IMG/VR virus record: IMGVR_UViG_3300036853_000446
Span: 186,001-250,000 of that record
Length of the DNA stretch: 64,000 bases
Reading direction: 5' to 3' (one strand)
DNA from: a virus
Made by a program: the position numbers and the translations under genes. Shown here piece by piece: positions 1 through 64,000 of this stretch. How positions within the stretch are numbered: the stretch's first letter is position 1; the number at the start of each line of letters is the position of its first letter. A model generated the notes under the pieces. The model had not been told where the DNA came from, did no database searches, and was given only the letters and a program-made list of their open reading frames with translations.

Positions 1-25
1 TCCTGTTTTGCAGCGACCCGTCTCG

Positions 26-478
26 ATGGCTGCCCTCGAATTTCTCTCGCGGGCGGTTCAGGCTCTCATTGGAAGCCTGCCGCGGGTTGCTCTCGAGCCG
101 CCTGGGTGGTTCCTCGCGCTGGACGAGCGAAATTACCCGTCCGTGGCAACCAAGTCGTTCCGCAGGAAGGAGAAGGGGGCGTGGCTTCGCGCCCGAGCCC
201 TCCTGCATCAGATGCTCACGCGCGAGCAGCGCTGGAGTCTTCGGGCCTCGGGCGGCTTCCAAGTCCAGGGGCAAGACGGGCGCACCTACGAGGTCAGCAA
301 GACCGCGGTGCGGCTCATCGTGGATGGGAAACCGCGCGTTTCCTACTGCATCCACCCTAAAGAGCGTTTGCCAGCCTATGACGTCATGCTGGCGCAGAAG
401 CTTTTACTCGAGAGCAACGTCCAGCATTTTCTCGCTACCGCCAACGCGCGCGACCTCGACGCCGCTCGAGCTGGATGA
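26..478 (+). CDS. Conserved hypothetical protein near left edge
   Basis: Function unknown. The reading frame is open to the left edge; I chose ATG 26 (MAALEFLSRA), but the frame could continue upstream through TTG 8. The C-terminal half has a compact pattern (LTREQRWSLRASGGF, then YCIHP, then DVMLAQKLLLES and FLATAN) that I associate with small phage and prophage orphans. There is no membrane segment or Cys cluster. The next 53 codons in the same frame, after the TGA, still look like protein; see the ParB-like remnant. Confidence 0.6.
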   Translation: MAALEFLSRAVQALIGSLPRVALEPPGWFLALDERNYPSVATKSFRRKEKGAWLRARALLHQMLTREQRWSLRASGGFQVQGQDGRTYEVSKTAVRLIVDGKPRVSYCIHPKERLPAYDVMLAQKLLLESNVQHFLATANARDLDAARAG

Positions 479-637
479 TGGCCCAGCATTTGCTTTAATG
501 ACTCCACGTTTGAATCACCGGCGCCCCTCGTCTTGATCAAGAAGGGTGAACCGCCCTATCTGATCGGCGGCAATACGCGGCTGATGGCGTCGCGCGCGTT
601 CGGAGCCAAGCCGAAGGTCTTAATGATTCGAGTCTAA
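479..637 (+). pseudogene. ParB/sulfiredoxin-like C-terminal remnant
   Basis: The frame of the preceding gene continues after its TGA and reads APLVLIKKGEPPYLIGGNTR, then LMASRAFGAKPKVLMIRV and TAA. The GGNTRLMASRAFG core resembles the DGNHRL(A)AA-ALG signature of ParB/Srx-fold proteins. No ATG or GTG lies upstream in frame, so this is probably the tail of a gene whose front was lost, or a readthrough extension. It lacks the N-terminal half of the fold. Confidence 0.45.
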
Positions 638-650
638 ACCTCATGAGCCC

Positions 651-1763
651 CTACTTCCTTTTGGTCGGCTCGGGCTTTTTGGCGTCGGCTTCCACAGCGA
701 GGGTTTCGGCAGCGGTCGAAATCGAAGCGGCGGCCTGTGCAATCGAATCGGCGGCCTGTGCAATAGACTCTGCCGCCTCGGTGCGGCCCGCTATATTGTC
801 CGCTCGAGGTGGCTTGTTCGCCTTGAGCTTGGCTGTAGCAGGGCCCACTTTCACTTTAGCGGGGCCCACTAAGGTTGGCTCCGCCCTTATGACGGACGTC
901 ACCGCGACAGGTTCCACTGTGATCGGCTTTACCACCTTGGCGGGCTCAGTCCTTATGGTCGGCGCCACTGCGGCGGGCGCCACTGCGACGGGCTCCACTG
1001 CGACGGGCTTGACCACCTTGGTGGGCTCTGCCCTTATGGTCGGCTCCACCACGGCGGGCTCCACTGCGACGGGCTCAACCACGGCGGGCTCCCGGGTCCA
1101 GCCTCCGGAAATCTGTAGCGAGGCATCTTCCTCGTTGTCCTGATTCCAACGACGGAGCACGGCGTTCGACAGCTTGACGGTTTCCGCGTGGATACTGTCC
1201 TCGACGTTCTGGGACCACGTGCCCAGGATGGCCAATCCAATGATGGACACGATTGCCGTGAACAAGCCGAACGCGGTGCAGTTCATGGCTTCGGAGATAC
1301 CCTCAGCGAGGATCCTCGATTTTTGCGTGTAGTCTACGCTCTCGGCACCCACGGAACCAAACGATTTTATGAGCCCCAGGATGGTCCCAAAGAGTCCGGA
1401 AAGCATTGCGAGATTCGCATAGAGGGCGAGGTACCGCACGCCCCGATGGATGAGCGGCAGCTCGTACAGCGCCACCTCGTCCATCCCCGCTTCGAAGGCT
1501 TTGATTCCGCGGGAGGCTCTCGCGAGTCCGCCGCGGGTGATGCGCCCAAGGGGCGTCTTGGCGGCTGCAGCAAGTCGAATGGCTCGGCTCCAGTCGCCGG
1601 CCTCGACGAGCTTCGTAATCGTTGCCGTAAAAACGTTGACCTCCTGATATGCCGAGAACAAGTAGAGGGTCTTCCAACAGAAGCCGTAAGCCACGGCGCC
1701 GAGCCAGAAAAGAATGGGCCACATCGCCCAGCCTCCCGCCCTGAAATGCTCGAGGAGGGTCAT
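651..1763 (-). CDS. MotA/TolQ/ExbB proton-channel family protein with repeat tail
   Basis: This is an inner-membrane protein of the TolQ/ExbB family, which uses the proton gradient to energise TonB- or TolA-like partners. Three membrane segments are visible at about residues 11-35, 113-136 and 160-183, with the family's long cytoplasmic loop between the first two. From about residue 225 there is an added 145-aa tail built of degenerate Val/Glu/Pro/Ala repeats (PVAVEPAVVEP type), then an Ala-rich helix and a basic end. Its ATG overlaps the dcd stop (ATGA), so the two are co-transcribed. No ExbD or TonB partner is in the window. Confidence 0.85.
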   Translation of the reverse strand: MTLLEHFRAGGWAMWPILFWLGAVAYGFCWKTLYLFSAYQEVNVFTATITKLVEAGDWSRAIRLAAAAKTPLGRITRGGLARASRGIKAFEAGMDEVALYELPLIHRGVRYLALYANLAMLSGLFGTILGLIKSFGSVGAESVDYTQKSRILAEGISEAMNCTAFGLFTAIVSIIGLAILGTWSQNVEDSIHAETVKLSNAVLRRWNQDNEEDASLQISGGWTREPAVVEPVAVEPAVVEPTIRAEPTKVVKPVAVEPVAVAPAAVAPTIRTEPAKVVKPITVEPVAVTSVIRAEPTLVGPAKVKVGPATAKLKANKPPRADNIAGRTEAAESIAQAADSIAQAAASISTAAETLAVEADAKKPEPTKRK

Positions 1764-2458
1764 ATCTCGAGAGCGTCCAGAAGCTCGCGGGCAAGATCCG
1801 CGTCGTCGACCGGCGAGGGCCGGGTATCGTAACCGCTTTCATGAAGCCGCGAGCCCACGGCGCCCCGGGCGTTGTCCCCCGTGTAGTGGCCCTCGTAGAG
1901 CAAGGGCTCTCCGACGATCGTGTGAAACCTGACCTGGCAGAAACGCATTTTCGGGAAGACCCGCACTGGGATCTGCGCCGTCACCTCCAGCGTGAACTGA
2001 CCGTTGAAGCCCGGGTCTCCGTAGCCCGCCGTGTGATGGATGAGAATGAAGCAGCGGCCAAGGCTCGATTTGCCGTCGACGATCGACACGTAGTGGTCGG
2101 TGTGTATGCGCTCGGCCGTGTGCATCAGATAGCAGATGCCGGGTTTGAGCACCCAGCCGATCGCGGGGTCGATCGTTCGCGTCACCGTCGGCCACGCCGC
2201 CCGCGTGTCCCAGATGACCTCGGGGTAGGTCACGACTCGACCCGACACCGCCCTGTATTCACGGCCATCAACCGAGGGCCGCTTGCAGTCACCTTCCTTG
2301 AAAGTCCCCTCGTAGAGGGTCACCCGATCCCCGAGCGTGAGATCGACGGACGCCGGGTTGACGCGCTTCGGGTTGAATGGATCAATCTCGATTCGCCCGG
2401 CGTCGATCTGTTTACGGATTTCAGGGCCCGTCAGGATGCCTTGAGCAGCAGGATTCAT
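1760..2458 (-). CDS. dcd: dCTP deaminase / dUTPase-fold protein
   Basis: Trimeric dUTPase-fold enzyme expected to convert dCTP to dUTP, possibly on to dUMP as in bifunctional archaeal enzymes. DGKSSLGR sits at residues 128-135, HHTAGYGDPGFNG at 141-153, and the presumed catalytic Glu at 158 (GQFTLEV). The 232 aa exceed the usual 190-205, with an insert near residues 50-95. The start is fixed by a CGGTGTA motif 12 nt upstream. It heads an operon with the ExbB-like gene. Nucleotide-pool enzymes of this kind are common in large phages. Confidence 0.9.
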   Translation of the reverse strand: MNPAAQGILTGPEIRKQIDAGRIEIDPFNPKRVNPASVDLTLGDRVTLYEGTFKEGDCKRPSVDGREYRAVSGRVVTYPEVIWDTRAAWPTVTRTIDPAIGWVLKPGICYLMHTAERIHTDHYVSIVDGKSSLGRCFILIHHTAGYGDPGFNGQFTLEVTAQIPVRVFPKMRFCQVRFHTIVGEPLLYEGHYTGDNARGAVGSRLHESGYDTRPSPVDDADLARELLDALEI

Positions 2459-2470
2459 GATCCGTGTCTC

Positions 2471-2476
2471 TACACC
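2471..2476 (-). promoter_or_regulatory. Motif A (CCGGTGTAG) upstream of dcd
   Basis: GGTGTA on the minus strand ends 12 nt before the dcd ATG. A GATAAAC sequence lies about 14 nt further upstream and could be a weak -35. There is no Shine-Dalgarno between motif and start. Confidence 0.6.
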
Positions 2477-2497
2477 GGAGGCTCACGCTGACGTTTA

Positions 2498-3880
2498 TCA
2501 GTGATTCCTGAACTGCCAATCTTGGACAATGGCACCCTCAGCCGGCAATGGCCTTTCTTTCCAATCGGCGATGAGCCTCTCGAGCGGTTTAATATCCGAG
2601 GCCATCGACTTGATCATGTCGGGAAACTTACGCTTTGCAGTTTCAACGCCCTTATTCCACCCGCGGTCACCAAGCCTGACGAGCGAGCGAACATCGCCGG
2701 GCACCACAAAAAGGATATCGAGAGTTCCAGCATCAATCTGAGCCAGTAACTCTCGAAGCTTCTCCTGTTGCAAGATGAGGACTTTCACGAGGTGCTTGGT
2801 CCCTTCGGGGGATAACTCAAACGGCGGAAAGCCCGCACTAATGCAGTTGCCCTGGATGCTTCCCCACCCCGGTCGGGTGAAGCCATGATTCACTACGGTC
2901 GGGAGACCTCCCGACGCTTTCAGCTTGACGTTACGGAAGCATCCTCCACATGACCCAGTGTTGTTCCTGGTCCGTTGTGCGCCCGGCTGATGCTCCTCCA
3001 TTCCGAGAGCATCGAGTACCTGTTTACTGAAGCTCGTCTCCTTTTTAAGCCAAGTGACGTAACCGAAGCTCCGAATAAACTTGGTAGCTGGCTTGGGTCC
3101 AAGCTTTGCCAAGTTACGGAAATCTCCTTGTTTGATCGACCGCCGCCACACATTATGCTCAGGTAGGACCTCGAATGTCTTGCCCTCAGGCGACGTTATT
3201 CTGAAGCCGGCGGCGCCGACCCACAACTTGAACTCGAATCCCGTCGCTTCGGGTCCCGCACCGGGAGCCGCACGAACGTCGGTGATATCCATGACGTAAA
3301 TTGCATCCGCGCGGGGCGAGACGGGCAGGCTCGCTACTTCATGCTTTCTCGCGTACGCATGCAATTCGGCCACTTCGGCAGCCACTTTTGACACAAAATC
3401 GGTTTCGTACAGAACATGTACGATTCCGATGCACGGTTCTATGTTCCAACCCCCGAGATGGTCGAGAACCTTCTTTAGCTTGCCGATGCTTTCGATCGGG
3501 GTCGTCACACCCTTACGGAGCTTCAGCAGGATGGCCTCCATGTCGTCGGCAGCCTGGATGTACTGCTCGGCGACGCGGGCCCCGATGAGATCGATGGACT
3601 TCTTGTTCATGGGCATCCAATTCGCACATTTCAGGTAGCGCACGGCGAGCCGTGTTGCGAGCGGAGCCCGTCGGATCTTGAAGAGGGCGATCGTCTTGGT
3701 CTTGTGGGGGCTCTTGTTGAGAGGCTGCAGCTCGACCAACGGGTTACCTCTACCATCGTCATGGAAGGCAACTATTTTTGCGGGCACATTGAGGAATTTG
3801 CCCATCATCACCAAATCCCCGACGTTGAAAAACGCGGCGGCGATGCCCCGGCCATTCTTTTGCTGCCTTGCAGTCCGCAT
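2498..3880 (-). CDS. Hypothetical protein, 460 aa, Cys-cluster
   Basis: I do not recognise a family. From ATG 3880 (MRTARQQ) the protein is about 460 aa; a TTG at 3937 in the same frame would add 19 residues. The N-terminal part (GDLVMMGKFLNVPAKIVAF) could be an SH3-like barrel, and the middle is mixed alpha/beta. A GSCGGCFRNVKL segment near residue 310 resembles half of a metal site. It is monocistronic, divergent from the next gene and not coupled to dcd. Confidence 0.65.
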   Translation of the reverse strand: MRTARQQKNGRGIAAAFFNVGDLVMMGKFLNVPAKIVAFHDDGRGNPLVELQPLNKSPHKTKTIALFKIRRAPLATRLAVRYLKCANWMPMNKKSIDLIGARVAEQYIQAADDMEAILLKLRKGVTTPIESIGKLKKVLDHLGGWNIEPCIGIVHVLYETDFVSKVAAEVAELHAYARKHEVASLPVSPRADAIYVMDITDVRAAPGAGPEATGFEFKLWVGAAGFRITSPEGKTFEVLPEHNVWRRSIKQGDFRNLAKLGPKPATKFIRSFGYVTWLKKETSFSKQVLDALGMEEHQPGAQRTRNNTGSCGGCFRNVKLKASGGLPTVVNHGFTRPGWGSIQGNCISAGFPPFELSPEGTKHLVKVLILQQEKLRELLAQIDAGTLDILFVVPGDVRSLVRLGDRGWNKGVETAKRKFPDMIKSMASDIKPLERLIADWKERPLPAEGAIVQDWQFRNH

Positions 3881-3948
3881 TGCATTCGGGCCGGGCCAAA
3901 AGTAAATCCGCGAGAATGAGGCACTCGCGACCCCCAACGGTCGTCACC

Positions 3949-4290
3949 ATGCGAATGATCCAGAATCCCGACGTCTGGCGCGAAGCGAACATCTCGGCGC
4001 TCGACGGTGTCGATCCTGATGTCTACGACCGAATCCGGTCGACCCCCGGGGCCCACCCCGATGACCTCCTCGATCAACGAGGCGTTCACGTCAAAGCCGT
4101 CTTCGAAACGAAGCGCTACAGTTTTGTGCACTTCGGAGTCCTCATCAAATTCAGGGGCGCTCCGTTGCATTGGCGTACGCCGGGCTACGAAACGGTCGCC
4201 GACGAGGTCGTAGTCGTCTCGACCACGGATAAAGAGACCGTCTGGTTTGGCAGCGTCGAGCAGTACCTCGAGATGTGGTGCGCCGATTGA
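3949..4290 (+). CDS. Hypothetical protein, 113 aa
   Basis: Unrecognised protein with coherent composition: GVHVKAVFETKRYSFVHFGV, then VADEVVVVSTTDKETVWFGS, suggesting a beta-rich fold. I chose ATG 3949 (MRMIQNP); ATG 3916 in the same frame is possible and would run closer to the divergent gene. It is followed after 20 nt by a second small plus-strand gene that has its own upstream motif. Confidence 0.6.
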   Translation: MRMIQNPDVWREANISALDGVDPDVYDRIRSTPGAHPDDLLDQRGVHVKAVFETKRYSFVHFGVLIKFRGAPLHWRTPGYETVADEVVVVSTTDKETVWFGSVEQYLEMWCAD

Positions 4291-4291
4291 C

Positions 4292-4297
4292 GGTGTA
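4292..4297 (+). promoter_or_regulatory. Motif A upstream of the 4311 gene
   Basis: ACGGTGTAAG lies 13 nt before ATG 4311, just after the stop of the previous gene, so the downstream gene probably has its own transcript. Confidence 0.55.
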
Positions 4298-4310
4298 AGA
4301 GCGGACGGTG

Positions 4311-4601
4311 ATGGGGTCCATCGTCGTCGTTCACCAACTCGAAGGTGGCTACCGCAGACGGTGGGTCTTCGAGTGGCACGGCCGAGACGTCGTCCTCTTG
4401 CGCTACCACCTCGAGCGTCGCGAGGGCAAAGGCCACCGACTCGTCGAATTCTTCGACGGCCAGGATGCCGGCGACTACGGCAACTGGAAATGGCTCGAGG
4501 AGTCCGAAGTGCCCTGGGACGAGGAGCTTCAGGGTGAGGTCGGACTGGCCATCATCAGCAGGCTACGGATCAGAAGGCCGAGCGAGAGCCGCGACGGCTA
4601 G
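4311..4601 (+). CDS. Hypothetical protein, 96 aa
   Basis: Small basic-acidic protein of unknown function, with WVFEWHGRDVVLLRYHLERR and HRLVEFFDGQDAGDYGNWKW. ATG 4311 is preferred over GTG 4308 because of the motif 13 nt upstream. The next gene begins 25 nt after the stop on the same strand. Confidence 0.65.
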   Translation: MGSIVVVHQLEGGYRRRWVFEWHGRDVVLLRYHLERREGKGHRLVEFFDGQDAGDYGNWKWLEESEVPWDEELQGEVGLAIISRLRIRRPSESRDG

Positions 4602-4626
4602 AGTTCTTATCAAGGTCACCCATCGT

Positions 4627-5136
4627 ATGATCGACGCGCATGAAATAGTCCCGCTTCTCTGGCAAGGTTCAAAGCCCAAACCCGGGCGCGAGATAGCCGA
4701 TGCGGGCTTCGATGTCCTCGTGTTCTGCGCGCGAGATCACCAACCCTCGCCGGCCTCCTTCCCCGGGCTCGAGGTCATTCTCGCCCCGAACGATGATCAT
4801 ACTTTCCTCACGAAAGACGACTTGGCCGTGGCTGTCAGCACGGCGACTCGGGTGGCCAAGCGTCTCTTGTCGGGAAAAAAGATCCTCGTGACCTGTTACG
4901 CGGGGATCAACCGCTCCGGTCTCGTCGTCGCGCTGACGCTACACAAGGCCTTCGGCTACTCGGGACGGAGCTGCATCGAGCTGGTGAGGCAGCGTCGAAA
5001 GTTCGAAGATGGGGACGTGGCCCTCACCAACACGTTCTTTGTCGAGGCCTTGCTCAAACTACCGGGCCAAGATTTGGTCGTCACCCCAAATATTTGCATC
5101 TCGGATCACCGAGGTCACCGCGGGTTGATTGTGTGA
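4627..5136 (+). CDS. Dual-specificity protein phosphatase-like
   Basis: 169-aa protein of the cysteine phosphatase superfamily. The P-loop reads VTCYAGINRSG, giving C90 and R96 of CX5R, with a possible general-acid Asp in APNDDH (residues 53-58). The upstream open frame (from 4345) is not protein-like, so ATG 4627 is the start. The His before the catalytic Cys in most family members is Thr here, which is tolerated in atypical enzymes. The substrate (protein, RNA cap or nucleotide) cannot be told. Confidence 0.8.
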   Translation: MIDAHEIVPLLWQGSKPKPGREIADAGFDVLVFCARDHQPSPASFPGLEVILAPNDDHTFLTKDDLAVAVSTATRVAKRLLSGKKILVTCYAGINRSGLVVALTLHKAFGYSGRSCIELVRQRRKFEDGDVALTNTFFVEALLKLPGQDLVVTPNICISDHRGHRGLIV

Positions 5137-5183
5137 TTTCACGGGGTTCTCTCGAACCGATCTGTGGATAACCCGTTTCCACT

Positions 5184-5210
5184 AGATCAAACTTCACAGG
5201 TTTCGTAATA
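5184..5210 (+). promoter_or_regulatory. Promoter-like element (GATCAAA ... CGTAATAG)
   Basis: AGATCAAA followed 12 nt later by CGTAATAG, ending 8 nt before ATG 5219. It resembles motif B, but the spacer is shorter. Confidence 0.4.
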
Positions 5211-5218
5211 GGTGGATC

Positions 5219-5473
5219 ATGCGGAGCGCAGTCCAGACCCCTCGCATGTATCGATCCACCCTGCTCATGTCGATAGAGGACGCGATCGCCCACGTCGACG
5301 GCTGCGGCGCCCGTCACGTGGCGGGCGCGTGCGGTGGACTCTACGTTTGCAACTCGTGTGGCCGCACCATCGGGCGCTGCCACTCGGAGCCGGACATGCC
5401 GGCCGTTTGTGTCCTCTGCCGAGCCCGATACCTGAGAGCGTGGTCACTCAACGATGCGAAAATCACGGGCTAG
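5219..5473 (+). CDS. Zinc-ribbon small protein
   Basis: 84 aa with Cys pairs (GACGGLYVCNSCG, then H and VCVLC) consistent with one or two zinc knuckles. No enzymatic domain. The start is supported by the promoter-like element 8 nt upstream; MYRSTLL at 5246 is an alternative. Its 3' end overlaps the convergent minus-strand gene by about 30 nt. Confidence 0.65.
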   Translation: MRSAVQTPRMYRSTLLMSIEDAIAHVDGCGARHVAGACGGLYVCNSCGRTIGRCHSEPDMPAVCVLCRARYLRAWSLNDAKITG

Positions 5474-5608
5474 GTAGATAAAGTCCTCACCACTGTCGTC
5501 TACAATTCTGAGTCGACCTTCCGCCTCATGTTTAGGGTCCGGCAGCACCCGGTATTTCTTACCCTCTGTCAGGTCCACATCGTCCCCTAGTAAGCAGATG
5601 GCGTGCAG
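5444..5608 (-). CDS. Small SH3-like protein (GEDFIYLA type)
   Basis: 54 aa ending in GRLRIVDDSGEDFIYLARDF, a pattern I know from small phage and bacterial orphans (VDDSGEDYLYP-like), likely a beta barrel. No ATG, GTG or TTG is in frame near the conserved beginning. The best candidate is CTG 5608 (LHAICLLGDDVDL) after AGAG; an ATG at 5719 would overlap the upstream gene by about 100 nt. The start is therefore uncertain. Confidence 0.5.
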   Translation of the reverse strand: MHAICLLGDDVDLTEGKKYRVLPDPKHEAEGRLRIVDDSGEDFIYLARDFRIVE

Positions 5609-5615
5609 TGCACTC

Positions 5616-5975
5616 TTATTTCTTGACCTTGAATTCGTATCGACCGCGGCCGGCCCATTCGATCCAGTGGACCTCTGCGGCGGTTTGCGTTTTGCCGTCG
5701 TCGTATCTGACGTTGGCATTGCCTTTCCATTTCGTCCATTCATTGGCTTCCCCACCGTACTTGGCAGCCTTCTACGCGGCGTCTCTAAAGGGCTTGATTT
5801 CTTCGCGATGAGTGACCTTGCTTGTGACGATAAAGCCTCTTGGTTTTCCGTGGGCAAGCTCGCCGCGATACTGCTTAGGTGGTTTGGGTCGCTTCGTTTT
5901 CGGGTCATCGGAGGGATCTTGCGCGGCGAGAAATCTCTTTGTAACGCGGTACGCGAGATTGTCATAACGTCTCAC
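5616..5975 (-). pseudogene. 119-codon gene interrupted by in-frame amber
   Basis: From ATG 5975 the frame reads MRRYDNLAYRVTKRFLAAQD... to a TAG at 5774-5772, then continues as protein-like sequence (KYGGEANEWTKWKGNANVRY, later VHWIEWAGRGRYEFKVKK) to TAA 5616. Both halves look like one small basic beta-rich protein. TAG is used as an ordinary stop elsewhere in the window, so global amber recoding is unlikely. A nonsense mutation, sequencing error or local readthrough remain. The start MRRYDNLAYRVTKRFL resembles the VAARYL leaders of other proteins here. Confidence 0.55.
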
Positions 5976-6099
5976 ACAACGGACGCATCAACAAACGCCT
6001 TATTGTAACACAAAACGGAGTGCAACGCCGCTTCCCGATCGCAACCTCGAAAACTATCGTAGCTCGTAACTTTCGCAACTATTCAGTAACGGCTTGGCA

Positions 6100-6606
6100 A
6101 TGACCATCCAGTACGTCGTGGGGGACGCGACCCGTCCGCAGGGGCCCGGACCCAAAGTTCTCGTCCACTGCGTGAACGACATCGGCAAGTTTGGCGCGGG
6201 TTTCGCTCTGGCCATCAACTCCCGCTGGTCTCGAGTTGCGGAGTCGTATCGGGAGTGGCATCGGACCGGTAGCTCTCCCCTGGTCCTGGGTTTGACGCCG
6301 AGCGCCGAGCCGACAACGGCCTTTCACCTTGGGGCCGTTCAATTCGTCGAGGTCGAACCGAGCCTCTGGGTCGCCAACCTCATCGGGCAGCACAAGACCA
6401 TCAGCGACGGCGAGAAGGTGCCGGTCCGCTACGAGGCACTGGAGATGGGCCTTCAGACGGTCGCGGTATTCTGTGACCGCCAGCAGGCCTCCGTCCACGC
6501 GCCGCGGCTCGGGGCGGGGCTCGCCGGAGGGCGTTGGGACAGGATCGAAGCCCTTCTGAAGCGCACGCTGCGAGGACGATCGGTGACGATTTACACGCTG
6601 CCCTGA
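6100..6606 (+). CDS. Macro-domain protein (Poa1p-like)
   Basis: 168-aa macro domain expected to bind or hydrolyse ADP-ribose derivatives. Visible elements are VVGDAT at the first strand, HCVNDIGKFGAGFALAI (adenine/ribose loop) and PRLGAGLAGGRWDRIEALL (phosphate loop). This pattern fits the ADP-ribose-1''-phosphatase group. That substrate is released by tRNA 2'-phosphotransferase and cyclic-phosphate chemistry, which may link it to RtcB at 22-23.7 kb (inference). It is surrounded by minus-strand genes. Confidence 0.85.
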   Translation: MTIQYVVGDATRPQGPGPKVLVHCVNDIGKFGAGFALAINSRWSRVAESYREWHRTGSSPLVLGLTPSAEPTTAFHLGAVQFVEVEPSLWVANLIGQHKTISDGEKVPVRYEALEMGLQTVAVFCDRQQASVHAPRLGAGLAGGRWDRIEALLKRTLRGRSVTIYTLP

Positions 6607-6753
6607 CCCGACCGTTGCATGAGAAATCTTCTAACCACAACCTTTGCAATCTCCTCGTCCACCTTCGCTAGGCGCATCGCGGGTTTTCCATAGAGCGTAT
6701 GCTCTGAAGCCGAACGCTCATCGACTATGCGCCGTAGAGATCCGCAAACACCA

Positions 6754-7128
6754 TCACGCACTCTTCTTCGCGCGTTTCTTTGTTGCCGTGCGACTCGCCA
6801 TGGGTCCACGTTCCAGAGCTTCGGGCGTAGGACGGGTGAAGAGAAATTCTGCTACGATGACACGAAGTAGCGCGTGGAGCGTTATCATGCGATGAGAAGC
6901 CTCGGCTTCGAGTTGATCCCACACATCGTTGGTGAATCGGAGCGATCGAGTCGAGGTACCAATCGCCTTGTTTCCCTTCGGCGGCCGTCCACGGACTGCT
7001 CGTGTGAACGCCAGAGCGTTTGCACGGCCCTCAACCCCGTGCCCGAAGGTGCGCGTGGCGTCCCCTTCGTTATCGGCCTGCAACGCTTCTAGTCGCTTTG
7101 CGGTGGGATCCTTGTCATCAACCTTCAT
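6754..7128 (-). CDS. BrnA-like antitoxin
   Basis: 124 aa (MKVDDKDPTAKRLEAL start) with a ribbon-helix-helix-like C-terminal region: TSTRSLRFTNDVWDQLEAEA then LHALLRVIVAEFLF. A basic Lys/Arg tail follows. It overlaps the end of brnT by 11 nt, the standard toxin-first order. It is expected to neutralise BrnT and repress the operon. It is longer than typical BrnA, with a disordered N-terminus. Confidence 0.7.
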   Translation of the reverse strand: MKVDDKDPTAKRLEALQADNEGDATRTFGHGVEGRANALAFTRAVRGRPPKGNKAIGTSTRSLRFTNDVWDQLEAEASHRMITLHALLRVIVAEFLFTRPTPEALERGPMASRTATKKRAKKSA

Positions 7129-7399
7129 AACGTTTCCTTTGCGAGGGCGTGGCAACCCACGCGGTGATGATCTCAGCGTGTTCGTTGTCGACAATCTCGA
7201 CCGTGACGACATACAGCAGCCTTTCGTGGTCTGAGTACCCGATGAAGTTCATCCGCTCGGGGTGACGCAAATTTGGCTCGAAGTAGACGTCCGGATCGTT
7301 GTACGCGGTCTCGGCTTCCTCGAATGAAACGCCGTGCTTGCTGAGGTGCTCAGCCGCGTTCTGCTCATCCCAAGTAAACTTCACATTAAAGAGTAACAC
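7118..7399 (-). CDS. brnT: BrnT-like RNase toxin
   Basis: 93 aa, typical for BrnT. The FTWDEQNAAEHLSKHGVSFE start and the TPSQRKRYEG end match the family pattern (F-WDE-KA--N--KHGVSFEEA ... R-A---ERK-Y). Known members are RelE-fold ribonucleases that arrest translation. It is the first gene of a two-gene operon with the antitoxin. The 286 nt upstream, up to groES, contain no convincing gene. Confidence 0.8.
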   Translation of the reverse strand: MLLFNVKFTWDEQNAAEHLSKHGVSFEEAETAYNDPDVYFEPNLRHPERMNFIGYSDHERLLYVVTVEIVDNEHAEIITAWVATPSQRKRYEG

Positions 7400-7669
7400 T
7401 AATTATCGTGGAGAGCAACGTCCGAAGCCAAACGGGCACGAACAGGCCGCCCGGGCCCGAGAGTCCGGTATGCAAGTGCTTGAAATCGTTATATAGAAAG
7501 CGGCAGAAAGGCATAGTCCGCTTCCGACGGGAGTTTCCGACATCTTGGGCCAAAGAGGCCCGTTGGCCTGATTGGGGCCATCGGGGGCCAACCCGAGCGC
7601 GGACGGTTTGGAAGCGACTGACGAACTCGTTGAAGGTCCGCGTTACTCAACTGTCCAATGGATCGACCC

Positions 7670-7675
7670 GGTGTA
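7670..7675 (+). promoter_or_regulatory. Motif A upstream of groES
   Basis: CCCGGTGTA ends 10 nt before the groES ATG. The spacer TTCCCCGGGC has no Shine-Dalgarno and can pair with the preceding CCCGG. Confidence 0.6.
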
Positions 7676-7685
7676 TTCCCCGGGC

Positions 7686-8006
7686 ATGAAGAACTTCGAC
7701 CCAGCCACGATTCGTCCCCTCTGGAACCGCGTCCTCATCGAGGAAGACCCCAAGCCCACCGTGAGCGAGGGCGGAAGCATCATCCTCCCGTCCACGGCGC
7801 GCGACGCCAAATACTTCACGCCCGCGACCGTGCTCGCCGTCGGTCGGGGCAAGCTCCTGAAGAGCGGGAAGCTCGTCGAGATTCCCTTCAGGAAAGGTGA
7901 CCGCGTCGTACTCGGGAAGCGCCAAGGCGTCGAGGTTCATGGCGAGCGCATTCGGATGGTCGACGTCGATACCATCGAAGGTCTGTTAGAGGAAGAATCT
8001 GCGTGA
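7686..8006 (+). CDS. groES: GroES-like co-chaperonin
   Basis: 106-aa Hsp10 fold: RPLWNRVLIEEDP at the N-terminus, a mobile-loop region (VSEGGSIILPSTARD), then ATVLAVGRGKLL and KGDRVVLGKRQGVEV. The start follows motif A by 10 nt. No GroEL is in the window, so it would act with the host chaperonin, like T4 gp31, in folding element-encoded proteins. GTG 8003 of the next gene overlaps the stop by 4 nt. Confidence 0.9.
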   Translation: MKNFDPATIRPLWNRVLIEEDPKPTVSEGGSIILPSTARDAKYFTPATVLAVGRGKLLKSGKLVEIPFRKGDRVVLGKRQGVEVHGERIRMVDVDTIEGLLEEESA

Positions 8007-8275
8007 TTCACGCGGATCCGAAAGAGCTGCTCGAGAAGCTCGTCCTCGCACGCGAGATGGTTCAGGTGGGTGGCTCTTACCGCCACCGCATCACGGGCGC
8101 GTTGTATCGCGTGCATCTCATCGTCATGCGTGGGGAGAAACTGGAGCCCGCGGTCGTCTATTCTGCGGTGGACGGGCCCGCAATCCCTTGGGATCGAAAA
8201 CTCACGGTTTTCCTCGAGCGCTTTCACCTCGTCGAGTTCTCGGCGTTGCCTCCTATCGATCCACCCGAAGTCTAA
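8003..8275 (+). CDS. DUF1653-like protein
   Basis: 90 aa with the DUF1653 pattern (GGSYRHRITGALYRVHLIV, then EPAVVYSAVDG and FLERFHLV). Function of the family is unknown. The GTG start overlaps the groES stop, so translation is probably coupled. Confidence 0.65.
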   Translation: MIHADPKELLEKLVLAREMVQVGGSYRHRITGALYRVHLIVMRGEKLEPAVVYSAVDGPAIPWDRKLTVFLERFHLVEFSALPPIDPPEV

Positions 8276-8279
8276 GATC

Positions 8280-8621
8280 ATGAGCGAGCCCTCTTCTCCG
8301 TGTCTCGTGAAATATAGGGCCTTGTGTCATCAACCAGCGCCGCCCGAGATTCGAGAGAGTACGTGGACGATCCTCGCGGCGTGGATCGGTGATCACGTGG
8401 CCCAAGATGCCCTCGTCGAGACTTATCGGGAAATGTTAAAGGAACTTGGCCCCATCTCGCAAGCAAAGGAGGGCACCCCCGCGGGACTCCTTGCCGAGGC
8501 CATCAGAGACGCCGCTGACGTCGTCTGGTATGCCTTGGACGAAGAGCATCTCGAGATGCTCGATGAAGTTGTGGCGGAGCTGGCCAAGCTGCCGGCAGAA
8601 AACAACCCGCAACCCGAGTGA
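8280..8621 (+). CDS. Hypothetical acidic helical protein
   Basis: 113 aa (MSEPSSPCLVKY start) and mostly helical; ends ALDEEHLEMLDEVVAELAKL. Starts 4 nt after the DUF1653 stop, making a groES-DUF1653-orphan operon. No family recognised. Confidence 0.65.
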   Translation: MSEPSSPCLVKYRALCHQPAPPEIRESTWTILAAWIGDHVAQDALVETYREMLKELGPISQAKEGTPAGLLAEAIRDAADVVWYALDEEHLEMLDEVVAELAKLPAENNPQPE

Positions 8622-8656
8622 AAGTCGACATCGTTGATTCGCGCCGTAACGCCTGT

Positions 8657-9301
8657 CTAGCGCAGACCTAAATCTTGCGCGCGGTCGTGGTGGCCCTGCA
8701 CCGTCCACGACCGCGTGAGTGCGCCTTGGAGTAAGTGCCCGAGTTCGTGCTGAAGCGTCGTTTGCGACAAGGGCTCGACCGATCGCCGGTAGCTGACGAC
8801 CATCTTGTGTGAACGCGCCACGTCGAACCCGGGCAGCGGCATCTTCTCGCCCGCGCAGCAGCTCCCCGCGAGGTTCGGCTTCAGCCAGACCCAGAACATG
8901 GCGCCGTCCGCGAAGTCGCGAATCTGCGACCATCTGAAGGCCTTCTGCCAGCAGTCGAAGGTAAAGAAGAACTGGCCGATGACCACCTCGGGATCGAGAG
9001 CCCCCTTGTAGCTGCCCGGGTGGATCATGACCGAATAGAAAGGTCCCCGGATGTAAATGAACGGCTCGAGCAGTCGGCGTCTCCGCCAGAGAAGGTTCGC
9101 GTAGACGGCGGTCACGCCGAGCAGGAGGATCCCGAGCGTCCCTTGCACGCCGATCAATCCGGCGGGTAGTCCCCAGGCCTTGGCAGTGCTTTGGCATCTT
9201 GACGTTCCGGCGCACAGCAAGGCGATGAGGACGAGCGGGACGAGCGAGCCCGGGAACAGCAGGTCCTTCGAAGTCAGCCAACGCGGTCTGGACGGCGGCA
9301 T
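8657..9301 (-). CDS. Membrane-anchored HELGH zincin-like protein
   Basis: 214 aa with two membrane segments at about residues 14-32 and 45-68. The soluble domain ends with LQHELGHLLQGAL; HELGH at residues 185-189 is the HExxH zinc and catalytic helix of gluzincin/metzincin folds. No FAExF motif follows, unlike the three other HELGH proteins here, so the third ligand is unclear. It starts 4 nt after the upstream SLOG gene stop. Confidence 0.65.
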   Translation of the reverse strand: MPPSRPRWLTSKDLLFPGSLVPLVLIALLCAGTSRCQSTAKAWGLPAGLIGVQGTLGILLLGVTAVYANLLWRRRRLLEPFIYIRGPFYSVMIHPGSYKGALDPEVVIGQFFFTFDCWQKAFRWSQIRDFADGAMFWVWLKPNLAGSCCAGEKMPLPGFDVARSHKMVVSYRRSVEPLSQTTLQHELGHLLQGALTRSWTVQGHHDRAQDLGLR

Positions 9302-9304
9302 GAC

Positions 9305-9712
9305 TCAGCCGCTCACACGCCCTGCGCGATAGAGAATTTCCCGTACGACGATCGCGGTTTCCTCGACGCGCATGATGCTCGCCATGTGAGCCGTGCCCTT
9401 GGAAAGGGTGTCCTCGAGCTTGAACGCGAGCCCGACATCGATGAAGCAGCCGTCTTGCTTGCAGGGATGCTCCGACCGGAGCATCCTGAGATTCCGTCGG
9501 ATGCCCGCCGCGGGCCATGGCCCGTCGAGCTTGGGGTTGACGGGGTAGGGGCGTACCTCGAAGCCGAGAATCTCTGCGGCGAAGCCTGCGATGATGTCAG
9601 CCCCACGAGCGCCCCCGTGCACGACGATTGTGCCCTCCGGGAACTCCTGAAGAACCGCCTGGATTGGCTTCTGATCGAGCCAGACGCGCGGGCCACAGAC
9701 GAGGACTTTCAT
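9305..9712 (-). CDS. YspA/YpsA-related SLOG-fold protein (DUF2493-like)
   Basis: 135 aa, Rossmann-like SLOG fold: MKVLVCGPRVWLDQ at the N-terminus and VHGGARGADIIAGFAAEILG, the nucleotide-binding glycine-rich segment, then PYPVN. Such proteins bind nucleotide-derived ligands. The C-terminal half departs from the usual GT(A/G)D end but keeps KGTAHM. The start is fixed by motif A 9 nt upstream; longer in-frame starts would cross the divergent promoter. Confidence 0.75.
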   Translation of the reverse strand: MKVLVCGPRVWLDQKPIQAVLQEFPEGTIVVHGGARGADIIAGFAAEILGFEVRPYPVNPKLDGPWPAAGIRRNLRMLRSEHPCKQDGCFIDVGLAFKLEDTLSKGTAHMASIMRVEETAIVVREILYRAGRVSG

Positions 9713-9721
9713 CCCTGTCCG

Positions 9722-9727
9722 TACACC
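9722..9727 (-). promoter_or_regulatory. Motif A, minus-strand half of divergent pair
   Basis: TACACC on the plus strand, i.e. GGTGTA read leftward, ending 9 nt before the SLOG gene ATG. It is only 15 nt from the oppositely oriented copy at 9743. Confidence 0.6.
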
Positions 9728-9742
9728 TACCACCCCGAAGCC

Positions 9743-9748
9743 GGTGTA
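9743..9748 (+). promoter_or_regulatory. Motif A, plus-strand half of divergent pair
   Basis: CCGGTGTAG ends 11 nt before ATG 9760. Back-to-back with the leftward copy at 9722-9727. Confidence 0.6.
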
Positions 9749-9759
9749 GTCGGATGGCG

Positions 9760-11484
9760 ATGCCCGAACTTGGAGAGACGTGGTCTGTAGCACGGATGGG
9801 AGAAACCCGACTCGAGGCAGTCATCATCGCCACCGGACCTTCGATGATCCGGCTCGTCACGCGCGCTGGGAACCGAGTCACGCTTCCCACCAATAGCCTG
9901 AACCTCCTTGGGACTCTCGTGAGCCCCGCCCCGGCGCCGCATACCTGTAGTAATTGTCGCCAGGCCGCTTTCTTCCGTCACACTTTTGGCCCCGAGACCG
10001 TTTGGGTCTGTGAGGATCACCTGCCACACGGGGCCAGAGCCTATTTTCCCGGAGACGCGCTTGGGCCGTCCGGACTCGATGTCACGTGTCCGCGGTGCGA
10101 GTCGGCCCTCGTGACGGTCGACCTTCAGCTCGTGCCTCTCGCCAACGGCCGGGCGACGACCAAGTGGAGTTGCGACGACTGTCATTGCTGCTGGAGCATG
10201 CTCGTTGGCCGCGGCCTTGGAGACGACGGGGCGACGCTCGCCGGAGACCTTGCCCTGATGATTGAGAATGACCCCTCGATATCGGAAGCGTGGTTGGGCT
10301 TCGTCGCCTATCGAAACATCTGTCGTGCCATGGGCATGGGAGACGTGGCTCACATCCATGGGATCCCCCTCCAATCGAAATCAGGATTGGCAGATATGCT
10401 GACGCTGGTCTTGTCCGTCGCGAGCCCGGAGCAGACGATGAACATGATCGCCGGGGAGCAATCTCCCCTATTCGGGCTTCAATTCCCCACGCTCGACATC
10501 GGCATCGGCTCGAGTTGGAAACGACGTTCCTTCCCTCCTCAGCGGGAAACGTTTTGCACGATCTTCTCCGCCGATGCTGATCACGTCACGTTTGGTCTCA
10601 TCGGCGCTAACACCGAATACTTGAATTACTACGCCTTGCGCGCCCACGAGGCCGGCCCGCCCATGACGCTCAGCGTCCCGGCCTTCCTGCTTTATTGGAC
10701 CCCGAACGTCCTGTTGACGGAGCGCCCGAGGGAGTGGACGATCTGGCAACACGTCGAGACGCGAGAGATCGTTCAAGTCACCCCCGGAACTCGGACTCAA
10801 TCCTCCAACAATCAGGTCTCGTATTTCACTCCCGACGGCCGACGCGAGGCAACCCCGATCGTCACCTTCTACCGTCTTTACCGGGAATTACCGACGCCAC
10901 CCGAGCGCCACATCTGGCATCAGCACGGCCAACTCTTCACGGTCGAGCGCACGGAAAAGAGCCTCACCCTGCATCCCTACGCGGCGCACGAAGGGTCCTC
11001 TCGAGCCGGCGTGCGCGAGACGACGAGCGCAGATTTCTATGAGCTTTACGAGGCATTGGTCTTCGAAGATCAACTCGTAACGTTTCACGCCGACAAGGTG
11101 GTGCTGCGCAAGAACGCTCGATGGCATCTCAAATCAGACCCCGATCACTCCGTGACCATCGTCGACATTGGGCGCGTGGGCTCGGCCGACTACGTGCGCT
11201 TCACTGACACGGACTTGCGAGTCGAGGAGCTGACGCATTTTTTAGCCGAGTTCGTACACATCGGAATCGAACTTCCCTGTCGAGTTGGCGAGACTTGGGT
11301 TGGGCTCACCGAGCCCAGCCGTCAAGGCGTCATCCTCGAAGTGGACACCACCTTTGGCAGAGCGACGCTCAGGCTTGAAGACGGCTCAGAAGTAGCGATC
11401 TCCCGGGACACGCTCAGCTCGCAGTTTAGGAAACTAGACATTCGAAGTTACTGGGAAATCCTCGACTCAGATGATGGCACCTGA
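9760..11484 (+). CDS. 574-aa protein with zinc ribbons and repeated barrel-like domains
   Basis: Unknown function. An N-terminal module (GETWSVARMGETRLEAVIIA, then VTLPTNSL) is echoed at the C-terminus (GETWVGLTEPSRQGVILEVD, then VAISRDTLSSQF), suggesting repeated SH3/KOW-like barrels. Between them are two zinc-ribbon blocks (CSNCRQAAFF with VCEDH; TCPRCES with CDDCHCC) and several similar W-containing segments (REWTIWQHVET, RHIWHQHGQLF, NARWHL). ATG 9760 follows motif A by 11 nt; ATG 9754 is also possible. The stop overlaps the next gene. Confidence 0.7.
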   Translation: MPELGETWSVARMGETRLEAVIIATGPSMIRLVTRAGNRVTLPTNSLNLLGTLVSPAPAPHTCSNCRQAAFFRHTFGPETVWVCEDHLPHGARAYFPGDALGPSGLDVTCPRCESALVTVDLQLVPLANGRATTKWSCDDCHCCWSMLVGRGLGDDGATLAGDLALMIENDPSISEAWLGFVAYRNICRAMGMGDVAHIHGIPLQSKSGLADMLTLVLSVASPEQTMNMIAGEQSPLFGLQFPTLDIGIGSSWKRRSFPPQRETFCTIFSADADHVTFGLIGANTEYLNYYALRAHEAGPPMTLSVPAFLLYWTPNVLLTERPREWTIWQHVETREIVQVTPGTRTQSSNNQVSYFTPDGRREATPIVTFYRLYRELPTPPERHIWHQHGQLFTVERTEKSLTLHPYAAHEGSSRAGVRETTSADFYELYEALVFEDQLVTFHADKVVLRKNARWHLKSDPDHSVTIVDIGRVGSADYVRFTDTDLRVEELTHFLAEFVHIGIELPCRVGETWVGLTEPSRQGVILEVDTTFGRATLRLEDGSEVAISRDTLSSQFRKLDIRSYWEILDSDDGT

Positions 11485-12055
11485 AAAAGAGGTACAAACG
11501 CCCCTAAAGTTGATGTTACCCTTCCGACCAGATATGGGGAACTTCGAGAGCGACCTCGATCAGCTTATCGAACAGAAAATAGTGCGCATACTGGCGCGCG
11601 TACTAGAGAAGCTCGGCGGCGCAGTAGGTTCCGACCGAACCGGCAGCAACACCGACGCTGTCGCGGCTCTCTCCGACGACACTCGTCGTACGACCACCCG
11701 CCGAGCTGGAAAAAAGAAGAAGCGGAAGGCGAAGAAGAAATCGACGGTCACGACCGCTAGAAAAAAGCGAAACAAGAGGGCGGTGGCAATGACTCTAGTG
11801 GGGGCAGCATCTCGGGATGCCATCGTCAACGTGCTCATGCAGAAAGGCCCACTGAAGGTAGCTCAGATCGAAAAGGCCATCGGCCTCACGCAAACCACCG
11901 TAAACCGGCACCTCAGAGATCTGAAGACAGCCAAGGTCGTGGCGACGGTCAGGGATGGGAAGCGGGTGCTCTACAAGGCCGTTCACGACGGACGAGCGGG
12001 ACGCAAGACCGAGCCACCGGTATCGGCAGTCAACGCCCCTGCGACCGCCGCCTGA
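11471..12055 (+). CDS. Winged-helix DNA-binding protein with Lys-rich linker
   Basis: 194 aa. An N-terminal helix (LDQLIEQKIVRILARVLEKL) may dimerise, followed by a very basic linker (KKKKRKAKKK). The C-terminal winged helix is ArsR/MarR-like: LMQKGPLKVAQIEKAIGLTQ and TVNRHLRDLKTAKVV form helix-turn-helix and the beta wing is VRDGKRVLYKAV. It overlaps the previous gene by 14 nt. Likely a transcription regulator or nucleoid-associated protein. Confidence 0.75.
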   Translation: MMAPEKEVQTPLKLMLPFRPDMGNFESDLDQLIEQKIVRILARVLEKLGGAVGSDRTGSNTDAVAALSDDTRRTTTRRAGKKKKRKAKKKSTVTTARKKRNKRAVAMTLVGAASRDAIVNVLMQKGPLKVAQIEKAIGLTQTTVNRHLRDLKTAKVVATVRDGKRVLYKAVHDGRAGRKTEPPVSAVNAPATAA

Positions 12056-12064
12056 GGGCCCCAA

Positions 12065-12376
12065 ATGAAGGTGTGGAGGGTTGGAGCCGAGCCGCGCACG
12101 CTGCGCTGCGAAGATGAGGTCGTCGGCATGATGGACACGCCGGAGCTGGCAGCTTACCTCGTAGGCACTATCGAGGACTGCGAACGGTTGCAAACCGCCA
12201 GATCGTCCTCGCAGCACAACCTGGATACCGCCTTTGCCGAAATACTTCGGCTTCTCGACGTTCAGAGCAAAGCCTTCGAGCTGCTCCGGAAGGCTTCTTG
12301 TCCCGACGACCCCGAATGGGAGCGCCAGCGTCGAGAGCTTCTCGGGCTCCCCCTCGCCGATCCCGAAAAGACTTAG
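12065..12376 (+). CDS. Hypothetical helical protein, 103 aa
   Basis: Helical protein (AFAEILRLLDVQSKAFELLRK) of unknown role, 9 nt after the winged-helix gene and probably in the same transcript. No motif recognised. Confidence 0.6.
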   Translation: MKVWRVGAEPRTLRCEDEVVGMMDTPELAAYLVGTIEDCERLQTARSSSQHNLDTAFAEILRLLDVQSKAFELLRKASCPDDPEWERQRRELLGLPLADPEKT

Positions 12377-12407
12377 CCCAAACTCGGGCACGACAACCGC
12401 GTTGGGT

Positions 12408-12689
12408 TCAACGCGCGACGGTACGACCGTCTGCGGTCCCTTCCTGAATGAGAGCGTCGCCGACGACCCTACCCCAGTAGGTCTCCACCTTTGCGGCCGT
12501 GCGGATCCAGATCTTCTGGCCCGAGACACGAAAGTACGCCGCGATGCTCCGAGGTTGGACGTCGCTCGTGTGCCAGCCGGACACGCCCGTGTAGGCGTGA
12601 ACGTACCGGGCACCTCTGCATCGGGACGCCTTCAGAAGCGCTGTTGCAAGGTCGGGCTCGCCAGGGGGGATCACGTCGGGCTTGGTCAC
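12408..12689 (-). CDS. Hypothetical protein, 93 aa
   Basis: Unrecognised. GARYVHAYTGVSGWHTSDVQ and AAYFRVSGQKIWIRTAAKVE suggest a compact beta-rich protein. It lies in a short minus-strand run with the next two genes. Confidence 0.45.
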   Translation of the reverse strand: MTKPDVIPPGEPDLATALLKASRCRGARYVHAYTGVSGWHTSDVQPRSIAAYFRVSGQKIWIRTAAKVETYWGRVVGDALIQEGTADGRTVAR

Positions 12690-12731
12690 CTTCCGAATAC
12701 GGGCGGACGTTCGATTTTGCAGCCCAACGAT

Positions 12732-12956
12732 TCAAAGTAACTCCCACAGCGTGCGTTGTCGAAACGGGCGGCCGAGAGGCTCGAATTCCAACAGGAATTT
12801 CTCTAGGTGCCAGGTGCGCCGCACCTTCGCAAACTGCGTTCGGTCGACCGTGACGGTGGGACAACCCGCGTTCCGAGTGTCGAGCACCTCGACTTCGTAG
12901 CCCCGCGTCTTGTGGCGCCAGCACTTATGCCGGATCTGCGGAGGTTCGTCGGTCAT
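12732..12956 (-). CDS. Hypothetical protein, 74 aa
   Basis: Small protein with RGYEVEVLDTRN and RRTWHLEKFLLEFEPLG, a segment resembling other small phage orphans. No catalytic motif. It is 43 nt upstream of the 12689 start on the same strand. Confidence 0.5.
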   Translation of the reverse strand: MTDEPPQIRHKCWRHKTRGYEVEVLDTRNAGCPTVTVDRTQFAKVRRTWHLEKFLLEFEPLGRPFRQRTLWELL

Positions 12957-13015
12957 CGGGATTCCTACCTACCCCGGTCCACCGGTTGCGCGGAGACTCC
13001 CTTGGAATCGTCCGC

Positions 13016-13165
13016 TCAGGCGTTCTCTCGTTCCCTGCGGGATCTATTCGAGTTTCTCGGCCGGCCTTTTCGGCCAAGACCCTTCTTTGCGCCCACGGTT
13101 CGGATGCGAAGCCGACGACAGTCGTTCTTCTGCACGAGGGCAAGCGTGTGGTTGCGGGCATCCAT
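13016..13165 (-). CDS. Putative 49-aa basic protein
   Basis: MDARNHTLALVQKNDCRRLR followed by an Arg/Lys-rich tail. ATG 13165 is preceded by GAGGAATTG, a good Shine-Dalgarno at correct spacing, and it lies 50 nt downstream of the IF-1 gene. Composition suggests an RNA- or DNA-binding peptide. Weakly supported because of its size. Confidence 0.4.
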   Translation of the reverse strand: MDARNHTLALVQKNDCRRLRIRTVGAKKGLGRKGRPRNSNRSRRERENA

Positions 13166-13215
13166 CAATTCCTCGATCTCGACCCAAACACTTTAGCCCA
13201 TGCCTACGCGGCGCG

Positions 13216-13437
13216 CTACTTCAGGCGAAAGGTGATCAGCCCATGCGACATGTCGTAGGGCGACACCGCAACGCGAACTCGATCGCCGGGGACGACCCGG
13301 ATGTAATTTCGCTTGAGGCGCCCAGACAGCTGACCCCGGACCACGTTCTCCTGCTCGTTGATTTGGATCTCGTATTGGCCGCCGCCAAGCGCGTTGACGA
13401 TGGTGCCATCAAGCTCGACCAGATCACCCTTGGGCAT
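13216..13437 (-). CDS. infA: Translation initiation factor IF-1
   Basis: 73 aa, the exact family length, S1/OB fold. KGDLVELDGTIVNALGGGQY, QLSGRLKRNYIRVVPGDRVR and SPYDMSHGLITFRLK match IF-1 element by element (compare SGKMRKNYIRILTGDKV and PYDLSKGRI in E. coli). IF-1 occupies the ribosomal A site and modulates start-site selection. Its ATG overlaps the upstream gene by 14 nt. IF-1 outside a host chromosome is unusual and could bias initiation on this element's many short-leader mRNAs (inference). Confidence 0.95.
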   Translation of the reverse strand: MPKGDLVELDGTIVNALGGGQYEIQINEQENVVRGQLSGRLKRNYIRVVPGDRVRVAVSPYDMSHGLITFRLK

Positions 13438-13990
13438 GCACCTCGTCCTCGCCTTTGACCAAAGCCCTCATGGCCTGGACGTACCAGATACCGTCGATAC
13501 TCTCGTTCGAGATCTCGCGCAGCTGGTCTTCGGACTCGAGGACACCCCACCACGACTCGTAGCCGTAGACGACGCGCCACAAGCTCGGGATCCAGAGGGC
13601 GGGATTCTGCATCGAAAGGCTGAAGCTCAACACGCCCGACTCCGGATCGTAAGAGCACCCCACGGTGCGTGCGACGTCACCGAGATACAATCCGAGGTAC
13701 GTCTTGCCTCCAAAATCCTCACCACACGGACGAACCCGAACGAGCCGATTCACCTTCCGACTTCGACCGGGGGCGACGAGTTCTCCGTCGATATGAACGC
13801 CCGTGACGCTCACGGGATACTTGAATGGTTTGACCAAATCCGGCTCTGCCAGCAGCCTCGATAGAGAGTCCTCGCAGATCTTCTCGGCATCCGGAGCCAT
13901 GAGGCTTTCGGCGTAGATCGCTCGGCGCCTCTCCTCGAGTTGTTCGATCTGCTCGTCGATGCTCGCGAGTTCGTCTTTCAAGGTCGACAT
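13424..13990 (-). CDS. Hypothetical protein with N-terminal coiled coil, 188 aa
   Basis: Starts with a short coiled coil (LKDELASIDEQIEQLEERRR), then a beta-rich body with GGKTYLGLYLGDVA and WWGVLESEDQL. Function unknown. First gene of the operon with infA; its stop lies inside the infA start region. Confidence 0.65.
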   Translation of the reverse strand: MSTLKDELASIDEQIEQLEERRRAIYAESLMAPDAEKICEDSLSRLLAEPDLVKPFKYPVSVTGVHIDGELVAPGRSRKVNRLVRVRPCGEDFGGKTYLGLYLGDVARTVGCSYDPESGVLSFSLSMQNPALWIPSLWRVVYGYESWWGVLESEDQLREISNESIDGIWYVQAMRALVKGEDEVHAQG

Positions 13991-14047
13991 TTGGGTTCTC
14001 CACCATGGCGCGAATCAGGGACCGACTCTCTTTGGATTTGCACTCAC

Positions 14048-14053
14048 GGTGTA
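14048..14053 (+). promoter_or_regulatory. Motif A upstream of the Nudix gene
   Basis: CACGGTGTAC ends 16 nt before GTG 14070 and supports that GTG over upstream start choices. Confidence 0.5.
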
Positions 14054-14069
14054 CTTCAAAGCAGATATT

Positions 14070-14957
14070 GTGGCGAGTCACATTTATTCGGTTGTGGCCA
14101 TCGTTACCGACGATGAGGGCCGTTACCTCGTCGTTTCGCGAAAGGGCGACCACGACGACCTCGGTTGGCCTGGTGGAAAGGTAAACCCGGGCGAAACCGC
14201 AGAACTGGCGATCATCCGCGAGTTGTTCGAAGAGACCGGGCTCCTCGTTTCTCAACGGTTTCTTCGTTCGACCTTCATCGCGGCCGATCAAGAGGGACGC
14301 CTCTGTATGGCGTTCGACATCCTGCAGTACAAGGGCGTCGCTTACTCGAGGAAAGGCGCGTGGGTTGGCTGGGTCAAAGCCGCGAGACTCGTTACCGAAC
14401 GAAATGCGTTTAGAGATTACAACATTGCCGTCTTCAATCAAAAAGGGATCGCCTTCGACGGACCCCCGGAACCTCCCCCGCCCCCTGAACCCTCCGTCGA
14501 AGAAAAGCTCCTCGAGCTGACGGGAACACGAGGGTTTCCACAACGTCACATCACCTTCTTGCACGGGCCGTCGGCTCTGTCGTTTTGCCCCGTGGTGAGC
14601 ATTCCCCAGCCGCGGCTGACCTTCGACCGCAAGTGTTTCGTCGGCCTCTCGAACGAGCCCGTTCTCGGGATACGGGCGCACCTCCAGAAGTCGCTGATCC
14701 CTCTCAACCTGCTTCGCTACATGCACAGCCTCGGGGATCGCTGCATCGCGGCCGTCGTGGCCGTTTGTCCGCATCGGCCCCCCGCCGATTGGGAAGCGGT
14801 GTCGTCGAACATCATCGAGTGCCAGCCCCTTCAGATCGAGGTGAAGCTGACGTTGACAAAGAATCGGGCAGCCACCACCCCCATCGGATCGTCCGTGATC
14901 GTCTCGAGGCCTGCGCGCTCCGAGACGACCACGTCATTTCACCAACCGTTGCCGTAG
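14070..14957 (+). CDS. Nudix hydrolase fused to an unknown C-terminal domain
   Basis: 295 aa from GTG 14070. The Nudix box is complete: GGKVNPGETAELAIIRELFE followed by ETGLL. The domain spans about residues 1-125; a poly-Pro linker (PPEPPPPPEP) separates a C-terminal domain of about 150 aa with HITFLHGPSALSF and ECQPLQIEVKLTLTK, possibly a 2H/RNA-ligand-like fold but not recognised. The substrate could be a modified nucleotide, NAD-type cap or ADP-ribose. Its 3' end overlaps the convergent PcfJ-like gene by 19 nt. Confidence 0.8.
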   Translation: MASHIYSVVAIVTDDEGRYLVVSRKGDHDDLGWPGGKVNPGETAELAIIRELFEETGLLVSQRFLRSTFIAADQEGRLCMAFDILQYKGVAYSRKGAWVGWVKAARLVTERNAFRDYNIAVFNQKGIAFDGPPEPPPPPEPSVEEKLLELTGTRGFPQRHITFLHGPSALSFCPVVSIPQPRLTFDRKCFVGLSNEPVLGIRAHLQKSLIPLNLLRYMHSLGDRCIAAVVAVCPHRPPADWEAVSSNIIECQPLQIEVKLTLTKNRAATTPIGSSVIVSRPARSETTTSFHQPLP

Positions 14958-16234
14958 TCGACCGTCAAGCTATTCCTTCGTGCCCACTCGATGATGACGC
15001 GATCCTCCTGCGGCTTCGTCCGCCGGTTATGGGCGCCGCGCGCCTGCACGATCGCTTTCGTCTTGTTATTGACCTCGAGCGTGATGAGCTTTTCCGAGGG
15101 CGTAAACTCGTCAGAGACCGAAAGGCTCCAGATCGACTTTTCTTTAGCCTCGATCTCCGATCGATACGAGTAGACGCAGTGATGCAGCGCCTTGCCTTCG
15201 GCGCGCAAATCTTCGGACGAGACAATTTCCTGGATCGTCCACACTACGACGTTGGCGAACCCGCGCTTGGCGAGCTTACCGTCTTCCTTCTCGACGCGGT
15301 AACTCCGAAACCCCGACCGTTCAAATTTGACGGACGGTCGATCGTCCACCTGCCAGGGGAAGCGGCGACCTCCTCCGGCCTGGTTCAGCTCTCGATGCCA
15401 TTCGTTCATCGCGCGCGTGAGCGCCGCCACCGTTCGGCCCTGCATCGAGAATGCGGGATTTTCCCTGAACCTCCGGAAGACGAAATCGCAGACGGGCGCG
15501 ATCTGCTCACGACTGAACATCGGATTGCGCGCGAAGAAGCGCAGCACACTGAGTCGGAATTCCTCCTCCGTAGCGGTGCCGATCATCTTGTTTCTCTCCA
15601 AGTTTCGCCAGACGCTGAACAATTGGTTGTCACCGCCTTCGGCTTTGACCTGCACGCGGCGCAGCGCGGAGACGATGCCAAACTCCGCCGGTGTCTCAAT
15701 AAACTCGAGGCACTGCGCCCGGGTGAGAGCCAACGGCAACCTTCCGCTCTTGCAGTATTGAAAGAGAGAGCCGCCACCAGCGACATGCACGACGAGCGGC
15801 ATGAGGAGCGCGGCATTCTGATCGTTTTCCGCGAATGCCGACCAGAGGAAGCGCGGCGTCGGATACTTCGCCAACAAGTGCTCGCAAAGACTGCGGAACA
15901 CGCTGCCGCGACCCTTGCCCTGTGGCTTCCAAGTCGCCAAGGGCCGAAGATGCTCGACCCTGGCGAGCCGACACAACGTGTCACGCTCCGAAGGCAAGAC
16001 GAGCTTTCGTCCCGCCGCCGGTCCCTCGAGTAGCTGGCGAATGAAGGAGCGAGGTCCGGGATCGAGACGCGCGATCACCCTGTCTTTCCAGAGCGTCCCT
16101 TGGTTCGCGAGTACCTGGAGAGCTGCCTCCGCGAGTTTGGTTTTCTTATCGTTTTCTACACGCTCGACTTCGCGAGCGTGTTGCTGCTGGCCCTCCGCAC
16201 GTGCACGGAAGGCCTCACGCTGACGCCTCTTCAT
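14939..16234 (-). CDS. PcfJ-like protein
   Basis: 431 aa from ATG 16234. The C-terminal 130 residues carry the PcfJ signature: LRAEGKALHHCVYSYRSEI, SIWSLSVSD, KLITLEVNNKT, IVQARGAHNRRT. PcfJ-like proteins occur on plasmids, conjugative elements and phages; their biochemical role is unknown. The N-terminal 300 aa are helical and basic. ATG 16234 overlaps the stop of the upstream small gene (TAATG), indicating coupling. Confidence 0.75.
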   Translation of the reverse strand: MKRRQREAFRARAEGQQQHAREVERVENDKKTKLAEAALQVLANQGTLWKDRVIARLDPGPRSFIRQLLEGPAAGRKLVLPSERDTLCRLARVEHLRPLATWKPQGKGRGSVFRSLCEHLLAKYPTPRFLWSAFAENDQNAALLMPLVVHVAGGGSLFQYCKSGRLPLALTRAQCLEFIETPAEFGIVSALRRVQVKAEGGDNQLFSVWRNLERNKMIGTATEEEFRLSVLRFFARNPMFSREQIAPVCDFVFRRFRENPAFSMQGRTVAALTRAMNEWHRELNQAGGGRRFPWQVDDRPSVKFERSGFRSYRVEKEDGKLAKRGFANVVVWTIQEIVSSEDLRAEGKALHHCVYSYRSEIEAKEKSIWSLSVSDEFTPSEKLITLEVNNKTKAIVQARGAHNRRTKPQEDRVIIEWARRNSLTVDYGNGW

Positions 16235-16527
16235 TACTCGACCGCCCACTGGAAGCGCCGAAACGCCTTCCAGTTCTTCTGGAGGTTGCGGGAACGTCGA
16301 GAGTCCATGCACCGACGGCGATGCGTCAGGCATCGGTCGCAGAGCCGCAGAACCCCGTCTTTTCGCAAGCGGAGTGCGCGGTATCGAAGTGCAGAGGAAA
16401 GCGGCCAACCACCAGGGTTGTGCCGTTCCTCATTCTCCAGCGACGATGCTGGATCGTCCGCTGCGCTCGAGGCGCAGCAACGCATGGACCCGAAAGTTGA
16501 CTTCGAGTTGTGGGGGAAGAGACGCAT
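16234..16527 (-). CDS. Small Arg/Cys-rich protein upstream of the PcfJ-like gene
   Basis: 97 aa, Arg-rich, with LRLCDRCLTHRRRC as a possible zinc-binding segment. The family is unknown. Support comes from the TAATG overlap with the following gene and an open frame of the right size; composition alone is not convincing. Confidence 0.4.
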   Translation of the reverse strand: MRLFPHNSKSTFGSMRCCASSAADDPASSLENEERHNPGGWPLSSALRYRALRLRKDGVLRLCDRCLTHRRRCMDSRRSRNLQKNWKAFRRFQWAVE

Positions 16528-16647
16528 TCACTAGGCTCCTGTTCAGGATATCACTAGTGACCGGTCTCCTTTTTCGTCTGTGAGTTCAGCAGCATGACAG
16601 CGCCGGTGAGCATGACGCCGCCCCGAACGATGTCAAGTCGAGTCGCC

Positions 16648-16653
16648 GGTGTA
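16648..16653 (+). promoter_or_regulatory. Motif A upstream of the 16664 gene
   Basis: GCCGGTGTAG ends 10 nt before ATG 16664, with no Shine-Dalgarno in between (GAGCCTTGGC). Confidence 0.6.
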
Positions 16654-16663
16654 GAGCCTTGGC

Positions 16664-17371
16664 ATGAGCGAACCCATCGACGTTCAGTTGATCGAGGCAG
16701 GCGTAACGTACCGCGACCGGCAAAAGAACCCAGACCCGCGGCGCGAGAATCCTCGTTACGCTGTAGAAATCGACCGAGGCTTTCAGGCGCCGGTCATCCT
16801 CGGGGAAGGAGCGTCGCCCGCGGAGGCCTTCGAGAGAGCAAAGGTCAAATGGCTGGAGCAGCCCAAGCCCCGCGCGCCCTCATACGCGGAGCTGGAGACA
16901 ACGGCGCAGACCTGGCAGCACATCGACCTCTTGCGGAAGTTGCTACGAATTGCTGCCGTCGAATTGCTCAAGCGGGGTGAGACCCATGATCGCTCGAAGT
17001 TCGACCGCGCCGAGGTCGACACGTTCACCGAGTTTACGCCGAAGCTGAAGACCTGCACCTATGGCTCGGACGAATACAAGGCGCATCTCGTCGAGATGAA
17101 GGTGGCCCTCGATCACCACTATGGGCACAACCGACATCACCCCGAGCACTTTGCGCGCTCCATCCACGGAATGAATCTAGTCGACGTATTCGAGATGCTT
17201 CTCGACTGGTGGGGTTCATCTCATCGCCACGCCGACGGTGACATTCGACGCAGCATCGAGATCAACCGCAAGCGCTTCGGCATGTCGGACGAACTCGTGG
17301 AGATCTTCCTCAACACGGTGCAGTACTTTGAACCCGCCGTGGCTGAAGCAATGGGCGGGACGAGGCCATGA
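16664..17371 (+). CDS. DUF5662-like protein
   Basis: 235 aa. The C-terminal 150 residues resemble DUF5662: ETHDRSKFDRAEVDTFTEFT, DHHYGHNRHHPEHFA and GMNLVDVFEMLLDWW. The conserved His/Asp set suggests a metal-dependent helical enzyme, though no activity is known to me. The N-terminal about 70 aa (VTYRDRQKNP...EAFERAKVKW) look like a separate small domain. It overlaps the next gene by 4 nt. Confidence 0.7.
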   Translation: MSEPIDVQLIEAGVTYRDRQKNPDPRRENPRYAVEIDRGFQAPVILGEGASPAEAFERAKVKWLEQPKPRAPSYAELETTAQTWQHIDLLRKLLRIAAVELLKRGETHDRSKFDRAEVDTFTEFTPKLKTCTYGSDEYKAHLVEMKVALDHHYGHNRHHPEHFARSIHGMNLVDVFEMLLDWWGSSHRHADGDIRRSIEINRKRFGMSDELVEIFLNTVQYFEPAVAEAMGGTRP

Positions 17372-17655
17372 CCGTAACGCATCTCGAGACGACCCTCCGG
17401 TTCTACTTCGACCGCTGGTCGCGGCACTTTCCAGCCGAACGCATCGACACCGACGAGCTGTTCCCGGCGGGGGACCGTGACAAGGCGATGCGGCACGCGA
17501 TGTGGATGTGCGAGGTCTCCCTCGGCTTCATTCGCGACGGTCAAGCCGGCAAGGCAGACCGCTGGCTCGGCTTCGTTCAGGGGGTTCTATGGGCTTGTGG
17601 CCACTACACGATCGACGAGATGCGAGTCCACAGCACCGAACCCACCGAACCCTAG
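17368..17655 (+). CDS. Hypothetical protein, 95 aa
   Basis: Helical (TLRFYFDRWSRHFPAERID, then AMWMCEVSLGFIRDG and RWLGFVQGVLWA). It begins in the ATGA overlap with the DUF5662-like gene, so the two are co-translated. Ends 4 nt inside the convergent gene. Confidence 0.65.
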   Translation: MTVTHLETTLRFYFDRWSRHFPAERIDTDELFPAGDRDKAMRHAMWMCEVSLGFIRDGQAGKADRWLGFVQGVLWACGHYTIDEMRVHSTEPTEP

Positions 17656-17945
17656 GTATCGCTCAGGCGCTCGACCATACGCACGTGGAGTTGATCCATC
17701 TTCGTCTGCAGCGAGGGCCCCGTACCGCGACGTTCTTCGCACTTGCGGTCCTCGCGGTGCGGGTGGTGCCATAACTCGAGCACGGGACGACCCATGCCCG
17801 CGATTACAATGAACGCTCCACAGTTTTCGCAGATGTACTTGGATTGACCGAGATCAAATCCGTGGACCATCGTGAATTTGTGACCAGCAGCTTCCAGGTC
17901 ATCCCAGTCGATTTCCTGAACTTCCTCTTCGGTTGTTTGCGCCAT
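17652..17945 (-). CDS. Zinc-finger protein, 97 aa
   Basis: Contains SKYICENCGAF and, after 17 residues, LWHHPHREDRKC, a possible C2-H/C zinc site. The acidic N-terminus (EEEVQEIDWDDLEAAG) is probably flexible. Function unknown. Convergent with the 17368 gene. Confidence 0.6.
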   Translation of the reverse strand: MAQTTEEEVQEIDWDDLEAAGHKFTMVHGFDLGQSKYICENCGAFIVIAGMGRPVLELWHHPHREDRKCEERRGTGPSLQTKMDQLHVRMVERLSDT

Positions 17946-18002
17946 GGGTGGCTGCCTCGCCGTATCGAGAGTGTTGAGAATCCTCTTGTGTGTCGGCTGG
18001 TT

Positions 18003-18056
18003 GGGGCCCGTCGGAAGCAGTCATGATGGGCGGCCGTCCCGACAACGACGGGCCCC
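18003..18056. repeat. Inverted repeat, 11-bp arms
   Basis: GGGGCCCGTCG (18003-18013) is perfectly complementary to CGACGGGCCCC (18046-18056). The 32-nt loop includes GGGCGGCCGTCCC, itself able to fold. It lies in the gene-free stretch 17946-18352 and could be an operator, RNA stem or bidirectional terminator without a U-run. Confidence 0.55.
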
Positions 18057-18146
18057 ACCAAATAACCTAGGAGAGACATCGCCGGATCGCAAGCAGCACG
18101 GTGCACCGAGCACGGTGAGGGGACGATCAGGGGGAGGCTCCGGCGC

Positions 18147-18152
18147 GGTGTA
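18147..18152 (+). promoter_or_regulatory. Motif A before the structured non-coding element
   Basis: CGCGGTGTAT with no gene start within 25 nt; instead the first strand of a 14-bp RNA stem begins at 18163. By the spacing seen at genes, a transcript would start near 18158-18163. Confidence 0.5.
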
Positions 18153-18159
18153 TGAGAAC

Positions 18160-18315
18160 GTTGCCCAGGCCGGGCGACTAGAGTCGTGGGAGAACCGCGG
18201 ACACGTTCAAATTTGCGTCATTGAACACGCCTGGCCTGGGCACCTCTCTTTAGGATGGCTGCACCAGCTCGTACCATCGCTTAGAATGCCCCTTCGGGGC
18301 TCCCGACGAGCTGCC
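18160..18315 (+). ncRNA. Candidate structured small RNA
   Basis: Two folded domains. Domain 1: 18163-18176 (GCCCAGGCCGGGCG) pairs with 18228-18241 (CGCCTGGCCTGGGC) over 14 positions with one G-U. It encloses a GTTCAA/TTGAAC hairpin (18205-18210 with 18221-18226) and a possible GAC-TAGA-GTC hairpin. Domain 2: AGCTCGT (18266-18272) pairs with ACGAGCT (18306-18312) around GCCCC-TTC-GGGGC (18288-18300). No protein-like reading frame covers it, it is not a tRNA cloverleaf, and motif A lies just upstream. No poly-U terminator is visible. Confidence 0.5.
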
Positions 18316-18352
18316 TCTTGAGTTCCGTCTGTCGAGGGGCTACGAGAGAGCG

Positions 18353-18826
18353 ATGGGGTTTGTGGGCCGATTCGCCGCGTCATGGAAAACCGGCGCTCGA
18401 AAGCTCACCGCGGCAATCGTTATATTTGGGCTCGCATGCTCCATCGAGCAGCTCGTCTCTGGCCCGGTCACGTTGACGGGCGAGTGGACGACCGTGACAC
18501 CCCCCGAGCCGCTTCGAGTCGCCGGCAAAGGGCAACAGGTGGTCTGCCTGCAGGTCGTTGGCACACTGAGCGATGTTGACTTTAAGAGAGGCGCCGCGCT
18601 CGTCAACGGACAGTGGCACGTGCTCGCGGGAGAAGCCGTGGACGCCGAGCAGACGAACTACCCCCTCCAGGTCGGAGATCAGGGCGGCAACACAACCTGC
18701 TTATACCGTGCCGGGGAGCATCCTCCCGGGCCCGACTTTCCCGGGGATATCGTCAAACTCCGCCTTCGCAGCGAACCGCCGCTTCAGCTCGAGGGGATCC
18801 GGTGGCATTCCTACGATCAAAAATGA
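18353..18826 (+). CDS. Exported or membrane-anchored hypothetical protein
   Basis: 157 aa. An N-terminal hydrophobic segment (about residues 17-35, LTAAIVIFGLACSIEQLVSG) may be a signal anchor, or a lipobox-like LACS site. The rest is beta-rich with two Cys that could form a disulphide in the periplasm. Located 12 nt upstream of the YiiX-like hydrolase on the same strand. Confidence 0.6.
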   Translation: MGFVGRFAASWKTGARKLTAAIVIFGLACSIEQLVSGPVTLTGEWTTVTPPEPLRVAGKGQQVVCLQVVGTLSDVDFKRGAALVNGQWHVLAGEAVDAEQTNYPLQVGDQGGNTTCLYRAGEHPPGPDFPGDIVKLRLRSEPPLQLEGIRWHSYDQK

Positions 18827-18838
18827 GGCAACAGACCC

Positions 18839-19462
18839 ATGCTCATATCCGTTAATACGCTGCGCCCCGCCGACATCATTGTCAGTACGACGGATGCTAC
18901 AATTTCCGCCGTCATTCGTGCGGGCACGGGGTCTTCGGTCAGCCATTCGATGATTTACGTCGGAGGCTCGGCCGTTATCGAGGCCATCGAGAGAGGGGTG
19001 CTCAGACGATCGCTCACGGACGCTTTCGACGATGCCGTCCTTGCGATCGCGCTACGTCGCCGCAACCTCACCGAGAAGCAGCGTGCCGACGTCATCAAGT
19101 ACGCAACCCAGTTCATGTTTAGACCTTATGACGTTCTTGGCGCCGTGGGCTCCGGCACCAAGACGGGCAGGGGTGGTTTTCTCGCGGGGTTCGGTTGCTC
19201 GATCAGTCTGATGTTCTGCGCGGCTGGAACGGCGGAAATACGCGAAAACGCCAAGCCCGAGAACGCGGACAAATCTTTCTTCTGCTCTGAGCTGGTCGCC
19301 CGATGCTTCGAGCTGGCGGGAGCGCCCGTGGTCGATGGCTTGCCTTCGTTCACCGCGCCGCGACACCTTCGAGTCGCGAACACGCTCTATTATTTGGGCA
19401 AGCTCGTGGATACCCCCGTCCCCGAGCAGGAGGACGGGATTGCTCTCGGGTCGCCGATGTAA
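18839..19462 (+). CDS. YiiX/YebB-like permuted NlpC/P60 hydrolase
   Basis: 207 aa. LRPADIIVSTTDATISAVIR, then SHSMIYVGGSAVIEAIERGV and FFCSELVARCFELAGAP follow the permuted papain-like amidase pattern: the conserved His is in VSHSMIYVG and the catalytic Cys in FFCSEL. Such enzymes cleave amide or ester bonds in peptidoglycan or lipids. A hydrophobic stretch near residues 115-130 (GFGCSISLMFCAAGT) may associate with membrane. Probably co-transcribed with the exported protein before it. Confidence 0.75.
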   Translation: MLISVNTLRPADIIVSTTDATISAVIRAGTGSSVSHSMIYVGGSAVIEAIERGVLRRSLTDAFDDAVLAIALRRRNLTEKQRADVIKYATQFMFRPYDVLGAVGSGTKTGRGGFLAGFGCSISLMFCAAGTAEIRENAKPENADKSFFCSELVARCFELAGAPVVDGLPSFTAPRHLRVANTLYYLGKLVDTPVPEQEDGIALGSPM

Positions 19463-19522
19463 CCTTCCCTTCCCGACCTGCTGCGCGACGAACTTTATGC
19501 AGAGGCTCAACTCCCACCGCCG

Positions 19523-19708
19523 TCAATCCGAGCTGTCCGGTGGCCCGTCGTCCTCTATGCTCACCGAGCCCGTCAAGAATGAGTGCTCGACTGAAGCCTC
19601 GCATTTTTCGCAGACATAGGTGATCGAGGTGACCCGCGGGACGTCGAGCTTGACCTCGTGTCCACACTTCGGGCAAACGAGTTGAGCGGGCCGCAACGAG
19701 TCGCTCAC
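19523..19708 (-). CDS. Zinc-ribbon protein, 61 aa
   Basis: Two CxxC knuckles: LVCPKCGHEV and YVCEKCEASV, a complete four-Cys zinc ribbon. The acidic C-terminus is disordered. Its ATG overlaps the zincin stop (ATGA), so it follows the 19705 gene in an operon. Confidence 0.7.
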   Translation of the reverse strand: MSDSLRPAQLVCPKCGHEVKLDVPRVTSITYVCEKCEASVEHSFLTGSVSIEDDGPPDSSD

Positions 19709-20856
19709 AGAATGGCCTCGAGCATCGCAACCTGGTCGTCCGGCAAGAGGTCCTCGCAGTAATATGCGATCATCTCGGCGAAGTTCTCTTCGGGAGTCGT
19801 TGCGGCGTACGGCGAAACGAAGACGCTGGTTTCCGGATGCTTCTGCCCAATGAAGGCACCGAGATCCATATGCGCGCCGCGGCTGGGGTCAGCCTCCCGC
19901 GCCAGCTCTACGACGGGGCTCTTTCCCTTGTAGCTCACGCCCTTGACGACGTAGGTAACACCGTTCTCCGTGATGGTTTCGCCCCCACTAGGCCATTTGC
20001 TTCGATCCTTCAGCAGGTCGAGGTCTGCCCTCTGCTTCTTATGCGCCAACTGGCTATAAAGGCCGTGGATCTCGCTATTCTTGCTCTGAAGGAACTTCTT
20101 GTGGAGGCGATGACCCAGTTCGTGCGTCACGCTCAGCACTGCCGGTCCCTGCTTGCCCTTCAGGTTGGCCCGGATGTAGAGGGTGTCGTCGCTTGGCCGG
20201 TAGAAGGCCAGCACGCGCGTCGATCTGCCCACCGAGTTGGTAACCTGGATGCTACCGTAGCAGATACGGGCGAGTCCCTTGCTATGCAGCAGCTTGACGG
20301 ATTTCTCGACAACTTTGGCGACGTCTGCCATCGCCGCAGGAGCGAAGCCGCCGGTATTGATCAGCTGGAAGGGTCCCGCCTCGAGGACCGTGTCTCCGCC
20401 CTCTTCAGAGTGTTTGCTCCCACTCGTCAAAACGCGACGGACGGTCGCCGCGAAAAGTCTATATTCATCGAGCGTCTTGATGAAGACCTCGACCGCCTTG
20501 TCCTCCTTGATGCGGTTGACCTTTGATTTGGCAAATGTCTTGGCGGCACGCTCGACAATCTTGCGATCCTTCGGAACCATCGCGTACTCGCGAAGAACGT
20601 CCAAGAACATTTCGTAAGCGCCATGCCTCCGCATGTAGTCGAACACACCTTGAATGACGGCCCCAAGTCTGAGGCGGTCGTACACGTCCTTGGGATCCCG
20701 GGCCCTCTCTTCGTGCTTCGCTAAGCCTTCGACAAAGGCTTCGAACTGACGGAGAAGCTGCAGCGTATCGCCCGCCACTTTGTGGCGGCGGTCATAGTCA
20801 TAGACGGGCTGACGACGTTCATAGCTCCAAGGCACCACGTCCAAGGCCGCTGACAA
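19705..20856 (-). CDS. HELGH zincin metallopeptidase-like, 383 aa
   Basis: The C-terminal half contains SVTHELGHRLHKKFLQ (HELGH zinc helix) and, about 115 residues later, TPEENFAEMIAYYCEDLL, where E of FAE is the likely third zinc ligand, the arrangement of gluzincins such as the lethal-factor group. The N-terminal 200 aa are helical and variable (RQFEAFVEGLAKHEERARDP). It shares the catalytic layout with the 40531 and 59854 proteins. No signal peptide, so an intracellular or virion-delivered role is likelier (inference). Confidence 0.7.
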   Translation of the reverse strand: MSAALDVVPWSYERRQPVYDYDRRHKVAGDTLQLLRQFEAFVEGLAKHEERARDPKDVYDRLRLGAVIQGVFDYMRRHGAYEMFLDVLREYAMVPKDRKIVERAAKTFAKSKVNRIKEDKAVEVFIKTLDEYRLFAATVRRVLTSGSKHSEEGGDTVLEAGPFQLINTGGFAPAAMADVAKVVEKSVKLLHSKGLARICYGSIQVTNSVGRSTRVLAFYRPSDDTLYIRANLKGKQGPAVLSVTHELGHRLHKKFLQSKNSEIHGLYSQLAHKKQRADLDLLKDRSKWPSGGETITENGVTYVVKGVSYKGKSPVVELAREADPSRGAHMDLGAFIGQKHPETSVFVSPYAATTPEENFAEMIAYYCEDLLPDDQVAMLEAIL

Positions 20857-21022
20857 GAGGAACCGTCAGTCGATCGTCGATGCAGCGCCCGAGATCTCCT
20901 TCGGAATCCAACGGACCGCAAATCCAAACAAACAGACCAACACCGCGTCGGCACACGAGAACAAATGAGGGACGTCTTTTCGGAGTTTAGTGTCGAGGCC
21001 CACGCGAGCGCCGCCTAGAGTC

Positions 21023-21028
21023 GGTGTA
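21023..21028 (+). promoter_or_regulatory. Motif A upstream of the 21041 gene
   Basis: GTCGGTGTAC ends 12 nt before ATG 21041. Confidence 0.55.
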
Positions 21029-21040
21029 CTTGCCAATCGC

Positions 21041-21523
21041 ATGGCATTTTCCGTTCACCCAGCCGCCCACACTTCCGATTATGTGACCTGGCGAAAGATG
21101 GTCGCGCGCTGCGGGGACCCTTACAACCGGCGTTGGTCCAGATACGGTGGCGCTGGAATCAACGTTTGCGAACGGTGGCGAACCTTCGACGTTTTTCGAC
21201 GCGACATGGGGCCTCGTCCCAATGGACATGTCTTGGCCAGGCGAGACCGGACGGGGGGTTACACGCCGGAGAACTGTTTTTGGGAACCCCGCGAAGAGTC
21301 TGCTCGCCGGTGTCGGTCGACCATGACCGTGACCTATATGGGAGAGACTTTGCTTCTCGCCGAGTGGGCTCGGCGCACGGGGCTGCGAAAGAGGACCATT
21401 CGCAGTCGGATTCTGATCTTACGTTGGTCCGTGGGTCAAGCCTTGGGGTTCGAACCCCGAACGGTCTCGTTGTGCCTCAGTCGGCGGCCGAATGAGCTTT
21501 CACCGACGGCAAGTGCCCGGTAG
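21041..21523 (+). CDS. DMGPRP/GWSVGQAL-family phage protein (single module)
   Basis: 160 aa. The pattern W-KM--RC, FRRDMGPRPNGHVLARRDR, GYTPENCFWEPREESARR and RWSVGQALGFEPR is common in phage and prophage orphans often found near homing-type HNH genes. The DMG-RP ... NC-W region looks like a degenerate HNH/treble-clef element joined to a small helix-turn-helix (LAEWARRTGLRKRTIRSRI). Likely DNA-binding. A two-module relative is at 56457. Confidence 0.65.
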   Translation: MAFSVHPAAHTSDYVTWRKMVARCGDPYNRRWSRYGGAGINVCERWRTFDVFRRDMGPRPNGHVLARRDRTGGYTPENCFWEPREESARRCRSTMTVTYMGETLLLAEWARRTGLRKRTIRSRILILRWSVGQALGFEPRTVSLCLSRRPNELSPTASAR

Positions 21524-21544
21524 CTTTACCAACCGAGGTAGGTA

Positions 21545-22120
21545 ATGACACAGAACTATATGGACGTCCTCCGGCGTTTCTTTCCGGGCTCCGCCCACAT
21601 TGATGACCTCGACCCTAACGATCCTGACGCATACGAAGCGAAAAGTCTCGAGGTCATGTTTACCACTATCGTGGCAGCCTTGACGAAACACGGGAACCGG
21701 AAGATCGCAATACTCGGTCAGCACCTTTGGGAGGTGATTAACCAGCGGCTCGTTCATGTAGCGCGTGACGCGCGTCCGCCCACGCTGAGCTTTCTCGTCG
21801 CGACCACCGGTGGGGTCGTGCAAGGGATCATCCTCGTGCCCGTGGGTTGGCTCGCGATGATCCAGGTCGACCCGGCGATGGAGGTAGGCGCGATCGTTTA
21901 TGTGGGGTCGCAGGCCGTCGACTTCTTCAATGGCCGTCTGAAGTTCGATTCGAGCGATCGTATCCGCGCTCGAGCCGCGGCTTACGAGGCAGAGTTCCTG
22001 AAGACCCTACCCCGTTCCACTCTCAACGCCTACCAGCAAGAAATCCTTGGAAAGTTTTCAAACGGCTTCGATGAGCAGTTCAGCTATGCCTACAGGAGCG
22101 TTGCCGCGAGTCGCACGTGA
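21545..22120 (+). CDS. Hypothetical protein, 191 aa
   Basis: Unknown. Contains a non-polar segment (VQGIILVPVGWLAMIQV, about residues 92-108) probably buried rather than transmembrane, and a helical C-terminus (RIRARAAAYEAEFLKTLPRS). It follows the 21041 gene by 21 nt on the same strand and ends 10 nt before the convergent rtcB stop. Confidence 0.6.
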   Translation: MTQNYMDVLRRFFPGSAHIDDLDPNDPDAYEAKSLEVMFTTIVAALTKHGNRKIAILGQHLWEVINQRLVHVARDARPPTLSFLVATTGGVVQGIILVPVGWLAMIQVDPAMEVGAIVYVGSQAVDFFNGRLKFDSSDRIRARAAAYEAEFLKTLPRSTLNAYQQEILGKFSNGFDEQFSYAYRSVAASRT

Positions 22121-22129
22121 AACCCGCGC

Positions 22130-23661
22130 TCAGTCGGTCCCTTTGATCGAGCACACGGGGTAGAGACGGTTCGCGACGCGCGCGATCCCGCACTGCTCGA
22201 GCACGGATAAAACCTCGTCGAGGTCCTTGTAAACGTGGGCGCACTCGTCGAGTGGGGTCTTCTTGTAATTGCCAACGATACCCTCGACCGTGACGCCCGC
22301 GAAGGTTCTTTTGACCGTCGCCATTTCGTTGTCGATGCGGGCCTGCTTGTGCTCAAATTTGTTCTTAGCCTTGCCCCGCGCCATGAGTCGGCCCGAGCCA
22401 TGATTCACGGAGCAGCCCGCGCCGTACGCCCCGGCGAGCGGGAACAGGATCGCGGCGCCCGTGTACATCGAGCCCGGGATGAGGCAGGGGTGGCCCGTGG
22501 TTTCCCATCGGGACCCCGCGAGGTCGGGATGCCCGGCGGGGAAGGCACGTGTCGCCCCTTTCCGATGGACGAAGCCCTTCTTCGTCGTGCCGTCGGGCAG
22601 CACCAGGGTTTCCTGCTGCACGAGGTTGTGACTGATCTCGTAGTAGACCTCGCCCTGGACGTCGAAGACTTCCTCGAGCGCCTCTTGAATCCCTTGCACG
22701 ATGATGTGCCGGTTGGCGATCGCGTAGTTGGCGGCCGAGTTGTGGTACGCCCAGTATTCCTTGCCGAGGGGCTCGTCGGCGCGAAGCCACGAGTCCTCGC
22801 GGCGCTTCATCGGGAGCCCACGGAGGCGGGCACCTTCGATGAAGAAATGATCGGCGATCTGGTGACCGTAACCGCGCGACCCGCAATGCACCATGACCCA
22901 GACCTCTCCCGTGTCACGGTCGCACTGAAGCTCGACGAAATGGTTACCCCCGCCGACGGACCGAGCTGAGGCAGGGCTCGTTTGCGTGCAGTCTCGACCT
23001 TGTCGAGGTCTAGCCCGTCTTGAATGGGTATGTACTGCCGCTCGCAAACGTCCGCCTTGACGCCCAGCGGCTTGGCGCCGTAGCGCAGGATCTCGTCGAG
23101 CTGCGTGTCGTTGAAAGTCTGCATCATCTCTACGCGGTGCGAGCCGACGCCGGTTGCGATGCGCTTCTCGACCTCGCTGATCCAGCGCCCGCGGCGCTCT
23201 TTGCTCTGGACCTTCTTTGCCGAAAGTCCGGGCACCTTTAGGGACAAGATCCCGCAGTTCACGTCGTACCCTGAGCCCGCCTGAATGAGCGTGTCGTCGG
23301 TGACGATCACGCTGCCCACCGGGACGCCAAAGCCAACATGAGTGTCAGGCATCAGGTACGCGCCAGTAACTCCTTCATAGGAAGCTCCGTTTGCGATCTG
23401 CTGCCAGAGCCCTTCGTCCGACGCCGCATAGAGCGCGTCCGACAAGAATGCGTGGACCTCGGTCTTCATCGAGGCCACCTTGGGCAGGACGTAGTGATTC
23501 TCGCCGGTCTTCACCGCGGTGTATTTGAAGGACATGAGCGCGCGAGGTGTATACTCCAAAGATTCGTGGACTACCACTGTCGGCGCCCGCTCCTCCTGAG
23601 TTTGGCGCCCCACGAATCGCTCGACCGCGTGTTTCGTAATGATCGGTTGGGAATCATGCAT
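22130..23661 (-). CDS. rtcB: RtcB tRNA-splicing/RNA ligase, with a frameshift
   Basis: RtcB joins 2',3'-cyclic phosphate or 3'-phosphate RNA ends to 5'-OH ends with GTP and Mn2+. The first half (ATG 23661, MHDSQPII) carries AYLMPDTHVGFGVPVGSVIV and GSGYDVNCGI, with the metal-binding Cys and Asp. The second half carries SVGGGNHFVELQ, MVHCGSRGYGHQIA, GYGAGCSVNHGSGR-type segments. The frames meet near 22958-22968: LPQLG runs into PSAG instead of SVGGGNHF, as if GGTTCCGTC had become GGTCCGTC. Restoring one base gives a protein of about 510 aa. Motif A lies 12 nt before ATG 23661. Confidence 0.85.
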
Positions 23662-23673
23662 CGGAGATTCGCT

Positions 23674-23679
23674 TACACC
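23674..23679 (-). promoter_or_regulatory. Motif A upstream of rtcB
   Basis: ACCGGTGTAAG on the minus strand ends 12 nt before ATG 23661, fixing a start that was otherwise ambiguous among several upstream codons. Confidence 0.6.
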
Positions 23680-23705
23680 GGTAAATCTCCTCGAGCGTCG
23701 CGTCC

Positions 23706-23733
23706 GGATCAAAACCCGTGTGTGGCCCGTATT
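23706..23733 (+). promoter_or_regulatory. Motif B upstream of the 23742 gene
   Basis: GGATCAAA, 13 nt, CCGTATT, then 8 nt to ATG 23742. It is divergent from the rtcB motif A 27 nt away. Confidence 0.55.
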
Positions 23734-23741
23734 CGGCATTG

Positions 23742-24623
23742 ATGATGAAGGATTATGCAATCCAGCGCCCGGGCAAAGAACAGAAGGGGCGATCGTTCCG
23801 AGCCACCTGTGTTGCCGTTGCGACGGCCAACAGCCTTTGGGATGAGGGGGGCAAGGATGGCGCGATCCGGCCCGTCTGGGCGATGTTTGCGGGGACCGAA
23901 CAAGAGCTGCGCCCATTTGTGGCCAACCTCAAATCGGGGCGTAAAGCCGAACCCGCCGAGCAATTTTGGAGGGGCGGCGACAATGAGCGCTTCGAGTTTC
24001 TGCGCTCCGTCGGATTCGTCGCGTCCTGGCAGCGGGAAGCCGAGGGCTCCCTCGTGACGCTGTTTCATCCGGAACTCTTTCGACTCGATCCGGGGCTCAT
24101 CGAACCCTCCACTATTCGTTTCCTCCTGTTCGTTCCATCGGATTGGTCGGACGCGCAGCGGGTCGACGTCGCTAGTGCCGTTCGACACGTGCAACCGTTG
24201 GCGCCAAAGCTCGAGGAAGGTTACCTTTCCAGTCTGGTCCCGACGGCCTACCTCTTTGCTGCCTATCTCGACCGGCGCACGCGCGCGCCTCTGGTGGCCG
24301 ACGGCCGCTTCTACCTGCAGCTACTCCTGTCGGCTCTCGACCAGGGGCTCGCGTCTCTCCCGGGGAGAGACATCAAATACAACCGTTCCTCCCGTGACCA
24401 GTGGGGATTTCACAATGGTCACGGCTTCGATTTCGAGATGGGTGGCTCGAGCTGGAGTCCGCTCGGAATCGACTCCATCGGGCTCGCGCACGTGATCTCT
24501 TTCAACTCGACGCACACCGTTTTCGAACAGTTCCTCGCCGAGCAAGTGACCCAATATTTCGCCCGCGTGAAGGGCAAGACGCGGCGCGGGAAGATTGACC
24601 TTTCCGCCTTTGCCGCCGGTTGA
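23742..24623 (+). CDS. Hypothetical partner of the methyltransferase-helicase, 293 aa
   Basis: Not recognised. Features include FRATCVAVATANSLWDEGG, RFLLFVPSDWSDAQRVDV, a helical core (YLQLLLSALDQGLASLPG) and GFHNGHGFDFEMGG with a His cluster. The basic C-terminus (RVKGKTRRGKIDLS) may bind nucleic acid. It is immediately upstream of the 1231-aa fusion and has its own motif B. Proximity suggests joint function (inference). Confidence 0.65.
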   Translation: MMKDYAIQRPGKEQKGRSFRATCVAVATANSLWDEGGKDGAIRPVWAMFAGTEQELRPFVANLKSGRKAEPAEQFWRGGDNERFEFLRSVGFVASWQREAEGSLVTLFHPELFRLDPGLIEPSTIRFLLFVPSDWSDAQRVDVASAVRHVQPLAPKLEEGYLSSLVPTAYLFAAYLDRRTRAPLVADGRFYLQLLLSALDQGLASLPGRDIKYNRSSRDQWGFHNGHGFDFEMGGSSWSPLGIDSIGLAHVISFNSTHTVFEQFLAEQVTQYFARVKGKTRRGKIDLSAFAAG

Positions 24624-24627
24624 TTCC

Positions 24628-24655
24628 GGATCAAATCCCAACTCTGACCCGTACT
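24628..24655 (+). promoter_or_regulatory. Motif B upstream of the methyltransferase-helicase
   Basis: GGATCAAA, 13 nt, CCGTACT, then 8 nt to ATG 24664. It overlaps the longer open frame starting at 24595, so the shorter start is preferred. Confidence 0.6.
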
Positions 24656-24663
24656 ACTTTCAA

Positions 24664-27600
24664 ATGGCGAGACCAGAATCGATCGCGGTGGGAGGATTTT
24701 TTCCGACCCCCTCACATCTCATCCCCCTGATCGCTCGACACCTTTCGGTGGGCGATGGGGGCCGCATCTACTACGCCGACCCGTGCGCGGGCGACGGCGC
24801 TGCCATCTACGGCTTACATGAGGCGATGGGTAGTTCCGCGGAGGTCTTCTCGTGCGAGATGGAGGCCGAGCGCCATACGGGTCTCCTGGCTCGCGCCAAC
24901 CTCGACGGTTACAATGCGGCGCAGCGGACGTTGCACGGCGACGCCTTCCGGATCGAGATGTCCGCGGCCATCGGCTGCCTGCTCCTGAATCCCCCCTACG
25001 ACCTCGACTCGGTGCACGGTCGGCTCGAGCAGCGCTTTCTGGAGCGCTTCACGACCGCGCTTTGTGACGGCGGCGTGGTCGTCTTCATCGTTCCCCACTA
25101 TGCGCTCGCGGCATCGGCCAAGACTCTCGCGACCACGTTCGACAACGTCGAATGCTTCCGCTTCCCGAAAGAGGATTTCGCGGCCTTCAAGCAGGTCGTC
25201 GTGTTCGCGTCGAAAACCAAACCGCGACTGTCGCCTGACGCGCTCATCTTGGCGCGAGTCAACGGCTGGGCCAAGACTGTCGCCCGGTGCCCGATCCTGG
25301 GCTCGAAAGAAGACACGCACGAGCTTCACGGCACACACAGCACGCTGACCTGGCAGCTGCGCGAATTTGACCTGAAGGGCCTCATCAGCAAGGCTCGCCC
25401 GTGGCGCGAGTCCCGGTCCAAAGGGGTGGCCGGTGTCCTCACGGTGGTCCCCCACATCCTGCCCGAGATCCCGGTCGAAGACCTGCTGTTCCGTACCTAT
25501 CGGGTTGCAACGGCACCCCGCCCGGCGCACATCGCCGCCGGTATCGCGAGCGGCCTCTTCAACGGACGCGAAGTCTCGAGCGCGACGCCGGGCATGCCGA
25601 ACCTGCTCGTCAAGGGCGTGTTCACTCGCGAGTACGTCACGATCCAGGAGAACGTCAACAGCAAGGGCGAAATCACGGGCGTCACGCAAGTACAGCAACC
25701 CAAGCTCGAAACGACCGTGCTCGACCTTTCGACGAAACGCTACTCGCTGCTCAAACCCGCGGGTTCGGCGACGACATCCGGGATCGACGGGATGGGTATC
25801 GAGGGCCTGCTCGAGCACTACGGGCCGAGCCTCATGAACGTGATGGCGGAGCAGTGCCCGGTCACCTACGACCCGAAGCGCGACGCGACCGGGCTCAGGC
25901 TGGCTCCTGTCGGCCGCCCCCTGTTCCGGGCTCACGAGCACGCAGCCAAGGCCCTGCTGATGTTGCTCGGGGGTCAGGACCTCACCCCGAGCGAACGCAA
26001 AGGCAAGGCCGCCATTCTTCTCGGCGAGATTGGATCGGGGAAGACGGCCACGGTGCTCGCCCTCGGTCAGACGATCGCCAAATGCATCCTGGTGCTCTGC
26101 CCGCCCCACCTACTCGACTCGTGGAAGAACGAGACGAGGGTCGTGCTGCCCGGTGCGGACGTGCGGATCCTGAGTGACCTGAACGACGTCGACGCCCTGG
26201 CCCGTGACCTGGAGCTGCCGAGCGATCGGACCGTCATCGCGGTCCTCTCTCGTGAGGACGGCAAGCTCGGCCACGGCATGGCGGCCGTCGAATACCTGGG
26301 CTGTTGTCCGAAATGCGGCGCGCCCCTGCCCGAAGGAGACCTCGCCAAGAAGCGCGCTCATTGCGACGCCAAGCCCCTGACCTTGGCAGACGACCTGGCA
26401 CGGGCGGCCTTCACGCTCGCTCTCCACGTGGCCCCTCAGGCCCCAGAGGACGGCAACGTCCGGGCCCTTCTCGCCGGGCGTCACCTCGGCCGGTATCTCG
26501 TGAGCCTCGAGGGCCAAAAGAAACGCGCCAAGTGGTCGGGGTTCGATCCCCATTGGGTCCTCACGACGATCGCCACCGTCGTCCAGCGCCTGACGAGCCG
26601 CTTCGATAAGGGCCACGCCGAGTTGCTCGGCGCGCTACTGATGGCCGACTACGACCCGGAGCAGATCGCCACTCTCGCCCGCAAATTCTCCGGCAGCACG
26701 AGCTACGAGCAGCAGGGCCTCGCGCGGGCCCTCACGTGTCTTCTCCCGTTCGGTGGCGAGCTACAAAACGAAGTCCAAAAAGAAACCTACGCGAGCAACG
26801 GCGGCTTCTCTCATTACAAATTCGCGTCGGACGCCGAAACTTTGCGGGAGAAGGGTTTGAGTACGACGATTGGAACGATCGCGCTCGGGGGCGGCCAACT
26901 CCGCCTCAACGACGCCGCGCACGGGTCGGCCAAACTCGCCCTTGGCATTCTGACCCAGCTCGCGGTTCTCGGAAGCTTTCCGCGGGCTAAAGAAGAGTGC
27001 GGCGAAGCACTGTACCAAGCCACCCCGCGGCCTCGTCGGTACCCACTGGCGAAATACATCGCGCGGCGACACCCGAACCTTTTCGACCTCCTCTTGATCG
27101 ACGAGGCCCATGAAAACCAGAACGCCGATTCGGCCCAAAGTAATAGTGCGCACCGTCTGACGGGGCTTGGAATCCCATTCGTGCTCATGACGGGCTCGCT
27201 CATGAACGGCTATGCCGAGTCACTCTTCACGAACATTTGGGCGGTCTCGCCTGACTTCCGCGACGAGTTTAGGCACGACGAAAAGCAGAGATTCAACGAG
27301 CGCTACGGCTACAGCAAACGGATCCTCACGGACAAGGACCGCGAGACCAAAAAAATTGTCTCGTTCGGCACCCAATCCGACCGAGTCGAGCGCGGCGCGA
27401 AGACCGCGGGCAAAGCTCCGGGCCTCCTACCTCTCTTTCTTTTCCGCCACCTGCTCGCGTACGCCGTCACCCTACATAAGGCCGACCTCGCGCTCGATCT
27501 TCCCAAGTGCGCGCACTTTCGACACGAAATCGAGCCGAACGCGACGCAGACCAAAAACTACAAGAGCCTGTTGCGTGCACTGAAGGCGCGGATCAGCCAG

Positions 27601-28359
27601 GACCGCTACTCGACGGAAGGCCTCGCGGGAAAGCTCTTCGGGGCGCTCGCCGAGCTGCCGAGCTACCTCGACCGAGCGACGGGCGACACCGGCAATCAAG
27701 ACGACGGTTCGTACGGGATCTATTACCCGAAAAACGATGGTGGCAAGCTGGTCGCCAAAGCCGAGCCAATGAGTGCCAAGACGATCCTGCCGAAAGAGCA
27801 GTGGATGCTCGACACGGTGCGGGCCGAAATTGCCGAGGGTCGCAACGTGATGGTGTTCTGCTGGCACGTGAACCTACTGCCGCGGCTCGCGCGTCTCTTG
27901 AAAGAGGCGTTGGGAATCGAGTTCCCGGTGCTGCACGCGGACAAGGTTCCGCCCCACAAGCGCGAGGCCTGGATCAACAAGAACGTTCGCGACGTTGGCG
28001 CGCGTGGCATGATCGCCAATCCCGTCGGGATTCAGACGGGTTTGAACAACCTCGTCTATTTCGCTACCGAGATCTGGATGGAGGACCCTGCGTCCAACCC
28101 GACGATCTTCCGTCAGGCCACGGGTCGCGTCGATCGCGTGGGTCAAAAGCTCGAGACCCGCATTCACACGCCGGTCTACGCCGGAACCCTTCAGGTTCAG
28201 CTGCATGACCTGCTGCTCCGAAAGGTGGCCGTCTCGACGGCGACCGACGGGCTCGACAACGAGAGCATGCTCCTGGCGGCCGGCGCCGCGGAGGACGCGA
28301 TGCTGACCGGGCTCTCCATCGGTCGCCAGCTGTGGGACATGATGATGGACGTGAACTGA
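24664..28359 (+). CDS. Adenine-methyltransferase-like / SNF2-DEAD helicase fusion
   Basis: 1231 aa. Residues 1-200 form a class I SAM methyltransferase (ADPCAGDGAA motif I, LLLNPPYD motif IV at about 109-113), DUF6094-like. Residues about 440-1200 form an SF2 helicase: Walker A GEIGSGKTAT at 454, a zinc knuckle CCPKCGAPLPEG near 550, LLIDEAHENQ with DEAH at 813-816, MTGSLMNG, and motif VI RQATGRVDRVGQ at 1150-1161. The architecture recalls phage P1 DarB and methylase-helicase proteins of defence and anti-restriction islands. It may modify or remodel DNA. No frameshift seen. Confidence 0.85.
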   Translation: MARPESIAVGGFFPTPSHLIPLIARHLSVGDGGRIYYADPCAGDGAAIYGLHEAMGSSAEVFSCEMEAERHTGLLARANLDGYNAAQRTLHGDAFRIEMSAAIGCLLLNPPYDLDSVHGRLEQRFLERFTTALCDGGVVVFIVPHYALAASAKTLATTFDNVECFRFPKEDFAAFKQVVVFASKTKPRLSPDALILARVNGWAKTVARCPILGSKEDTHELHGTHSTLTWQLREFDLKGLISKARPWRESRSKGVAGVLTVVPHILPEIPVEDLLFRTYRVATAPRPAHIAAGIASGLFNGREVSSATPGMPNLLVKGVFTREYVTIQENVNSKGEITGVTQVQQPKLETTVLDLSTKRYSLLKPAGSATTSGIDGMGIEGLLEHYGPSLMNVMAEQCPVTYDPKRDATGLRLAPVGRPLFRAHEHAAKALLMLLGGQDLTPSERKGKAAILLGEIGSGKTATVLALGQTIAKCILVLCPPHLLDSWKNETRVVLPGADVRILSDLNDVDALARDLELPSDRTVIAVLSREDGKLGHGMAAVEYLGCCPKCGAPLPEGDLAKKRAHCDAKPLTLADDLARAAFTLALHVAPQAPEDGNVRALLAGRHLGRYLVSLEGQKKRAKWSGFDPHWVLTTIATVVQRLTSRFDKGHAELLGALLMADYDPEQIATLARKFSGSTSYEQQGLARALTCLLPFGGELQNEVQKETYASNGGFSHYKFASDAETLREKGLSTTIGTIALGGGQLRLNDAAHGSAKLALGILTQLAVLGSFPRAKEECGEALYQATPRPRRYPLAKYIARRHPNLFDLLLIDEAHENQNADSAQSNSAHRLTGLGIPFVLMTGSLMNGYAESLFTNIWAVSPDFRDEFRHDEKQRFNERYGYSKRILTDKDRETKKIVSFGTQSDRVERGAKTAGKAPGLLPLFLFRHLLAYAVTLHKADLALDLPKCAHFRHEIEPNATQTKNYKSLLRALKARISQDRYSTEGLAGKLFGALAELPSYLDRATGDTGNQDDGSYGIYYPKNDGGKLVAKAEPMSAKTILPKEQWMLDTVRAEIAEGRNVMVFCWHVNLLPRLARLLKEALGIEFPVLHADKVPPHKREAWINKNVRDVGARGMIANPVGIQTGLNNLVYFATEIWMEDPASNPTIFRQATGRVDRVGQKLETRIHTPVYAGTLQVQLHDLLLRKVAVSTATDGLDNESMLLAAGAAEDAMLTGLSIGRQLWDMMMDVN

Positions 28360-28371
28360 CAGAGGGCTAGG

Positions 28372-28403
28372 TCTCCTCGGTGTAGAGGCTATCGAGGAGA
28401 CCC
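28372..28403 (+). promoter_or_regulatory. Motif A inside a 9-bp inverted repeat
   Basis: GGTCTCCTC (about 28371-28379) and GAGGAGACC (about 28395-28403) flank the GGTGTA core at 28379-28384, which ends 24 nt before ATG 28409. The 3' arm GAGGAG doubles as a possible Shine-Dalgarno, though it is rather close. Confidence 0.5.
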
Positions 28404-28408
28404 AGCCC

Positions 28409-28606
28409 ATGCGTGACATTTGGCAACTGAGCAAGATTTCGAAGAGCCACCCCCAGGACGCCAACCCCCCTCGAGAGATGACGGTCGCGGATTTCAGGGT
28501 CCCCTTCCGTCACACCCTCGCGCTGTGGTTCGCGAAATGGGAAGTTCCCATCGTGGTCACCCTCGCGGGGCTCGCGATCCTCGCGACCTTCTGGTGGCTT
28601 CCGTAG
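28409..28606 (+). CDS. Small single-span membrane protein, 65 aa
   Basis: Hydrophilic N-terminus, then one membrane segment at about residues 46-64 (VPIVVTLAGLAILATFWWLP) ending at the C-terminus, as in tail-anchored proteins. Preceded by motif A. Function unknown. Confidence 0.65.
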   Translation: MRDIWQLSKISKSHPQDANPPREMTVADFRVPFRHTLALWFAKWEVPIVVTLAGLAILATFWWLP

Positions 28607-28622
28607 CGGAGACGTGAAGACG

Positions 28623-28895
28623 TCAGCACGTGACCACGATGGCCACCTTGGGCGGCCACTCTAAATCGGCGGCCGCCATGGCAGCCTCGGGCGTGCCAAA
28701 GCGTCGAGGCCAAGTAACGTTCGAGTTCCGTCGACCCTGCTTCAGACACCGATCGTGGGGCTCCGGGGACCAGGCCGTCCACATGCGGGCATTGGGGAGA
28801 CATGGGTTCGCGTAAGGCGTGCGATCGTCCCAAATGACCACCGCTCCGTCAGAGCGCTCCCATCGGCGCTCGTGAACCTTCTGCCAAGGATTCAC
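28623..28895 (-). CDS. Hypothetical protein, 90 aa
   Basis: Small protein with ERSDGAVVIWDDRTPYANP, WTAWSPEP and WPRRFGTPEAAMAAADLEWP, a pattern typical of small phage orphans. No catalytic motif. It begins 4 nt after the 28900 gene ends, so the two form an operon. Confidence 0.6.
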   Translation of the reverse strand: MNPWQKVHERRWERSDGAVVIWDDRTPYANPCLPNARMWTAWSPEPHDRCLKQGRRNSNVTWPRRFGTPEAAMAAADLEWPPKVAIVVTC

Positions 28896-28899
28896 GCCG

Positions 28900-29232
28900 C
28901 TACCATGGCTGCTGGGGCGACGTCCGCTCGATCAGCGCGTCGACGCCCCCGCGCAACAGGTCAGGCCAATCCGCCCTCGGCACTCCCTCGATAGCCTTTT
29001 GCAAAACGTTCGCCACGAATGCCCGATCCATGCCCTCGTTATCGCAGGTGGCTCCGTCCGCAGTCTCCGCGAATCGAAGCGTCCCGAAGCCAGCGCTGCG
29101 CGTCTCCCACTCGAGCCAGAGAACCCGAGAATTCGTTCTCACCGTCTGAACGTCGACGATCATGAAGTCCAGGCGTACCTTCGCGATCCCCTTCAACGGC
29201 GGGGACCTTACCACCGACAGATTCGCAGTCAT
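28900..29232 (-). CDS. Hypothetical protein, 110 aa
   Basis: ATG 29232 follows a strong Shine-Dalgarno (GGGGAGG), which favours it over the longer frame to 29286. Contains VRLDFMIVDVQTVRTNSRVL and FAETADGATCDNEGMDRAFV. Unknown function; first gene of an operon with 28623. Confidence 0.65.
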   Translation of the reverse strand: MTANLSVVRSPPLKGIAKVRLDFMIVDVQTVRTNSRVLWLEWETRSAGFGTLRFAETADGATCDNEGMDRAFVANVLQKAIEGVPRADWPDLLRGGVDALIERTSPQQPW

Positions 29233-29436
29233 TGCGACCTCCCCGTGTGAAATGGCAACCCTACAAAGCCCCTGGGGCAAAAGCAAGATCCCCTGGAGTT
29301 TGGATCAACGGCAGACAAAGGAGAAGCCATGGTCTAAACCTGTGGATCTCAGTCAACATCGCGGCACCCATGCGACGCGAATACCAATGTAGGTTTTTGG
29401 AGTCTATTGACGCCATCGATCGCGATTATGTCAAAG

Positions 29437-29724
29437 CTACGGACGATTCAGTGGTTCTCCGATGATCGCCAAGAGGGCTGTCAAATTGATCTTCGCACCT
29501 GCCTCCGGAGCGATCAGGTGGCCATCCTCGAACCTCCACCTCGACTCCCTGTGCGTCGAGTCTTTGATGTTGGGACGATCGTCGACCTCTGCCCTAAGAA
29601 TGGTGACGTGCTTGGGGGCACTAATGGCAAGCTTGACCCCACCTCGGTGAGTCTCAACGACGACGATCTCGATGTCGTCCCCGATTAAAACGCGCTCCAT
29701 CTTTTTGCGGTAGAAGACCAGCAT
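29437..29724 (-). CDS. csrA: CsrA/RsmA-like RNA-binding regulator
   Basis: 95 aa. The first 60 residues match CsrA strand by strand: [51 protein letters not shown] (E. coli: [32 protein letters not shown]). The RNA-binding R44-region is present (ILRAEV). An extra 35-aa C-terminal tail follows. CsrA binds GGA in leader RNAs and blocks or alters translation. GGATAGG precedes the ATG. Its presence beside many mRNAs with little leader is notable. Confidence 0.85.
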
Positions 29725-29912
29725 CCTATCCGTTGTCACTTTACAGGGCCGCCCGCCAGCATCAGGGACACCCATTTGATGGTTTTGTCTACGTTTCGAA
29801 AATCCATGCACTCCCCCACCCCAGCCCGCGGTCTCTGCACTTCCGATTTCACCGACATCTCACACGATTGATAACCCAGCGCGGTCTTCGCGCGCGGTGT
29901 CACAGGGTCGTA

Positions 29913-30260
29913 TTGGGGGTTATCCACCCACCCTCAATTCGATTTCAAAGGGTCGTCAAACAGCTCGTCGAAGGTGACCTCTCCCTCTTTGCCGAGATCA
30001 GTCAGGACGTCGCGTTCGTCCCGTCTTCCGTCGTCGCCGGAGACCTATTCGTTGCCAGCAACGGAACCGCCAGTTGCAATTGGTACGAGGTCATCGAACC
30101 GGCGCTAGATGACCTCGTCTTCGTTCGACTCTTTTCTTGGGCGTTTCGGCAGGGCGAGTACGACCATGTGGAGCTGGACCACCTGGCAGCGCGTGTCACA
30201 CGTCGCCTTTTCGAGCGCGCGAGGGCGAACGGGTTTCGATCGGTGCGGCTCTTCAATTGA
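29913..30260 (+). CDS. Hypothetical protein, 115 aa, TTG start
   Basis: FQRVVKQLVEGDLSLFAEIS, SSVVAGDLFVASNGTASCNW and ARVTRRLFERARANGFRSVR look like a real alpha/beta protein. No ATG fits. TTG 29913 is chosen because a motif-A variant (GCGGTGTC) lies 11 nt upstream. An ATAACCC/GGGTTAT inverted repeat surrounds this start. Confidence 0.5.
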   Translation: MGVIHPPSIRFQRVVKQLVEGDLSLFAEISQDVAFVPSSVVAGDLFVASNGTASCNWYEVIEPALDDLVFVRLFSWAFRQGEYDHVELDHLAARVTRRLFERARANGFRSVRLFN

Positions 30261-30495
30261 CGCGGGTTCGTCGCGGCTTGGCGGCGGCGTCCACGATGCC
30301 GAGCAAGGCTTCGCCAGCAACTGCCGGGGTATCCTGAAGTCGAGAGGCTGATATCTCGACGACCCTCAGGAGAGCTGACAGGTTCTTGCCGAGAGAGCCT
30401 TGCCCGCCCCTCTTGCAGAGGTATCGGCAGTGGTGAAGGAAATCAAACAGTTCGCTTCTTTCCGTCTTCGGGAGGCTTCCGAGAAATTTATCCAT
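30253..30495 (-). CDS. Hypothetical helical protein, 80 aa
   Basis: LPKTERSELFDFLHHCRYLC and NLSALLRVVEISASRLQDTP suggest a helical bundle. Divergent from the 30512 gene, 16 nt away. Unknown function. Confidence 0.55.
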   Translation of the reverse strand: MDKFLGSLPKTERSELFDFLHHCRYLCKRGGQGSLGKNLSALLRVVEISASRLQDTPAVAGEALLGIVDAAAKPRRTRVN

Positions 30496-30511
30496 TTGGT
30501 ATCGTGTCAGT

Positions 30512-30991
30512 ATGACTCGATCGAAAGAACATGCCGCTCATAACGACGAGCCTGTAAAGCCCTTGAACGAGATGCCGCCACCCGGCTCGGAAGATCTTCG
30601 CCGGATAACCATTCGACTCAACATCGCAAGCGCGGGCAACGGTCTGCCCTCGAGGACTCTCGAGGAACTCACCGCGATCGCCCGTCGCGGCACGCCCGTC
30701 GATATCTACACGGAGGCGGGCGGCGTCGATCGCCCCGTTGGTCGTGCCCTCCGTTACGAAATGTCAGGCGACGATCTGTGGGCCATTTGCGACCTGGATG
30801 TCGGGGCCCAAAGGGCACGAGCGGCAGCAGTCTTGGCGCGGCAACCGGACGGGATTCTGAAGTTGGCCGCGGTGTGGCTCACCGATCTGGAGCGGCCGAT
30901 GATCGAAACCGTCGGCGCGGGCCTCACGTATCCAGAAGCCCAGCAATACGCGCTCGGGCGCTCAGCGTGGAAGCGACGGGGCACGTCGTGA
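30512..30991 (+). CDS. Hypothetical protein, 159 aa
   Basis: Beta-rich core: DLRRITIRLNIASAGNGLPS, TPVDIYTEAGGVDRPVGRAL, LAAVWLTDLERPMIETVGAG. The start is preceded by an extended -10-like TGGTATCGT 6 nt before ATG, again leaving almost no leader. Function unknown. Confidence 0.6.
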   Translation: MTRSKEHAAHNDEPVKPLNEMPPPGSEDLRRITIRLNIASAGNGLPSRTLEELTAIARRGTPVDIYTEAGGVDRPVGRALRYEMSGDDLWAICDLDVGAQRARAAAVLARQPDGILKLAAVWLTDLERPMIETVGAGLTYPEAQQYALGRSAWKRRGTS

Positions 30992-31022
30992 CCCTTAGGA
31001 GTATTCTGGCGACCCGCGCCAC

Positions 31023-31217
31023 TCAGGGGAAGACGGGCAGAGAGTCCCGGTTCCCCTCCACCATCGCGAGCCCGTGGATGCGTAGCAGCAGGGCTTCCAG
31101 CTCGTCCCGCTTGTCCTGGTAGGACACCTTCATGCAGCGGAGCCGGGCGCCGATCTCGTGCCGTTGCAGCTCCTCGATGCGCTCGAGGATGATCGTCTCG
31201 ATTTGGCTCTGGTCCAT
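31023..31217 (-). CDS. Small helical protein, 64 aa
   Basis: MDQSQIETIILERIEELQRH then KVSYQDKRDELEALLLRIHG: two helices, possibly a coiled coil. ATG 31217 has GGAAGGGG upstream and is preferred over 31265. No family recognised. Confidence 0.55.
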   Translation of the reverse strand: MDQSQIETIILERIEELQRHEIGARLRCMKVSYQDKRDELEALLLRIHGLAMVEGNRDSLPVFP

Positions 31218-31325
31218 TTCTACCCCTTCCTGGAAACCACCTACAAACTGGGTTGCGAAGAGCACACCCTAAAGTCAGATCTCAAATCGGTGTCGCGCGG
31301 GTTAGACCGAGCGCCGGTCGCAGTA

Positions 31326-31595
31326 TCAAGGCAGGCCGACACCGTGCGGCGCGAGACTCGCCTTCAGCCGGTCGTATTTCGCCTGCAAGGCCATCAGATT
31401 CTTTGAGGAGCGGTCATTGTCCGCGTTGCTGCCCAAGTCGTCAACGGACTGTAAGGCAGTGAGCCCGTCACGCAGCGTTTCGACTTGTTTGCGGGTCTCC
31501 TCGAGGGTTTGAGGCTCTCCCAATGCGAGTGCCTCATCCCCTTTCTTAAGGCGCAAAATATCCCGCGCGCTGGGTCCGGTGCGTCGGTGTTCCAT
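31326..31595 (-). CDS. Hypothetical coiled-coil protein, 89 aa
   Basis: TLEETRKQVETLRDGLTALQ and LMALQAKYDRLKASLAP are amphipathic helices. Preceded by motif A at 10 nt, with no Shine-Dalgarno. It may form an operon with 31023, though the gap is 108 nt. Confidence 0.6.
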   Translation of the reverse strand: MEHRRTGPSARDILRLKKGDEALALGEPQTLEETRKQVETLRDGLTALQSVDDLGSNADNDRSSKNLMALQAKYDRLKASLAPHGVGLP

Positions 31596-31605
31596 GGTTG
31601 GCCCC

Positions 31606-31611
31606 TACACC
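31606..31611 (-). promoter_or_regulatory. Motif A upstream of the 31595 gene
   Basis: GCCGGTGTAG on the minus strand ends 10 nt before ATG 31595. Confidence 0.6.
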
Positions 31612-31827
31612 GGCTGATTCGTGGTACCGTGACTTGGGCCTGTGCGACGCCGTTTGGCCGCATTACTCCGAGGCAAAAAAAATAGAGGTTCTACCACACC
31701 CCTCGCCCATACATAAGTCGTAACACCGTCATGGACCCGCCTAAACAGGAGTAGTACGGGTAACGCACGGGAACTGGTTGACGGTGACCGTCTGAACCGA
31801 AAGCCTTCCCGAGTTAGGGGTCCTGCG

Positions 31828-32202
31828 GTGCCGAAGAAATACTCGACTGCCAAGAAGACCGCCCTCCTGAAGAAACTGGAGGTGCAAGATCCAACAACCG
31901 TGGCCAGGACGAGCGGCGTGCATATTGGCACCTTGAGGCGTCTTGCCAGCGACGCCGGCTTGACCTTGGTCGACGGGCGCCGAAAGCCTTCTGCTCAGAA
32001 GGAGAAAGTGCCCTCCGTAAAGAAGCCGTCCCTCACTAATGGACACCGTACGACGTCAGCCGTCTCCGCCTCGCTCACCCAGAATGGCCTAAAGATCGCC
32101 ATCCATGGGCTCGAGGAATACATTCGCAAGTGCGTGCGGGAAGAGGTCGGCTCGGTCCTGCGCTCGGAGATAATGGCCATGGCCGCTAGTTTGAAACGCT
32201 GA
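31828..32202 (+). CDS. HTH DNA-binding protein, 124 aa
   Basis: GTG 31828 start (VPKKYSTAKKTALLKKLEVQ). Residues 10-50 (VQDPTTVARTSGVHIGTLRR) look like a transposase/Trp-repressor-type helix-turn-helix. A Lys/Ser/Pro linker leads to a C-terminal helix (IRKCVREEVGSVLRSEIMAM). Probably a regulator. No motif A upstream. Confidence 0.55.
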   Translation: MPKKYSTAKKTALLKKLEVQDPTTVARTSGVHIGTLRRLASDAGLTLVDGRRKPSAQKEKVPSVKKPSLTNGHRTTSAVSASLTQNGLKIAIHGLEEYIRKCVREEVGSVLRSEIMAMAASLKR

Positions 32203-32273
32203 CCGCCAAGGCTTCAATGGCTGGGTGAGCCTACTCCTCTGCGACGCCGCGAGATGACGGCGATGAAGCCAGT

Positions 32274-32468
32274 TTATAGCCAGCCGCGGAACCAGGTAAG
32301 CTGAATATCGAAATACCGAATTACCGTATCGAGCGCGACGCCCACGGAGAACAATACGAGGGCCAGAAACCAAAAGAAGCGGTCCGAGTTGACCCAACGC
32401 CAGGCCCGCTCCCAGAACGGAGAACGGAACGTGGACTCGTCAGCATGATCATCGTCTGAGGGCGGCAT
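32274..32468 (-). CDS. Small single-span membrane protein, 64 aa
   Basis: MPPSDDDHADESTFRSPFWE then one membrane segment (RFFWFLALVLFSVGVALDTV, residues about 30-50) and a short aromatic tail. The start is revealed by motif A 9 nt upstream; the gene overlaps the end of no other reading frame. Unknown role. Confidence 0.6.
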   Translation of the reverse strand: MPPSDDDHADESTFRSPFWERAWRWVNSDRFFWFLALVLFSVGVALDTVIRYFDIQLTWFRGWL

Positions 32469-32477
32469 CCCCTGCCG

Positions 32478-32483
32478 TACACC
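32478..32483 (-). promoter_or_regulatory. Motif A upstream of the 32468 gene
   Basis: GCGGTGTACG on the minus strand ends 9 nt before ATG 32468, immediately before the stop of the 33537 gene, so the small gene has an independent start. Confidence 0.55.
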
Positions 32484-32487
32484 GCGA

Positions 32488-33537
32488 TCAGCCGGCCTTC
32501 TCTGGCAGATGCTCGAGCCGCTTGTACGGGAGGATTTGGATTGGCTTCCGCAAGCTGAGCCCGGGACCGTAGGCTTGGTTCTTCCAGTGTCCTTTGACCA
32601 GCTGCTGAAAGTCGGGGCTTTTCCGATCACCGGCGAGGAAGGCCCGGACGTAGGGGCGCGCGTCGATGTCGATCTCGGTTGGGTCGAGGAACACATTGAA
32701 GCTCGGACCACCCTTGGCGGCCTTCTTACCCGCCCTGGCCGTTGGCTCGAGCTTCCGCTTCGAGGTCTTGCCCGAGGCGAGATCAAGGCACAGAGATACG
32801 ATGAGCCGCGTGACGAGACGGCGGACCCGCAAGTCGTGGTCGTCCATCTCCCAGCCGATCCCAAAATATTCGTCCTCGGGAATGACCGTGCCCGCGATGA
32901 GTTCGTCAACATGGCGGTTCATCTCCCACAACATCAGATCCGCTCGCGTCATGCAGATCCAGCGCCAGTACTCGCCCGGGGGCAGCGCCGCATCTGCGCC
33001 GTCGCGCTCGGGCGTCACGTTGACAACGTGCACGAAGACGCCGATGGCAGGCCGAAGCTTGCCCTCTGCATTCGTGATCTCGATGAGGCCGTCGGGCAGC
33101 TCGATATAGAAGGCACGAAACGGAGGCTTCACGTGTTCGGCCATGTCGACCGAAACGTTGGTGGCCATGAACGCGGCGGTGCGCTTATGACCGAGGCGGT
33201 AGACGGGCAAGCCCTCGCCAAACCAACGGGCGCCGCCCAACATGAGGATGACTGCGTCCGCGAGCTTCATCTGCTCCGACATGACGAAATGCCGCTCGGG
33301 TTCGTTTCGGAGACTCTCGACGTAATCGACCCAGTTGTCTCGCGCGGCTTCGTCGGACGACGTCGTCCGGTAGGTGTGGCTCCACATGGCCTCGCCAATC
33401 TGGGCGATCGTGGACTTGCTGATACCCTCGACCTTGGCATCACGCACCTGGGAGGAATACTGGCGGAGGCGAGCCTGAGCCACGAGTTGCTCTTGCTTCG
33501 TGACGAAGCGGACGGGCAGTTCGCTGGCTTTCGTCAT
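32488..33537 (-). CDS. Conserved hypothetical protein, 349 aa (HWKNQAYGPG type)
   Basis: Helical N-terminal two-thirds, then VRRLVTRLIVSLCLDLASG, a basic linker, NVFLDPTEIDIDA and the C-terminal LVKGHWKNQAYGPGLSLRKP. The VRGH(W/F)--Q--GPG--- end is recurrent in phage and prophage proteins of unknown function. Monocistronic by spacing. No known catalytic residues. Confidence 0.65.
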   Translation of the reverse strand: MTKASELPVRFVTKQEQLVAQARLRQYSSQVRDAKVEGISKSTIAQIGEAMWSHTYRTTSSDEAARDNWVDYVESLRNEPERHFVMSEQMKLADAVILMLGGARWFGEGLPVYRLGHKRTAAFMATNVSVDMAEHVKPPFRAFYIELPDGLIEITNAEGKLRPAIGVFVHVVNVTPERDGADAALPPGEYWRWICMTRADLMLWEMNRHVDELIAGTVIPEDEYFGIGWEMDDHDLRVRRLVTRLIVSLCLDLASGKTSKRKLEPTARAGKKAAKGGPSFNVFLDPTEIDIDARPYVRAFLAGDRKSPDFQQLVKGHWKNQAYGPGLSLRKPIQILPYKRLEHLPEKAG

Positions 33538-33627
33538 GACTTCCGGAAGTCCCTCGAGGGAAGATTACCGTGAGATCAGCGCCACCGGGAGACCCAAAGT
33601 AAGCGTGTAGGGCTCGGGCGCCGCGCT

Positions 33628-33846
33628 TCAATATCTTCTGGAAGTCCGTTCACCAACCAAGCCACCGGGGGATTCGACCAGCACGTGCCATTCGCCCTCG
33701 AGCCACAGCATGGGCACTCGTTTCGGCACCGACCAACGGTTGACGTGCATGCCACGCCACGAAGACTGTCCCTCGGTCTGAACCCAATGTTCATCGCGAT
33801 GCCACCCTTCACCCAACCCCACGTCAGCGCGCACCCATCTGGCCAT
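33628..33846 (-). CDS. Hypothetical protein, 72 aa
   Basis: Trp-rich (GWHRDEHWVQTEGQSSWRGM, then MLWLEGEWHVLVESPGG). Motif A ends 10 nt before its ATG (MARWVRAD), which is the main reason to accept it as a gene. Unknown function. Confidence 0.55.
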   Translation of the reverse strand: MARWVRADVGLGEGWHRDEHWVQTEGQSSWRGMHVNRWSVPKRVPMLWLEGEWHVLVESPGGLVGERTSRRY

Positions 33847-33856
33847 GCTCGGTGGT

Positions 33857-33862
33857 TACACC
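33857..33862 (-). promoter_or_regulatory. Motif A upstream of the 33846 gene
   Basis: GCCGGTGTAA on the minus strand, 10 nt before ATG. A TTTGATCC lies just upstream, within a plus-strand GGATCAAA pair at 33868-33890 that may serve the divergent 33932 gene. Confidence 0.55.
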
Positions 33863-33931
33863 GGCGCCGGATCAAAGGGCGGGATCAAAAAGCCTACCCT
33901 AAGGACCGCCGGTGGGGGTTATCATTGCGCC

Positions 33932-34165
33932 ATGCAAAGGAACGAGCCAACGCACGCCTGGTTCGGCGCCTCTTGGGGCGCGCCGATCAACGAGATCCAA
34001 CCGCACGTCGAGACGCCCGTCGCTGAGGATTGCTTCTTCTGCCACGAGCCCATCGCCCCGAATGATCAAGGGTATATGATGCCGTTTCACGACGACGGCG
34101 AGGGGTTCAAGCGGGTCTTCGCGCACAAGCGGTGTCAGCACCGCTCGCTTGGGATCAAGAGCTAG
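33932..34165 (+). CDS. Zinc-binding hypothetical protein, 77 aa
   Basis: HAWFGASWGAPINEIQPHVE, CFFCHEPIAPNDQGYMMP and AHKRCQHRS make a C-C-H-C zinc site resembling small phage zinc proteins. ATG 33932 (MQRNEP) is chosen; two GGATCAAA-like copies lie 40-65 nt upstream. Convergent 4-nt overlap with the 34362 gene. Confidence 0.65.
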   Translation: MQRNEPTHAWFGASWGAPINEIQPHVETPVAEDCFFCHEPIAPNDQGYMMPFHDDGEGFKRVFAHKRCQHRSLGIKS

Positions 34166-34362
34166 GGCAGCCTCCGGACGGGCAGCGCCACGGTCTGGTC
34201 GAGGGCGAACGGGACTCCGATCTCTTCAGGGCAAACGGTGAGGCCGTCCGCGTCGTCGTCAAACCACCAGATCCAGTGCGTGAAATCGTCGGTGCGCTCG
34301 GTCTCGATGACCTTGCCGCGTAGTTCGGAGTTTTCCGGAGCGACGACTTCGTAGCGAATCAA
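34162..34362 (-). CDS. Hypothetical protein, 66 aa
   Basis: Small beta-rich protein (MIRYEVVAPENSELRGKVIE, THWIWWFDDDADGLTV). Starts 4 nt after the dam-like gene stops, so it is probably its operon partner. Unknown function. Confidence 0.6.
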   Translation of the reverse strand: MIRYEVVAPENSELRGKVIETERTDDFTHWIWWFDDDADGLTVCPEEIGVPFALDQTVALPVRRLP

Positions 34363-34365
34363 AAG

Positions 34366-35142
34366 TTACTCCTCGAACATCAAGTGAATGGGCGGGCGTC
34401 GGTAGCGCTCGGCCTCGGGCACGGAAGAGACTCGATAGAGCCGCTCGGTGCGTGGTCCCTTCGTCCCGCCGCTCACTTTGAGCGTCGCCGGGGCACTCCA
34501 GATACAAGCACCAAGCGGGAAATCATACTCGGACACGAAGACGTCCGTGTGGCGCGACCACTCGGCGACACGAGCCCGAAAGGCGTCCTGATCGAAGGAT
34601 GGCACGCCATCATAGCCCGTCGTGCCGGCGTACGGCGGATCACAGTAGATGAGTGATTCGATCGGGCGCGGGGCGACGGCGAGAAAGTCGACGACGGCGA
34701 ACGTCATCGAACGATCCGTTGCTCGCCGATCCAGCATCCGGAGGGACGAAACCACGGCGTTCATGATTGTACCTCCGTGATGCGTCGCCGTCTTCGGTGA
34801 CGAGCGAGGGCCCGCGTAGCCGCCGAACCACTTGCCGCCGAAAGAGCAGCCGAAGCCGCAGAAGGCCTTCAGAGGGTCGCTGTCGGGCAGGACCTTGGCA
34901 GCGGTCCAGGTCTCCCTGCTGACGACGTCAGGGGGCTGCCAGCCGCCCTGCACGGCGGCGTAGAGGGAAATGAGGGCGGCGTTGACGTCCGTGGCGTAGA
35001 CGGGCCCATCCTCCTCGAGCGCCGCGGCCACCGACAGGCCCCCGCAGAAGGCGTCCCAAACCTCCTGCCCTGGCCGGCGGTAGTCGAGCATCACGGCCGC
35101 GAGCTGCTTGGCGACGAGCGTTTTGCCACCGAGGTACTGCAT
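34366..35142 (-). CDS. dam: D12-class DNA adenine N6-methyltransferase (Dam-like)
   Basis: 258 aa from ATG 35142 (MQYLGGKTLVAKQLAAVM), the usual Dam N-terminus with the SAM-binding glycine loop. VWDAFCGGLSVAAALEED is motif I (F-G-G), and SLIYCDPPYAGTTGYDG carries the catalytic DPPY. The target-recognition domain lies between (CGFGCSFGGKWFGGYA). Frames to 35265 exist, but motif A ends 12 nt before 35142. Probably protects element DNA or regulates it. Confidence 0.9.
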   Translation of the reverse strand: MQYLGGKTLVAKQLAAVMLDYRRPGQEVWDAFCGGLSVAAALEEDGPVYATDVNAALISLYAAVQGGWQPPDVVSRETWTAAKVLPDSDPLKAFCGFGCSFGGKWFGGYAGPRSSPKTATHHGGTIMNAVVSSLRMLDRRATDRSMTFAVVDFLAVAPRPIESLIYCDPPYAGTTGYDGVPSFDQDAFRARVAEWSRHTDVFVSEYDFPLGACIWSAPATLKVSGGTKGPRTERLYRVSSVPEAERYRRPPIHLMFEE

Positions 35143-35154
35143 CTCGGAGCGAGG

Positions 35155-35160
35155 TACACC
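35155..35160 (-). promoter_or_regulatory. Motif A upstream of dam
   Basis: AACGGTGTAC on the minus strand ends 12 nt before ATG 35142. CTCAAAC about 17 nt upstream could be a -35. Confidence 0.6.
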
Positions 35161-35345
35161 GTTCCTCAGGAATGACCGGTTTGAGGGCTGATCGTCAAAG
35201 GTGTCGCGAGCTGCCCGCGGCTTCAGGGTCAGAGGCATCGGGAAGAGATTACGCCCCTGAGCCACGGGAAAATGCCGTGGACTAAATTCCCGGCTTCGGG
35301 GAATCTGCGAAGGCCGTTCAGCGGAGGCGTAAAGGAGGGGGCACG

Positions 35346-35714
35346 ATGATTCAGAAAATCGGACGCAACGACCCGTGTAGCTGCCATTCTGGTCTCAAGT
35401 ATAAGAAGTGCTGTGGCAAGGCCGCGCCCTTCGACGAAGACGGTTATACGTACGCCGGACATATCGCTCTCACCGACGCAAACGAGCCCGAGGTGGGCGC
35501 CAGAGAGGGATTCATCATCGTCAAGGTTCAGACGGCGTTGGACGACCCTACGAGCGCCGCCCTGATTTACGATCGAGGTCGTACCTTCAAGCGCTTCGTG
35601 GACGTCGAGCAGGTCAGCGAGCGCATGGCGGGCAGGATCAAGGCGTTCTTCTATGCCAAGCTGAGCTTTGGGCAGCTCGTCCTGGGCGACGAGGCCCCGG
35701 AGCAAAGGTGGTGA
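35346..35714 (+). CDS. SEC-C motif protein, 122 aa
   Basis: Residues 4-24 ([19 protein letters not shown]) form the SEC-C zinc motif known from the SecA C-terminus, with the second knuckle's Gly replaced (CHSG for CGSG). The rest is an unknown alpha/beta domain ([20 protein letters not shown]). SEC-C is used as a protein-interaction zinc knuckle. Confidence 0.75.
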
Positions 35715-35832
35715 ATGCCGTGAGCGGGATTGCTCGGTAACCGCGACTCGATCGCACACCGATTGATCGAATAAAGAGCCTCTCTCGAGGCGACCCGAAA
35801 ATTTCCCGGCCCACGTAGCCCCACAACGGGGC

Positions 35833-35838
35833 GGTGTA
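35833..35838 (+). promoter_or_regulatory. Motif A upstream of the 35850 gene
   Basis: GGCGGTGTAC ends 11 nt before ATG 35850. Confidence 0.55.
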
Positions 35839-35849
35839 CTTCCGGGACC

Positions 35850-36197
35850 ATGAACCGTCGATCCCTCTTCCAAGCCCTCAGCGCCTTCGCCCTGGCGCTC
35901 GTTCTGCCCCCGGTACGCGCAGCAAAGGCAAGCCTCCGGCGCCTCGTAAACCCCTCCTGGTACGATGGGAGACGGCCTTGGGAGCATCTGGCCGTGCCGG
36001 AACACATGCCTGCGTCGTCCGAACTCTACGGTGGCCGCCGGGTTTGCCGCATGCTCAATCCCGTCAAGGCGCCCCGGGCGAATATTGCGGACTCGGAAGC
36101 GTACCTCCGCATCCTTCTCGAAAGCGGGGGCTCTTCTCATTCTTGGCTGCTCGAGGAGGAACTCCCTCGAACGAAACGGGAATCCGGCGAGACATGA
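35850..36197 (+). CDS. Exported hypothetical protein with twin-Arg-like signal
   Basis: 115 aa. MNRRSLFQALSAFALALVLP with PVRAAKA is a signal peptide with a twin-arginine start, predicted cleavage after ARA-type VRA. The mature part is a short unrecognised domain (YGGRRVCRML). It overlaps the next gene by 4 nt. Confidence 0.6.
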   Translation: MNRRSLFQALSAFALALVLPPVRAAKASLRRLVNPSWYDGRRPWEHLAVPEHMPASSELYGGRRVCRMLNPVKAPRANIADSEAYLRILLESGGSSHSWLLEEELPRTKRESGET

Positions 36198-36412
36198 GCA
36201 AGCCAAAGCCCGGCGTCTGCGGTCGATGCGGATGTGCCGTCGTGCGGTCCCTGCGTGAGCCCGTGGACGGTGAGAAGAACGGCCACGCTTACTGGGACGG
36301 GCAGCTCGTTCGGACGCGCTGCAAGGACCATGGGGGTCGGAACTTCACGGCCCGGCCAGACGACGACATCATCGGCGATGATTTCGGATGGGATGAAATG
36401 CCCACGATCTAA
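36194..36412 (+). CDS. Zinc-ribbon protein, 72 aa
   Basis: VCGRCGCAVVRSL at the N-terminus and TRCKDHGGRNF later give a four-ligand site; the C-terminus is acidic (DDDIIGDDFGWDE). Starts in the ATGA overlap with the exported protein gene. Confidence 0.6.
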   Translation: MSKPKPGVCGRCGCAVVRSLREPVDGEKNGHAYWDGQLVRTRCKDHGGRNFTARPDDDIIGDDFGWDEMPTI

Positions 36413-36447
36413 CACGGGCAAAAGAATGACGAGGGGCGCCTTTTTGC

Positions 36448-36750
36448 CTAGGGACCACGACGGAGCCTCAAGGCGCTCACGATGCGGTCGCGGTCGCGAT
36501 TGAAGAGCGTGCTTCCACAGCCGCCCCCGAACGCGGGAACCATTTCCCAACCCGGCTGCGTCCGAATGAATTCGTAGCGGCCACATCGGTAGCGCGGTAC
36601 ATCGAGATCATCGCCCTCCCATGGGACGAGGTGGATGCACCAGCCACTCGACGGGTCTTGCGAGCCATAGGGGCAAGGGGCTTCCTTGCAACAGAAGCCG
36701 GAGCCCACGCAGGGCCGCGTTGGCAGGTCATTCGGCACGGTGAAGCCCAT
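36448..36750 (-). CDS. Cys-rich YkgJ-like protein, 100 aa
   Basis: CVGSGFCCKEAPCPYGSQDP, GWCIHLV, YRCGRYEFI and FGGGCGSTLFNRDRDRI: eight Cys spaced as in small metal- or cluster-binding YkgJ-like proteins. The exact family is unsure. Convergent with the 36194 gene. Confidence 0.6.
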   Translation of the reverse strand: MGFTVPNDLPTRPCVGSGFCCKEAPCPYGSQDPSSGWCIHLVPWEGDDLDVPRYRCGRYEFIRTQPGWEMVPAFGGGCGSTLFNRDRDRIVSALRLRRGP

Positions 36751-36845
36751 ACCACAAAGCGCGTGACGACGGCGAGATCGAAGCGGCAGAAGTCATCGAG
36801 CAGCTCGAGCGCACCCCGGAACTTTTTATCGCCCGAGAGCTTATT

Positions 36846-37163
36846 ATGAGTTACTCGTACGATCGCACGGCCGCTCGCGGGACACAGGCTCTCGACTACC
36901 TCAACCTCCCGACCGCAGCCAGTAACGCCCTCTGGGCTCTCGATGAGAAGTTCATCGGGACCGAAAACTACATGGGCGTAGCGTACTTCTGGAGCCTCGA
37001 GTACAAGTGGTGGCTGCGCGATGCGTCGCCGAAGGTGCGCCGAGCGGTCCACGAAGCGTTCCGCAAGGCACGGCTGTCGCCCGAGGACGACAGCGCCGAG
37101 CACGCGGCAATCGTCGCGAAGTTCTTTCCGGACGCCAAGGTCTTTTATGACCGTGGTGTGTAG
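36846..37163 (+). CDS. Hypothetical protein, 105 aa
   Basis: MSYSYDRTAARGTQALDYLN, YFWSLEYKWWLRDASPKVRR, AIVAKFFPDAKVFYDRGV. GAGAG precedes ATG 36846. In the same frame, the 36 codons upstream (RDDGEIEAAEVIEQLERTPE then LFIARELI) also look coding but have no start after a TGA near 36738, so the gene may be 5'-truncated. Confidence 0.6.
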   Translation: MSYSYDRTAARGTQALDYLNLPTAASNALWALDEKFIGTENYMGVAYFWSLEYKWWLRDASPKVRRAVHEAFRKARLSPEDDSAEHAAIVAKFFPDAKVFYDRGV

Positions 37164-37213
37164 CTCCCAGAACGAACCCGGGCGACTCGTCAGCTCATTA
37201 TCTCGCGTCTCTT

Positions 37214-37369
37214 TCATCCCGTCTCAGAGGGAGGGTCCATTTGCAGGATCGCGTGCTGCAGCGCCTCGAGATCCTCCGCGGACAATTCGGAAGAGGCTTG
37301 GCCGATCGTGGTCGGCGCGGAGTGGGACGGCCTTAGCGCGCTAGGGCGAGCGGCACGCGCCGAAACCAC
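37214..37369 (-). CDS. Putative 51-aa protein
   Basis: From GTG 37369 the minus strand encodes a Pro/Ser/Ala-rich start and a helical SSELSAEDLEALQHAILQMD. That C-terminal stretch reads like real protein. No upstream signal supports the start, and it overlaps nothing. Tentative. Confidence 0.3.
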   Translation of the reverse strand: MVSARAARPSALRPSHSAPTTIGQASSELSAEDLEALQHAILQMDPPSETG

Positions 37370-37387
37370 TTGGAAAGACGCTTCTCC

Positions 37388-37416
37388 GGATCAAAAACTA
37401 CCGGAGCATCCGTACT
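37388..37416 (+). promoter_or_regulatory. Motif B upstream of the 37428 gene
   Basis: GGATCAAA, 14 nt, CCGTACT, then 11 nt to ATG 37428. Confidence 0.55.
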
Positions 37417-37427
37417 GATTAGCAAAC

Positions 37428-37793
37428 ATGGCCAAATCGAAAGTGGTACTACAGACTGACCATAAGGATCTCTGGCGCATCTACTGGCTCGTAGACGGTT
37501 GGGAGGGCGGCGACGACGAAGCCGGCGGGTGCCTTGGCGAACTCAAGTCCTGGAAAGAAGAGGCGCCCACGGCCGACGACCGCGAAGCCTGGGAAACTTG
37601 GGCCGTCGAGACGGCCCTGCACGAGAGAGGGTGCGAAAGCGATCCGACCGGGTTCTTTTGGGAGTCCATGGACGAGGGGAAGAAGGCCCTCGCGATCGTA
37701 AAGGAAGTCCTGAAGCAGGAGCGTCCCCTACCCGATTGGGCCAAAAAAGCCCTGGCAGCAGGCTGGAAGCCGCCAAAGGGCTGGAAAGCGTAG
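37428..37793 (+). CDS. Hypothetical acidic protein, 121 aa
   Basis: KVVLQTDHKDLWRIYWLVDG, ETALHERGCESDPTGFFWES, and a basic Trp-rich end (AGWKPPKGWKA). Own motif B. Unknown function. The next gene begins 19 nt downstream. Confidence 0.6.
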   Translation: MAKSKVVLQTDHKDLWRIYWLVDGWEGGDDEAGGCLGELKSWKEEAPTADDREAWETWAVETALHERGCESDPTGFFWESMDEGKKALAIVKEVLKQERPLPDWAKKALAAGWKPPKGWKA

Positions 37794-37812
37794 GCGGCTC
37801 GTGTGCCGGTCC

Positions 37813-38160
37813 ATGAGCGACTTCATCGAATGGCGAGGCCTTCAGCTCGAGCGGCGGAAAGAATACCCACACGAGCGGTACGACTACGTCGTCGAGGGCG
37901 GCGCGTTTTGGATCGTCGAGCGGCTGGACGTGTCCAAGAGATGGATCGCGTGGCTCATCGTTGGCGACCGTGTGCGGTTCATGAGCCCGGCGGAGACCCC
38001 GAACGAAGCGCTCGAGGGAGCCTACGTCGACGCGCTCAAGCTCGACGAGCAGCTCCGGGGCGCCATCGCAGAGGTCCGCAACGCGACCTTTGACCGCTGG
38101 CTCGATCGGCACTCACTCGACGACACCGGTTACAACGACCCGGAGGGGCACGCCGCATGA
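37813..38160 (+). CDS. Hypothetical protein, 115 aa
   Basis: FIEWRGLQLERRKEYPHERY, VSKRWIAWLIVGDRVRFM and a helical C-terminus (EVRNATFDRWLDRHSLDD). ATG 37813 is preferred over GTG 37801. Probably co-transcribed with the 37428 gene. Confidence 0.6.
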   Translation: MSDFIEWRGLQLERRKEYPHERYDYVVEGGAFWIVERLDVSKRWIAWLIVGDRVRFMSPAETPNEALEGAYVDALKLDEQLRGAIAEVRNATFDRWLDRHSLDDTGYNDPEGHAA

Positions 38161-38232
38161 AAGACAGCGTGGCCGCGCGGCCGAATAGGCGGGCTGCGCA
38201 GCGAGACACCCTATGGTATCCTTTATCGGCTG

Positions 38233-38424
38233 ATGCCTAAAGACCGCACGGAGCTGACGGAAGCTGGGGATTCTCGACCATCGATCGATGAGGCGGGCGT
38301 TGACCTCACATTGATCCGTCTGTACCTCGCACTCACGCCAATCGAGCGCTTACGCTCGCTACAGAACGCCGTGCGAGCGATCGAGAAATTCCGGCCCATC
38401 AAGAACGTGGCCCAGTCGAAATGA
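38233..38424 (+). CDS. Small partner of nucleotidyltransferase, 63 aa
   Basis: DLTLIRLYLALTPIERLRSL then QNAVRAIEKFR. Proteins of this pattern regularly precede a MNT-type nucleotidyltransferase gene, suggesting an antitoxin-like partner (inference). ATG overlaps the next gene at its 3' end by 4 nt. An extended -10-like TGGTATCCT lies 10 nt before ATG. Confidence 0.65.
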   Translation: MPKDRTELTEAGDSRPSIDEAGVDLTLIRLYLALTPIERLRSLQNAVRAIEKFRPIKNVAQSK

Positions 38425-38897
38425 CTTTTGACCTGGAGGCAATGTTGCGAGCCCTTCGCGACGTCGAGTTTATCCTGGTCGGTGGCGTTGCGGCTGCGGT
38501 CCAGGGCGCACCCATCGTGACTCAGGACGCGGACATCCTCTATCGTATCGAGCCGTCGAATCTCGTGCGACTCGAGGCAGCGCTGCTCGACTTGGACGCC
38601 GTCGTACGCGACGACCCCCGTCGCCTGCGTTTCCGGATCAGCCACCTGGAAACCAAGGGCCACAAGCTGACCAGTACTCGGGCCGGCGCGCTCGACGTGC
38701 TCGGCTCCATCAACGCGGAGGAGTTGGTGTTTGAAGACATCCTCCCGCACACCGACCTAATGGACTTCGACGGGCAAGAAATCCGTGTTTTGCGGCTCGG
38801 CAAGCTGATTGAGCTGAAACGGCGCCTCGGGCGTCCCAAAGACTTGGCAGCTCTACCAGTCCTCGAAGCGACGCAGCGAGAACGTGAGCGATCATGA
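38421..38897 (+). CDS. MNT-type nucleotidyltransferase-fold protein
   Basis: 158 aa. VEFILVGGVAAAVQGAPIVT then QDADILYRIEP gives the nucleotidyltransferase GG...D-D core, and ELKRRLGRPKDLAALPVLEA is the usual C-terminal helix. With the 63-aa partner it forms a two-gene toxin-antitoxin-like unit. The toxin could modify tRNA or proteins by nucleotidylation (family knowledge; the target is unknown here). Confidence 0.7.
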   Translation: MTFDLEAMLRALRDVEFILVGGVAAAVQGAPIVTQDADILYRIEPSNLVRLEAALLDLDAVVRDDPRRLRFRISHLETKGHKLTSTRAGALDVLGSINAEELVFEDILPHTDLMDFDGQEIRVLRLGKLIELKRRLGRPKDLAALPVLEATQRERERS

Positions 38898-39133
38898 CCT
38901 ACGAAGACGTCATTCCCGCGCTCCGGTGGCGGTGCCGAAAGCTTCCGGATCTCGCTACCGCCGAAGCCCTCGTGGCCGCGCTGACGGTCGAGCAGCTGCG
39001 ATACACGGAGATCCCGGCAAAAATCTGGCCGAGCGTGCGCGCCTTCCGCCGGCTACGTTCCGACGTTCGCCTGAATGTGGCCGTCAAATATCTACGGGGA
39101 AAGAAGGGGGCGGGTGTAGACTCCCGCCCGTGA
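38894..39133 (+). CDS. Hypothetical protein, 79 aa
   Basis: MTYEDVIPALRWRCRKLPDL, AALTVEQLRYTEIPAKIWPS. Starts in an ATGA overlap with the nucleotidyltransferase and ends overlapping the next GTG. Third gene of a four-gene operon. Unknown function. Confidence 0.6.
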   Translation: MTYEDVIPALRWRCRKLPDLATAEALVAALTVEQLRYTEIPAKIWPSVRAFRRLRSDVRLNVAVKYLRGKKGAGVDSRP

Positions 39134-39492
39134 AAAAGGCGACCAAAGCGAAGCCGGGCATGCGCAAGAAGCGAAAGCTCGGGGCGGGGCGCCCTGCAGT
39201 GCTCGGCGTTCCGCGGGACAAGACTCTGACATTGAAGATGAGCGCGGCGGAACTCGAAAGCGTGACTCGACTTGCGGGAGAGCTTGGCCTCGAGCGAAGC
39301 GAACTTGTTCGGCGCGCGATCGAGATCGTTGTCGCGAATCCCAAACTCCTCCGTCCCGTCGAGACGCTCAGGCCCGAGCGCTATGCTCAGATCTATGAGT
39401 CGGTCCTCCATCAGATGGCGGCTGCAGGCCCGAACCCAGAGGAGGACTTCAGCGGCATCGGTACGGGCGACCTCTTCGACCTCGGTGAGTAG
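39130..39492 (+). CDS. RHH-like DNA-binding protein, 120 aa
   Basis: GTG 39130 overlaps the previous stop. A basic N-terminus (KKATKAKPGMRKKRKLGAGR) precedes KTLTLKMSAAELESVTRLAG and ERSELVRRAIEIVVANP, a ribbon-helix-helix pattern. The acidic tail may contact a partner. Likely the autoregulator of the 38233-39492 operon. Confidence 0.6.
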   Translation: MKKATKAKPGMRKKRKLGAGRPAVLGVPRDKTLTLKMSAAELESVTRLAGELGLERSELVRRAIEIVVANPKLLRPVETLRPERYAQIYESVLHQMAAAGPNPEEDFSGIGTGDLFDLGE

Positions 39493-39527
39493 AGACTGGC
39501 TACCCCGTTGCGATGGAGCCTCACGCC

Positions 39528-39533
39528 GGTGTA
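39528..39533 (+). promoter_or_regulatory. Motif A upstream of the 39544 leader ORF
   Basis: GCCGGTGTAA ends 10 nt before ATG 39544, the start of a 12-codon open frame. Confidence 0.55.
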
Positions 39534-39543
39534 AGCCCTCGGT

Positions 39544-39582
39544 ATGAGTAGAGCCTCGGAAGTCGAGACGAACGATGTGTGA
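39544..39582 (+). CDS. 12-aa leader peptide (putative)
   Basis: MSRASEVETNDV and TGA. It begins at the normal distance from motif A and ends 8 nt inside the next small gene. It may only serve to bring ribosomes to ATG 39575 (translational coupling). Confidence 0.35.
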   Translation: MSRASEVETNDV

Positions 39583-39703
39583 CCTCATCCAGGCACTCAA
39601 CGGGCTGACGTGGCCCGCCGCGTTTGCGATTGCCGTCATCGCGATTGCATGTGCGTTCATAGGCTATTCGTATTTTCGGAGCTTCTGGTTTCGGAGCTTC
39701 TGA
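39575..39703 (+). CDS. 42-aa single-span membrane protein
   Basis: MCDLIQALNGL then a membrane segment (WPAAFAIAVIAIACAFIGYS, residues 13-32) and an aromatic/basic end (YFRSFWFRSF). The stop overlaps the nuclease ATG by 1 nt. It could anchor or regulate the nuclease. Unknown. Confidence 0.5.
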   Translation: MCDLIQALNGLTWPAAFAIAVIAIACAFIGYSYFRSFWFRSF

Positions 39704-40086
39704 TGAACGTCAAAAAGAAGCCGCGGTGTACCTCCGTAGCCATGATCTACGAATACTATGCGACGCTCGACCGGGTGGTGGACGGCGACACGGTCTGGTT
39801 GCACGTCGATTTGGGGTTCCGGTCGAGCCTCCGGGTCGACTTTCGCCTCTACGGCATCAACGCGCCGGAGATGGTTGGGGCGACCCGAACGGCCGCGATC
39901 GCGTCGAAGACGGAACTCGAGCGGCTCCTCGGGCTCGGACCCATCAGCATTACGACACATAAGGCGGACGCTACGGACAAATACGGGCGCTGGCTCGCCA
40001 CGATCTACGTGCACACGAAAACGGGCCCGGTGAGCGTGAACGACGCCCTCCTGAGCGGGAGTTTCGCCGTGAAGTATCCCGCTTGA
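39703..40086 (+). CDS. Staphylococcal-nuclease-like protein
   Basis: 127 aa OB-fold nuclease: LDRVVDGDTVWLHVDLGF (metal-site Asp), VDFRLYGINAPEM (Arg and Glu of the active site; the SNase Asp40 position is Asn, as in many relatives) and ATDKYGRWLATIYV (second Arg). No signal peptide, so probably intracellular. Translationally linked to the 42-aa membrane protein. Confidence 0.8.
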   Translation: MNVKKKPRCTSVAMIYEYYATLDRVVDGDTVWLHVDLGFRSSLRVDFRLYGINAPEMVGATRTAAIASKTELERLLGLGPISITTHKADATDKYGRWLATIYVHTKTGPVSVNDALLSGSFAVKYPA

Positions 40087-40115
40087 CGCCTGAACCGAAA
40101 AATAGGGCGCGCGCC

Positions 40116-40121
40116 GGTGTA
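40116..40121 (+). promoter_or_regulatory. Motif A upstream of the 40151 gene
   Basis: GCCGGTGTAG with an exceptionally long 29-nt spacer containing AAGGAGG, a consensus Shine-Dalgarno. One of the few motif-A genes with a normal leader. Confidence 0.55.
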
Positions 40122-40150
40122 GTTATCCCCCGAAGGAGGCTGGAAAGCAT

Positions 40151-40474
40151 ATGGGAGACTGGGCAGACGCAGTTCTGGAGGGCGAGTTCTGTGAAGGGTG
40201 TGGAACGGAGATGGAAATCGGGGTGGGTTACCCGCAGCGATGCAAGGCCTGTTCGGAAGCTGGAGACACGGATGATTCTCTGCTCGACGACGGCGCCGAA
40301 AAGGCCGAGTTACTCATGAGAGAGATCCGAATGTTCGACGCCTTGGAGCTTGACCGCTTTCTCTCGGAGCTTCGGGCTTGGCTCACCAGGTCCATCATCA
40401 TCCACTCGGAGGAGGGACAGCCGATTGCGATCGAGTCCACGATCGATCCGACACCCTATTACCCGCCGCGCTAA
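40151..40474 (+). CDS. Zinc-finger protein, 107 aa
   Basis: ADAVLEGEFCEGCGTEMEIG, then GYPQRCKACSE: a four-Cys zinc knuckle known from small phage proteins (D-V-DG--CE-CG---GYP--C--C). The C-terminal half is helical, then beta. Strong SD (AAGGAGG) 10-16 nt before ATG. Confidence 0.7.
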   Translation: MGDWADAVLEGEFCEGCGTEMEIGVGYPQRCKACSEAGDTDDSLLDDGAEKAELLMREIRMFDALELDRFLSELRAWLTRSIIIHSEEGQPIAIESTIDPTPYYPPR

Positions 40475-40530
40475 AGCCGAGCCCGAGGTATGACTCGAGA
40501 TCGAGCAGGAACGACGGTTACCCTGGGCTC

Positions 40531-42165
40531 TCAGCGTTCGAAAACCGACGCGAACGACTCGAGCTGATCGCGCGTGATGTCGAACTCGAGGACGTAGTGG
40601 GCAAACGCTTCGGCGAAAGCCTCGTCGATGTTGGTTTTGCCGTAGGCGGAGACGGGAACGACGGGGGCGGGATTGTCGACGTAGGAACTGAGCCACTCGG
40701 GGCCGCCCTCGAGCCCCGATAGCTGCTCGTCGGCGACGGCGTTGAAGGCTTTGGCGGCGGCGTCGACCCAGGCGTGCGCCGCCGTGACGACGTCTATCGC
40801 GCCCTGATCGATTGCCGCGCGATCCTGACGGTCGATCGCCTTTCCGAGTTGGCGTTCCGCCTGGCCGAGTGGCAGGTCGTATTCGTTGTGGAGATCGATC
40901 GCCGGTCCGCTCAAAACCTTCGTGTCGTCGACGAGCGAGGTGAAGCGCCGGAGATCCTTCGTCAGACCCTCGAGCGCCGCAGCCATGGCGCGGAGGAGCC
41001 CGGCAGGGTTCGAGGAGGACTCGAGCTTGTCGATGAGGGGATGAAAGCGGTCGGCGAAGCGGTCGACCGCGTGGTGGCCGCTCGCAATGTCCCGGTTGGT
41101 GAAATGCATGACCTTCAAGTGCCGCGGGGCGCCCTCGGGTTGATGCACGGTGTGGACCTTGACGAGGGTCGAAAAGCGCCCGCGCTGCTCCTGGGACATG
41201 CTTTTGAACCAGTACCGGTGCCCTAACTCGTGGATGATCGCGTAGACGGCGCGCGCGCTCGGCTTCGTGTAGAGCCGGACCGTATCGGGGCCCATACGAT
41301 AGGCCCCACCGGCGCCTTTATCGCAGTCCCGACAGATGAAGAGGATGCCGTACCAGGCGGTCTTCAGGTGCTTCTGAGCGAGCGCGCGGTAGGCCTCGAG
41401 CACGTTCTTCATGTAGGGTTCGATGTCCTTTTCCGCCGTTGCGCTCTCGAAGACGACGCGGAGCCCGGCAACGTCAAAAGTAGTGAAGGGCTCCGGCGCC
41501 CACGCACGCGAGAGTGACTCGAAAATCGTGTCGACCCAACCGACGGGGCTCCAGGTCCCTTTGGCTTTGACGACGGCCTTCGGGGCCACGGCCTTGACTG
41601 TCGTCACGAGGTCACGGGGGGAATCGGTGGGCCTCGCCTTCTCGAGGACCTTCTCGGCGGCGCGCGTCACGACGTCGTCAGCGACCGAGTACGTCGTTTT
41701 AAAGAGATCGCCGACCGTCTTGACCGAGGTTTCAACACGATAGACGCAAGCCCAGCCGGCGGCGTGACGGAGCTGTTCGGCGACGCCCCTCGAGTCGGGG
41801 TCGAAAATGTAACGGTTGCGGAAGGACTCGAGGTTCCACCAGGGGATGAGCGAGAGGCGGAGGCTCCGCTTGGCTTCACGGACCGCCGGGGCGACGGCGT
41901 CCGCGTGAGTTGGAGCGACCTTGGCAAAATCGCGCTCAAAGTCGTCGAAGAACGCGGTCAAGGAGGCTTCGACCTTGCCACTCCAGAACTGGAGGCCGCC
42001 GTCGAGGGGCTCTTTCAGGATCGCCCGTAGCTCGCCGGCCTTGGCCTTGAACCATTTTGCCGGGATTGAGGCAGCGATCCGCGTTCGGCGGAGCGCGAGC
42101 CGGATGAAATACCGAAGAGCCACCTGCTCGGACGTGTGGACGATCGATCTCCGCGAGGTTCTCAT
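40531..42165 (-). CDS. HELGH zincin metallopeptidase-like, 544 aa
   Basis: Largest of four HELGH proteins. YAIIHELGHRYWFKSM near residue 310-325 is the zinc helix and NIDEAFAEAFAHYVLEFDIT near 515 supplies the probable third ligand. Before HELGH are a zinc-knuckle-like LFICRDCDKG and VRLYTKPSARA. The N-terminus (MRTSRRS..EQVALRYFIRLA) resembles the short basic leaders of other proteins here. No transmembrane segment. Confidence 0.7.
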   Translation of the reverse strand: MRTSRRSIVHTSEQVALRYFIRLALRRTRIAASIPAKWFKAKAGELRAILKEPLDGGLQFWSGKVEASLTAFFDDFERDFAKVAPTHADAVAPAVREAKRSLRLSLIPWWNLESFRNRYIFDPDSRGVAEQLRHAAGWACVYRVETSVKTVGDLFKTTYSVADDVVTRAAEKVLEKARPTDSPRDLVTTVKAVAPKAVVKAKGTWSPVGWVDTIFESLSRAWAPEPFTTFDVAGLRVVFESATAEKDIEPYMKNVLEAYRALAQKHLKTAWYGILFICRDCDKGAGGAYRMGPDTVRLYTKPSARAVYAIIHELGHRYWFKSMSQEQRGRFSTLVKVHTVHQPEGAPRHLKVMHFTNRDIASGHHAVDRFADRFHPLIDKLESSSNPAGLLRAMAAALEGLTKDLRRFTSLVDDTKVLSGPAIDLHNEYDLPLGQAERQLGKAIDRQDRAAIDQGAIDVVTAAHAWVDAAAKAFNAVADEQLSGLEGGPEWLSSYVDNPAPVVPVSAYGKTNIDEAFAEAFAHYVLEFDITRDQLESFASVFER

Positions 42166-42221
42166 TTGGCCTACCCTTAGCCGCGAATCGATGAAAAGCG
42201 ACCGTGGGGGCCTCGGGCGCC

Positions 42222-42578
42222 TTACTGCATGAGCCGCCTAGCTTCAGGGCACCGTTGGGAGTCCTCCAGACACCGCCCTTGGTGCTCGGCCAATTGTTGA
42301 TCTCGTCTCCGCCGCTCGAGTTCGAACCGGGTCAAGCTCTCAAAGAACGTCAAGAAACGAGCGTCGTCGGTGGGGAGATCCCATTCGATTTCCTCGAAAC
42401 AAGTCCGAAGAAGCTGAGCAATCACGGATGACAGGCCTTGTGTCTGACCGATGACACGCCTGATGAGCCCCTCGCGCGCGGCGGGATCGGGGCTGCCCCA
42501 CTGCTCTGAAATCGCGCTAAGGGCCATTTCTAGTGCAGCAGCTTCATTGGACACGGAGTCAGAGCGTTGGTTGGTCAC
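42222..42578 (-). CDS. Hypothetical helical protein, 118 aa
   Basis: GTG 42578 start, fixed by motif A 11 nt upstream. SNEAAALEMALSAISEQWGS and LRTCFEEIEWDLPTDDARFL; helical. Function unknown. Confidence 0.6.
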   Translation of the reverse strand: MTNQRSDSVSNEAAALEMALSAISEQWGSPDPAAREGLIRRVIGQTQGLSSVIAQLLRTCFEEIEWDLPTDDARFLTFFESLTRFELERRRRDQQLAEHQGRCLEDSQRCPEARRLMQ

Positions 42579-42589
42579 TCAGGGGATGT

Positions 42590-42595
42590 TACACC
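42590..42595 (-). promoter_or_regulatory. Motif A upstream of the 42578 gene
   Basis: TCAGGTGTAA on the minus strand ends 11 nt before GTG 42578 (core GGTGTA, preceded by A rather than C). Confidence 0.5.
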
Positions 42596-42712
42596 TGAGG
42601 CGTCGCAGGGCAGATTGGAAGACGAGTTCTGGCCCCGGTTTGGTCAGGTGACCGACAAGGGTCGTGTTCACATATTCGTAGTTTAAAGAATGCATGCTAG
42701 GATCTAAAAACG

Positions 42713-42913
42713 ATGAGAGTCCTGAAGCGGACCCCTGCCACCCTAATGAACGATGAGAATTCCGAGCTGAAGGTCAGCGGTGATCTCGGTCCCGAGTGGG
42801 AGGCTGAAATCCAGCGACGGGTTGCAAGGCTCGACGCTGGCCTAGCCGAACTCATCCCAGCCGAAGAAGTCTTCGAAGAGTTGGCCCAGAAATTTGGCTT
42901 TCGGCTTCGATAA
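42713..42913 (+). CDS. Addiction-module antitoxin-like protein (PF09720-like)
   Basis: 66 aa: GPEWEAEIQRRVARLDAGLA then LIPAEEVFEELAQKFGFRL, the C-terminal half of the addiction-module component family (W--EI--R--E---G----IP--EV---L). No RelE-like toxin is adjacent, so it is solitary. An extended -10-like TGCTAGGAT lies 9 nt before ATG. Confidence 0.6.
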   Translation: MRVLKRTPATLMNDENSELKVSGDLGPEWEAEIQRRVARLDAGLAELIPAEEVFEELAQKFGFRLR

Positions 42914-42984
42914 AGAGCGGTCCAGATTTTATTGTTCGTCAGCGAGAGTATGTCTCTCGCACATCGGGTTGCTGCCCGTAGGAC

Positions 42985-43773
42985 TCAGGTCTTTGCTTTC
43001 AGGTCGACCTTGACCGACTCCCATGAGCCATCGTCCCAGTATTTGCACCATTCGATGAGCTGGACCCGCACGACCTCATGCTTGTTTAGGTAAAGCTCCC
43101 GCTCCTCTTCGTACTCGGGCAGTACCATGAACTGAGCCGGTATATAGTTGCGCCGCTGATCGTCGCGCCGAATCACGCCGCTCAGGATGATGGGCAGTTG
43201 ATTACCCTCAGGCGCATGCGAACCTCCGGCGTATGCCCGAAGCGTGGTGCGGTTGTCAGGGCTGGTCCAGCTTGCCCCCAACCCCTGTCGCGTGATGACC
43301 TTCCAGATGGCAGCCCCGAGGGCGCTCGGCTTGTCTCGTAACTCGGCGAGATTCGGAACCTCGATGCGCATACCCCGGGCGATGGCTCGGGGCGTCGGCT
43401 GACAGACATGAGCCCCCGAGACCCAATCGTCCTTTTCGATGAGCCCATTGATGCTCGGAGCATCGGACACGAAGAAAAGCTTCAGCCGGGGATCTTCATC
43501 GAGCGTCCAGGTGCGGCCACGAGGCGTCGACCTGATGACGAACTTCTTGTCACATTTTACGCATTTGGTGATCCACCCGGGGTCACTCTTGTTGACCTTC
43601 CACTGGATGAGGTCGTGACCACGGGCTTCCGCGTCCCCGTGCCACCGCTTGGCTAAGGCTTCGATGTCAGGAGACGGAAAGCCATTTCTCGGACCTTTGA
43701 AGCTCGCGATGACCAAGGCTCCTTGTCGGGTGCTCGAATAACGGGCGGCGACTCGGCGTGCAATGCGGCTCAC
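42985..43773 (-). CDS. Leader-bearing hypothetical protein with zinc knuckle, 262 aa
   Basis: Starts MSRIARRVAARYSSTRQGAL, the RVAARY leader also seen at 60639. Then WITKCVKCDKKFVIRSTPRG (half zinc knuckle), ISGVHVCQPT-like segment with another Cys, and a beta-rich C-terminus (EWCKYWDDGSWESVKVDLKA). Function unknown; the leader suggests a shared localisation. Confidence 0.6.
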   Translation of the reverse strand: MSRIARRVAARYSSTRQGALVIASFKGPRNGFPSPDIEALAKRWHGDAEARGHDLIQWKVNKSDPGWITKCVKCDKKFVIRSTPRGRTWTLDEDPRLKLFFVSDAPSINGLIEKDDWVSGAHVCQPTPRAIARGMRIEVPNLAELRDKPSALGAAIWKVITRQGLGASWTSPDNRTTLRAYAGGSHAPEGNQLPIILSGVIRRDDQRRNYIPAQFMVLPEYEEERELYLNKHEVVRVQLIEWCKYWDDGSWESVKVDLKAKT

Positions 43774-44025
43774 GACAAGGTCGTAGCAGCAAAGGATTCG
43801 CCTTCAATCGCGGACGCGGCTTTGCCAAAAATTGCCCGGGCAATAAATTTTGGAAATCGCACCCTTTCCGGCTGCTGGTGGACCACCTTCAAAGTCGACT
43901 ATAGGGAATTCGAGAGCGCTCGGGCGCCGATATTACGGAAAATGACGACGATTGGGTCATTTACGGACGCCGTGCAAGACGACTGAACCGTGGTGGTGGT
44001 AGGCCGGCGATTGAGGTTCCCCACG

Positions 44026-44355
44026 ATGAAGAAAACAAAGAAGGCCGCCAAGGCCACCGCCAAGCCGAAAGCGCAGCCCAAGGCCAAGGCGACGATCAAG
44101 GCCAAGGCCAAGGCCGTCTCGAAGAAGAGAAGGCCGGCAAAGGTCGCCAAGAAGCTTCCGGAGGTGCTTGTGAGGAGCCCTACGATGGGCCCCGTGAGGT
44201 TCTGGGCCCCTCCGGGGTCGAGGTCCGCGCACGTCCAAAACCTGTTTTCGCTCGCTGAGCTGCTGCACGACGAGAGCGAGGCGGATGAAGACGGCTTCAT
44301 CAAGGGCGCCGGGTTCGATCGCTATGGCGGGTTCGAAGGCGACGGCCTTTCATGA
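44026..44355 (+). CDS. Lys/Ala-rich (histone H1-like) N-terminus protein
   Basis: 109 aa from ATG 44026. Residues 1-45 are PAKKA-type repeats (KKTKKAAKATAKPKAQPKAK), typical of nucleoid-condensing tails. The C-terminal 60 aa are non-basic (AHVQNLFSLAELLHDESEAD). It probably binds DNA or RNA through its tail. First gene of a three-gene ATGA-linked operon. Confidence 0.6.
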   Translation: MKKTKKAAKATAKPKAQPKAKATIKAKAKAVSKKRRPAKVAKKLPEVLVRSPTMGPVRFWAPPGSRSAHVQNLFSLAELLHDESEADEDGFIKGAGFDRYGGFEGDGLS

Positions 44356-44540
44356 CGGCATCCGGGTGTAACTCCGCGAAGGTCGCCTTCCTCGAGTGGC
44401 TGCGCGGGCGGATGAAAGCGGAGGACCTACGCGGATCTAGCGAATCCCCATTGATTCAAGTGTCGGGAATCGATGGGTATTGTCGGTGTTTTGGAATTGA
44501 CCTCCATGATATGCTTAGTCTAGCCCCTCGGTTGCAATGA
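44352..44540 (+). CDS. Hypothetical protein, 62 aa
   Basis: SAKVAFLEWLRGRMKAEDLR and GYCRCFGIDLHDMLSL. ATGA overlaps at both ends with neighbours. Unknown function. Confidence 0.55.
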   Translation: MTASGCNSAKVAFLEWLRGRMKAEDLRGSSESPLIQVSGIDGYCRCFGIDLHDMLSLAPRLQ

Positions 44541-44812
44541 CGAATCAACGATCCATCCGCCGCAAGCCGTCCAAAGCCCCCCGACCCAGTCCGACAAACG
44601 GTCGAGCATCTCAGCCGGCGGTCAATCCGCGAAATCTCGAGGCCTATACTCGGCACATCGCGGACAACATCGTCGCGAACATCGATCCCAACGTCGGCTT
44701 CGTGCTCATCACGGCCATGAAGGACCACGCAACATGTGAGCACACCGTGATTCACAACTTCACGTCCGAGATGGCCGTCCACCTGCTCGAGAGCGCCGTC
44801 GACCACGTTTGA
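44537..44812 (+). CDS. Hypothetical protein, 91 aa
   Basis: Basic disordered N-terminus (SIRRKPSKAPRPSPTNGR), then HIADNIVANIDPNVGFVLIT and MAVHLLESAVDHV. Last gene of the operon starting at 44026. Function unknown. Confidence 0.55.
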   Translation: MTNQRSIRRKPSKAPRPSPTNGRASQPAVNPRNLEAYTRHIADNIVANIDPNVGFVLITAMKDHATCEHTVIHNFTSEMAVHLLESAVDHV

Positions 44813-44853
44813 TTTGATCACCGTGGTGCCTCTGCCGGGGCCCAGATGACAGC

Positions 44854-45018
44854 CTAGGGCTCCCCTGCCGACCAGAGCGTGTAAGGCCAGAAGAGCGGCA
44901 TGCAGATCTTCTCGAGTAGGGTGGGCGCGCGGTCATCGACCGTCTTGCCCACCACGACGTTGGTCACGATGGCGCCGCCGAGATAGATTCCGACGAGGAG
45001 GCCGAGTAGAAAGGTCAT
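44854..45018 (-). CDS. 54-aa membrane protein
   Basis: MTFLLGLLVGIYLGGAIVTN (membrane segment at residues 2-24), then KTVDDRAPTLLEKICMPLFW as a possible re-entrant helix. Identified through motif A 10 nt before ATG 45018; below the usual size cut-off. Unknown function. Confidence 0.6.
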   Translation of the reverse strand: MTFLLGLLVGIYLGGAIVTNVVVGKTVDDRAPTLLEKICMPLFWPYTLWSAGEP

Positions 45019-45028
45019 GCCGGGTAGC

Positions 45029-45034
45029 TACACC
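45029..45034 (-). promoter_or_regulatory. Motif A upstream of the 45018 gene
   Basis: GTGGTGTAGC on the minus strand ends 10 nt before ATG 45018. Confidence 0.55.
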
Positions 45035-45076
45035 ACGGGACTCCGCACGGCACCACCCCATGACGCCGACTTTCGG

Positions 45077-45385
45077 TCAATGCAGCGTCTCGCGGAGCCC
45101 GTAGAGGTCGAGGCAGTCCTCCCGAGACTCCTTCGCGAGGGTCGCATCGTGGAAGCGCACGGCGTAGTATCGGGTCCCGTCGGGCCCGCTGACGGTCAAG
45201 AGCAGGTCCGCGGTGCCCTCCTTCAGCAGCTCGTAGACCCGCTCGGGGGACTCGACCAGCGTCTGCGAGCAGCCCTCGGGGTTGAGGGCCTGGATGATGC
45301 GGAGCTTCAGGTCCGATCGCCGCTGCTCGCGTGCTTCCTTGCGCCAAAAAATGACCCGGGCCCAAATTTCGAAGATTCCCTTCAC
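45077..45385 (-). CDS. Hypothetical protein, 102 aa
   Basis: IFEIWARVIFWRKEAREQRR near the start (amphipathic, possibly membrane-associated), then GTADLLLTVSGPDGTRYYAV and a helical end. GTG 45385 is my choice; the frame extends to 45463. Unknown function. Confidence 0.5.
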   Translation of the reverse strand: MKGIFEIWARVIFWRKEAREQRRSDLKLRIIQALNPEGCSQTLVESPERVYELLKEGTADLLLTVSGPDGTRYYAVRFHDATLAKESREDCLDLYGLRETLH

Positions 45386-45641
45386 TGCGCACCTTGGTCG
45401 GCTTGTAAGCGGTTTGACGAGATTGCGAGCGCGGTTTTCTGGAAATGAAGAGGGGGAGGACATTGGCCCTGTCTCCCGTCATCCGGCATGGAGCCCGGTG
45501 CCGCCCGGTCACTGCCCCGTCTGCAAAGCCAAGCCGGGCGAGGCTTGCGACGCGGGGCTGCACTCGTGAGTCTGGCCCTTCGGTTTCGTGCGTCGCGATG
45601 ACCTCGTGATGCTTCAAAGGGGGACGCTGCAAGAAGAGCTG

Positions 45642-45647
45642 GGTGTA
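45642..45647 (+). promoter_or_regulatory. Motif A upstream of the 45660 gene
   Basis: TGGGTGTAAG ends 12 nt before ATG 45660. Confidence 0.5.
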
Positions 45648-45659
45648 AGACTCCCAGCC

Positions 45660-45827
45660 ATGGTGATGGTCACGTTCCGGTGCCCCCTGACGGGCGAGAC
45701 TCAGACGGAAGTCCTGTGCGAGGGGTGCGCCGAAGCGCTCGAGCCTCTTCCGCCGGACGTGAGGGAAGCGGACGCCGACGTCGAGTGCACGACGTGTCCC
45801 CGGTTAAACGAGCCCGCCGGGGGATGA
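45660..45827 (+). CDS. Cys-rich small protein, 55 aa
   Basis: MVMVTFRCPLTGETQTEVLC, EGCAEAL and VECTTCPRL: five Cys, a likely zinc site. The start is set by motif A; the longer frame from 45588 is rejected. Unknown role. Confidence 0.55.
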   Translation: MVMVTFRCPLTGETQTEVLCEGCAEALEPLPPDVREADADVECTTCPRLNEPAGG

Positions 45828-45837
45828 ATGACCCACG

Positions 45838-46188
45838 TCACAAGTTCGGAGTGGGCTCGTCCACCCAAACCCGGATCCCCTCCTCCGTGCGCTGAAGCGT
45901 GACCGCAAGGCCCCGGTCGAGAAGGTCCCCGGCGATGCGGAGGGCGTCCTCTAGCGTGCCGTGAAGGGCGGGCGACCCGACGTAAGACGTCTCCGCCAAA
46001 AGGCGCCCACGGCCCCCGTCGGCGACCGTGATGGCCATCCGCGGCGCCGCGTCGCGCTCCCGTCTGATAGAGCGAGCGAACGAGGCGAGCCGATCGCAGC
46101 CCATGAGCGTGGCGCTGATCTCCTCGAGGAGACGGGAGAGTAGGAGTCCGGAGTGAGGGCCGCCGGGGAGCGAGGGTTGTTGGGCCAC
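45838..46188 (-). CDS. Hypothetical protein, 116 aa, GTG start
   Basis: GTG 46188 (VAQQPSLPGG) lies 11 nt after motif A. The C-terminal HGTLEDALRIAGDLLDRGLA, VTLQRTEEGIRVWVDEP is paralogous to residues 29-65 of the 61713 protein (CTLEDASRVAGSLYARGLDV). Function unknown. Confidence 0.6.
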   Translation of the reverse strand: MAQQPSLPGGPHSGLLLSRLLEEISATLMGCDRLASFARSIRRERDAAPRMAITVADGGRGRLLAETSYVGSPALHGTLEDALRIAGDLLDRGLAVTLQRTEEGIRVWVDEPTPNL

Positions 46189-46199
46189 GAAGAGAAGGG

Positions 46200-46205
46200 T
46201 ACACC
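46200..46205 (-). promoter_or_regulatory. Motif A upstream of the 46188 gene
   Basis: ACCGGTGTAC on the minus strand ends 11 nt before GTG 46188, the only suitable start. Confidence 0.55.
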
Positions 46206-46639
46206 GGTGGCCGGCGTCCACGAAGACCGCTCGCCGTCGAAGCTGGCGTCCACAGGGGGCAAAATCGGGCGTGAGACCCTCCGAGGACCGCGCCTAAGCC
46301 ATTGAAATAGGCAGCGATTTGGAAAGTTCGTCGAACGGACGCTTTCGGGCGTCGGCGCGATGGGGGAGAGCCGAAATACCCCATAAATGCCGTATTTTCG
46401 GACCCGCCGCGAGAGCCGTTTTGGACCTGCGTGGAATGAATCGCGAGTCATGGCCTGCTGGCACTCTAAATCACGGTAAGAGCGGACGATTTTGACCACC
46501 GGAGCCCAAATTTGGACCCCAAGGACCACGAAATGGGTCCCCTTTTGGTGGGGTGAGGGGGTGCGAAACGGAAAATGCCCCGGCGAGCGGCAACCACAAA
46601 GGCAAACCCTCAACACCGGATTCTCCATACAATGGACCC
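46206..46639. other. 434-nt gene-free region
   Basis: No convincing reading frame on either strand. Base composition is more AT-rich than around it. Contains an imperfect inverted repeat CCGAAATAC/GTATTTTCGG near 46371-46400 and GGACCC/GGGTCC near 46514-46540, followed by CCTTTTGG. Possibly regulatory for the divergent genes on each side. Confidence 0.5.
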
Positions 46640-46897
46640 ATGCCGGAGCTGCCATCACTCAAAGGACGCTATTTCATCGTCGGTCTCTGCTGTGACTGTT
46701 GGGACCGGTGCAACGCCGACCGCAAACTCGACCCCGAGCGCCGCGCCGCTATCGAGGAGCAAGTCGCCGAGCAGACGCGGAATTTCGACAAGGACGACCT
46801 GGCAGACAACCGCTGTCCCGTTTGCGACGAAAACATCAACGCCGGCATCTACGTCCGGGTCACGCCCGAGACGCTGCGCAAGATGCGGCCTATTTGA
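46640..46897 (+). CDS. Zinc-binding hypothetical protein, 85 aa
   Basis: GRYFIVGLCCDCWDRC and NRCPVCDENINAGIYVRVTP form paired Cys knuckles around a helical linker. ATG 46640 (MPELPSL) is chosen over the open frame beginning 46553. No motif A upstream. Confidence 0.6.
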   Translation: MPELPSLKGRYFIVGLCCDCWDRCNADRKLDPERRAAIEEQVAEQTRNFDKDDLADNRCPVCDENINAGIYVRVTPETLRKMRPI

Positions 46898-47028
46898 CCC
46901 TGAGGGATCGGACGCCCATAGGCCCGAGATCCGCGGGGGCGAGAATTGAAAAAGACTACCGGGGCCAAATTTCGAGACTTCGGGCGAATCGGGAAGGACT
47001 TCAGCAAGGCCCGGGGGTGGACGCCTCA

Positions 47029-47140
47029 GAGGCCCGGCGAAGCCTGGCGTTGGGAGGGAGGAACAGGACCATCCGAGGGCACCTGAGGCCCGGCGGAGCC
47101 TGGCGTTGGACGGAGGACAGGGGGATCCGAGGGCGTTGAC
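47029..47140. repeat. Tandem repeat, two 56-bp units
   Basis: GAGGCCCGGCG(A/G)AGCCTGGCGTTGG recurs at 47029 and 47085 with the rest of each unit similar (GGAGG-ACAGG--ATCCGAGGGC). A partial third copy of GGGGATCCGAGG follows at about 47141. The gene-free stretch 46898-47419 holds this array and the 47346 hairpin. Confidence 0.6.
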
Positions 47141-47301
47141 GGGGGATCCGAGGACGTCTCAGGATCTGAAATCCGGCCCAGATGCCGGAGAGCACGGGGC
47201 AGAATTTGGGGATCCGGAGGGAGCACGAATCCACTTACCATCGACCCATGTATTGAATACGCCCCTCCAGGGTACCCGGCCACCTGGCCAAGATAATCGA
47301 C

Positions 47302-47338
47302 CGGATTTAAGTCAAGCACTATTTTACGGCGGGCGGTC
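47302..47338. repeat. Inverted repeat AATCGACCG/CGGTCGATT
   Basis: 9-bp arms (near 47295-47303 and 47334-47342) separated by an AT-rich 30-nt segment (TTTAAGTCAAGCACTATTTT). It sits immediately before the large hairpin; arm positions are by eye to within a few bases. Confidence 0.4.
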
Positions 47339-47345
47339 GATTTAT

Positions 47346-47397
47346 GTACCGGCAGCTGTAACACTTCCGGCTCGCCGGTTGTTACAGCTGCCGGTAC
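47346..47397. repeat. Perfect 18-bp inverted repeat (hairpin)
   Basis: GTACCGGCAGCTGTAACA (47346-47363) and TGTTACAGCTGCCGGTAC (47380-47397) are perfect reverse complements. The 16-nt loop contains CCGGCTCGCCGG, which folds again. Each arm includes the palindrome CAGCTG. It ends 22 nt before ATG 47420. Candidate operator, recombination or resolution site, or replication element. Confidence 0.75.
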
Positions 47398-47419
47398 GTT
47401 CCTGAGTACCAATGGGGGA

Positions 47420-47668
47420 ATGAGCGGACGTCAACCCATTGTTGAAGATTCAACGACGGGTGTCACTGTTGGCTTCATGGAGGAGACCCAGGGGATGGCA
47501 CGTTACCGCGAGCTGGTGGCTAAGTGGATGGCAGTGCGTGAGAGCGCCGGGGTGCCGCTCACGCAGGCAGAGGAAGTCCGCTGGGCGGGCGAGGTCGACC
47601 GCATCTGGGTGGCGCTGACCGAGGACGAGCAAGACACGCTCGAGCTGGAGCGACGTCTCCGCGGGTGA
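47420..47668 (+). CDS. Hypothetical protein, 82 aa
   Basis: GVTVGFMEETQGMARYRELV, VRWAGEVDRIWVALTEDEQD: helical, acidic. Starts just after the 18-bp inverted repeat, so the repeat may be its operator. Unknown function. Confidence 0.6.
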   Translation: MSGRQPIVEDSTTGVTVGFMEETQGMARYRELVAKWMAVRESAGVPLTQAEEVRWAGEVDRIWVALTEDEQDTLELERRLRG

Positions 47669-47710
47669 GTGATCGGTCGTGCGGGGGAAGTCCCCACCCT
47701 CCACTCCCTG

Positions 47711-47739
47711 AGTACGGGTCGGAGGGGCAGCTTTGATCC
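47711..47739 (-). promoter_or_regulatory. Motif B, leftward copy
   Basis: AGTACGG, then 14 nt, then TTTGATCC on the plus strand: an exact reverse of motif B. It points left into the gene-free strand opposite 47420-47668 and has no good gene downstream, so it may make an antisense RNA. Confidence 0.5.
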
Positions 47740-47753
47740 TATGAAATTCAGAT

Positions 47754-47782
47754 GGATCAAACCTGGGGCTTCAACTCGTACT
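47754..47782 (+). promoter_or_regulatory. Motif B, rightward copy
   Basis: GGATCAAA, 15 nt, CGTACT. It is 24 nt upstream of a motif A, the only place where both occur in tandem on one strand. Confidence 0.5.
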
Positions 47783-47805
47783 CGAGGGAGTGGTGGGTGG
47801 GAACC

Positions 47806-47811
47806 GGTGTA
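47806..47811 (+). promoter_or_regulatory. Motif A upstream of the 47822 gene
   Basis: ACCGGTGTAG ends 10 nt before ATG 47822. The spacer GTGAGGGGGG has a weak SD-like run adjoining the ATG. Confidence 0.6.
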
Positions 47812-47821
47812 GTGAGGGGGG

Positions 47822-48109
47822 ATGTTGGACGACGATCTGGAGCTTAGCGCCCTGAGGGCACTCAACGCGCGCCTCGAGGCCCTGTACGCGCGCCTCGGGG
47901 AAGGCGGGGACTGCCCGAAGCCCGTGCTCGAGATCGCTATTGACGCCCTCGAGAGGGAGGTCGTGTTGCTGATCCAGGCTCGGTGTGATGCGCGGCTCAG
48001 CTCGGGACGCCGACCCTCTGGGGTGTCTCAAACCGGGGGACTGAACGAGCAAAATTCCGTGTCGTTACCGGATACTGAACTGTCCCGTTGCGCCGGCTCG
48101 GGGCACTGA
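47822..48109 (+). CDS. Hypothetical protein, 95 aa
   Basis: Helical body (ALRALNARLEALYARLGEGG, IAIDALEREVVLLIQARCDA). The last 35 codons run into 31-bp DNA repeats and look non-native (SGRRPSGVSQTGGLNEQNSV), so the original gene may have ended earlier. Confidence 0.55.
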   Translation: MLDDDLELSALRALNARLEALYARLGEGGDCPKPVLEIAIDALEREVVLLIQARCDARLSSGRRPSGVSQTGGLNEQNSVSLPDTELSRCAGSGH

Positions 48110-48142
48110 ACTAGGGTTTTGCGCCGGAATGGGAGACTGAAC
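48040..48142. repeat. Iteron-like direct repeats (ACTGAAC x4)
   Basis: ACTGAAC at 48040, 48074, 48105 and 48136, spaced 34, 31 and 31 bp. Flanking bases are also partly conserved (TTGCGCCGG before the third and fourth copies). Three helical turns of spacing put all copies on one DNA face, as for initiator or regulator sites. Confidence 0.55.
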
Positions 48143-48173
48143 GGCGCCGAATCCGCCTTCGGAGCGCATCGCG

Positions 48174-48395
48174 ATGGGCTTTTTCTCACGCTGGTTTGGG
48201 CCCCGTCCGGGCGGATCCGAGCGTCCCGAGCCCGTCGCAACCCTCCCAGCGCCGCCACCCGCGCCGTGGTGTCCGAGCTGCGGGCGCTCGGAAGGGGTTC
48301 TCAGCTCGACCCGGGATGCCTACGGGCGCTACTGCACTCGGTGTGGGCACGGGTGGCAGGTTGACGGCGTCGTTCCCGAGGGGCTCGAGCCGTGA
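48174..48395 (+). CDS. Zinc-ribbon protein with membrane-binding-like N-terminus
   Basis: 73 aa. MGFFSRWFGPRPGGSERPEP (aromatic/basic N-terminus, then Pro linker), followed by WCPSCGRSEG and YCTRCGHGWQ, a complete zinc ribbon. Begins 31 nt after the last ACTGAAC repeat. Confidence 0.65.
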   Translation: MGFFSRWFGPRPGGSERPEPVATLPAPPPAPWCPSCGRSEGVLSSTRDAYGRYCTRCGHGWQVDGVVPEGLEP

Positions 48396-48471
48396 CGTCC
48401 GCGACGCGACACCCGAGCACCCCGCCGCTGACGCCCTGAGGGGCCTCCTCGAGCGCCCGCGGGCGTCGGGT

Positions 48472-48501
48472 GCACCGAGCGACGGGAGGGGCGCTCGGTG
48501 C
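48472..48501 (+). terminator. Hairpin after the 48174 gene
   Basis: GCACCGAGC (48472-48480) pairs with GCTCGGTGC (48493-48501). A 12-nt loop and no U-run. May be a terminator or a regulatory inverted repeat. Confidence 0.4.
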
Positions 48502-49070
48502 CTGTAAACGGGCTGTGGGAGCCTCCGGGGCGATGGGCGCGGCGGAGGTCCCTTGGGCGCCCGCGTTTCTCTTGGGAATACGTCGCTTTCTGTAAAAACC
48601 GCGCCGTTGTTTCGTCTCGTGCCGGCCCATTTTAGGTTACTCTCACTCGTTTCGGCGCACGGGCGGGGTCATCTCGTTTCTGACTGAGACACCCAGCTCG
48701 GTGCCGCCGCCCTCAGCGAAGCTCGACTCCCCGGCAGCGAGCGGCTCAAAAGGTCCGCGCGCGCCCTTCCAAGATGGGAGTTAACGGCGCGCCACCAGAA
48801 AACAGCGGCGGATTGGATACTCTGGTCACCCCTCAGGTACCGCTTGTTAATGCGCTCCGGGCTCAGTCGTTTTCGATTGACATTCGACAAATAGCGCTCC
48901 CCCCGGCGCCCCTTCTTACTGGACGCGCAATCGGCCCAACGGCCATGAAAAGAATGAGCAAATCGGCCGGTCGAAACTGGCCTTAACGCAGCCCTAACTG
49001 AGACTTGGCCGACCCGCCGGTTTGATCATTCCTGCCTCCCCCCTCCGACCCGGCCTTCGGCCCTGGTCTT
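48502..49070. other. Gene-poor region
   Basis: Short open frames on both strands (48669-48890 minus, 48774-48986 plus) have no coding character that I trust. No motif A or B. Composition is variable. Confidence 0.5.
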
Positions 49071-49071
49071 T

Positions 49072-49176
49072 AGGGTCGAGGCGTCGACCCTCCCGCTGTC
49101 TCGTTAGGGGTCGAGGCGTCGACCCTCCGGATCCCTGTCTTGAGCCGTCGCCGGCCTTAGGGTCGAGGCGTCGACT
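49072..49176. repeat. Three copies of palindromic AGGGTCGAGGCGTCGACCCT
   Basis: Copies centred near 49082, 49117 and 49169 (the last with only TCGAC of the right arm). Each has AGGGTCGA/TCGACCCT arms with a GGCG loop and can form an 8-bp hairpin. The third overlaps the stop codon of the 50041 gene. Possible terminator array or mobile palindromic repeat. Confidence 0.6.
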
Positions 49177-50041
49177 TGTTTCGGATCGAATCGAGCCGGG
49201 TGCTCAATTCGACGATCTGCTTGGCGGCTGCGCCTTTGGGGAGCGTGGCGTTAAAGGACTCTCCGGCTTTTTTGCACAGGTGCTCGAGGTATTCCGCCTG
49301 CCGCTCCGTCATGGGCTCATCCTTGCTGAGCCACAAATCTGGATTCTCGCGACGCGCCTCTTGGCATCGCGCCACCAGGGCGTCGATGAGTTCGGTGGCC
49401 ACGGGTTTAGAAAGACTCCCATCAAAGACCTCACCCGTCTGCTCGCAAAGCGACTTCAAGAGTGCCGCCTGCTTCTCCGTCATTTTGGGCGGCTTGCGAG
49501 GTTTGTTCGGCTTGTCGGGCGGGAGCGCTTTCAACAGGGCGATGACTTCGAAGGCCCACAGCCGCTGGACCCTGTCGGACGGAGGCGGTTCGCTGTTTTT
49601 TGGAGGAAACGCCGAGGACCATCCATCCTGCCCGAGCGGGCGTTCGTGATAGAGCCCCTTCGCGGAGCCCGTCGGTACGTCTTTGCCGTTGACGCGCTGG
49701 AGGAGCCCGGCGTGTCGGAGGAGTTTCGCAACGCTCGAGGGGGCCAGGGAAGGCGGGCCAAGGTTCACCCCGATAGTGGTCACGTTCAGCCACTCCGTCT
49801 GGGGATCGGTTACGGGCGGCTCTGGTGACTCGCGGCTCGGTAGTCCCGAGAGAATCGTCCAGAGCCTGCCGGGATCGCATCGCACGCACAGCCCCCCGTG
49901 AGCGTCCCGAAACCAGTCGAGACCCGTGGCGGCGAGTCGCTCCTCCGGGTCGTCGGGTTGTCCTTCGATAGGCCGCCAATACCGACGGATTTTCGTCCCC
50001 GTAAATTGCGTCAAACCCGTCTGATCGTCGTAGCCAGACAT
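49157..50041 (-). CDS. Protein with two DUF3072-like modules, 294 aa
   Basis: The C-terminal 100 aa contain two copies of MTE(K/R)QA--L--LC---GE-F---L-K--A, at about residues 189-225 and 240-280, the DUF3072 pattern (PMT--Q---L--LC-EAGE-FD--LTKAEAS--I). The N-terminal part (IRRYWRPIEGQPDDPEERLA, GLCVRCDPGRLWTI) is unknown. Its last codons lie inside a palindromic repeat. Confidence 0.65.
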   Translation of the reverse strand: MSGYDDQTGLTQFTGTKIRRYWRPIEGQPDDPEERLAATGLDWFRDAHGGLCVRCDPGRLWTILSGLPSRESPEPPVTDPQTEWLNVTTIGVNLGPPSLAPSSVAKLLRHAGLLQRVNGKDVPTGSAKGLYHERPLGQDGWSSAFPPKNSEPPPSDRVQRLWAFEVIALLKALPPDKPNKPRKPPKMTEKQAALLKSLCEQTGEVFDGSLSKPVATELIDALVARCQEARRENPDLWLSKDEPMTERQAEYLEHLCKKAGESFNATLPKGAAAKQIVELSTRLDSIRNKSTPRP

Positions 50042-50378
50042 TGTCGTCGTTCACCGTGACGCCGCGAGAGCTGATTGCAGGGGAGCTTAAAGGCGATCCG
50101 CCGTGCGCGAAAGGGGCACGTCACTCGGGACGGTCACCCTATTCCGGGCTCGCTCACCGCTATGTGCCGACAGCCACCGACGTTCCCCGTCCGGTCTCGT
50201 TCCGTTGATTCGGGCAGGGGTTACGACTTGCACCACGGGTTACGCGGTTGGGTCTACTCGCGCCACGTCGTCTTCTACGTGCCCGCCGAATGGGGCGTCG
50301 AGGTCATTCGCATCCCTCCACTCCCGCCGCGACATCGGACTCGCCGTTATTACTGGTATCGCAGGGCATCCGGCCAAC

Positions 50379-50406
50379 TTGACCTTTCCTCAAGTTCTGC
50401 TAGTCT
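50379..50406 (+). promoter_or_regulatory. TTGACC..TAGTCT promoter with CTTTCCTCAAGT element
   Basis: TTGACC (50379-50384), 16 nt, TAGTCT (50401-50406), then 7 nt to GTG 50414. The spacer contains CTTTCCTCAAGT (50384-50395), which recurs at 60852-60863 before another addiction-module gene. Confidence 0.5.
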
Positions 50407-50413
50407 ATTGGGT

Positions 50414-50683
50414 GTGCCACCGAACACCCCTGCCGCTGTCCTGGCCGAGTGCCACGCAGGCGGGCGCACTGGGATCTTCATGCTCGGGGAGCACGGGGCA
50501 GACAGCGCTCGCAAGCGGAACATCGACATCCACGATATCAAGCATGCACTGGTAGGGTCTACCAAAGCGTTCCTCCAACCCAATGGTCGATGGAATGTCT
50601 CCGGTGGTTCAGACCTCGAAGGCGATCCCGTCACTCTCATCGTCAATGTCGAACGTGGCCTGCTGATCGTGACCCTCTATTGA
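50414..50683 (+). CDS. DUF4258-like putative toxin
   Basis: 89 aa from GTG 50414. RNIDIHDIKHALVGSTKAFL, RWNVSGGSDLEGDPVTLIVN, RGLLIVTLY match the DUF4258 (RelE/MqsR-like) pattern with the central IHD---AL and final L-VVT(L/V)Y. The frame upstream is open but not protein-like. Followed after 11 nt by an HTH antitoxin. Confidence 0.7.
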   Translation: MPPNTPAAVLAECHAGGRTGIFMLGEHGADSARKRNIDIHDIKHALVGSTKAFLQPNGRWNVSGGSDLEGDPVTLIVNVERGLLIVTLY

Positions 50684-50694
50684 TGGGAGAACCT

Positions 50695-51090
50695 ATGAAA
50701 CGCGAACACAAGATCACCGTCGGCCGCTACACGCTGATCGGCACGTACGAGGCGGTCGAACTCGAGGACGGCACGTTCGCCATGTCGAGCGCCGATTTCG
50801 GCCGTCTCGGACTGCAGGCGGCGATCGCCGTCTTCAAGAAGGCCGAGAGCATCAACGGTGACGAGTTGCGCTTCGCTCGTAAGACCATGGGCCTCCGTCA
50901 ACCGGACCTTGGCGCCCTGCTCGACGTCGCTACCGAGACGGTGTCACGTTGGGAGACGGGAGCCGATCCGATTCGTCGGCAGACTCAACTCGCCGTTCTC
51001 TTGTTCCTCGAGTATACGCAACAGTATGGTTCGCCCGTGCCACTCGCTCCGGCGAACGATCAAACTCTCCCCGTCCGCATCGTCGCCTGA
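50695..51090 (+). CDS. MqsA-type HTH antitoxin
   Basis: 131 aa. The C-terminal XRE/MqsA helix-turn-helix is ELRFARKTMGLRQPDLGALL then DVATETVSRWETGADPIRRQ. The N-terminal 55 aa (RYTLIGTYEAVELEDGTFAM) replace the usual zinc domain and probably bind the toxin. A Shine-Dalgarno (GGGAGA) precedes ATG 50695. Expected to autoregulate the pair. Confidence 0.75.
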   Translation: MKREHKITVGRYTLIGTYEAVELEDGTFAMSSADFGRLGLQAAIAVFKKAESINGDELRFARKTMGLRQPDLGALLDVATETVSRWETGADPIRRQTQLAVLLFLEYTQQYGSPVPLAPANDQTLPVRIVA

Positions 51091-51168
51091 CTTTCCCTTG
51101 GCGCGCGATCAAAGGTCGTTCGTCGTCAGCTCTCCCGCTTTCTTCCGTTACCCTTTGGGAATGCCGTC

Positions 51169-51546
51169 ATGACTGCCGAATCGGTTTCTCGCGCGTTCGA
51201 GTCCCTCACGACGCTTCCCGCTCTCGAAGGGGGCTTCCTCCGCCATCTCCTATTTCAGGCGATCGACGACCCCGCGTTGGCGCTCGACCCCGCGCTCGCC
51301 ACCCATTTGTACCTCGTCCCTTTGGTCGTCCGCGTCTTGCCCTCGTCATTCGTTCGCAGCATCCTGGCCAGCCCGAGCGTACGGTTCATGGCAGCGAACA
51401 CCCTCGACGACGCCGCTCGCAACGTCGCCGTTGGCCGTGACGACATCTCAGCCGAGACGCTCGTGAAGCTTTCTCGTATCGCGCTCCACGACCCCGCCTT
51501 CCTCGCTTATTTCCTCGACAATCGCCCCCCGAGCCCGTTCCTGTGA
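51169..51546 (+). CDS. Hypothetical helical protein, 125 aa
   Basis: EGGFLRHLLFQAIDDPALAL, LVPLVVRVLPSSFVRSILAS: helical, moderately hydrophobic, no clear membrane span. Same strand as the toxin-antitoxin pair. Unknown function. Confidence 0.55.
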   Translation: MTAESVSRAFESLTTLPALEGGFLRHLLFQAIDDPALALDPALATHLYLVPLVVRVLPSSFVRSILASPSVRFMAANTLDDAARNVAVGRDDISAETLVKLSRIALHDPAFLAYFLDNRPPSPFL

Positions 51547-51555
51547 ACCGCCAAC

Positions 51556-51759
51556 ATGTACCATCTACGCATCCTCGCTCATGACGCCGTGTGGTATCGC
51601 CCCTGGCCGAGGATCCCCGAGCTTTACGACACGCTCATGCTGGGCGGCCGCTATACCGTCGATGCGGTCGAACATGAAGCGGGCACGGAAGCGGGCAACC
51701 GATGGGACGTGACCGTTCGGGTGAGGCGTCTCCCGGATCCTTTGGCGGGCACTTCCTAG
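51556..51759 (+). CDS. Hypothetical protein, 67 aa
   Basis: MYHLRILAHDAVWYRPWPRI, LMLGGRYTVDAVEHEAGTEA, a likely small beta protein. 9 nt after the 51169 gene, so co-transcribed. Confidence 0.55.
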   Translation: MYHLRILAHDAVWYRPWPRIPELYDTLMLGGRYTVDAVEHEAGTEAGNRWDVTVRVRRLPDPLAGTS

Positions 51760-51981
51760 GTCCGGCTCCAGCGTCTCTCCGGGCCCCCTGACAGCCCGCC
51801 AGTGCCCGCCGTCGAGTCGCCCCTTCCTCCGCACGCCCGAGCCGCCGGGGCTTCTCAGAGGGCCCACTGAGCGTTCCTGCGGGGCCGTCCAGGTCGAATC
51901 CCCCGGTCACGTTCGCTTTCTTCACCCCGCGGACAGCTTGGATAGCCTCCAATTCGTCACCAAGGTGCGGTAGGTGTGCAC

Positions 51982-52377
51982 ATGTCTTCCAAAACGAAAC
52001 CATTGCCCGAGCGTCCCGATCCCGCCCTCATCGAACCGGGCCAGACCACACAGGATCTCGCCCACCTCCTGAAGGGCCTCGAAGACGCCAGACTGTGGAG
52101 TCATTTTGCCCCGCACTCTGCGGGTGGCATGGCGACCGCAGACATGGTCTCCGAACGGCTCGGGGCCGTCGATACCATGCTCGAAGCGCTCGTGAGGATC
52201 GTGAGCGGGCTCGCGCACGAGGTACGGGTCTCCGAGGTCCAAGCGCGGAACGGCATCACGTATTTGGAAGCCTCGCAACTCGTGTCGGCCGAGAAAGCCT
52301 GGCTCGACGCTGAGGAGCGTGAGAAACCGCAAGACGCTCGAACCCATCTTCGGGCACCTTCGCTGTCCCTCCGCTAG
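51982..52377 (+). CDS. Hypothetical protein, 131 aa
   Basis: TTQDLAHLLKGLEDARLWSH and VDTMLEALVRIVSGLAHEVR; helical. ATG 51982 (MSSKTK) follows AGGTGTGCAC, a near-miss of motif A at only 3 nt. The 222 nt before it carry no gene. Confidence 0.55.
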   Translation: MSSKTKPLPERPDPALIEPGQTTQDLAHLLKGLEDARLWSHFAPHSAGGMATADMVSERLGAVDTMLEALVRIVSGLAHEVRVSEVQARNGITYLEASQLVSAEKAWLDAEEREKPQDARTHLRAPSLSLR

Positions 52378-52486
52378 GCCCGGGCGACGTGGGAACAACG
52401 ACTCTGCCGCTTTCCCGTCGACCGTCTCTCGCTTTCAAACATTCTCGCTCTCCCTGCTTCTGGCAGAGCAAACGCGGAACTAAAAC

Positions 52487-52693
52487 ATGACCATCAAACT
52501 CATCGACGGCACCGAATGGTCAGACGGTGACCTGCACGCCCAACGAGCTAAAGAATGGGGAATGACCCGCGTAGCCGCCAAGGCTAGGGGCTTTATGCTC
52601 GATTACTGCACGCCAGGCCAATCGCTCAATGCGCTCATTGGAAGGAAGGACCTCATTGAAAAGAAGGACGAGAAGCAAACAAAACCCAAATAA
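52487..52693 (+). CDS. Hypothetical protein, 68 aa
   Basis: MTIKLIDGTEWSDGDLHAQR, KEWGMTRVAAKARGF then a very basic end (LIEKKDEKQTKPK). Unknown function. Confidence 0.55.
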   Translation: MTIKLIDGTEWSDGDLHAQRAKEWGMTRVAAKARGFMLDYCTPGQSLNALIGRKDLIEKKDEKQTKPK

Positions 52694-52760
52694 TCTCTCA
52701 GCGGGCGCAATGTCCTTGATTCTTTCGGGGGGATACTTCCCCTCTCCCGACGCGGGTTAG

Positions 52761-53507
52761 CTAGCCACGATCTCGATCCGACTTCGCTTCTTCCTTACGG
52801 TATTTGTCTCGATCCTTCTCGTAACGCTCCTGCGCCTTGTCTCTCGCGTCCTCGAGCGCATCCGTGTGGACGTGCTTTGCACCTTGGGAAGTCATATGTG
52901 CCGCGAAGTCAGCCATGTCCGGGCCCCCGGATTTGAACTCCACTTCAAAGACATCGTCACCCGATTGGCAGCTCATGACGCCGTTGCCGCTGGTATCCGT
53001 GTTTAGGTTGAACTTCATCTTCGATATGGGCTTCTTCTTGTCCGTGCCTTGGGTATGCAGCAGCCGCTCCACGTCCTTTTCACTGATTTTCGAGGCATCC
53101 CCGCCGCGCGCCAAAGCACGATTGACCCCTTCGTGGTCCTGCTTGTCGCGAAGCTTGTTCAGCTCGGCTTTCGTGGCCTTCTGACCCCCCGGCTTGGCTT
53201 CATCCTTCGGCTTCTTCTTACCCTCATCCTTGCCGTCGCCCTTCTCCCCCTTGGGCGCGTCCCCCTTCGTCTCCTTCGTCTTGACCTTGTGCTTCGAGTG
53301 GTCCGCTTTCGGATGTTCGTGAAGGTATTTCTCGAGCGCTTCCGGTGAGGAATGCTCCATGGACGTCACGGAACGCCGTGCAACGCGCTCGGCCAGGTCA
53401 TTCAGAGCCGACGCGACCCGCACTCGAGAAGGGGCCTCGCTTCGCGCGTAGGCTAGGAGAGCCCGAAGCTCGTGTCGTAGATCTCGAGGGGAAGCGATCT
53501 TGTTCAT
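52761..53507 (-). CDS. MNKIA-module protein with highly charged body, 248 aa
   Basis: N-terminal module MNKIASPRDLRHELRALLAY..PSRVRVASALNDLAERVA, shared with the 55966 and 58630 proteins. Then PEALEKYLHEHPKADHSKHK, a Lys/Glu/Asp-rich linker and a folded end (GNGVMSCQSGDDVFEVEFKS). Probably a structural or packaged protein (inference). ATG 53507 chosen by alignment of the module. Confidence 0.65.
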   Translation of the reverse strand: MNKIASPRDLRHELRALLAYARSEAPSRVRVASALNDLAERVARRSVTSMEHSSPEALEKYLHEHPKADHSKHKVKTKETKGDAPKGEKGDGKDEGKKKPKDEAKPGGQKATKAELNKLRDKQDHEGVNRALARGGDASKISEKDVERLLHTQGTDKKKPISKMKFNLNTDTSGNGVMSCQSGDDVFEVEFKSGGPDMADFAAHMTSQGAKHVHTDALEDARDKAQERYEKDRDKYRKEEAKSDRDRG

Positions 53508-53582
53508 GGTGGGGAAGTCCTTTTCTCGTACAACCGGCGCATCAATGGATTTGGCAACGCGATCCAGAGCTAACCAGGGCAC

Positions 53583-53610
53583 GGATCAAACCGTTGGGCT
53601 CGCCCGTACT
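53583..53610 (+). promoter_or_regulatory. Motif B upstream of the 53625 gene
   Basis: GGATCAAA, 13 nt, CCGTACT, then 14 nt to ATG 53625. Divergent from the MNKIA gene. Confidence 0.6.
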
Positions 53611-53624
53611 TGGCTTTGCCCCCT

Positions 53625-53969
53625 ATGAAAACCCCCCTCATCACGGTTCGCTCTGCCGGCTCCACGCGCCCCGGCTTTGCCCAAATCACGTTACAGGTCT
53701 CGACGGTTAGCGACCCCGCCACCAGCCACGACGAGTGGATCACGGGGCTTCGCGAGCGGCGCGCCCTCACCGCCGCCGTCTATTGCGTGGCCGCCCGTCT
53801 CGAGCAGATCGCTAGCACGGAGGCCCTCGAGTTAGAAGTCAGCGTCGGCCAAATCCGGCTCGGCGTCATCGACGTCGACACCCGCAAGGACGCCCTCGAC
53901 GACGACATCATCACCGAAATCGTCATCGAAGCCTGCGTCGATTGCGGCTTCACGCTCGCCGATCAGTAA
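53625..53969 (+). CDS. Hypothetical protein, 114 aa
   Basis: PLITVRSAGSTRPGFAQITL, LELEVSVGQIRLGVIDVDTR, IIEIVIEACVDCGFTLADQ-like acidic end. Regular beta-alpha alternation. Unknown function; own motif B. Confidence 0.6.
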   Translation: MKTPLITVRSAGSTRPGFAQITLQVSTVSDPATSHDEWITGLRERRALTAAVYCVAARLEQIASTEALELEVSVGQIRLGVIDVDTRKDALDDDIITEIVIEACVDCGFTLADQ

Positions 53970-54076
53970 TCCCCCATTTCGCTGAAACATCGTTATCCGA
54001 GCATCTCTTTTGAAACGGCCCGATTAGGGCCCGTTGCTCGGTTAACGAACGTAAAGCAAACTAGTCATCTCCCAGC

Positions 54077-54553
54077 ATGCCAACCCTAATCGCGATTGCC
54101 GCCGCGCTACTCCTATTTCTCATCTTCGCCGAGCACGGCGGACTGCGCTGGCTAGGGTCCGTTCTTCGTCTGGCTTTCGCCCCGCAGCTCGCCTGGGTCT
54201 CGTGGGCCGTCGCTTACCTCGTCGAGACTCTAGTGGTTTCACCCCGGCGTTGGGTGCATCGACGGGTCGAAGCTCGATTCGGCAAGCGGGTTGCCGACGA
54301 GTATCATTGGCGCCTCGTGCTCGTCGCCATATTCGGTTTCTTCGCAGTGTACGACTTCCGTATGTTCATCTCCGGCATAGTCGCCTCCATCGTCCTCGGC
54401 GTGGGTCTCACGCTTGCCTTTCTGGCCCTCGTATCCGTGTTCGGGATCGTCAGTCTGTTCATCTACTACGGCGTCATAGTCCTCAGCCACGTCCGCCGCT
54501 GGTTTCGCTGGTTGACGACGGCATATCTCCGGGAGGCCCCGAGCGGCTCGTGA
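54077..54553 (+). CDS. Multi-pass membrane protein, 158 aa
   Basis: Segments at about residues 3-20 (LIAIAAALLLFLIFAEHG), 78-95 (LVLVAIFGFFAVYDFRMF) and 97-140 (two spans, IVLGVGLTLAFLALVSVFGI). A cytoplasmic basic loop (SPRRWVHRRVEARFGKR) lies between. Unknown function. Confidence 0.65.
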   Translation: MPTLIAIAAALLLFLIFAEHGGLRWLGSVLRLAFAPQLAWVSWAVAYLVETLVVSPRRWVHRRVEARFGKRVADEYHWRLVLVAIFGFFAVYDFRMFISGIVASIVLGVGLTLAFLALVSVFGIVSLFIYYGVIVLSHVRRWFRWLTTAYLREAPSGS

Positions 54554-54708
54554 CCGGTAGCCCGCCTTACCGTCAGGGCGCCCCGTGGTGAGGCGACGGG
54601 ACCTCCAACGCTCTCGCTGGTCGTCCCCTCCCTCGGGGGCGCTCTCAGAGCCCGCCGTAGCGCTCCCTCACGGGCCCTTCTCGACCCTGGCTCCGTTATA
54701 ACGAATGT

Positions 54709-54722
54709 GCTAAACCGTTAGC
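54709..54722. promoter_or_regulatory. Palindrome GCTAA-ACCG-TTAGC abutting the antitoxin start
   Basis: Arms GCTAA/TTAGC with a 4-nt centre end immediately before ATG 54723. TTATAACG lies upstream as a possible -10. Probable operator for autoregulation. Confidence 0.5.
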
Positions 54723-54953
54723 ATGGCACCAAAAAAGCCCATCGTAGCGGGCAACTCCCTCGCCGTCGTTCTCGACAAGGCCGTCCTCGAGGCGACGGGC
54801 ATCACGCGGGAGACCGTCCTCGAGGTCTCGACCGACGGTGACGTCGTCGTGCTCTCCCCCGTGCGCTCACCGGCGCGGTCCGCCCGTCTGGCAGCCATCG
54901 CCGACGGCGTTTTCACACGTCATGCGGGGGCGTTCCGCAAGCTCGCCGAATGA
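54723..54953 (+). CDS. AbrB-like antitoxin (Phd/MazE type)
   Basis: 76 aa: KKPIVAGNSLAVVLDKAVLE, TGITRETVLEVSTDGDVVVL, a swapped-hairpin AbrB/MazE fold, followed by a C-terminal helix that would bind Doc. Overlaps doc by ATGA. Confidence 0.75.
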   Translation: MAPKKPIVAGNSLAVVLDKAVLEATGITRETVLEVSTDGDVVVLSPVRSPARSARLAAIADGVFTRHAGAFRKLAE

Positions 54954-55372
54954 CCGAGTTCCTCACCCTCGATGAGGTCCTCGCTTTGCACTCGGGATCG
55001 ATCGCGCGCTTCGGAGGCGACCCTGGGATCAAGGACATCGGTCTCCTCGAGTCCGCTCTCGCCATGCCTCAGGCTTCTTTCGACGGCGTCGATCTCCACG
55101 AGACGCTCTCCGAGAAGGCCGCCGCGTATCTCTTCCATGTCGTCAAAAACCACGCCTTCGTTGACGGCAACAAGCGCACGGGGCTCGCCGTTGCGCTCGT
55201 CTTCCTCGAGCTAAACGGCTTCCGCTGGGAGGCTTCCGACTCCGATCTCATCGCCCTCACGCTCTCGGTAGCGTCGGGCGCCCGTAGTAAGGCCGCCGTG
55301 GCGGTAACGATCGCCGAAGGGCTCGTCCCGCTCCCGCCCCCCTTTCCCCCTAGGACCACAACCCCAAAATGA
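54950..55372 (+). CDS. doc: Doc toxin (Fic/Doc family)
   Basis: 140 aa. HAFVDGNKRTGLAVALVFLE is the catalytic Doc loop (H-F-D-NKRT), and the N-terminal LTLDEVLALHSGSIARFGGD plus GLLESALAMPQASFDG is typical. Doc phosphorylates EF-Tu. C-terminal proline-rich extension (PLPPPFPPRTT). Second of four ATGA-linked genes (54723-55937). Confidence 0.9.
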   Translation: MTEFLTLDEVLALHSGSIARFGGDPGIKDIGLLESALAMPQASFDGVDLHETLSEKAAAYLFHVVKNHAFVDGNKRTGLAVALVFLELNGFRWEASDSDLIALTLSVASGARSKAAVAVTIAEGLVPLPPPFPPRTTTPK

Positions 55373-55728
55373 CCGACTCCAACCCCTTTGCCGTCAACCA
55401 ATTCGGTTCGCATCCCGATCTCGGCAACGACGACTGCCAGAGCGGCGCCGAATTTGACTCTCTCTCGGACGCCGAAGCGGCCTTCTCTGCGCCCGTCACC
55501 GATCCCTACGTCGCGTTCGTCGAGCTTCTAGGGCCCTCCGGTCTCCGTAAAGTCCGTGCGAACCCCGCCTACGACGCGGCATTTGTCGCTCGGGAGCGAG
55601 CCCCGGACGACGCCGAATGGCGTCAGGAGCGCGCCATGCAGGCCGGCATGGGGCTCGGCATCGACGCCTACAACGAAGCGATGGGCTACGAAATCGAGGA
55701 CTACAACGAAGCGATGGGCCACGAATGA
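55369..55728 (+). CDS. Hypothetical protein with EDYNEAMG repeat, 119 aa
   Basis: The C-terminus carries DAYNEAMGYEIEDYNEAMGHE-type direct repeats (two units). The middle is FVELLGPSGLRKVRANPAYD. Overlaps doc and the next gene by 4 nt each. Unknown function. Confidence 0.55.
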   Translation: MTDSNPFAVNQFGSHPDLGNDDCQSGAEFDSLSDAEAAFSAPVTDPYVAFVELLGPSGLRKVRANPAYDAAFVARERAPDDAEWRQERAMQAGMGLGIDAYNEAMGYEIEDYNEAMGHE

Positions 55729-55937
55729 CCGCGATCACGCCGGACGCTTTCTCCAAGGCAGCGCTCGAAGCCATCGAAGAAACGGGCATCAGCCCCGTCG
55801 AAGATCTCGAACGTCTTCTCAGCCGCAACGTCACGCCCGCCGAGCTTCTCGAGGAATGTCTCCAGGGCTCCGACGGTGACCGCGAGCAAGGATGGCAAGA
55901 CTACGTCAGCGCGCTCGAGTCGCTCGCGAGCCTCTAG
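55725..55937 (+). CDS. Hypothetical helical protein, 70 aa
   Basis: MTAITPDAFSKAALEAIEET, GISPVEDLERLLSRNVTPAE, WQDYVSALESLASL. Last gene of the Phd/Doc operon by overlap. Unknown function. Confidence 0.55.
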   Translation: MTAITPDAFSKAALEAIEETGISPVEDLERLLSRNVTPAELLEECLQGSDGDREQGWQDYVSALESLASL

Positions 55938-55965
55938 CTCCCTCATTCCCGTCGCAGCCCCCTAG

Positions 55966-56343
55966 TCAAATCAAACGCAAGTCCCTTTCAATCATGAATC
56001 CGAAATGAAGGACGGTGTCTTGGACATGACGTCGGTGCTTGGCCCATTGTCTCTCCAAATCCCTGTCACCACCCTTGGCCTTGGCGGCATTCTCGAGTTC
56101 CTTTACCAATACCTCAGCTTTTGTGGCAGCGTCCAAGGCTGATTTCAGGTGCTTCTTCAGCGCACTCAGCTGGGCCTTGTTCTCGGAATCAAAAGCCCCA
56201 GCCTCCTTGACGAGCCCTAACCCTTCGCTCAAGGTCTGAAGCTCACTTGCAATCCGTACACGTGATGGGCGCCCACCCTCCGTGTAGGCAATGAGACGCC
56301 GAAGCTCATGCTGTAGCTCTTGGGGGGACGCGATCTTGTTCAT
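55966..56343 (-). CDS. MNKIA-module protein, 125 aa
   Basis: Module MNKIASPQELQHELRRLIAY..PSRVRIASELQTLSEGLG, nearly identical in pattern to the 52761 protein. The rest is a helical region (ALKKHLKSALDAATKAEVLV). A second ATG (56346) precedes; ATG 56343 matches the other copies. Confidence 0.65.
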   Translation of the reverse strand: MNKIASPQELQHELRRLIAYTEGGRPSRVRIASELQTLSEGLGLVKEAGAFDSENKAQLSALKKHLKSALDAATKAEVLVKELENAAKAKGGDRDLERQWAKHRRHVQDTVLHFGFMIERDLRLI

Positions 56344-56441
56344 CATGGGTGAAGGCCTTTCGCCTCACGTCGGCGCATCAACGGATTCTTGGGTGTGGGC
56401 CCCGTGGAATCGCGCAGTCCCGCACTCGCTCCCACGGGCTC

Positions 56442-56447
56442 GGTGTA
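56442..56447 (+). promoter_or_regulatory. Motif A upstream of the 56457 gene
   Basis: CTCGGTGTAG ends 9 nt before GTG 56457. The ATG at 56452 is followed by TGA after one codon and cannot serve. Confidence 0.5.
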
Positions 56448-56456
56448 GCTCATGAC

Positions 56457-57254
56457 GTGACGCCCGAAAGAAGAGCTTGGCTTAGCATGTTCGATCGCTG
56501 TCGGACCATGCCCGACTATGCCCACGTGAAGATCGCTCGCCGTTGGGCGTCGTTTGAAGCGTTTCTCGCGGACGTTGGCCCGAAGCCCTCCCCTCACCAT
56601 CTGTTCTGTCGCATCGACAATGGCGGCCATTACATGCCCCGTAACGTCCGATGGATGACCCGGACCGAGCAGCTCCGGAGTCGCACGAACACCATCCGTT
56701 TGACCTATCACGGGGTCACGGACACGCTCCCGGCATGGGCAGAGCGCCGAAAGCTTCCCCGCAAAAATATCGTCAACCGGCTCAATTACGGATGGTCCGT
56801 CGGTCAGGCTTTGGGCTTCCAACCCCCTCCGGATCGCATCATAGCCCGCGCCCGCAAACGCCAGGCGAGCGGCAAGAGCCGGGATAAAGAATACCGTAGC
56901 TGGCGCTACATGCTGCGTAGCAGCCTCTCCGTGCATCCCCCGTGGCGGCAGCTCGATCGCTTCCTTTCCGACATGGGCCCGTGTCCAGCCAAGCACCAAC
57001 TCGGGCGGCTCGACACCGCGTTGGGGTACGACCCGTCCAATTGCCTTTGGATGACCCGGTCCCGAGTCATGCGGCTCAGCCGAGCGGCTCACGTGCTCGA
57101 CTATGCTGGCGAAAGCCATCCCGTCGTGGTTTGGAGCGATCAGACCGGGCTCAGCGTGGCCACGATCCATTGCCGCCTTCAGCGCGGCTGGAGTGTGGGG
57201 GAGGCACTCGGTCTCGCGGCTAGGTCTCGAGGCTCACGTGCGTCGGCCAAATGA
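56457..57254 (+). CDS. DMGPRP/GWSVG-family protein, tandem-duplicated
   Basis: 265 aa with two modules. First: WLSMFDRC..FLADVGPKPSPHHLFCRIDN, YMPRNVRWMTRTEQLRSR, NYGWSVGQALGF. Second: SWRYMLRS..FLSDMGPCPAKHQLGRLDTA, YDPSNCLWMTRSRVM, RGWSVGEALGL. The 21041 protein has one module. Probably DNA-binding with a treble-clef-like core. GTG start set by motif A. Confidence 0.65.
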   Translation: MTPERRAWLSMFDRCRTMPDYAHVKIARRWASFEAFLADVGPKPSPHHLFCRIDNGGHYMPRNVRWMTRTEQLRSRTNTIRLTYHGVTDTLPAWAERRKLPRKNIVNRLNYGWSVGQALGFQPPPDRIIARARKRQASGKSRDKEYRSWRYMLRSSLSVHPPWRQLDRFLSDMGPCPAKHQLGRLDTALGYDPSNCLWMTRSRVMRLSRAAHVLDYAGESHPVVVWSDQTGLSVATIHCRLQRGWSVGEALGLAARSRGSRASAK

Positions 57255-57290
57255 TCCCCATCGTAGGCTTCCGTAAGCCACACTCGACGT

Positions 57291-57809
57291 TCACCCAGCC
57301 CCGGTGCCATTGACAGGCCTCCGAGAGGGCTCCGGGTGAATCACCCCCTCCCGGTCATACTCCGGCTCCCCCGGGCTCTGAGAGGGCTCCTGAGGCTCAG
57401 GGCGCTCCCCCATTACCCCCACGACGTACCGCCTCCGCTCGCGCATCTCGCGAGCAAAATCCTCCATCATCTCCTGCATGTCGCTGGCGGATTCCTCATC
57501 CCTCGGTGGCAGGATCCCTTCCGCTCTCAGCCGGGCGACGCGCTCCCGGTAGCCCCCGAGAATGTCCGCGATTTCCTCCCCGAGTTCGCAGAGGGCGATC
57601 CGCCTTCCCGCGTCCCCGGTCTCGTCGCTCTCTTCCTCCCATGCCGTCGGCAGCTCGTCGATCCGATCGAGCTTGCCCACGCAGAAATGCAGTTCGTTCT
57701 CGAACCGCCGAATCCGCACGTCCCGAGCGTTGATCATGCGCAGCGCCTTCGGCAGGACCTTGTTGAGCGTTTCGCATTCCTCGTCCGTGAGTTCTTCCCT
57801 CTCCCTCAT
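57291..57809 (-). CDS. Hypothetical coiled-coil protein, 172 aa
   Basis: Helical and charged throughout (LTDEECETLNKVLPKALRMI, DMQEMMEDFAREMRERRRYV) with a Pro-rich disordered tail (PEPQEPSQSPGEPEYDREGV). The 265 nt upstream hold no gene. Unknown function. Confidence 0.6.
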   Translation of the reverse strand: MREREELTDEECETLNKVLPKALRMINARDVRIRRFENELHFCVGKLDRIDELPTAWEEESDETGDAGRRIALCELGEEIADILGGYRERVARLRAEGILPPRDEESASDMQEMMEDFAREMRERRRYVVGVMGERPEPQEPSQSPGEPEYDREGVIHPEPSRRPVNGTGAG

Positions 57810-58039
57810 CCGGGTAGGATCGCACGCCTCCGCGACGACGAATAGGGCTTCTGCCGATCAGCCTTGTCCCAAGGGCGGCCCCTCGTACCGTTCGAGCGTT
57901 GGCCTTGGGCAACACGAGCTGAGAGGTCATGCCCCTCAGTTGGTCAAACCGATGAATTTCATCGTTCGCGAGATGGGGGACGCCTGCCGAGGCCTTGGGG
58001 TGTGTCACTCTGATTCAGTCTAACAAGATCAGATGACCC

Positions 58040-58065
58040 TTGACGGTCTCTCAGGATCGTATAGA
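58040..58065 (+). promoter_or_regulatory. TTGACG...GTATAGA promoter-like element
   Basis: TTGACG, 14 nt, TATAGA, then 9 nt to ATG 58075. The spacer is short for sigma-70, but the CGTATAG position fits the GTA placement of motifs A and B. Confidence 0.4.
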
Positions 58066-58074
58066 GTGCGTCCC

Positions 58075-58485
58075 ATGACCGTCCAATACGTCTTCAACCC
58101 CGACCGCGCCCTCGAGCTGGGCATCATCACCATCCTCGTTCCCCCCGACTCGTCTTCCAGCGCCGCCGCTGGGAACGACGTCTCCGACGCGCTCTACCAG
58201 AAGTTCCTGAGCTACCTCCCACGGGGGGAAACGGACATCGGTCAGCGTCACGTCGCGCAATTCATCAAAGAGAGCCTCGACGGCGTGACCATGTCGGCCA
58301 TCAGCTCCCATTTCGGGATCACGCCAAACAGCGCCTCGGGCATCATCAACGGCGGCTTGCAAGCCAACATCAAAAAGGCCGGCTTTGCCACGGTCGATCC
58401 CATCCTGAAGATCGAGAAACGGGGCCGCCAGTGGCACTACTCCCCCGGCGAGGTCCTCTGCCGGCAGCCGCCCATCCCTTTGTAA
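58075..58485 (+). CDS. Hypothetical HTH-like protein, 136 aa
   Basis: MTVQYVFNPDRALELGIITI then RHVAQFIKESLDGVTMSAIS, SHFGITPNSASGIINGGLQA: a likely helix-turn-helix, then IEKRGRQWHYSPGEV wing-like end. Possibly a regulator. Start set by spacing to the upstream element. Confidence 0.6.
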   Translation: MTVQYVFNPDRALELGIITILVPPDSSSSAAAGNDVSDALYQKFLSYLPRGETDIGQRHVAQFIKESLDGVTMSAISSHFGITPNSASGIINGGLQANIKKAGFATVDPILKIEKRGRQWHYSPGEVLCRQPPIPL

Positions 58486-58629
58486 GCGCGTCGCTCGCCA
58501 CCTTCAGGTTCCCACACGCCACTCCGGCTCGCACCACGCACTCGTCGCAATCGAATGGCTCGCTAAGGATCGCGATTTACAAAAACTCGCTAGAGAAGGC
58601 CGACACTGCAAGTAGAGACCCCGCATATT

Positions 58630-58986
58630 TTACAACCGCGCTAGCGAAGCCTTGAGAATCGTTTTGGCTGCGGCCTCGGCTTGTGCCTTGGCGTCATCTC
58701 GACTCTTCGCTTCGCCATCCTTTAGGGCTTTTACCGTCGTTCCCCCTTTTGCCTCTACGCCATACACCACCCACGCATCATCGTGTGCAACCAGTGAGAG
58801 CGAACCCAGATTCGCGACATCTTTTGCCTTTAGCACGGGTTCCCATATCGACGTGGCGGCGACCCGGCGACTGAGTTCGAGAAGGCTTCGGCTCAGAGCA
58901 ACTCGCGAGGGTTGGTGACCTCCCGCGTGATCGAGCAGCTGAAGCAGCTCATGCTGAAGGTCGTTGGTCGTTGCGATTTTGCGCAT
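58630..58986 (-). CDS. MRKIA-module protein, 118 aa
   Basis: MRKIATTNDLQHELLQLLDH..PSRVALSRSLLELSRRVA, the third copy of the N-terminal module. Followed by SLSLVAHDDAWVVYGVEAKG (dsRBD- or DUF-like beta strands) and an Ala/Lys helix. ATG 58986 by alignment. Confidence 0.65.
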   Translation of the reverse strand: MRKIATTNDLQHELLQLLDHAGGHQPSRVALSRSLLELSRRVAATSIWEPVLKAKDVANLGSLSLVAHDDAWVVYGVEAKGGTTVKALKDGEAKSRDDAKAQAEAAAKTILKASLARL

Positions 58987-59085
58987 GTTTACCTCTGCGT
59001 AGGGCGTCGATAAGAACAAAACCGTAAACGCTCGTCGGATGGTGCGTCAGACGAAGCAACAAGCGGCAACGGCGCACGCCCCTCC

Positions 59086-59091
59086 GGTGTA
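59086..59091 (+). promoter_or_regulatory. Motif A upstream of the 59103 gene
   Basis: TCCGGTGTAG ends 11 nt before ATG 59103. Confidence 0.6.
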
Positions 59092-59102
59092 GAATCGTAG
59101 CC

Positions 59103-59399
59103 ATGGCAGATAAGCTTTGCTCGTGCACGGAGAAGGACCCGCCGACGGACGGCGCGATCGAGGAGTCTCACGCCGAGCGGCGCTTACGACTTCGGCCGCT
59201 CTTGTCGAGCCTCGAGAACCGAAAAGGCGGCAGCGCGTTCCTCGACCTCTGTGAGATGCTCCTCATGCTCTCCGACGATATCGACGGAAGCATCGAATGG
59301 GATCACCCGCGGGTCCTCGTAAAGATTCGGCAGATCGCGAACGCAAATCGCATCGCGAAGAAACGCGCCGCCGAGTGGAAGGGCAGGCGCACCGGATGA
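59103..59399 (+). CDS. Hypothetical protein, 98 aa
   Basis: MADKLCSCTEKDPPTDGAIE then helical LENRKGGSAFLDLCEMLLML and a basic end (IAKKRAAEWKGRRTG). Unknown function. Confidence 0.6.
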   Translation: MADKLCSCTEKDPPTDGAIEESHAERRLRLRPLLSSLENRKGGSAFLDLCEMLLMLSDDIDGSIEWDHPRVLVKIRQIANANRIAKKRAAEWKGRRTG

Positions 59400-59420
59400 G
59401 CTTTTCCATAAAACAACGTC

Positions 59421-59687
59421 TCATCGCGAGCCCTCGCCCGAGTTGCTCCCGAGGGTTTCGCGCAGGAGCCCGATCACTGCTTCGGCCTCCGAGCGCCGGA
59501 TCGTGATGGTCGGTGAGTCGCGTGAGGGCGGGCAAAACTCGCCGTTAGCTGCATTCAGCCAGAACACGCGGAAGGAGACGAACCGCCTGCCTTTGACTTC
59601 TATCAGCTGGATCTTGAGTTGCTCGGGTTTGCCGGAGCGAGATGCACGGGAAAACGAGATCTCACGAATCGTCCGAAAGTCCGCCAT
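59421..59687 (-). CDS. Putative PC4-like ssDNA/transcription cofactor, 88 aa
   Basis: EQLKIQLIEVKGRRFVSFRV, PPSRDSPTITIRRSEAEAVI then a C-terminal helix: four strands and a helix in PC4/p15 order. The resemblance is by pattern only. Convergent with the 59103 gene; the AT-rich 59688-59853 lies upstream. Confidence 0.45.
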   Translation of the reverse strand: MADFRTIREISFSRASRSGKPEQLKIQLIEVKGRRFVSFRVFWLNAANGEFCPPSRDSPTITIRRSEAEAVIGLLRETLGSNSGEGSR

Positions 59688-59853
59688 AGTAAATCGAGGG
59701 ATAGGTAAATGTTGATAATCATTGATGCTTATTCCCTCGTACGGTCAGGTTTGGCAATGTCCGAACGATGGTCAGTGGACAACTGAGCTTAGATCGGATC
59801 ACGGCCGCTCGTACACGGCCCTCGTACTTTTATAAACCAGGCGCGGCATCGAT

Positions 59854-60639
59854 TCAGACGAGCCGCTTCATCGCCTCGTATTTTTCGGGCGCGCGACGTT
59901 TCAGATCGGCGGGCTCCTCCACATAGGAGCGAAAGGTTTCGGCGAAATCTTCGATGTTCGGCCTAAACTCGGCGTAGTCGGAAATGAATGGCGGCTGTCC
60001 CCAGGGCGGTGCGAACAGGTCGACGTGGTGCTTCTCTTCGAGCGCATGTCCTAGCTCATGCGTGACAGTACTCACGAGAATAGAGACCGAGGGCGGCTTA
60101 CGGTCGTGCACCGATAGGCTCAGGACGCCGCCTAGGTCCCACGAGGCATCTTCGGTTCCCCGCGGTGGTTGCAAGTTGATCGTCCGGGCTTCCCCTTGGA
60201 AGATGGCCTTCGCAACCGGTTTGAGCTTCCCGAACGCTTTCTTCCACGCTTCGACGTACGCTCCCCCGTGTTCGAGCAATTCGAGGGACCCTCTGTACAC
60301 GACGTTCTTACCGGTTGCCGCCCGTAACGCGAGACAAGTCTCCTCGAACGATGCGGAGGGTTTCTTCCTCACCACACGCGCGGGTTTGACCGCATCGATC
60401 TTGTCCAAATCCTCGTCGAACACGCCGCGCGCTTGGAGCCAGGCCCGAAGCTCCGCCACTGGAAAGGGCAGCATACTCCCGATATCGAGTGCGCCACGCA
60501 GGCGCTTCAGCACAGAGAGACCGTTCGTGCTCCACTCCCGTACCTTCAATAACCGATCGACATATTCGATCGTGACCAGGGCGTCAGCGGCTCCTTCGAG
60601 GTATCGGGCAGCAACACGGAGGGCGAGGCGACGGTCCAC
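59854..60639 (-). CDS. HELGH zincin metallopeptidase-like, 261 aa
   Basis: Leader MDRRLALRVAARYLEGAADA, then a helical pro-region; ILVSTVTHELGHALEEKHHV near residues 195-215 carries the zinc helix and NIEDFAETFRSYVEEP near 235 the third ligand. Same layout as the 19705 and 40531 proteins. The leader matches that of the 42985 protein. Confidence 0.7.
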   Translation of the reverse strand: MDRRLALRVAARYLEGAADALVTIEYVDRLLKVREWSTNGLSVLKRLRGALDIGSMLPFPVAELRAWLQARGVFDEDLDKIDAVKPARVVRKKPSASFEETCLALRAATGKNVVYRGSLELLEHGGAYVEAWKKAFGKLKPVAKAIFQGEARTINLQPPRGTEDASWDLGGVLSLSVHDRKPPSVSILVSTVTHELGHALEEKHHVDLFAPPWGQPPFISDYAEFRPNIEDFAETFRSYVEEPADLKRRAPEKYEAMKRLV

Positions 60640-60807
60640 CTCCGACCGGAGCCCATGAATGAATTACCGTCGGGCAAGGCAGCAGCACCCCTGGTCGCCC
60701 CGTGGTGAGGCGTGGCCCTTCCCACGTCCCGAGCGACCTTCCACTAACCCGGGGCCCTCTCTAGCCCGTGCAGAGCCCGTCCTGTTGCAGACCGGCGGTC
60801 GTCCCTC

Positions 60808-60863
60808 GGATCAAACGTGCCGCGCCGCCCGTACTCTCGGTTGACTTTGAGCTTTCCTCAAGT
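60808..60863 (+). promoter_or_regulatory. Motif B plus TTGACT and CTTTCCTCAAGT
   Basis: GGATCAAA, 13 nt, CCGTACT (60808-60835), then TTGACT (60841) and CTTTCCTCAAGT (60852-60863, identical to 50384-50395), then TTTAGGAGCG before ATG 60882. The following open frame from 60882 is not protein-like; the antitoxin begins at 60950. The 310-nt gap 60640-60949 otherwise holds no gene. Confidence 0.5.
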
Positions 60864-60949
60864 CAGTTTAGGAGCGACAAGATGGCTCGCGTCATCCACT
60901 CCTGCTCCCCCAAAACCAATTCCCCTCGAACCGCGGTACACTCACCCAC

Positions 60950-61201
60950 ATGGCGCAATCCTCCAAAGCCTCGCTCCCGGTCGACCTTCTCGAGAAGGCT
61001 CTCGGTCTCTCTCCCGATGCGCGCTTGGCGCTGGCCACCGAGCTATTGGACAGCGTCGAAGGGTCCGACCCCGCTTGGGAGCAGGCTTGGAGTCGCGAAC
61101 TCGATCGCCGTGCCGCCGAGGCCGACGCTCATCCCGAGCAGGGAATTCCGTGGTCCGTGGCGCGCGCCCAACTCGAAGCCCTCGTCAGCCCGAAACCGTG
61201 A
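60950..61201 (+). CDS. Addiction-module antit.-like protein (PF09720-like)
   Basis: 83 aa: VDLLEKALGLSPDARLALAT, ELLDSVEG, AWSRELDRRAAEADAHPEQG then IPWSVARAQL, the full addiction-module-component pattern. No RelE-type toxin follows. A second copy of the C-terminal part is at 42713. GCGGTACACTCACCCAC precedes ATG, not quite motif A. Confidence 0.7.
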   Translation: MAQSSKASLPVDLLEKALGLSPDARLALATELLDSVEGSDPAWEQAWSRELDRRAAEADAHPEQGIPWSVARAQLEALVSPKP

Positions 61202-61271
61202 AGCCCATCGTTTGATGGCTTTGAGTAGGTCTCGGATAACGGGAACCTTCTTGTGCGTGGCCAATTTGAAG

Positions 61272-61697
61272 ATGGAGTACTCATACGACCGACGCATGCA
61301 CGCTGCAAACTCCGGCGACGACGCTGAAGACGACGCCGACAAGCTCACCGACTTGCAGGGGCTGATCGCGGACGCATTGACAGCGGCTCGAGCGACGGCG
61401 GATGAGCTGGACAAGAGCACAGATTCCGATGCTCTGGACGCACCGCTCAAGCTCGCGAAAGAGCTATGCAGTGACTTCAGCTCGGCGGAAACGTGCGAAA
61501 CAGTCGCCGACTATCTGGCCAATATTCGGGCTGCGAAAACCAATGTCGGGAAGCTCGAGGCTGCGCTGAAGTTGGCCAAGAAGAGCGCCAAACGAGAAGA
61601 CGACGCCGAAGCGCTCGAAGCGCTCGAGGATGCCAGCGACGAGCTGAAAACCGTAAAGCGCGAGCTGCATGACATCGAGGGCGAGATCGATGGCTAG
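61272..61697 (+). CDS. Hypothetical coiled-coil protein, 141 aa
   Basis: MEYSYDRRMHAANSGDDAED then long acidic helices (LTDLQGLIADALTAARATAD, VGKLEAALKLAKKSAKREDD). ATG 61272 or 61296 are possible; the upstream frame is not coding. Start MxYSYDR resembles the 36846 protein. Confidence 0.55.
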   Translation: MEYSYDRRMHAANSGDDAEDDADKLTDLQGLIADALTAARATADELDKSTDSDALDAPLKLAKELCSDFSSAETCETVADYLANIRAAKTNVGKLEAALKLAKKSAKREDDAEALEALEDASDELKTVKRELHDIEGEIDG

Positions 61698-61712
61698 CCT
61701 CCTGAAAGAACC

Positions 61713-61964
61713 ATGAAGATTCAGATCCGCGATCGGACGGGAGGGCGGCTAGTCGAGCCGATTGGCGCGCTCGGCGACACGGTTCTCCAGTGCACGCTCG
61801 AGGACGCCTCGAGGGTCGCGGGCAGCCTCTACGCCAGGGGCCTCGACGTCACGCTCGAACACGCGAGAGAAAGCGACAACGTGGACGCCGTGTTGTGGGT
61901 TGGCGATCCCCGGTACCCCAAGGCCGTAGCTAGAAGGTGGGTTAACTCATGGCCAAACCACTAG
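61713..61964 (+). CDS. Hypothetical protein, 83 aa (paralogue of 45838)
   Basis: IQIRDRTGGRLVEPIGALGD then CTLEDASRVAGSLYARGLDV and VLWVGDPR. The TLEDA--AG-L--RGL-VTL core is shared with the 45838 protein. Overlaps the next gene by 16 nt. Unknown function. Confidence 0.6.
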   Translation: MKIQIRDRTGGRLVEPIGALGDTVLQCTLEDASRVAGSLYARGLDVTLEHARESDNVDAVLWVGDPRYPKAVARRWVNSWPNH

Positions 61965-62290
61965 ACCCAAAGGTCGCGATCCCAATACTGCAAGGCGTCA
62001 ATGCGACCCTCGAGGCGCTCTGCAACGAAAAGCACGGCGAGCTGACCGACGACATCCTAAAGCCTCTCGAGCAGGCGATCAGGGCCATTCGGGAGGCCAC
62101 CGCCGCCATCCTGCTTGCCACTCCCGACGAGTCACTCGCTGGGCTCATCTCGACGCTCGAAGCCCAGACGGTGCCCGGGGGAACCGTTCCCCCGTTCGCT
62201 CCCGCCACGCTCGGCCCTAACCAGGTTTTCATCTCTCGCTACCCGACCCCCGAAGACCTCATCGAAAAGCCGGAGAAGCGTCGACCCTGA
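61949..62290 (+). CDS. Hypothetical protein, 113 aa
   Basis: AIPILQGVNATLEALCNEKH, LEQAIRAIREATAAILLATP: helical, with a Pro-rich C-terminus. Co-transcribed with the 61713 gene. Unknown function. Confidence 0.55.
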   Translation: MAKPLDPKVAIPILQGVNATLEALCNEKHGELTDDILKPLEQAIRAIREATAAILLATPDESLAGLISTLEAQTVPGGTVPPFAPATLGPNQVFISRYPTPEDLIEKPEKRRP

Positions 62291-62334
62291 ATCTCCTTGA
62301 CCCCGATCCGACAAAGCTTCGCCTCGGCTCGGGC

Positions 62335-62340
62335 GGTGTA
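62335..62340 (+). promoter_or_regulatory. Motif A upstream of the 62351 gene
   Basis: GGCGGTGTAC ends 10 nt before ATG 62351; CCGACAAA lies 15-20 nt further upstream as a weak -35. Confidence 0.6.
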
Positions 62341-62350
62341 CCCGGTCGGG

Positions 62351-62665
62351 ATGCGCAAACCACTCACCTACCGCGACCTCCTCCGGCTGCTACGCGCCCA
62401 CGACTCTCGGTTCGACATCCGCCCCGGCAAGGGCAGCGAACGGGTTCTCTGCCTCCAGGGCCGCCCGGTCACCTGCTGCCTGCCGCACCACGGCGACGGG
62501 CACACGATTGGCGTCGGCCTGCTGACTCGCATCGAACGCGCCTTCAAACTGCCCCGGGGCTTCTTCGACCGGCGGGACAAGCGGAAGGCCGCGGTCGAGA
62601 TTCGGGGCGCAGACGTCGTAGGCGCCGGCCGTCCCTCCTCGGCCACCTGGGAATCCCCAGCCTAA
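62351..62665 (+). CDS. HicA-like mRNA interferase-fold protein
   Basis: 104 aa. LTYRDLLRLLRAHDSRFDIR, GKGSERVLCLQGRPVTCCLP, HHGDGHTIGVGLLTRIERAF resembles HicA (dsRBD fold with GSH-type box and catalytic His). The GSH box reads GSE, so activity is doubtful. No HicB partner is adjacent. Confidence 0.55.
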   Translation: MRKPLTYRDLLRLLRAHDSRFDIRPGKGSERVLCLQGRPVTCCLPHHGDGHTIGVGLLTRIERAFKLPRGFFDRRDKRKAAVEIRGADVVGAGRPSSATWESPA

Positions 62666-62762
62666 TCCTAGTTTTCTCGCCGACTTCCTCGAACGGACCG
62701 ACCGACCGTGACATCGTCGGTCTCTCGCCGATTTGTCGACGTGCCGCCCACTCCTTTCTCGC

Positions 62763-62790
62763 GGTTCAAACCGCCGGGCTCGCCCGTACT
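62763..62790 (+). promoter_or_regulatory. Motif B upstream of the 62800 ORF
   Basis: GGTTCAAA, 13 nt, CCGTACT, then 9 nt to ATG 62800. Confidence 0.55.
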
Positions 62791-62799
62791 TCCGGCAGA

Positions 62800-62907
62800 A
62801 TGTCACTCACCGAATCCAAGAAGGCTCTCGCCAGCTCCGACCCCGTCATTTTCGCGCGCAGGCCCGATTACTGGTTGAAGCCGGCGTTCCGCGGACTTCC
62901 GATCTAG
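62800..62907 (+). CDS. 35-aa micro-protein
   Basis: MSLTESKKALASSDPVIFAR then RPDYWLKPAFRGLPI. Accepted because motif B sits at the canonical distance. Too short to classify. Confidence 0.4.
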   Translation: MSLTESKKALASSDPVIFARRPDYWLKPAFRGLPI

Positions 62908-63024
62908 GTCACTTTGGTCCGGGCTGGAGACGGCCGTCATGAGAACCCCTTGCCGATCCTAGGGGTTGGGGGCGAGTTTGAATTTTTAGGGAACGAAATC
63001 GGCGGCTGGCGTCGTCATGGTCTT

Positions 63025-64000
63025 ATGATGACGACGAGCATGCAGCGGCACGAAACCAAGGCCGAACGACTGAGTCCTCTGGCGCCTGACCACGAGCGCA
63101 ACGCCGAAAATTATCCGAGCTGTTCGAACATCTCCGCTGGTCTCATCGGCTGGCAATTCACTCTCGTCCCAGAACGGCCGTCAGGTCCACCCGAGTACGT
63201 CCACGTCCCCGTCACCAGACCCTTCTCGTGGGGAGATGAGGAAGCGCTCAAAGTTCACCTCTTCGCGACTCGCTGGAATGCCGCCTGGGAAGCGGGACAC
63301 CTGCGATCGCAGATGTTCAATGAGAGCGATGTCCCTCGAACCCTGAAGTGGCTCGGAGATTATGACGATGTGGACTTACGCCTGATCGTCGCCGGCCGGG
63401 ACAATCCGTACCTTGCTTACGAGCCCCTGTACCATCTCCTGACTCTCGACACGTTGCACCACTGCGGACTGCCGCCTCTCAGGCGTGGCATATGGCCGTC
63501 GCTCGGCCCGATTGGAAATGCCCGTATGGGCGGCTACCTTCCGAGCGATTTCTCCCACCGACTGCAATCTGGCTTCTCCCGGCAGCTCTGGCCTCATCTC
63601 GAACGCCGACATCGAGGCTCGTATTCACCTCACGAGCCACTGGTCATGCTCTCGAACTGCCTGGATTTTTGGCTACCATACCTCGATCGAGTCGCGCAGA
63701 CCAGGCTCGGCGAATTCGAACGAGTTGCCCACGACGAAGAGTCGCTGGAGGCGCTCGAACATATCCCGGCAAACGTGAGAAAAAAGATCCGGCGTCCTCT
63801 AAAGGGCGGTGACATTTGGCACGGTGAGTTGGACGCGCAAGACGCCATGACTGAGATGGTGGAAGCCGCAGACGAGCGCGGCCGTCTGCGTGGAATTGTG
63901 GACGCCATACGGTCGAACAGGGTCGAGGACGACTTTTCAGCGCGATGGTCGAAAGCCAAGGCAGACTTCGAGCGTCGCCTCTATCACAAGCGCACTCACG
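63025..64000 (+). CDS. Unknown protein, truncated by right edge
   Basis: Frame from ATG 63025 is open for 325 codons to the end of the window. Segments include NISAGLIGWQFTLVPERPSG, TRPFSWGDEEALKVHLFATR, DVDLRLIVAGRDNPYLAYEP, FDFWLPYLDR-like and a charged C-terminal helical region (AARDERGRLRGIVDAI type). No family recognised. No motif A or B immediately before it. Confidence 0.65.
   Translation, partial: MMTTSMQRHETKAERLSPLAPDHERNAENYPSCSNISAGLIGWQFTLVPERPSGPPEYVHVPVTRPFSWGDEEALKVHLFATRWNAAWEAGHLRSQMFNESDVPRTLKWLGDYDDVDLRLIVAGRDNPYLAYEPLYHLLTLDTLHHCGLPPLRRGIWPSLGPIGNARMGGYLPSDFSHRLQSGFSRQLWPHLERRHRGSYSPHEPLVMLSNCLDFWLPYLDRVAQTRLGEFERVAHDEESLEALEHIPANVRKKIRRPLKGGDIWHGELDAQDAMTEMVEAADERGRLRGIVDAIRSNRVEDDFSARWSKAKADFERRLYHKRTH

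Follow-up and report, generated by a model that had tools for sequence, protein, structure and literature searches.

Background

Leaders of the T4 gene 32 type are structured phage 5' untranslated regions with translational control. In the jumbo phage AR9, long untranslated regions have been proposed to control translation (PMC5312081). A single-stranded 5' end is required by RppH and RNase E and preferred by the Bacillus enzymes, and stems at the 5' terminus stabilize mRNAs (PMC3997798). The folding of a single sequence is, however, no proof of a functional RNA (PMC8250186).

The DNA analyzed here (the window) is a stretch of 64,000 nucleotides, positions 186001-250000 of a 407,634-base virus record. 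The major capsid protein of this virus shows 83% identity to that of the uncultured phage LR745208.1 (485 kb), about 49% to that of Tunturiibacter phage Tunturi_5 and 40% to that of Bacillus phage G, and relatives of it are encoded by at least 468 IMG/VR stretches. Judged by these relationships, the source is a huge tailed phage belonging to a large, mostly uncultivated family. About 30 tRNA genes were predicted in the record, away from the gene of an RtcB-like RNA ligase (PF01139) at window positions 22807-23916 (minus strand). The window also holds a stretch of 1 kb (48110-49156) that is apparently non-coding and unusually dense in inverted repeats, and that ends beside three 19-nt direct repeats at 49070, 49105 and 49157.

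An element at 18147-18315 had been described as a structured non-coding RNA driven by a sequence called motif A. From its sequence features, motif statistics and predicted folds we infer that the element may instead belong to a two-gene operon (18353-19462) as its structured 5' leader, with motif A at 18147 as the promoter. The probability that we give to this reading is about 0.45.

Results and Discussion

Motif A as a signature of leaderless genes

The entry in the original prediction gave no definition of motif A, which was re-derived here as CGGTGTA with a start codon about 10 nt later. In the 407-kb record the pattern GGTGTA-N8..11-ATG was found 53 times, against 3 matches for the reversed-pattern control. 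The distance from GGTGTA to ATG peaked at 9-11 nt in this genome, GTG codons peaked likewise, and C preceded 80% of the GGTGTA copies at leaderless genes. Examples in the window, with GGTGTA about 10 nt before ATG or GTG, lie at 9743, 16648, 31611 (minus strand), 39528, 45034 (minus strand), 59086 and 62335. At about half of all GGTGTA copies in the genome, no start codon follows at promoter spacing.

The pattern was also matched in 48 of 50 related records, usually far above control (51 versus 3, 50 versus 0 and 73 versus 12 are examples from the larger ones), and GGTGTA was the top hexamer before ATG in most genomes examined. Enrichment was weaker in LR745208.1 (29 versus 11), there was a slight excess in Bacillus phage G (13 versus 5), and Tunturi_5 showed no enrichment (6 versus 5 in the control). 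On these counts, GGTGTA about 10 nt before ATG or GTG is a signature, shared across the family of huge phages related to LR745208.1, of genes that appear leaderless, and the promoter role originally proposed for motif A is strongly supported by the 53 to 3 ratio and by a like enrichment in the majority of the larger related records. Such a pattern would be expected of a promoter that serves leaderless mRNAs. A search of the literature for GGTGTA together with phage and promoter found nothing. The signature, which is a firmer product of this analysis than the RNA itself, should allow transcription starts and leaderless genes to be predicted from sequence alone throughout a large uncultivated family of huge phages.

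In one relative (G032) GGTGTA was found 12 nt upstream of one predicted tRNA gene (L246:8647-8719, minus strand) and 10 nt upstream of another (L249:114-188), which suggests that the 5' end of a tRNA can also be the start of a motif A transcript. As a general precedent the tRNAs were set aside, since these two were the only ones with motif A spacing among several hundred, too few for enrichment.

The copy of interest, CGGTGTA at 18146-18152 (plus strand), is predicted to be a phage promoter core by the motif statistics of this genome; no gene starts at promoter spacing after it. Ten nt past GGTGTA, where leaderless genes carry the A of ATG, lies G18163, the predicted transcription start and also the first base of a 14-bp stem. 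The earlier proposal that motif A would place the 5' end of the transcript at the stem agrees with this spacing. If transcription begins at 18163, as this spacing predicts, the stem would fall within the 0-2 unpaired bases from the 5' end that are typical of 5'-terminal stems. The motif list contained no other GGTGTA between the divergent gene (17652-17945) and position 18353. It is possible that the GGTGTA at 18147 is a chance copy, because roughly half of all copies are not at start codons.

Domain 1 and its stability

The 14-bp stem (18163-18176 with 18228-18241, one G-U pair) was present as originally described and exceeded all shuffles. The account of its interior was incomplete: the 6-bp hairpin reported there (18205-18210 with 18221-18226) was found, and a second one (18183-18189 with 18195-18202) had been overlooked, so that domain 1 (18163-18241, plus strand) is a predicted three-way junction. 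The minimum free energy of this 79-nt domain was -43.8 kcal/mol, whereas shuffles averaged -26.0 (z = -5.6), and 0 of 200 shuffles folded as well. No stem of this strength arose when 18163-18315 was shuffled 1,500 times or when the entire intergenic region (407 nt) was shuffled 400 times, so that, as in the 5'-terminal stem-loops that stabilize mRNAs, the stem is more stable than expected by chance. The predicted fold was unaltered in every longer context. The sense strand was more stable than the antisense strand (-43.8 versus -35.3), in part owing to a wobble pair that is G-U on the sense strand alone.

Only one copy of the element occurs in the genome. Among the stems of the roughly 51 kb of intergenic DNA, its domain 1 stem is the fourth strongest; the strongest is a 20-bp near-perfect hairpin, ATGTACCGGCAGCTGTAACA, at window positions 47344-47399. 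The intergenic region of the element has another inverted repeat at 18002-18057 (12 bp, TGGGGCCCGTCG/CGACGGGCCCCA, loop of 32), upstream of the divergent gene 17652-17945.

Coding potential

The original prediction held that no reading frame covers the element. In fact an ATG open reading frame of 125 codons (17944-18321, plus strand) spans all of it, and the element could on that ground be part of a protein gene. The codon score of this frame is -0.109, however, compared with a mean of +0.184 for long open reading frames, its product had no Pfam or PHROGs match, its start overlaps that of the divergent gene 17652-17945, and no motif A lies at promoter spacing before its ATG. A protein gene is therefore very improbable here, and the practical conclusion of the earlier claim holds, as the frame looks non-coding.

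Homologues and look-alike loci

In agreement with the original statement that the element resembles no known RNA family, Rfam 15 gave 0 matches in the window at the curated threshold, and a search at gathering and permissive thresholds yielded no accepted family (best sub-threshold E value 0.17). That best match, to the Guanidine-III riboswitch (RF01763) at 18283-18343, scored 16.9 bits against a gathering threshold of 36 and was taken as chance. ARAGORN detected 0 tRNA or tmRNA genes in the window. Integron attC sites carry a GTTRRRY core, and this assignment was rejected by inspection, as the repeat lacks such a core.

When 50 related records were searched with the element by BLASTN, only fragments of 14-19 nt were returned, and the best of them, in G041, was no more than the GCCCCTTCGGGGC hairpin. 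A covariance model built from the single sequence recovered the query alone from 51 related records. The pattern of motif A plus the outer P1 stem matched 7 times among 2.9 million viral contigs, about the number expected by chance, and 0 of these matches lay in a motif-A-rich neighbourhood. Nearby proteins used as anchors revealed no relatives of the locus in viral or genome contigs; Peptidase_C92, encoded downstream, was discarded as a synteny anchor because it is absent from 38 related records. None of these approaches (Rfam, BLAST, covariance model, patterns) found a homologue that could reveal covariation.

A descriptor search for motif A followed by a flush stem in intergenic DNA identified look-alike loci in four relatives: G002 (L151:5547), G005 (L170:5853), G010 (L200:4898 and L200:16406) and G012 (L232:10518). 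The stem arms of the two loci of G010 (GGCAGGGCCC...GGTCCTGCCAC) are nearly identical while their interiors differ, and the loci are probably paralogous structured RNAs. A good terminator-like stem and T run (GGGGGAG-ATTTTT) come after the one at L200:16406. When used as DNA queries, the look-alikes found homologues only in their own genomes, except that the G002 locus also has an identical copy in G003.

The frequency of strong stems at predicted motif A starts was compared between GGTGTA and permuted control words. There were 5 stems against 1.4 expected in the first six genomes and 1 against 1.3 in the four fetched later. Over the ten family genomes the excess (6 versus about 2.7) was not significant, and therefore no RNA class is claimed. 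It is doubtful that this locus and the look-alikes of G002, G005, G010 and G012 exemplify a functional class of fast-evolving stable RNAs launched by the leaderless promoter of the family, each with a long flush stem around a structured core, in which architecture would be conserved without sequence.

The null explanation is that the inverted repeat acts at the level of DNA or is incidental, as a binding or recombination site, a replication-linked hairpin or a relic that lies near GGTGTA by chance and has no RNA function. In its favor are the missing family-wide significance of the association between strong stems and motif A, the large share of GGTGTA copies away from gene starts, the 41 stems of moderate or greater strength in the intergenic DNA of the genome, and the repeat at 18002-18057, which shares the intergenic region of the element. 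On the other hand, the spacing from motif A equals that of gene starts exactly, the predicted fold is more stable on the sense strand than on the antisense strand, and the element is present once, unlike a repeated binding site. We consider a DNA-level or incidental repeat unlikely.

Downstream operon and end of the transcript

The intergenic region extends from the divergent gene to gene 18353-18826, which lies 37 nt beyond the end of the element. This first gene of the operon (plus strand, 157 aa, codon score 0.18) has GAGAGAG just before its ATG and encodes a possible membrane anchor; it had no Pfam or PHROGs match. It is closely followed by 18839-19462 (plus strand), coding for a 207-aa Peptidase_C92 protein of the YiiX-type permuted papain-like group (PF05708, E value 1.4e-8). 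The C92 gene was found in 0 of 38 related records tested, and on this distribution the locus looks accessory.

No U-run terminator was found after the element. The sole terminator-like match is the weak, U-poor tail of domain 1, ACCTCTCTTT, which has 5 T in 8 and whose stem was scored on 5 pairs only; shuffles of the region gave a mean of 1.5 such matches by chance. As there is neither another motif A nor a U-rich terminator, transcripts from motif A probably run on into operon 18353-19462. The predicted leader would be 190 nt long, in a phage whose motif A genes are mostly leaderless.

These observations bear on the main rival explanation, a free-standing phage small RNA of about 80-150 nt made from motif A. 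This RNA would act in trans and end either behind domain 1, at ACCTCTCTTT, or behind domain 2. Stable small RNAs typically have a stem flush with the 5' end, and domain 1 does end in a stem and a T-containing tail. Moreover, to judge from the terminator-bearing locus of G010 and the two tRNA genes of G032, the family may also use motif A for non-coding RNAs. Against this stand the low U content of the tail and the chance frequency of such matches, the absence of a homologue, and the fact that the downstream operon would be left without a recognized promoter unless this motif A serves it. A small RNA is the leading rival, but we consider it unlikely. The part of the original prediction that made the element free-standing fits less well than a leader, since no U-run terminator precedes a gene only 37 nt away and this is the sole motif A available to the operon.

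Distal leader and start codon region

The second domain (18266-18312, plus strand) was found in the minimum free energy fold of the isolated 153-nt stretch as originally drawn, with AGCTCGT (18266-18272) paired to ACGAGCT (18306-18312) and enclosing GCCCC (18288-18292) paired to GGGGC (18296-18300). It depends on context: in longer transcripts that include the downstream gene the outer helix was lost to other pairings.

The leader also contains CCATCGCT at 18274-18281 (plus strand), whose 8 nt perfectly complement those of AGCGATGG, the start codon region, at 18349-18356. Helices of at least 8 nt over the start were found in 25 of 3,000 shuffles (0.8%). In partition-function folds the CCATCGCT/AGCGATGG pairing had a probability of 0.47-0.93, according to the 3' end chosen, and near zero if folded to 18450; start codon masking was recognized post hoc and its outcome depends on the length folded. 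The start region was mostly paired, with a partner that varied with length. A rival of masking is the predicted hairpin at 18253-18279 (plus strand), formed by GGATGG (18253-18258) and ACCATC (18273-18278).

Proposed function of the leader

Motif A would normally initiate transcription at the AUG or 1-2 bases from it, giving a leaderless mRNA. Initiation at G18163 would instead produce a transcript that begins flush with the 14-bp stem closing the three-way junction. A 5' end held inside a stem without single-stranded overhang may resist pyrophosphohydrolase and 5'-end-dependent RNases, and the transcript would then be long-lived. The distal leader (18242-18352) could in turn tune translation, either by pairing with the start region (CCATCGCT/AGCGATGG) or by folding on itself (GGATGG/ACCATC).

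The leader reading is favored by a stem at the exact motif A start spacing, by a domain 1 that is beyond chance and stable in all contexts, by the sense-strand preference and by the rarity of the 8-nt complement of the start region among shuffles. It is weakened by the empty homologue searches and by stems that were not significantly commoner at motif A than at control words. If the RNA is real, this giant phage uses a leaderless promoter to begin the transcript of an accessory operon, which carries a papain-like enzyme, directly with a protective or regulatory stem.

Comparison with known leaders

Like the ompA and papA leaders of E. coli, the leader proposed here would carry a stable stem at its extreme 5' end, without overhang and upstream of a translated gene. 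It differs from them in its larger three-way junction, in belonging to a huge phage and in arising from a promoter that otherwise gives leaderless mRNAs, and its stabilizing effect is a predicted one. The proposed leader has no known regulator and no shown sequence or structural homology to leaders of the T4 gene 32 type or the long untranslated regions of AR9, but it shares with them a phage leader structured near the translation start, here with possible masking of the start codon.
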